A stretch of DNA of 21,907 nt, taken from positions 1 through 21,907 of the IMG/VR virus record IMGVR_UViG_3300044796_000298; one strand, given 5' to 3'. Positions 1 through 21,907 of this stretch are shown piece by piece (within the stretch, counting starts at the first letter, position 1; the number at the start of each line of letters is the position of its first letter). A model generated the notes under the pieces. That model made no database searches and was not told where the DNA came from. It saw nothing but the letters and a program-made list of their open reading frames with translations. A program made the position numbers and the translations under genes. The DNA is from a virus.

Positions 1-2015
1 CTTGATCCAACAACATTAAATGCGTCTGATTGATTATATGTTATGTTAACTTGATTTCCAACTATTGCCGGAGAGTCTGTTGGCAGAATCACGGTAACGT
101 TGTACTTAACTTGTGTTCCAACGACTACGGCTGTATTGATAATCTCGCCATCATCTGCTGCTGTAAAATATAGCTCTTCATTAGTATTTATAAGCTTCAG
201 GCTTTCTATTGTGTTTATTGGATTATCCAACTCGAATAGATTTATAGCAAACCTGCCAACGAAATTAACTACAGAACTTACACTTACTACACCATTTGTA
301 GTGCTAAATATATTAGCATTGATTACTGAAGAGATGACATGTTTCGTTGAGCCAACGAAAAGTGTGTTCGTTGAATTTTGCGAGAATAATGTTCGTTCTG
401 TTCTAATGACATTAGACATGCCCCAATCTACGCTGTCGTCGCTTGGCCTTGGGTTGTTGTTGAGAATTTTTCCATCATAGTCACTGAACGGATCATAGCT
501 AACGATCCAGGTGTAATCGACTTGCAAGATGTTGCTTGGTGACGGAAGCGTATTGCCGCTAATTTGAATTTGTCCAGTTGTATTGATTGTTCCTGTGCCA
601 TTAAGATTTTGATTTATGACCGTATATCTCTCACCTGTGTTAACATTGAATACTCTTGTTACGTTGGTGGCTGGTGTATGTAGGAGCTGAATGATAGACT
701 GATCATTTGTAGAGACCAAACTATTTTCATTTGTAATGGATATGTTCTGTGTAGCGTTAGGTAGCTCAATTATATTGGAGAATGTGGTGGCATCTTGACC
801 ATTAAATTGTGCCTTTACCAAGTCCTCATTAAAAACGATCTGGTTGCTAATCCAAGCAAATGTATCAGATCCCCACGGGCTTCCTCCATATGGTCCTGTA
901 TCCTTTATAAGCTCATAATTTCCGCTGACAACCCCGAGAGAATTAACTGATTTTGGCGTAAAGTTCGAGCCGCTTAAAGAACCAGTAACAGACAAAATAC
1001 TATCAACTGGTTGTGCTGGAAGAACCCCATTTGCTATGTCATTTATTCTACGCTGTGTGATGGTTAATCCAGCGTCTGCTGGGATTTGTCCAAGCACGAA
1101 ATTATTGGCCGAATTGGTTGGATCGTTTGTGTTGCTTTTGTCCTGATATATGAACGTATCAGTGTATTGAAGCTCACGTGAGCCAAGGATAACAACATCT
1201 ACTTTACCACCTGTTCCCTCAGATATAATCGTGTATGAGCCATTTGCGTTTTCCTCTACTTGCGTACCGTCTCGTGTCATAAGGGGATTACCTGGACCTA
1301 TGACAGCTGCATCTTCGACCGAATTATCGGCAAGAGCCGTATTCTGATAACCAAGTGCAGTGCCTATATTAGACCCGCTGAATATTGCAAGTACGCGGTT
1401 CCTAAATGTAGCATCATCCTCTTGATCGCTTCCACCCGTGAATGGGAAAACGTTTGTCACGTGTGAGGCGCCAACTGTGGATGTGGATACAATTGAATAG
1501 TTTGAAATATTTCCAGCCACACCAGGGGTCGAGGCCTGTGCAGAAACCTCAACCGCGTATGGATCTGTTATGTTTAGAAAGTTTAGATTGTTTTGATACT
1601 GAACAGCAATGGCTTTGTAAGAATTTGCTTGTGATGGATTGACGCTTATGCCGTTGACAACCGTGAATGTGAATCCATTGCTGGCTGTCAGAATGTCTCC
1701 TGCGTTGATGCTAATGGTTGCTGACAGTGATGCAAATGTATATAGAACAGTTCCTGTAGATTGCTGAGCTGTTTTTCGTGTTGCACCATAGTTCTGCGCT
1801 AATCTATCAAGATCGTTGCCTGAAACTATCCTAAGAGATTGTAGGTTTGAAATTTTAGATAACTCATCATAAAGTAATGATATTTGGCTAGATGGGGCAT
1901 CAACGAACAAATCTCTAATTACAGATCCTGGATTCATAGTAGCATCTGGCATAGATGCTTTAAAATAATCCAATAGTGATAATACAAGATCGTTTGTTGT
2001 GCGAATGGTGACCAT
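1..2015 (-). CDS. Baseplate wedge protein, J/gp47/gp6-like (3' end cut by window edge)
   Basis: The frame is open from an ATG at 2015 to the left edge, giving 671 codons with no stop, so the C-terminus is missing. AGGA lies four bases before the start codon. Residues about 28-50 contain PGSVIRDLFVDAP followed by an amphipathic helix, which is typical of the N-terminus of the Mu gp47/P2 gpJ baseplate family. Near residue 195 a TGGSDQEDDATFRNRV segment matches the 'GG-D-E-x-R-x-R' signature of the same family. The rest is rich in Ser, Thr, Asn and Val and looks beta-stranded. At over 671 aa it is much longer than Mu gp47 or P2 gpJ and nearer to T4 gp6. Known members form the wedge ring around the hub. 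It follows the gp25-like gene, the order seen in P2- and Mu-type tails. Family is fairly sure; the exact T4 counterpart is inferred. Confidence 0.85.
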   Translation of the reverse strand, partial: MVTIRTTNDLVLSLLDYFKASMPDATMNPGSVIRDLFVDAPSSQISLLYDELSKISNLQSLRIVSGNDLDRLAQNYGATRKTAQQSTGTVLYTFASLSATISINAGDILTASNGFTFTVVNGISVNPSQANSYKAIAVQYQNNLNFLNITDPYAVEVSAQASTPGVAGNISNYSIVSTSTVGASHVTNVFPFTGGSDQEDDATFRNRVLAIFSGSNIGTALGYQNTALADNSVEDAAVIGPGNPLMTRDGTQVEENANGSYTIISEGTGGKVDVVILGSRELQYTDTFIYQDKSNTNDPTNSANNFVLGQIPADAGLTITQRRINDIANGVLPAQPVDSILSVTGSLSGSNFTPKSVNSLGVVSGNYELIKDTGPYGGSPWGSDTFAWISNQIVFNEDLVKAQFNGQDATTFSNIIELPNATQNISITNENSLVSTNDQSIIQLLHTPATNVTRVFNVNTGERYTVINQNLNGTGTINTTGQIQISGNTLPSPSNILQVDYTWIVSYDPFSDYDGKILNNNPRPSDDSVDWGMSNVIRTERTLFSQNSTNTLFVGSTKHVISSVINANIFSTTNGVVSVSSVVNFVGRFAINLFELDNPINTIESLKLINTNEELYFTAADDGEIINTAVVVGTQVKYNVTVILPTDSPAIVGNQVNITYNQSDAFNVVGS

Positions 2016-2041
2016 TTCTTCCTAAAATTTTAGAATTAAGC

Positions 2042-2473
2042 TTATACTGTTGATGCGTTGAAAGTGGCAGCTACTCCGCCGAATGACTTGTCGAGAACTC
2101 TTATGATGATTGTAAATATTCTTGGGTCTATTGAATTTCTATTAACACTAATTTTTGTGATTGCGGCTATTTGCTCTCCTGGCGAGACTTTTTGACCCTG
2201 AGATACTTGTATTGCTTGAAGGCTTTTTAGTGTTTCTACTGCTGTTTGTAGCTGGCTTTGTGCCGATGCTACTGTTATGTCTGAACTGAGAACAGAACCT
2301 ATTAAAGTTCTAGAAATCATCGATCCGTACCACGGTTGAAGAGGGTTCGCTCCAAGCGTTGTTATAGCGATTTTTAGCAGATCTTGAACGAGTTTGTCGT
2401 TATTTTGAATAATGGACAAATCTCCGTTATCTAGAACAAGATCACCGTTCAATATTTGAAGATCAAATGACAA
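2042..2473 (-). CDS. Baseplate wedge protein, gp25/gpW-like, TTG start
   Basis: This 143-aa protein has the layout of the gp25-like wedge family: an opening strand pattern NGDLVLDNGDL, a helix with KLVQDLLKIAITTLGANPL, then QPWYGSMISRTLIG, a helical middle and C-terminal strands. T4 gp25 and P2 gpW, of similar size, link sheath to baseplate wedge. The start is TTG at 2473. An in-frame TAA lies immediately before it, so no upstream start is possible, and the family pattern begins only a few residues in, so a later start would damage the protein. An AGGCGG sequence just upstream is a plausible ribosome binding site. The gene sits 26 bases before the J-like gene. Some gp25 relatives were once called lysozyme-like, but a wedge role is the better reading. 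Confidence 0.85.
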   Translation of the reverse strand: MSFDLQILNGDLVLDNGDLSIIQNNDKLVQDLLKIAITTLGANPLQPWYGSMISRTLIGSVLSSDITVASAQSQLQTAVETLKSLQAIQVSQGQKVSPGEQIAAITKISVNRNSIDPRIFTIIIRVLDKSFGGVAATFNASTV

Positions 2474-2510
2474 TTAAACCGCCTGTTTAAATGCTAAATT
2501 ATTGAGTAAT

Positions 2511-4187
2511 CTAGTTATTTTGATTGGTGAGTGAGAAGTCCCCGGCACTAAGATCGTTAAAATACTGTTGAATTAGCTTAAATGTTACGCTTACGCCAGT
2601 ATCAAAATCCATCATTGATGTGGATATTGGATTTTGTGCTAATGATGCCGATTTTAAATCTGATCTCTCTTTTAGTCTCGCGAACGCACGCTGATCTATA
2701 AGACCAAGTAATGAATTTATTGGCATGACCCACAGTGTAGATTGTATAGATAGAACGTCCAGAACGCCGAGACCGCTGAATTCTCCCATAATAATTTCTA
2801 TTGTTTTCAGTGAGTCAATTGCCTCGTTGCCAATACTATTGCGAATATTATTTAGTTTATCTATTAGATCTGTATATGATTTTGATGATACCTTTAAACC
2901 ATCAAATACCGTATCATCAAGATTTGAGAACGCAAAATCACCAGGATCTGTCATTCCGGACAATCCAACATCGAATTGAGCCTGATCAATGTAATTTCTT
3001 GTCATAGCATCTAGAATATCTAGCTCATAATTTGGATTTCTCGATTGGTAGTCTGCATTACGATTACCATCATTTATAACTGGATTAAGTGTAGCACCGG
3101 CCTCTGGGCCGGATTGTGGATTGGGAACAGGTTGCCAATTCATATTGGTAGATACTTCTTTAATATTGTCAATTGAATCGTGTAATTTTTTAATGATGGC
3201 TCTCATCAATCTAAAATATCTTTGAAAAATCATTATCTCTGATGAATAGTATTGTTTTTGGCTGGTCGAAAACTGCAACAATCCCTGATCTGTTATTGCT
3301 TGATTGCTTTGAATACTTGTAGATAGACTGTCAATAAATGACTGTGTGCTTGCTTGATTATTATTTGCATTATTTGAATTAAGTGAATTACTTAATCTTG
3401 TAGTTATTACTCTTTCTATATATGGTCTTTTTAAATATGTTGATCCTCCATTTGGATTATCAATTATTTTTGTTTGTGATTTATCATAGAGAAATGGAGC
3501 ACAGATATTATTCTTGGTTGGCACTACGGCAGATGCTATTCTTGGATCGACGATGAACGGCCGCAAATAATGCTTTGATCTTAGGAGAGTAGTAGTGTCT
3601 CCACCGTTAATTTGGGTAATTTCATCGCTATAAAAACGTTCTATATATGCGATACGATCGTCTATTGTCTGTTCTTGACCCTTATCAATTGCCGGGAAAA
3701 CAATATTATCTGTAAGTTGTTTTTCAAAAGATCGTATGAACACCGATCCTATTGCAAGTGCGACAGCATTAAGAGTCTGAGCTGACCATATGGGCGTATA
3801 ATATTTTTGTGTATTGTTTTCTCTTACATCTAATTGTGTTGATGTAAAGTTTGTGTTAGCTATAATGGCATTTGCAATATTGGTATATTTTGCCTGCGAG
3901 GTCTTATCAAGATTTAAATTTGGATCATATCCTGGGCTATAAAATCCTGACAGATCTGTGGCCACGACGGGTAGTCCAGTCATACGATAAAAAGCATTTA
4001 CACGTGATTCTTGTGGATTAGCGCCGAGATAGCTACGATTTTGATCAATTGGGGTTATAAGATTTGTATATAGTTCATCGATATCTATGTTTAAAATATC
4101 TTGATCATCATAAAATTGCGCCTGATGTGGAATTGGTCCTGTTGGATTTGGTGCCGCGGCATCGGCACTGGTGATTATTACCGGCAT
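2511..4187 (-). CDS. Unassigned 558-aa baseplate-region protein
   Basis: I do not recognise a family. The ATG at 4187 lies three bases after the stop of the preceding gene, with a GGAGAGG ribosome binding site inside the end of that gene, which suggests translational coupling. The N-terminal 60 residues are acidic and polar. An Asn-rich linker lies near residues 266-283. A basic, helix-prone stretch with RYFRLMRAIIKKLHDSI follows near residues 318-335. A hydrophobic segment, GVLDVLSIQSTLWVMPINSLLGLI, sits near residues 476-500. There is no signal peptide and no enzyme motif I can name. Its place between the spike/membrane-like genes and the gp25-like wedge gene makes a baseplate structural role likely, perhaps wedge-to-hub linkage; this is inference from position only. 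Confidence 0.6.
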   Translation of the reverse strand: MPVIITSADAAAPNPTGPIPHQAQFYDDQDILNIDIDELYTNLITPIDQNRSYLGANPQESRVNAFYRMTGLPVVATDLSGFYSPGYDPNLNLDKTSQAKYTNIANAIIANTNFTSTQLDVRENNTQKYYTPIWSAQTLNAVALAIGSVFIRSFEKQLTDNIVFPAIDKGQEQTIDDRIAYIERFYSDEITQINGGDTTTLLRSKHYLRPFIVDPRIASAVVPTKNNICAPFLYDKSQTKIIDNPNGGSTYLKRPYIERVITTRLSNSLNSNNANNNQASTQSFIDSLSTSIQSNQAITDQGLLQFSTSQKQYYSSEIMIFQRYFRLMRAIIKKLHDSIDNIKEVSTNMNWQPVPNPQSGPEAGATLNPVINDGNRNADYQSRNPNYELDILDAMTRNYIDQAQFDVGLSGMTDPGDFAFSNLDDTVFDGLKVSSKSYTDLIDKLNNIRNSIGNEAIDSLKTIEIIMGEFSGLGVLDVLSIQSTLWVMPINSLLGLIDQRAFARLKERSDLKSASLAQNPISTSMMDFDTGVSVTFKLIQQYFNDLSAGDFSLTNQNN

Positions 4188-4190
4188 ATG

Positions 4191-6299
4191 TTATACCTCT
4201 CCGTCTCTCGCCACATCGCCCGCGTCGCGTCGTGGTTCGCCAATTGGTATGGCTGGTGCTTCTACGAATGTGTATGATAGAATATCGATAGATATCGATG
4301 GTGTCTCGTCAATAGATGGTGGGTTGTTAAGTGTGCTTACATATGTATTGTTGAATGCTACTTTAATTGTTCCGTTTCCTGGCTTGTCGGTTGTAATGAA
4401 CGCATTGTATAGTCCATATCCATCATATATGAATGGTGAGATTTCGCCGAGAGATATTACTCCGGTTAAATTCTGAGCAACAGCTGCTCCGACATTCGCT
4501 GGAAGATTTGCTGATGTGTTCTGCCCAGAGTTTTCATTAATGGTAACGCTTAAGGTTATCGGTTGTGTTGTAAATTGAATTGATGTGTCTAACTCAAATG
4601 AACTTTCATATTGGTTATATCCCGCGCCTATTACACCCGTGAGGCAGGCAGATGCCTGATCCTGCAATGTTGATAGACAAGCAAGTATGTTGTTTTGCAG
4701 CTCATTAGCTGTGTCCAAAGACATGTTATTTCTGAAATTAGCAACATTGTCAGCGATACAGCTTTGAGCAGCAGCTACATCTGGTAGTGGAGCTATAGCA
4801 AGAGCATTGGCAAGATTCACGCCTGCCGAATTAAACAATCCGCCTAGTGTGGTGTTGATGAAATCTCGATTTACAGCTACCGTTGGCATACACCCTATCG
4901 TTATGAGTGGAAGAAGTGCGCCTGGGTTGATGTTGAATGTGTAAGTGAGATCTGAATAGAGTACGCCATCGGGCACCAAAATACCCGTTTCAATAGTTGG
5001 TATGTGGAATACGTCATCTATACGCGCCGTGTTCCCACTCGCCGTGACGATCGGAGTAGTACCATCGTCTTCTGTAATTGTGCCACCTACGAGATTTAAT
5101 GTTCCGTCGAATGGAGCTACAAGATTGCCGTTATATGAAGCGACACCTTTTGTAGGTGGCGCCTTTACTATGGCGTTAGTTATTCGTATATATCGTGGAA
5201 GGCCAGATATTATGTTTCCATATAAAAAAGGATCATAGAACAAGCGAAAGTTTATTGTATATGGGACGTTTGTAGGATCTGTGTTGTCATCATAGGTTGC
5301 TCCGCTTGGGAAAAATACGGTATTATTTCCTGATGGAAGATCGAAGGCGTGAGTGATATTATAGAATTGTTGATCCTGGGCAAGATTAGGATCATAAAAC
5401 TGCCAGCTTTCCTGGCGTATTGCTGATAGATTTGCAAATAGCGATGATGGAAACGCGCTTAAACTAGGTGGTACTGGTAATCCTACTTGCGGTAGATACT
5501 GAAAAAACCCAGTGCTACTTGTTATACCATCTGTTGAATTATTTTTGATGAACGCAGGACAGACATCCGTAGTACAGCAGCCATCAGCGCCTCCTTCCGA
5601 TGAGCTGCAAGGAGGGATGTCGAAGCCCAGTCCAAGCATACCCTTGATTAACTGAACGATTAATAGAATAACACCAAATATAACAAACAAATCTTGTAGC
5701 AGACATAGCAAATCTCCTACCTTCTTTGTTATGGCAATAATACTACTATTGTCCAAACGCTTCACCGCAGCAGCCAGCATTTTTATGTTTTTGATTATTG
5801 TTGCAATGATATTGAGTATTCTCTGAATAATGTATTCAACGAGAGCAATAATCAACAGTATCAATGCTATAATGATCAGTATTAATGCCAAGAATGGAAA
5901 TAGTGAGAAGAACTCGGGCAAGCATACCCTGAATAGTCTTGATATTGCTCTTGGTAGCTTAATTGGGTTTGGTATTGCACATAAAACTTCTATAATACAT
6001 AGAATCAAATTTAGAACAGGTAAGAAAAACTTGTATAGCATTAAAAATGGCATACATTGTTCTAGTAGTGATAAGAATGCGCTAAATGGTTTATTGAACA
6101 CATCTGAATCAAGATTTGGTTTCAGTAATCCAGATGGTAATGCAAAATTTAAACTGTTGAACAGTCCGGTGAGATCTGGCAACGGTATTGGTGGAAACTG
6201 AATATTTAAAGATGGTAATGTGGGTGCAAAACCAGTGATTCCGGCAGGTGGTGCTGGCGGATGAAAATTTGAATCATTTAATGGTTGGCAGGGGCACAT
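4191..6299 (-). CDS. Baseplate-operon protein with multiple predicted transmembrane segments
   Basis: This 702-aa protein has three visible zones. Residues 1-70 are Pro-rich and start with a CPC motif. Residues about 83-226 contain at least three long hydrophobic segments (about 83-108, 131-157 and 198-225), with a further amphipathic helix at about 158-178. The second includes LALILIIIALILLIIALVEY. A cysteine cluster follows (Cys 231, 241, 242, 247), and the remaining 450 residues look like soluble beta-rich domains. No typical N-terminal signal peptide is present. The ATG is preceded by a weak AAGAG, and the gene begins 27 bases after the spike gene. Membrane-spanning proteins are unusual among baseplate components. 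It may be carried in the baseplate and enter the host inner membrane during DNA delivery, but that is inference; the family is unknown to me. Confidence 0.75.
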   Translation of the reverse strand: MCPCQPLNDSNFHPPAPPAGITGFAPTLPSLNIQFPPIPLPDLTGLFNSLNFALPSGLLKPNLDSDVFNKPFSAFLSLLEQCMPFLMLYKFFLPVLNLILCIIEVLCAIPNPIKLPRAISRLFRVCLPEFFSLFPFLALILIIIALILLIIALVEYIIQRILNIIATIIKNIKMLAAAVKRLDNSSIIAITKKVGDLLCLLQDLFVIFGVILLIVQLIKGMLGLGFDIPPCSSSEGGADGCCTTDVCPAFIKNNSTDGITSSTGFFQYLPQVGLPVPPSLSAFPSSLFANLSAIRQESWQFYDPNLAQDQQFYNITHAFDLPSGNNTVFFPSGATYDDNTDPTNVPYTINFRLFYDPFLYGNIISGLPRYIRITNAIVKAPPTKGVASYNGNLVAPFDGTLNLVGGTITEDDGTTPIVTASGNTARIDDVFHIPTIETGILVPDGVLYSDLTYTFNINPGALLPLITIGCMPTVAVNRDFINTTLGGLFNSAGVNLANALAIAPLPDVAAAQSCIADNVANFRNNMSLDTANELQNNILACLSTLQDQASACLTGVIGAGYNQYESSFELDTSIQFTTQPITLSVTINENSGQNTSANLPANVGAAVAQNLTGVISLGEISPFIYDGYGLYNAFITTDKPGNGTIKVAFNNTYVSTLNNPPSIDETPSISIDILSYTFVEAPAIPIGEPRRDAGDVARDGEV

Positions 6300-6312
6300 T
6301 TTACTCTTTTAT

Positions 6313-6326
6313 ATATCAGTTGATAT
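6313..6326. repeat. Short inverted repeat between spike and membrane-like gene
   Basis: ATATCA and TGATAT flank a two-base centre, directly after the spike stop codon and 14 bases before the next ATG. On the coding strand it runs into TATATAAAAGAG. It could be an operator, a weak promoter element or a small hairpin near the ribosome binding site, but such AT-rich repeats also arise by chance. Confidence 0.2.
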
Positions 6327-8396
6327 TTAAATTTGTCCTTTGTTTTGATCTTTTACTACTTCTCTTCCTTGTATATACATATTTTCGGCTTCTAGATACA
6401 TATCGGAATTTGTATGGAGCTGTATCGGTCCGTTTGCCGAGCACACAATTCCACCAGGAGTTGATATTGTAATTCCATTCACATCTATTCTTAGAACTGT
6501 TAAAGATCCGAGACCATCATACACTCTTATATCGAGAGCACCAGCAATTAGCCCTGTGTTGGCGCCAAGAGGGGAATTTGCAAATCTTGTTTTTCCATTT
6601 GGTCCGGGCTGCTCTGGCGGTACAGTGCTGCCTCCGATTTCCAGGAATACCTGCCCATCGAGCTTTCCTGCTAAACTTATGTTTTGGAGATCTCTGCCAA
6701 TTGCCGCAACTATACCGCCTTGTGTGTCTAACCATAGGGACTGTCTATCGACAGTGTTAGCGCCTATATTAACCTCAATCGATCCATCAAAGTTCATTTG
6801 ACCGCTTCGACCACCTGCATTTGCGTTAGGTCCAGCCGTAATAATTGTGTTTGTTACAATGTATGGAATTGGCGGTATGAGCCCATTGGCAAGGCTTGTT
6901 ATGGGAACATACTCTGGTGGAACATACTCCGTGCCAGTTTGAAATGTTATGCACGTTTGTGCAATGTTATGATATGTTGTGCCTAATCCAATGCTTGCCG
7001 TGGTAATTCTATCGATAGGGGCAGAGCTTCCCCCAAGATCATCTACAAGCGATATGGGCGTTGCGTTTGCAAATGATTCAGTGAGAATATCTGTGTAATC
7101 GCTATTAAATAATAAAGCGTTTGGATCTTTTGTGGCAGGATCCAAATTGACAGTCGAATAATTCTCATATCTCGTCAATAGAGGAACATTACCCATTTCG
7201 CTCGATGCTGGAACATTGAGTTTAAATTGTCCCTCTTTGTCTATGTCAAAATGAAATCTACTACGCAAACGAGCATAGTTATTTGTATTGTTAACATCTG
7301 GAACACCAGAACCATTTGTTTCTTTTCTTGCGTTGATCTCAAAGTGATATGCGAGACTCTTTCGTTCAAATCTTTTGATCTGTTCATACACATTATTAAA
7401 TGTGTCTTTGCTAACCGTAGATTTCACATTAGCAACAGATAGACTACTATTTGTTCCTATTGGAATTACACTTCTGTTTATATCTACTATATTACCAAAG
7501 ATATCTACCACAGTCCCTTTTGTACTCTCCATTAGATAGTTTGGAGATACAAGGCTTAGACTGAGCGCATCGGATCTACCTTCACGTCTATTAATGAAGT
7601 AGGGCAATGTCGATGACACGTTGCTTGGTGCATTTGGGTTATACCCCTGCAATTCAACATCATTGCTTCGTACGTATGCGAATTGCTCGTATTCGAAAAC
7701 AACTTCGTGTTTTTCTATTCTTGCTGGGTTTCTTACCGATGAGCCCGTATTAGAATTACTTGTCTTTGCGATCGGGTCCATGCCAACTACACTTAATACA
7801 TCATCATATGATGCATCGGCAGCACGCAGTGCTTTCGAGAAAATAGTTGCTGGGTTCCTATCTCTTTTTATGCTGCCTTCTATGCTTCGTGAAGCCTGTG
7901 TTAATGAATACACATTATCGAATGTATTAACCACAACAGCACGATTAGTATCGAATACAAATGAATCAGCGTAATCTCCAATTGTAATACCGTTATCATC
8001 TAAGGTAATTGATTCATCTGTATTTGCCTGAATTACGATTTGATCATCACTTAATGATGGTATTATAATTTGTGTCGGTGTGATTGTATTCTTGGCAGAG
8101 GGGTCCTGTGCCAGAAAAGATACTATATAATAGTTGGCTCCACCTTCCGCCTGAGCAACAAGAACAGGTGTTCCGCCACGCGGTTTGCCACCAATGAACC
8201 CTCCACCGGAGGAGAAATAGGAAATTGGCAACTGAGCCGGAACAATTTGTGGTGGGCCTATTGCGGAATCTTTAATTTTTACATAGGCTATTTTTGTTGC
8301 AAGATCGATATGATCAATTGATGCGACTTTAATAAATCCAGATGGCCTCTGGACAACTATATCTGCTACTCCTCTATTATCAATTCTTTGTGCCAT
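6327..8396 (-). CDS. Baseplate central spike protein, gp5/gpV-like
   Basis: This 689-aa protein starts with an ATG one base after the hub stop codon (TAA-A-ATG), so the two are probably translated in step. Residues about 15-95 read as an OB-fold: short strands, a YFSSGGGFIGGKPRGGTPVLV loop-strand segment and a YYIVSFL strand, as in gpV/gp5 spike proteins. The last 50 residues contain TPGGIVCSANGPIQLHT and DMYLEAENMYIQGREVV, short repeated strands like the C-terminal beta-helix of gp5-type spikes that form a trimeric needle. Known members pierce the outer membrane at contraction. Unlike T4 gp5, I see no lysozyme domain in the middle; residues about 110-590 are unassigned. The position right after the hub gene supports the call. 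Confidence 0.8.
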   Translation of the reverse strand: MAQRIDNRGVADIVVQRPSGFIKVASIDHIDLATKIAYVKIKDSAIGPPQIVPAQLPISYFSSGGGFIGGKPRGGTPVLVAQAEGGANYYIVSFLAQDPSAKNTITPTQIIIPSLSDDQIVIQANTDESITLDDNGITIGDYADSFVFDTNRAVVVNTFDNVYSLTQASRSIEGSIKRDRNPATIFSKALRAADASYDDVLSVVGMDPIAKTSNSNTGSSVRNPARIEKHEVVFEYEQFAYVRSNDVELQGYNPNAPSNVSSTLPYFINRREGRSDALSLSLVSPNYLMESTKGTVVDIFGNIVDINRSVIPIGTNSSLSVANVKSTVSKDTFNNVYEQIKRFERKSLAYHFEINARKETNGSGVPDVNNTNNYARLRSRFHFDIDKEGQFKLNVPASSEMGNVPLLTRYENYSTVNLDPATKDPNALLFNSDYTDILTESFANATPISLVDDLGGSSAPIDRITTASIGLGTTYHNIAQTCITFQTGTEYVPPEYVPITSLANGLIPPIPYIVTNTIITAGPNANAGGRSGQMNFDGSIEVNIGANTVDRQSLWLDTQGGIVAAIGRDLQNISLAGKLDGQVFLEIGGSTVPPEQPGPNGKTRFANSPLGANTGLIAGALDIRVYDGLGSLTVLRIDVNGITISTPGGIVCSANGPIQLHTNSDMYLEAENMYIQGREVVKDQNKGQI

Positions 8397-8397
8397 T

Positions 8398-11300
8398 TTA
8401 TGATGTTCCGGCTGGATTATCGGTATTTGTGTATACTATCCAACAATCTACCATTGCTCCATATATCATAGCATCTATGATTAGTTGTTGCGCATTTTCT
8501 GTTGGTTCGGCAGCGGCATTTTGTGTATTGCTTTTTGTTGGTGATGTGCTTGTTATCATAGATGGGCCACCTGCTTTATTTATAGCATCTCTTGCATAAT
8601 AGAATGCATCCGCAGACGGATAACGATACTCTCCGGCATTTGTCGATGATGAATCGACTGCTACAACCTTAATTTGTGCTTTATATCGTTCTAATGTTTG
8701 TGGGTTATTTGTAGTATTTGCTGTTGGCTGTGCATTATTGGCTAGTGATGTAGACCCAATTAAAAATTGCTGTACGGCGTATGCTAGTGAAAATGCGTAA
8801 TCATTAACATCGTTAAAGCTTGAAAATGTGGGTGATGAATTATAAAATACCCTTAATTCTAAAATAGGTAAATAATTACCAGATGCTGCACTTAGTGCGC
8901 CAGCTGCCTGCTGGAAAATTTTATTCAGCGTATCTGTGTTGCTAGTTGCATATTGGCCACTTACAATATCTTGCAAAACATTGCTGGAGGCGGCTGTTTG
9001 ATTGTTAATGTTTCCAATAATTGTTCCAATATGTTCTTGATTGAATGAATTTCCCTGTTTATGATGAACAAAATTAGTTACATCTTTGTTTTTATACAAC
9101 AACTTACCAATAACATCAAATGGTGTTGGTATGTATTCTCCCGCATTGTGCCCATAGGACAGATTTATTGAAGTCGAATATGTGCTACCAAATGTAAAAT
9201 CGTGACTTACACTTTCTACATAGAATAACTGATCAAGATGCTCAATGTATATAACTTCGCCAGGCTGTTGGTACTCATTGCCAACGATTGTTAGGTTGCC
9301 GGATAGTACGCTTTTTCTTGCTTTGTTAAGTAGTGATACGGCATAAGGGGCGAGTTGTCCCTCTGGATCGGTTAGGAATGGAGCTTTAATTTGTACCGGT
9401 AATGATATTCCATACATTCTCCACAAATCATAATCGACAGCGCCAGCAGTAGATAGGGCATTTCCATTTTGAAAGATTGTAAGATCTGACGGTAGCGAGT
9501 TATTTAAGAATTGATCTCCATAGCTTCCAGTTACATATATTGATGTATATTCTGGACGTTTTTCTGTTATTGTTTCACTAATAATATTTACATCGTTGAC
9601 GATATACCTTGCCCCTGAACCAGGTCCAAGATCATCATATGATTCATCTTCTATGAGATGTTCAAACATTTGTGGTATTGTTTTGGAATTGTTAAGATTT
9701 GGAAGCAATATATTGTTTGTTGTATTATTATTTTGTGTATCAAGTGATACGCTTTCTTGTAGGTTTCTTAAGGCGTTTGCTGCGCTTTTTATAGCTGATT
9801 GTCTGCTGGCAATTCGTTGAGCTATTCCATTCAAGATAATTAATAGATTTGTACTTGATATTGGGGGTGTTAGTTGATTCGTACCAAATAGTTGTGTTAC
9901 ATCAAACGGTACGCCTGTTGATGCTTGTAATCGTGTGTTAACTGTTTGATATCTATTTTGTAAGGATGCCTGTAATGTGACTGTTGGTAACTGCTCAAAC
10001 TCACCTTTATAATTTGATGTTGATGTAGATGGAGCATTTGCTTGTAGCAGCCAAGTTATGCGACCGATATCAAATGTGTTTTTTAAATTTGACTGATTGC
10101 TTAGTGATGTTCCATTGCTCGTTCCATTCAATGCGTTGTTTATTGCACTGAGAACATCGTCAGGATTTGAGGTTTGCACAATGTATCTTAGATCTTGTCC
10201 ATCTACCTTTCCTGATGCTGGATTTGATAGGAATGAAAATATGCTAGTGTTAGAACCTACATTTGTGATTGGTAATGATCCTCCGGTACTGCTTATAAAA
10301 CCAACACAATCTGAATCATCCGCGTACCCAGCTGCCCAACAATATAGTCTTATCTCATCTTCTATATTTCCTATTTGTCCTAGCAGTGTATCTAGCTGAT
10401 TTGTATAAAGATCTTCTATAAATTGTGGAAATACTTGTACGCCTGTTTCATTTTTTGTTTTCAGCATATTATAGAATACAGAACTTGGCATTTTATTATA
10501 CTGATGATTTCTGATTTCTATGTGACCTTGACTATTTGCAAATACTTCTAGATCTAATATTTGAGAAACTGTTCTAATTTGATCAGATACAGTCGTATAT
10601 TCACTATCAAAAAGTTGCATATTTCTAAATGATTTTTCAAATGCTTGTATATCAGAATCTTTATCATAGGCATCATCGACTATCACCAGATTAAGATCTT
10701 CATTAGCTCTTACTTTATATATTAATCTACGTGTAAGAAAATTTAATTGTCTTCTTAGATCTTTCCGTAAATTTGGGTCATTGCTCGTCTTACTTCCCAC
10801 TACTAGATTTGGGCTATAATCAAATGATATATCATTACCATATAAGCTAACTGGTGAATTAATTGAATTAAGGGCAGCTGTTATACTGTTAATCTTTGCG
10901 GCAATTAGTGTATCAAGATTTGATACTTGTTGCTTGGCTAAACTTACAGCAATAGATACATCGGATGAATTTCCAGTAGTTGCCGATTGATTACCTGTTA
11001 GCGATGATAGTTGATTTGTTGCGTTGGCTCTTTGAGATAGAAGATCATTTAAATCTTGATCGAAATTTTGTGCCGCAAGTTGATTATTTAACATACTAGC
11101 ATATGTTTTTTCATCTATTGTTAGTTTTTTGAATGGTATGAAATTTCCATATATAAAGTTTCTTGTCTTAAGACTTGTTTCAAGTCCACGAAAATATGAT
11201 GTTGAGGCGTCTTGTCCAGTTGTCTGATCTCTTGCCTGTCCGTCAAATTGTGTCGCTGCTTTGTAAAATGTGGCATAATTGTATGGCTGTCCAGTTATCA

Positions 11301-13323
11301 GAAGCGATAGAACATTTACTACGTCTTGTCCAGCATATGGATCATTTGTAATTGCCGGGGCAGCCTGACCAGATTGATCCGAATATGAATCACCAAATAA
11401 CACCAGCGTCCCTATGCCTTCCTTCCATCGATATACGAAACCATCAGGATCGTAAAAGACACGATTTACGTTAGTGCTTTGTACGCGTTGTTGATCTTGG
11501 TTAAGAAAACTATTTTCAGTTGGTACTTGACCGGCTAAGGTTCCATTTTTGTTCTTCACGAAAGCCGATTGAAATATTCCCTTATTTTCTGGCAATAGCT
11601 CGGGAGTACTATTCGTTTGAACGCCCGTTGCTGTATCAAATTGAATATCAAATGGTGTTAGTGGATCATAGAGCGCACCATTAAATACGTCTACCGATGG
11701 TTTTAAGTTAACGGCTCCATAATCAAAGTATCCGGTGTTATCGACACCATTCACGCTTACACTATTAAATCCCTTATCAAATCTTGACGTTGCTTCATTT
11801 ACAATTCCAGCAAATACGTGGCAACCTTTGTCTGTTGATACGAATTTGTTGCGCATAGATTGCCAAATCCAGTTTGGAAAATCACTACCAACAAAAAATG
11901 CCTTTTCTACCGATGAGCTGTTATCTACATTGAGATATTGAGTTAGACTTGTTAATGTTGTCTGCAAACCCTGCATCCACGTTAATCCAGAGAATGAGCT
12001 TTGCAGGCCGCTATTAACTTTATTATCCTGCTTTGTTTGCGACTTAATGAATATATTGACAGTATCCATAGGCTGAATAATAAGCTTACCCGAGTAATGA
12101 AGACGAAGTTTGTTTCGCACATATTTGAGATCTGTATTGCTCTGACGAGACGTTCTCCGTGAGTTGCTGGATACGGTCATCTGTGTAAATAAACTCTCAA
12201 CAATAGCATTGAATAGTTTTACTTCTGATGAGCTTAAACCTTGATTACCAAGAGTTATGCTGCCTTTTAATGCTGATGGATCGATTGATACGGATGTGGC
12301 CGATCCTGTGAACTGTATTTCATAGCCGAGATCATCGATGATTGCCCTTACACGTTTCCCTAGATATGTGTATGGATCAACAATGAAGGATATGGAACTG
12401 GCCCCACGACCATTACGAGAAAGCGTAAGTTCTCTTTTACGATCCGATATTAGTTCGTCGAGTGATTGGATACCGAGCTGCACGAATTGGTTCTGATATA
12501 GAATATTGTTGGCATCATATAGGGCTTGATCTATATCATTTGGTGTTATTCTCATAAACTGATAAGGATCGGATATTGTTAGCAAGAACTGTCCGCCACC
12601 GAAATGAACAGATGAGGTAGTATTAACACTTCTCACGGTTGTTAGTTCTATTACGCCCGTTCCCTCTCCAAATGTTGAGCGAAAGCTATTGGGTATATTG
12701 GTTATCCACGATGTTGTCAGATTGTCCTTTGACATTGCAACAACTTCCCTTACTCTATTTACAATACTTGTGAATTGTGATAGTGATGTATTGATTGAAG
12801 TTTGTAGCCCTGCCGCGCCGAATGCCCCAGGCAGGTTATTGATATTATCTGTAAGGTTAAATATCATACCAAGCAAGCTGTCGTCTACACCACCAACAAC
12901 CTCTGATATTTGTGCGATCTTTACAAGCTTTTCATAGTCAGATATCTGCTTGCATTTATTTTGGAATAATGTCTTAGTTGCCTTATAGAAGAGACGATCC
13001 TGATCATCCATAAGATCTGGACGAAAATTATCAGCTAATGAACCAAAAGCTCGCTTCTTAATAAAGACAGTAATGTCTGGATCTTGCATTAGAACATTCA
13101 GGATATCTGGTTTCGGAGCAAAAAAGTTGGGTCGCCGATAACCTTGTTCATAGTAGCTACGATCTGCGGTTTGATCAAACTGATTGGCAAAATCTCCAAG
13201 CTGGCCATACTTTTGTGTTGTACCATTCTGAACTATATCTAGACTTGCGTTCTTGTTTTCGCTCAAATTGAATTGCTGCGAAAGTATCGATCCAAGTCCC
13301 GTTAATGTATCATTTGTAGACAT
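8398..13323 (-). CDS. Very large baseplate hub protein, gp27/gpD-like C-terminal part
   Basis: At 1641 aa this is the longest gene here and about four times the length of T4 gp27 or P2 gpD. Near residues 1335-1410 it contains LTIVGNEYQQPGEVIYIE, then LFYVESVSHDFTFG, then LSYGHNAGEY. This 'G-N-x-PG-d-v-x-i ... y-V-x-s-V-x-H-x-f ... l-x-Y-G' order is the closing domain of late-control-D/gp27 hub proteins. Earlier parts include a tube-like stretch around 240-300 and a LIIQPMDTVNIFIKSQ segment near residue 400. The middle, about 700-900, is rich in Gln, Asn and Ser and looks helical. Residues beyond about 1420 form an extra C-terminal extension. The hub joins the tail tube to the spike, and the spike gene follows by one base. 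No protease, lysozyme or glycosidase motif was recognised, so the added mass is unexplained. Confidence 0.75.
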   Translation of the reverse strand: MSTNDTLTGLGSILSQQFNLSENKNASLDIVQNGTTQKYGQLGDFANQFDQTADRSYYEQGYRRPNFFAPKPDILNVLMQDPDITVFIKKRAFGSLADNFRPDLMDDQDRLFYKATKTLFQNKCKQISDYEKLVKIAQISEVVGGVDDSLLGMIFNLTDNINNLPGAFGAAGLQTSINTSLSQFTSIVNRVREVVAMSKDNLTTSWITNIPNSFRSTFGEGTGVIELTTVRSVNTTSSVHFGGGQFLLTISDPYQFMRITPNDIDQALYDANNILYQNQFVQLGIQSLDELISDRKRELTLSRNGRGASSISFIVDPYTYLGKRVRAIIDDLGYEIQFTGSATSVSIDPSALKGSITLGNQGLSSSEVKLFNAIVESLFTQMTVSSNSRRTSRQSNTDLKYVRNKLRLHYSGKLIIQPMDTVNIFIKSQTKQDNKVNSGLQSSFSGLTWMQGLQTTLTSLTQYLNVDNSSSVEKAFFVGSDFPNWIWQSMRNKFVSTDKGCHVFAGIVNEATSRFDKGFNSVSVNGVDNTGYFDYGAVNLKPSVDVFNGALYDPLTPFDIQFDTATGVQTNSTPELLPENKGIFQSAFVKNKNGTLAGQVPTENSFLNQDQQRVQSTNVNRVFYDPDGFVYRWKEGIGTLVLFGDSYSDQSGQAAPAITNDPYAGQDVVNVLSLLITGQPYNYATFYKAATQFDGQARDQTTGQDASTSYFRGLETSLKTRNFIYGNFIPFKKLTIDEKTYASMLNNQLAAQNFDQDLNDLLSQRANATNQLSSLTGNQSATTGNSSDVSIAVSLAKQQVSNLDTLIAAKINSITAALNSINSPVSLYGNDISFDYSPNLVVGSKTSNDPNLRKDLRRQLNFLTRRLIYKVRANEDLNLVIVDDAYDKDSDIQAFEKSFRNMQLFDSEYTTVSDQIRTVSQILDLEVFANSQGHIEIRNHQYNKMPSSVFYNMLKTKNETGVQVFPQFIEDLYTNQLDTLLGQIGNIEDEIRLYCWAAGYADDSDCVGFISSTGGSLPITNVGSNTSIFSFLSNPASGKVDGQDLRYIVQTSNPDDVLSAINNALNGTSNGTSLSNQSNLKNTFDIGRITWLLQANAPSTSTSNYKGEFEQLPTVTLQASLQNRYQTVNTRLQASTGVPFDVTQLFGTNQLTPPISSTNLLIILNGIAQRIASRQSAIKSAANALRNLQESVSLDTQNNNTTNNILLPNLNNSKTIPQMFEHLIEDESYDDLGPGSGARYIVNDVNIISETITEKRPEYTSIYVTGSYGDQFLNNSLPSDLTIFQNGNALSTAGAVDYDLWRMYGISLPVQIKAPFLTDPEGQLAPYAVSLLNKARKSVLSGNLTIVGNEYQQPGEVIYIEHLDQLFYVESVSHDFTFGSTYSTSINLSYGHNAGEYIPTPFDVIGKLLYKNKDVTNFVHHKQGNSFNQEHIGTIIGNINNQTAASSNVLQDIVSGQYATSNTDTLNKIFQQAAGALSAASGNYLPILELRVFYNSSPTFSSFNDVNDYAFSLAYAVQQFLIGSTSLANNAQPTANTTNNPQTLERYKAQIKVVAVDSSSTNAGEYRYPSADAFYYARDAINKAGGPSMITSTSPTKSNTQNAAAEPTENAQQLIIDAMIYGAMVDCWIVYTNTDNPAGTS

Positions 13324-13328
13324 TTATC

Positions 13329-14168
13329 TTACGTTCCACTTGTTGCACCTACGAATGTGAGAGGAGGGCCACCAAGACCATTATTGCTTGGTCCATTAAT
13401 TGCACTGTGTTGCCACGCGAATTCATTTGTTCTATATCCACGTCGTTGCGTTACTGTGAATTGAATTTTGTAATCGAATAATCCGAGTCGATCGACGCTT
13501 TCGGTGAATGAAAATGAATTGAAGTATCCACGGAATACCCAACCAGTGTAATATAATTCTATACCAAGGGCAAGAGACGCCAATGATTGGATATTTTGTG
13601 GTAGAATATTTTGACTTGATGGATCTAGGCCGAGAAGACCAGAGGTGGCATTTGCAATTGATGTATTGAGTCCTGTAAGATTACCAAGTGCATTATTGAC
13701 AGCGTCCCCTACTCCGCTGATGGAGTTTGATGCTGCTAGCGTGAGACCAATCGGATCGAACGTATACTGCTCAGATCTATATATCTCATAAAGAACATTA
13801 AGCCCCTCAACTCCTGAGCTACCTGTATGTCCGTTAATTGACAGTGTCATTAGTTCTTCGCCCCAATATTGGACAACGAATCCACCTTTTGTGAGTTCTT
13901 TGTTAATGATCTTTGATGTGCTGTAATCAACATTCTGAGGATTGATATACATATTAATCACGCCAACCTCTGGAACGAACCAATGCATTATGTTTCGTTG
14001 AACTTGACCAGTAAGTTGGCTTGGAGTTTTGCTCGATGGCAAACCACTTCCATCTGCACTTGGGATTGGAGCAACACCGAATCCAGAAGATTTAAATGGC
14101 GGAGTACTTATCGAGCTTGTGGCGCTGGTAAAAGCATTTGTCTGTGTGAATGCGTTAAGTAATGACAT
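13329..14168 (-). CDS. Tail tube/baseplate adaptor candidate (279 aa)
   Basis: The start codon overlaps the tape measure stop by one base (TAATG), and AGGAA lies upstream, so coupled translation is likely. The first 55 residues are a flexible Ser/Pro/Gly-rich arm. Residues 60-135 (INPQNVDYSTSK, then TKGGFVVQYWGEELMTLSIN and a Gly/Thr loop) and 200-250 (YYTGWVFRGYFNSFSFTES, then FDYKIQFTVTQRR) form two strand-rich halves separated by a low-complexity Asn/Ser/Leu insert. A split two-sheet pattern placed between tape measure and hub suits a tube-like adaptor, the role of T4 gp48/gp54 or Bacillus XkdP-type proteins. The structural role is likely; the precise homologue is inferred from position. 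Confidence 0.6.
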   Translation of the reverse strand: MSLLNAFTQTNAFTSATSSISTPPFKSSGFGVAPIPSADGSGLPSSKTPSQLTGQVQRNIMHWFVPEVGVINMYINPQNVDYSTSKIINKELTKGGFVVQYWGEELMTLSINGHTGSSGVEGLNVLYEIYRSEQYTFDPIGLTLAASNSISGVGDAVNNALGNLTGLNTSIANATSGLLGLDPSSQNILPQNIQSLASLALGIELYYTGWVFRGYFNSFSFTESVDRLGLFDYKIQFTVTQRRGYRTNEFAWQHSAINGPSNNGLGGPPLTFVGATSGT

Positions 14169-16294
14169 TATTTCCTGGGGACCATAGATGGAGCTTGCAC
14201 AAGTTGATTATGTGTTAACATTTGTGCCTTGACGTTGGACGAGTGGCTTGAGGCTACTACATCGAAACCTTCTGGGGCAATTACTTTAATGCTTAGATTG
14301 ACGTTTTGGGCACCGTGTGGCATCGTAGCGTGCCCTGCTGGAATGGTGTGCTCACGCATTAAAGGGTGAGCCATCTGCTGTGCGCCTGGGTGTTGATGTG
14401 CAGCCATTGATCGTTCAAGAACGCGTGTACCCGCCCCTCTTGCTGTTGCGTGAGCACCCATCATATCACGATCGTGAGTGGTGGAAGACTTCAAATAATC
14501 TATTCCTTTTTCTGCTGCCTTCTTTGCCGCTGCGGCCTGTATAACTGTATTTACGGCGAAAGCAGCCGCACCTGCGGCTCCTTGCTTGGCTATTTCTTTA
14601 TGTGGATCGTGTTCCATTTTTGCACCAACAACCTTTGCCTGATCTCGTGCGTTCCCCGTAGCCATATCAGCTTCTTGTGCATTCATTGCGGCAGCCAGAA
14701 CATTCTTATTTCCACCAAGTTCTTTCACATCAATGCCAGCTGTCAATGCTGTTGCTACTGCGATATCATTGAGAGAATTCATCATACTTTTGAACGTGTT
14801 TGAATTATTCTGTTGAATCTGATTGCCTTTTTCGACAACTGTATCAAGTCCTTTCTTTCCGGATAGTTCCGTGAATGCTTTTGTATCACGCGTTTTAAGC
14901 GCCTCAAGTATACGCGTTGCTTGATCGTCTGGGGTTCCCTTACCAATTCCAAATACACCTTGCTGAAGCATCATCCTTTGCTTCATAAACTGAGCTGCGG
15001 CTTGTGGGCTTTCTGCTGCTTCTTTTAGCCCTATGATTGGCCCGCCCATTTTTTGACGCATAACACGCTCAGTCATCTGCATTACTTGATCTGTTTTTCC
15101 TTCACGTATCATTTGTTCAATCTTGAATGCACCCTGCAAACCACCAGGACCACCTGACTGTGATGATATGTATGCCTTTTGTGCAACAGTTAGTCCGGCC
15201 ACTTGTTTAATCATATCGCCGGTCAATTCTGTTGCAGCTTTTGATGTGAGCCCAGTATCCTGTAATGCTCCACTATATCTTCCCAAGATTGTCGCAGCCG
15301 CTGCTGTGTTATCTCCTGTGAATTTGAAAGTCCCTGCGACATTATTCATGAGGGTTTGAACATCTTGAAATCTAAGACCAAGCTCATTAGCTGCATTAGA
15401 CATGGTTGCAAAGAACTCAACTCCTCTTTGTGCGGACTGCTCACTTGTCAATTTGCCGTGAGCATTAGCCAAGTCTTCGAATGCAGTTGTCAGCTCTTTG
15501 GTAACGGTTTCCATGCCTTGTCCTGAACCCATCATAAGCTTCATCGCGGTCGTAAGTCCATCAATTTGTGTTGTGGAGCCTTGACCAGATGTTATGATGC
15601 TCTTCATAAATCCAGGAATGGTTCCAAGCATAGCAGCATATCCATATACCGCCTTTGTGTCTTGACCAGTAGCCGCCGCTGACTTATCTACAAAGTCCGT
15701 GAATTGAGCAGTTAATGAAGACATGTCCTTTAGCTTGTTATTAGCGAACAGTTCATTCATAGTCCCCGTTGCTGCCGATAGCGCAATGTATGAATTGGTT
15801 AACTTTTCTGATGCTGCCGCATTATCGAGAAAAGTCTTAAACCCTTTGATGAAGGAGTCAGGAATTTTGAGTTTCGTCATTACTGATGCAAGCTCATCCA
15901 TATGAGTATTGACAGCATTAATGGACGCTTCTCCTGCTACCGTGAACTTATCAAATGTATCTGTTTTGATTGTTACGGCGCCAACATTCATAAGTGTTCT
16001 GGTTAGCTTATCAACACCCATAGTGGCATCTTCAGCACCTTTGATCATTCCAGAAAAACTCTTGTTGCTGATATTCGACATCGCACCAATCATATTTGAT
16101 ATGGAGCTTGTGTAATCATCCATAGCCTCAGAAGCATCGTCCGTTGATGCCGTTGCCTGTTTTCCGAAATCAACGATGCGATTAATAACATTAGTCATAC
16201 TACCAGCGACCAGACCCATTGCGGACTGCAAGGTATTTGCACTCTTTGTGGCATTATCTAGACTATTAGTATCAACATTATCATCAATCGCCAT
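14168..16294 (-). CDS. Tail tape measure protein
   Basis: This 708-aa, mostly helical protein directly follows the frameshifted chaperone pair, the usual place of the tape measure gene in tailed phages. It is rich in Ala, Met, Thr and Ser with few aromatics, and has long helix-prone stretches (about 1-330). TAGGA precedes the ATG by a few bases. Tape measure proteins fill the tube and set its length; at about 1.5 angstrom per residue, 708 residues suggests a tail near 105 nm, an estimate only. Residues 572-590 form an Ala-rich uncharged stretch that might be a weak membrane segment. Residues 606-663 contain eight histidines, then a strand-rich C-terminal end. I see no lysozyme or peptidase domain. 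The call rests on composition and gene order, since the family is poorly conserved. Confidence 0.75.
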   Translation of the reverse strand: MAIDDNVDTNSLDNATKSANTLQSAMGLVAGSMTNVINRIVDFGKQATASTDDASEAMDDYTSSISNMIGAMSNISNKSFSGMIKGAEDATMGVDKLTRTLMNVGAVTIKTDTFDKFTVAGEASINAVNTHMDELASVMTKLKIPDSFIKGFKTFLDNAAASEKLTNSYIALSAATGTMNELFANNKLKDMSSLTAQFTDFVDKSAAATGQDTKAVYGYAAMLGTIPGFMKSIITSGQGSTTQIDGLTTAMKLMMGSGQGMETVTKELTTAFEDLANAHGKLTSEQSAQRGVEFFATMSNAANELGLRFQDVQTLMNNVAGTFKFTGDNTAAAATILGRYSGALQDTGLTSKAATELTGDMIKQVAGLTVAQKAYISSQSGGPGGLQGAFKIEQMIREGKTDQVMQMTERVMRQKMGGPIIGLKEAAESPQAAAQFMKQRMMLQQGVFGIGKGTPDDQATRILEALKTRDTKAFTELSGKKGLDTVVEKGNQIQQNNSNTFKSMMNSLNDIAVATALTAGIDVKELGGNKNVLAAAMNAQEADMATGNARDQAKVVGAKMEHDPHKEIAKQGAAGAAAFAVNTVIQAAAAKKAAEKGIDYLKSSTTHDRDMMGAHATARGAGTRVLERSMAAHQHPGAQQMAHPLMREHTIPAGHATMPHGAQNVNLSIKVIAPEGFDVVASSHSSNVKAQMLTHNQLVQAPSMVPRK

Positions 16295-16298
16295 TGTC

Positions 16299-16658
16299 CT
16301 ATCCCGTTATTTTACGCTTACGTTTTTTCTTGCCATTGCCTTTTTGCGCCTCTTCCCTCTTTTGCTGATTGCTTGCCACGATTCTCTTCATAAGATCATC
16401 TGACTCTTCAGTTGTTGAGGCGTGCTGCTTAACTCCGACACCCAGCATCTTTTGTACGGCTTCTGGATTGATAAATGATCCAACGAGATATCCTTGATTT
16501 TCCAACAATTTATATTCATCAGAATAGTCTTCAATCCAATTATGAAACATCCAGGCTTTCATTATAGGATCCATCTCTTCAATTTCTGGGTCATCAGGGA
16601 GCTTCTGAAAAGTTTTGCACAGGAACCATAAAAACCTATGGTCTGGCTCCTTTACTAT
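16299..16658 (-). CDS. Frameshift extension of the tail assembly chaperone (GT-type C-terminal part)
   Basis: In the -1 frame the sequence is open from the slippery site to a TAG at 16299. Read through, it adds 119 residues to the 202-aa short form and gives a 321-aa protein. The first 28 added residues (starting IVKEPDHRFLWFLCKTFQ) look like real protein, with aromatic and charged residues in a helix-like pattern continuing smoothly into MDPIMKAWMFHNWIEDY. The C-terminus is Lys/Arg-rich. An ATG at 16574 could start a separate 91-aa protein, but its upstream sequence is only a weak, close-spaced GAAGAG, and it would lose the coding-like part. As with lambda gpG/gpGT, the long form would recruit the tape measure protein. 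The stop lies four bases before the tape measure ATG. Confidence 0.8.
   Translation of the reverse strand: MVKEPDHRFLWFLCKTFQKLPDDPEIEEMDPIMKAWMFHNWIEDYSDEYKLLENQGYLVGSFINPEAVQKMLGVGVKQHASTTEESDDLMKRIVASNQQKREEAQKGNGKKKRKRKITG
16622..16650 (-). promoter_or_regulatory. Candidate frameshift-stimulating RNA hairpin
   Basis: On the coding strand ACCATA (16642-16637) pairs with TATGGT (16630-16625) around a six-base loop. The stem continues as GGA (16650-16648) with TCC (16624-16622) after a five-base bulge. It begins seven bases beyond the slippery heptamer, within the usual 5-9 base spacing for -1 frameshift stimulators. An alternative 6-bp pairing of GGAGCC with GGTTCC (one G-U) uses the same segment. 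The stem is modest, so its effect is inferred. Confidence 0.5.
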
Positions 16659-17263
16659 TTTTTTAGATCTTCAACGACCTCCTTGGCTTGTTCCGCTGAT
16701 GCGATGCCATATTTATTCTGTGCTTCTTCTTTGAGTGAATTGAATTCTGAGAATAGTTTGTTAACTACTATGTCTTCAAGGTTGTCGTCAATCCAAGATA
16801 GCTTGCTTGCCATATCTGATGCGCCTATGACATCATTTACAGAATGCCCATCGATCTGATAGATCGAGCGAGCTAACTGCTGACGACGTGCCTCATAAGA
16901 GGCCTCAAGCTGAGTATCGACTGATGAGAATGTGGCGAGAGCAGCTTCACGGGCTTCTTTTGCTTTAAGTGTGCGAATGGTAAATGTGTGATCTCCCATT
17001 TTAACATCTCTTGTCATTCGACCAATGTTTGATAGGATTTCTATTCTTTTCTTAGCGTCTGGATTGATGCGAGCCCCACCATTCACGATCTCTTGGTTTT
17101 TGACTTCACGCGCTTCTCGAATAGACTTTTCTGCATCAAGCTGAGCGTCAAATTGTGCAGATGGCTGCGCGCCTGAGGACTGCTCAGGTTCGCCGATATT
17201 AAATTCCCTCATTTGTGGGTTTGGTGTTGTTTTGCTAAATTGGGAAGAAGAAAAAGTAGCCAT
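16655..17263 (-). CDS. Tail assembly chaperone, short form (G-type)
   Basis: This 202-aa protein ends ...EDLKK at the A-AAA-AAA slippery site, with its TAG directly after. Residues 1-70 are polar and disordered-looking. Residues 72-195 contain a strand pair (RDVKMGDHTFTIRTLKAKEA) and then helices, with SIYQIDGHSVNDVIG between them; this suits the short chaperone encoded before the tape measure gene in many siphoviruses and myoviruses. Its role there is to coat the tape measure protein and help start tube polymerisation. The ATG at 17263 has AAAGG about ten bases upstream and follows the terminator region, so this gene is probably the first of the downstream transcript or is reached by read-through. 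Function is supported by position and the frameshift, not by a recognised sequence family. Confidence 0.75.
   Translation of the reverse strand: MATFSSSQFSKTTPNPQMREFNIGEPEQSSGAQPSAQFDAQLDAEKSIREAREVKNQEIVNGGARINPDAKKRIEILSNIGRMTRDVKMGDHTFTIRTLKAKEAREAALATFSSVDTQLEASYEARRQQLARSIYQIDGHSVNDVIGASDMASKLSWIDDNLEDIVVNKLFSEFNSLKEEAQNKYGIASAEQAKEVVEDLKK
16658..16664 (-). other. Programmed -1 ribosomal frameshift slippery site
   Basis: On the coding strand seven A's lie in the phase C-TA AAA AAA TAG, giving the canonical A-AAA-AAA heptamer with the zero-frame stop right after it. Slippage by one base makes the next codon ATA, starting at 16658, in the frame of the downstream extension. A stop codon just 3' of the site and a hairpin beyond it are typical of functional sites. 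Confidence 0.8.
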
Positions 17264-17323
17264 AATTAATGCCTTTATTTAGAATAGAACTTACTAAATG
17301 TATATAACACACGAAAATATAAT

Positions 17324-17349
17324 ATTTACGACTTTTTATGGTCGTAAAT
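17324..17349. repeat. Second hairpin or operator-like inverted repeat
   Basis: ATTTACGAC (17324-17332) and GTCGTAAAT (17341-17349) form a perfect 9-bp inverted repeat around an eight-base spacer. It lies just beyond the terminator in the direction of transcription. It is followed on the minus strand by an AT-rich run (ATTATATTTT), so it could be a weak second terminator, an RNA processing site or a protein-binding site. Confidence 0.45.
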
Positions 17350-17354
17350 GAATA

Positions 17355-17393
17355 CAAAAATATTACGCAACGCCAATGTAAATTGGCGTTGCG
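17355..17393 (-). terminator. Rho-independent terminator after the tail tube gene
   Basis: CGCAACGCCAAT (17366-17377) and ATTGGCGTTGCG (17382-17393) make a perfect 12-bp GC-rich stem with a four-base loop. On the minus strand it is followed by TAATATTTTTG, an imperfect U-tract. It lies 14 bases past the tube stop codon. It would end the sheath-tube transcript or reduce read-through into the chaperone and baseplate genes, whose products are needed in far fewer copies. Confidence 0.85.
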
Positions 17394-17406
17394 CTATATG
17401 GTCTTA

Positions 17407-18033
17407 TTACTCGAATACTGCGGAGATTACGCCTGGAGCCGTTAATGCTCCTCGATAAACTCCGGTATCGGTAAGCTGTTCAATCGAATTCGTCTGAAGG
17501 TTGAACCCACGCGGGCCAGAAGAGGCTGCCGAAGCGCCGCTCTGAAGATTGCTGAAGATGGCCTCTGCAACCCAGCTCATATCGTCAACGATAAGGTAGT
17601 TATCCTGTCGGTATGCCCAGCTAATCTTCTGTATCCATACATTCTGGATTGTTGTGATTACTGTATTTGCCCCGTCTCCTGCTGTCTGATCGAGGATGAC
17701 GATATCGAATGGAATTCGCTGAGCTGCAACGTGAAGGAAGTCTCTACTAAAAGCCTCTGTCACTGTTAATAGGTCATAACGAATGCGTTGGCAATCTCCA
17801 CTTATGTCAGTTGCCTTGGTTGGCGCTGAATCGATGTGGCCAGCTGTTCCAACTTCATCGATCATCGTAATGGTTGCCTGCTCATTGATGGATAGGGTCT
17901 GGATGGCGCCGATGGGGGTGCCATTGACCTGTATGATGATGTTGGTAGATAGCGAAGATCCTGTTCTATCTACTGTCGTACCAGAAGCATTATTTATAAT
18001 GCTTCCGGTTTGTGGTGTTAAAAGTCCGGCCAT
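17407..18033 (-). CDS. Tail tube protein
   Basis: This 208-aa protein follows the sheath gene by 35 bases and is closed by a strong terminator, the standard place of the myovirus tube gene. It has a strong ribosome binding site (GGAG, nine bases before the ATG). Its N-terminal 30 residues are a polar arm. The rest alternates short strands, including TNIIIQVNGTPIGAIQTLSI, then RIPFDIVILDQT and TIQNVWIQKISWAYRQDN, consistent with the tube beta-barrel fold. T4 gp19 is 163 aa and other myovirus tubes are of comparable size. The protein would polymerise into the rigid inner tube through which the DNA leaves. Codons look more GC-rich than in the baseplate genes. The call is from position, size and strand pattern. 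Confidence 0.8.
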   Translation of the reverse strand: MAGLLTPQTGSIINNASGTTVDRTGSSLSTNIIIQVNGTPIGAIQTLSINEQATITMIDEVGTAGHIDSAPTKATDISGDCQRIRYDLLTVTEAFSRDFLHVAAQRIPFDIVILDQTAGDGANTVITTIQNVWIQKISWAYRQDNYLIVDDMSWVAEAIFSNLQSGASAASSGPRGFNLQTNSIEQLTDTGVYRGALTAPGVISAVFE

Positions 18034-18068
18034 TTAAATTCTCCAATTAAAATACTCAATTATTAATC

Positions 18069-20564
18069 TTAGCTACCAATTACGCCTACTCCAACCGTGA
18101 CGTAGATCCAGTTGACTGGGTATACTGGTTGAACAAGAACGGTTATGTTATACTGACGAGGATCTACGCTGTCCTGAGCAATGTTCAGGTTAGCAAAGTT
18201 TGTTATGAGTCCCTGTGAGATGAATGACTTCAACATCGACAGTGCCCTTGCGCTCATATTTGTGATTACATTTGGGTATCCTGGCTGACCTATGAAGCCA
18301 GCAAGTCCAGCTCTGAACTCCTTCGCGATTGTATCGCGAATGAATACAATTGATATTTCCTGCTCTTCCGGTGCACCGCTGTCTGTCGTTGTAAGTCCCC
18401 ATACAACAAGGCCTCCTCCACTCACCGGCTGAAGTGCAGTGACACCAGCAGCAGCGAGATTCTGATAGACAGTTGGGCTAAACTGACGATTCGATAGAAT
18501 CGAGAATCCACTGAGAACCTTATTGGTGAGAGGCATTGCAACGTTTGGAACACCAGCTACGTAGCCAGCAGCCGCAGCTGCAATATAGAAACCATCGAGC
18601 GTTTCGTTATCTGCGCCAACCTGAACCATAATCTGATCTGGGAAGAAGTATACACATCGATATGTATCACTATATGCACCATTTGGGGCTGTACCACCTA
18701 CGGCATAGTTGGTAAGGTCTTCTGTATTACCAGCAAGAACCTCCGCAACAGTATTGCCCTGGATCCCTTCCAATACACCTATATTTTCAACTGCGGCGGG
18801 CTGCGCTCCAGTTAGATTTGCTGGAGTGAGTCCATTGATTGCTCCAATGAATGCAACGCGTTCCTTTCTGTTTCTTATGTTGCTCATTGCAATGCAATGA
18901 TTGACTGTGTTTTGGAATATGACGGATATTGTTTCGAGTGGAAGTGGAACAATGATATCAACTTCCTGTGTTTCAAGAACGCTGAGAGCCGTTTCCCAAC
19001 CTGCGTCGAAGAACCCAGCATCACGCTCATCGACAAGAGTAATGCGTAAGCTATTGCCGTTTGGAACGATATTGTGATTAAGAACCAGGTAGAAACCTTG
19101 CGCTGTTGGATCCTGAACTTCGAACTTGATGTTCGTATCTGTCACAGAGGATGGTATGGTGATAACCAAGTTACCGTTAATAACCGCAGTTATTGGGAAT
19201 GTTCCAATGTTAGCATTGTGATTTGAATCAATGATTTTAACATTTAATCCAACATAACTGGAGTTGAACTCTCCAACACCTACGCTACTAAAGTATGCAT
19301 TCGAGCCGTTGATTGTATTAAGATAACCATCTGTGCCGAAATTCAGTGTCTCTACGCTTTGGATGACAGAGTATGAGTATGAATTTCCGCCTGGGAATTC
19401 GGTGTTATCAAATACAAACTCATCGACAGTTGGCTGACCAACAGTTCCGAGTGTATAGAAGGGGAACATATTTGGTAGAAGCTGTGTTTCTACGTTTGTT
19501 GTTGGATTGGTGACGAAGATGTGTATCGCATCTCCCGTAGCTGGTTGAACACCGATTGGTAGAGGCAACACGAAATCATTGTAGTTTGTCGATAGTGCGT
19601 TGAAATTTGATTCAAGCTCAATTGAGGTTCTACGTGGTAGCGAAGGGGCCGCCTGAAGTGCCATTACGCCTGGTGTATTATTTTCAAAAGCTAGCTGAGC
19701 GCCGAGCGATAGAACGTTGGTAAGACTAACTGGTCCAGTCATAGATGTCAGACTTGACATATCGGTAAAGAACGTTGGGTTATTGATATTTCCAACTGGA
19801 ATAAATGTGGCGGTGAGCGTATCGCCTTTGCTGAGGACACCGCTATACACCTCTACTGTAAAGTAGTCGCCTGGATTGAATGGAACAGTATCAAACAAAG
19901 AGAAGCTGAGAATACCATTTGATACAACTACGCCATTAGATACCCATACAACCGAATCACCATAACCATCAAGAACATTTCCTGAGACTGAACCGAAGGC
20001 AATAAAGGAGGCGGAATTAACGATTGGCTGATTCGAGGCATTTCGCGCAACACTTACACACTTGATGGTCCAAGTTTCCTTTGGGGCATTGATATCAACA
20101 AGAGATAGATTCGAGATGTAGCCATCGCCGATGTTCGTCGCGCCGCTCGTATAGCTTGACCCACCCTGATTGATGATGTAAGCAGATTGTAGCTCTATAT
20201 CACCTGTTGTGTAGTCTATGCAATAGTCGTAATCATCGCTGAATACACCGTTTGTTGGAATGAAATCCTGCTCTAATCCTACCAGCGTTACGCCATTCTT
20301 GAAAAGTTGAGTTCTGTTTTCAACCAGTGGAGCTTGCGATATCTGAAAATATCTTCCGACTGCACCATTTGTTGATGTAAAAGTGGGATTTAAACCATCT
20401 TGGCCACCGCCGAGGGCAGAAGCTACGATGATTTGATTTGTCGATCCCTCACCAATGATGCAGGGAACTAATATTCCGCCAGGAACATTTGCTCCAGTGC
20501 TTTGGGTTTCCACATTCGTGTAAACGCCGGGAGTGACATTATTTGCACCTGGTATGTTGCTCAT
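18069..20564 (-). CDS. Contractile tail sheath protein
   Basis: This 831-aa protein starts with TPGVYTNVET at residues 11-20, the usual 'PGVY' opening of phage sheaths. It ends with a typical sheath C-terminal domain, about residues 560-831: RNRKERVAFIGA, MPLTNKVLSGFSILSNRQ, GVTALQPVSGGGLVVWGLTT, then VFIRDTIAKEFRAGLAGFIG. These parts form the conserved inner core with the arms that link subunits. The middle, about 150-540, is a long Ser/Thr/Asn-rich insert that would be exposed on the tail surface and explains why it exceeds T4 gp18 (659 aa). AAGGA precedes the ATG. The sheath contracts to drive the tube and spike through the cell envelope. The family call is firm; the insert's function is unknown. 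Confidence 0.95.
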   Translation of the reverse strand: MSNIPGANNVTPGVYTNVETQSTGANVPGGILVPCIIGEGSTNQIIVASALGGGQDGLNPTFTSTNGAVGRYFQISQAPLVENRTQLFKNGVTLVGLEQDFIPTNGVFSDDYDYCIDYTTGDIELQSAYIINQGGSSYTSGATNIGDGYISNLSLVDINAPKETWTIKCVSVARNASNQPIVNSASFIAFGSVSGNVLDGYGDSVVWVSNGVVVSNGILSFSLFDTVPFNPGDYFTVEVYSGVLSKGDTLTATFIPVGNINNPTFFTDMSSLTSMTGPVSLTNVLSLGAQLAFENNTPGVMALQAAPSLPRRTSIELESNFNALSTNYNDFVLPLPIGVQPATGDAIHIFVTNPTTNVETQLLPNMFPFYTLGTVGQPTVDEFVFDNTEFPGGNSYSYSVIQSVETLNFGTDGYLNTINGSNAYFSSVGVGEFNSSYVGLNVKIIDSNHNANIGTFPITAVINGNLVITIPSSVTDTNIKFEVQDPTAQGFYLVLNHNIVPNGNSLRITLVDERDAGFFDAGWETALSVLETQEVDIIVPLPLETISVIFQNTVNHCIAMSNIRNRKERVAFIGAINGLTPANLTGAQPAAVENIGVLEGIQGNTVAEVLAGNTEDLTNYAVGGTAPNGAYSDTYRCVYFFPDQIMVQVGADNETLDGFYIAAAAAGYVAGVPNVAMPLTNKVLSGFSILSNRQFSPTVYQNLAAAGVTALQPVSGGGLVVWGLTTTDSGAPEEQEISIVFIRDTIAKEFRAGLAGFIGQPGYPNVITNMSARALSMLKSFISQGLITNFANLNIAQDSVDPRQYNITVLVQPVYPVNWIYVTVGVGVIGS

Positions 20565-20595
20565 AGAAAGTTCCTTTTATTGTGTTCATTGTAAT

Positions 20596-20608
20596 GCAAT
20601 ATTATTGC
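20596..20608. repeat. Small inverted repeat upstream of the sheath gene
   Basis: GCAATA and TATTGC flank a single central base, about 31 bases before the sheath ATG, in the only gene-free gap (20565-20618) before that gene. It may be a regulatory site or chance in AT-rich DNA. No clear terminator or consensus promoter is seen in this gap. Confidence 0.2.
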
Positions 20609-20618
20609 TGTTTATGTC

Positions 20619-20777
20619 TTATTTTGGTTGCCCATCGTGCATATTTTGTTTTGCGCTCAATGGTCGAAGGTTAGATAATGCCCAGTATTCTTGAAATTCT
20701 TTATTGGGACATTTGCATATCCTAAAATTATCTTCATTTAGTTGCTTTTCTTCCCTACATTTGCTACACTTCTTCAT
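20619..20777 (-). CDS. 52-aa HNH endonuclease relic (zinc knuckle joined to HNH C-terminal motif)
   Basis: ATG at 20777 to TAA at 20619, with AGGAAG three bases before the start, encodes 52 residues. The N-terminus, MKKCSKCREEKQLNEDNF, is the Cys-x2-Cys knuckle common at the start of phage HNH homing endonucleases; Cys 21 and Cys 23 follow. Residues 28-49 contain W32, then NLRPLSAKQN at 36-45, which matches the last part of the HNH motif (the Asn and final Asn/His). The catalytic His pair and about 100 residues normally lying between these two ends are absent. The simplest reading is an internal in-frame deletion of a homing endonuclease that left a small open frame with a good start site. 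It might still bind zinc or nucleic acid, but no nuclease activity is expected. Confidence 0.7.
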   Translation of the reverse strand: MKKCSKCREEKQLNEDNFRICKCPNKEFQEYWALSNLRPLSAKQNMHDGQPK

Positions 20778-20804
20778 AGCTTCCTATATGTCAAATAATT
20801 ATGT

Positions 20805-21602
20805 CTATAAATTTGCCAGTATATCTACAATACTTTCTTGAACATTTATGGTTAGATTTGGCGCTATCGGCCCAGGTGGTGGTCCGATTTCACCAAATTC
20901 TATGCTCATATTGATTATATCGATTATATTATTGATGGGTATATGCCTTCTCCACTCGCTTCTGACCTGAAGCGTTACCGTTTGCATAAAAAGCTTATCG
21001 TTTCTATCGTCTATCTCGGATGGGGCGCTTGACGATACTCCTCCAGCCTTAATAACAAGGCCTGATTTTGCTAAATCATTGAAGTTAGTATCTACGAATG
21101 ATTGAGATACCAGATCAACTAATTCATCCCTTGTGCGCAAATCTCGTGCTTTTATGTCTAGTGTTATCGATCCTTCCCAGGCGCCAGCAAAAATAAAATA
21201 GGATGGAACTGGAAATGTGGTTATATTTCCATACCCATCCTCGAATACCATTTGATCCCACTTTATGGATGAGGCTTCTCGATTGAATGATATCGGTACA
21301 GAGGTTGCGCCTCCATTGGCTACCAGGATACATGGATAATAAACGACATTATATCGGTATTTTTCACCTATGAATATTCTTGTCGTGAGATCATTTCCGT
21401 ACCCGGCATCTAATGGGTGATCCTTCAGATCTGGTGTTTTTGGATTTCCCCAATGATCTGCCACATAGTGGTACTCAGCATCACGCGAAAAATAGTCGCG
21501 CAAAGTCTCTACAACCAGCTCTTTTGGATAGAGCGTCATAGCATTTTGCACTATATGATTGATCCTTGGAAGATCTGAGTAGACGAAATTATTGGTAACC
21601 AT
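20805..21602 (-). CDS. Putative tail terminator/sheath stabiliser-like protein (265 aa)
   Basis: The ATG lies one base after the stop of the preceding gene (TAA-A-ATG) with no clear Shine-Dalgarno sequence, so translation is probably coupled. Residues 1-60 look helical and polar. Residues 72-110 hold TTRIFIGEKYRYNVVYYPCI and then an ISFN strand. Residues 143-187 hold EGSITLDIKARDLRTRDELV, a helix and SGLVIKAGG. Residues 203-216 end with KLFMQTVTLQVRSEW. This 'strand, tRDeL helix, strand, long strand' order recalls tail terminator or gp15-like completion proteins, which cap the tube and sheath at the neck. Size is near T4 gp15 (272 aa), and the place just before the sheath gene fits. The C-terminus is Pro-rich. 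A neck or connector role remains possible. Confidence 0.5.
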   Translation of the reverse strand: MVTNNFVYSDLPRINHIVQNAMTLYPKELVVETLRDYFSRDAEYHYVADHWGNPKTPDLKDHPLDAGYGNDLTTRIFIGEKYRYNVVYYPCILVANGGATSVPISFNREASSIKWDQMVFEDGYGNITTFPVPSYFIFAGAWEGSITLDIKARDLRTRDELVDLVSQSFVDTNFNDLAKSGLVIKAGGVSSSAPSEIDDRNDKLFMQTVTLQVRSEWRRHIPINNIIDIINMSIEFGEIGPPPGPIAPNLTINVQESIVDILANL

Positions 21603-21603
21603 T

Positions 21604-21907
21604 TTATATGTTACTTATAGCTGGGAGTGGTATATTGGTAAAGTTGAGAACTATTGAGTAAAGAAATAACTCTACCGAACCACTATTAATCACACTTAGG
21701 TAGTATGTGTTCGATGAATCATCGATTGTTGCGCCACAGTTTATCGTTGTTGATTGCTCACCAGTCGTTGTGACGCTTGACCCGCTTCCAAGATTTGAGC
21801 TACCGAATGCATATACAGACAACAATCCAAATGTCGCTGCGCTCGATAATACTCCATTGTTTATGTAGTTAATGGTTACGCTGGATAACGTTGACCCATT
21901 GATTACT
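21604..21907 (-). CDS. Unassigned Ser/Thr-rich beta protein, C-terminal part only
   Basis: The frame is open from the right edge to a TAA at 21604, giving at least 100 residues; the start lies outside the window. A TTG at 21825 could be mistaken for the start, but the frame continues upstream with coding-like sequence (INGSTLSSVTINYINNGVL). The fragment is rich in Ser, Thr, Asn and Gly with alternating hydrophobic residues, and ends with a YYLSVINSGSVELFLYSIVL strand pair, like the end of a beta-sandwich or fibre-like virion protein. It is transcribed with, and one base before, the 265-aa gene. A virion appendage, neck or decoration protein would fit, but no family is recognised. Confidence 0.55.
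   Translation of the reverse strand, partial: VINGSTLSSVTINYINNGVLSSAATFGLLSVYAFGSSNLGSGSSVTTTGEQSTTINCGATIDDSSNTYYLSVINSGSVELFLYSIVLNFTNIPLPAISNI

Follow-up and report, generated by a model that had tools for sequence, protein, structure and literature searches.

Programmed −1 frameshifting in tail assembly chaperone genes is well known in tailed phages, and Xu, Hendrix and Duda reportedly found in 2004 that it is general among the dsDNA phages. In phage lambda, the slip site is GGGAAAG, and a −1 shift ahead of the tape measure gene gives the fused form gpGT alongside the short form gpG. The G protein coats the tape-measure protein, and GT recruits tail-tube subunits (PMC5009743). The distance from slip site to zero-frame stop averages 26 nt in the SEA-PHAGES collection and 36 nt in the Xu set (PMC10885494). 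Bacillus phage G (NC_023719) carries gp181 and gp182, whose halves are homologous to those described below and occupy the same place between the tail structural genes and the tape measure gene; in the existing record, gp182 is a joined CDS described as a two-piece tail assembly chaperone. In the unrelated dnaX gene of E. coli, the frameshift signal consists of an upstream Shine-Dalgarno (SD) motif, an A-rich heptamer and a downstream hairpin (PMC3711429).

The locus analyzed here lies in a part of the window (the whole 21,907-nt stretch of viral DNA that was studied) where all genes are on the minus strand. It is like lambda gpG/gpGT in gene order, in the −1 direction of the shift, in pairing a short with a fused form, and in its position before the tape measure gene. 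The G-like ORF, corresponding to the putative short form of the chaperone, spans 202 codons plus TAG (16655..17263, minus strand) and ends in GTC GTT GAA GAT CTA AAA AAA TAG TAA. This places seven consecutive A's (A7; 16658..16664, minus strand) in the phase N NNA AAA AAA T, forming the slippery heptamer A_AAA_AAA, which is read in the zero frame as CTA AAA AAA. The TAG (16655..16657, minus strand) adjoins the A-run and is followed by an in-frame TAA. From the slip site, the −1 frame continues without interruption to a stop at 16299..16301 and encodes a T-like domain of 120 residues, counted from the re-read lysine that it shares with G (16299..16661, minus strand). Between the slip site and the first ATG lies a bridge of 28 codons (16575..16658, minus strand) encoding IVKEPDHRFLWFLCKTFQKLPDDPEIEE, and the predicted G-T fusion is 321 residues long. 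The original prediction, made from this DNA alone, had reported the in-phase heptamer at the end of the 202-codon frame, an open −1 frame with 28 residues before its first ATG, and a zero-frame stop directly on the slip site, and we confirmed all three from the sequence. About 40 in-phase heptamers of the form X XXY YYZ occur in the genes of the window, and A7 is the only one that combines a gene end with a long, conserved −1 ORF. Across the window (1-21907) there is strong avoidance of A7/T7 runs: the slip-site A7 is the single run on both strands of the 21.9 kb, against 11.4 expected.

Immediately downstream of T is a 708-aa ORF (14168..16294, minus strand) that is presumed from its position to encode the tape-measure protein. 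Upstream of G are a presumed tail tube gene (208 aa; 17407..18033, minus strand), assigned by position and a weak PHROG match only, and a tail sheath gene (831 aa; 18069..20564, minus strand). The sheath protein matches a PHROG tail sheath family (E = 1.4e-14), falls below the cut-off for Pfam Phage_sheath_1, and has a tblastn match to gp178 of Bacillus phage G. We conclude, with a probability of roughly 93%, that the locus is one gene with two tail chaperone products, a G-like short form and a GT-like fusion made by −1 frameshifting with help from an internal SD motif and, probably, a hairpin.

The original prediction had suggested aligning relatives as a check on whether the heptamer and the open −1 frame are conserved. 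Our survey set comprised 64 non-redundant IMG/VR loci, the window counted in, on contigs of up to 447 kb. Both features are kept in 63 of the 64 loci, each of which has exactly seven A's in the same phase and the T domain in the −1 frame. The codon before the A-run in these 63 loci specifies Leu, Ile or Val and has A as its third base, which contributes to the heptamer. One of the initial search patterns had taken in the first lysine of T, and the search was therefore repeated with patterns that start downstream and do not touch the slip site. This independent search recovered A7 in phase in 21 of 21 further contigs, a few of which are near-duplicates of one another or of earlier loci. The one family member without A7 is L006, a 4 kb contig that reads CTG AAC AAA AGT AGT TAA at 3686-3706; its T domain falls in the +1 frame, and its SD motif stays in register. 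L006 may have switched the direction of the shift, to a +1 or −2 site, or may reflect an assembly error or indel. Among annotated phages there was no DNA-level match to the locus and no tblastn match to either half, the contigs of GTDB genomes contained no relative, and an Rfam search returned no match. The lineage is large, and its members are uncultivated and often giant phages.

The position of the zero-frame stop is also constrained. It adjoins A7 in 55 of the 63 loci and follows one codon later in the other 8, which corresponds to a slip-to-stop distance of 0 or 3 nt, in contrast to the averages of 26 and 36 nt in the two phage sets cited above; this departure is testable. Isoleucine is encoded by ATA at this point in 55/63 loci, compared to a background of 33%, and this choice keeps the stop against the A-run. 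The adjoining stop is enforced by codon choice. The slip site of phage G, TTA AAA AAC TAG, also has an adjoining stop, though its heptamer is A_AAA_AAC rather than A_AAA_AAA.

Upstream of the slip site we found AAGGAGGT (16684..16677, minus strand), a perfect 8-nt complement of the anti-SD sequence whose GGAGG core ends 13 nt 5' of A7. GGAGG occurs at exactly this place in 32 of 63 relatives, compared to 0.04% per position elsewhere in the gene, and SD matches of at least 7 nt are found at the motif in 31/63 loci and in about 0% elsewhere in the gene. Such matches are also commoner here than ahead of the true gene starts, those of G and the tape measure gene, whose SDs are weaker. With the anti-SD sequence of the host assumed, the predicted pairing with the 16S rRNA tail peaks at the motif, at a mean of −9.4 kcal/mol. 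The glutamate codon within the SD site is GAG in 47 loci and GAA in 8, against a background of 27% GAG (p ~ 1e-19), and the codon preceding it ends in AG in 39 loci and in AA in 18, against 27% (p = 8e-11); both p-values treat related sequences as independent and are consequently too small, a limitation that does not affect the contrast with the neighboring glutamate codon three codons further on, which is GAA in 42 loci and GAG in only 3. Because of this contrast in codon choice, the constraint must act on the RNA, beyond the amino acids. Judged from these sequence patterns, the internal SD at its fixed distance is the upstream stimulatory element of the frameshift signal. It is also the strongest conserved stimulator, and it corrects the original prediction, which overlooked it. 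We considered internal initiation from this motif and rejected it. The first sense codon of the −1 frame past the shift is 19 nt away from the motif, the family conserves no start codon at that place, and many loci, among them the window, have the −1 frame blocked a few codons before the A-run is reached. The corresponding spacing in dnaX is about 10 nt, and phage G has only the SD-like stretch AAAGGA upstream of its slip site.

The original prediction had also reported a hairpin starting seven bases downstream. A hairpin is indeed predicted 6-7 nt 3' of the A-run in the window (16617..16655, main stem approximately 16651..16621, minus strand), with a folding energy of −16.6 kcal/mol that corresponds to z = −2.2 against dinucleotide shuffles and z = −2.6 against synonymous-codon shuffles, but it shows no covariation across relatives. 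The 44 nt past the slip site on average fold more stably than expected, with a mean z of −0.70 ± 0.17 across the family, with 24 of 63 loci below −1 (synonymous-codon shuffles), whereas three control stretches of T gave +0.19, −0.28 and −0.02 with the same shuffles. RNAalifold found no consensus structure downstream of the slip site in the family, and pair counts in the obvious stem did not exceed those of shuffles. We therefore rejected a common hairpin as a family-wide element. The hairpin in this phage is likely a helper rather than a defining element, and across relatives no other reported element is as weak. With an SD, a slippery run and, in a subset that includes the window, a 3' hairpin, the signal is therefore dnaX-like. 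It differs from dnaX in its heptamer (A_AAA_AAA rather than A_AAA_AAG), in the lack of a strong conserved hairpin, and in the gene that it serves.

According to our preferred reading, most ribosomes would stop at the TAG beside the A-run and release the 202-codon, G-like chaperone. A minority would slip back one base, with lysine tRNAs on A_AAA_AAA, and continue through the bridge to complete the GT-like fusion; this step assumes the set of lysine tRNAs in the host. Pausing would be aided by pairing of the internal SD with 16S rRNA 13 nt upstream, again with the host's anti-SD assumed, and in this phage also by the 3' hairpin. If the lambda pair gpG/gpGT is a guide, the G part would hold the tape-measure protein encoded by the next gene, and the T part would recruit tail-tube subunits. 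We infer the occurrence, the efficiency and the ribosomal nature of the slippage, as well as this division of labor between G and T. One published observation counts against the explanation, namely that A_AAA_AAA shifts more weakly than A_AAA_AAG in E. coli (PMC5009743).

Nearly all members of the lineage, and phage G as well, have the stop adjoining the slip site. We therefore also considered a termination-coupled variant in which the ribosome, kept in place by the internal SD, would slip with the stop codon still unread in its A site. We regard this variant as unlikely. If it were true, then the ratio of G to GT would depend on the release-factor activity of the host. The G stops of the family are TAA in 44 loci, TAG in 20 and TGA in none, and TAG is rare as a stop of T or of the tape measure gene. 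Most of this pattern follows from the Ile-Val codons of the −1 frame, ATA GTN. One consequence of the absence of TGA is that RF1 could read every G stop in the family.

Slippage could in principle be transcriptional rather than ribosomal, with RNA polymerase producing mRNAs that carry one extra A at the A-run and are then read straight through. A homopolymer of seven A's is compatible with such a mechanism, and one inserted A would give exactly the frame of T. Productive slippage by bacterial polymerase has been described on runs of about nine (PMC5009743), however, and the run is exactly seven in 63 family members and in the 21 extra contigs. Moreover, ribosomal slippage leads one to expect both an in-phase heptamer and an SD at a constant spacing, neither of which plays a part in slippage by polymerase. 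With no run longer than seven and an SD whose constant position would serve no purpose, we consider polymerase slippage quite improbable.

The bridge is coding sequence. Between the window and its 70% relative, L001, there are 11 nucleotide differences in the bridge, 9 of which fall at third positions, and the encoded protein is identical; the 28 residues, which the original prediction had described as coding-like, thus behave as such. Across the family, the −1 frame of the bridge shows differences of 0.21 per site at first, 0.11 at second and 0.45 at third codon positions. Column entropy in the family alignment is lower for the bridge than for the rest of T, which places it among the most conserved parts of T, and AlphaFold models it as a confident helix of the T fold (pLDDT ~95). 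This substitution pattern indicates that the bridge is under protein-level constraint in the −1 frame. It counts against the alternative that the locus is two separate genes, in which T would start at the ATG at 16574 by re-initiation or translational coupling and the overlap would be incidental. That codon is Met in 89% of relatives, and gene callers starting from it would give a 91-aa ORF. Yet the 28 codons before it are at least as conserved as the remainder of T, several relatives have no ATG there, and no SD precedes it in 61 of 64 loci, whereas the starts of G and the tape measure gene mostly have one. Separate genes would also leave the conservation of the heptamer and the internal SD unexplained, and we find this arrangement very improbable. 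As the original prediction anticipated, default annotation would split the locus, and pipelines calling two genes would drop the 28-residue bridge in every member of the lineage. A sequencing or assembly error that splits one continuous gene has a negligible chance of being correct: homopolymers are error-prone, but the split falls at the same base in over 80 independent contigs drawn from different metagenomes, the adjacent stop is enforced by codon choice, and the complete genome of Bacillus phage G has the same arrangement.

Both halves are also related to annotated tail assembly chaperones by profile and by predicted structure. The AlphaFold model of G has a mean pLDDT of 83 (~95 over residues 81-180), and its Foldseek matches include Bacillus phage G Gp181 (E = 1.5e-7), Gp182 and the chaperone of Rhodococcus phage Finch (2e-5). 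Against the PDB, the HK97 tail assembly chaperone 2ob9 was the second match (probability 0.91, E = 0.1). The T model (pLDDT 83) has phage G Gp182 as its top match (probability 1.00, E = 0.02), and tail proteins from SPO1-type phages come next. Profile comparison with hhalign related G to gp181 (96.8%, E = 2.7e-10) and T to the −1-frame region of gp182 (94.5%, E = 8e-8). PHROG tail assembly chaperone matches reach 6e-7 for G and 2.7e-5 for T among family members, whereas the window's own halves have weak direct matches (E ~ 0.004-0.02). Searches of solved-structure sequences with the G or T alignment gave nothing meaningful, and a match of G to the Pfam poxvirus Bcl-2-like family was below cut-off and was dismissed as chance. 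The synteny sheath-tube-G-T-tape measure extends across the family: a tube and/or sheath homologue lies upstream in 52 of 52 relatives with room for it, and a tape-measure homologue lies directly downstream of T in 58 relatives, and in 56 of the 57 with room for it, with full-length next ORFs of 644-837 aa. Phage G differs in that its T domain is about twice as long and its tape measure gene measures 8.7 kb, compared to 2.1 kb here. Together, the conservation of heptamer, phase, bridge and synteny and the fold and profile matches of both halves support the originally proposed G/GT-type pair ahead of the tape measure gene. We counted the +1 frame of L006, the lack of hairpin covariation and the weak direct PHROG matches against the frameshift explanation.

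In the tail-chaperone literature that we searched, drawn largely from non-subscription journals, we found neither a family-wide internal SD nor the site of this lineage described. On the sequences surveyed, three things are new: the lineage itself, a conserved SD at a tail-chaperone slip site, and a stop placed strictly 0 or 3 nt after the slip site. A large, uncultivated lineage of often giant phages would thereby join the known users of tail-chaperone frameshifting, and codon choice alone shows that an internal SD stimulator has been retained at constant spacing from the slip site.

Three minor observations concern annotation in and around these loci. Of 54 members, 18 have a match between the T domain (window 16302-16661) and phrog_1316, a family labeled "RNA polymerase beta subunit". 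That label looks mistaken, and phrog_1316 may be a tail chaperone family. In L005, a 224-aa ORF with paired-cysteine motifs and no Pfam match is located between sheath and tube (3890-4564) and by eye looks like an HNH/homing endonuclease. Finally, the run of large unassigned genes downstream of the tape measure gene in the window includes one of 1641 aa (8398-13323), also without a Pfam match, which judging by its position probably encodes a baseplate or hub protein.
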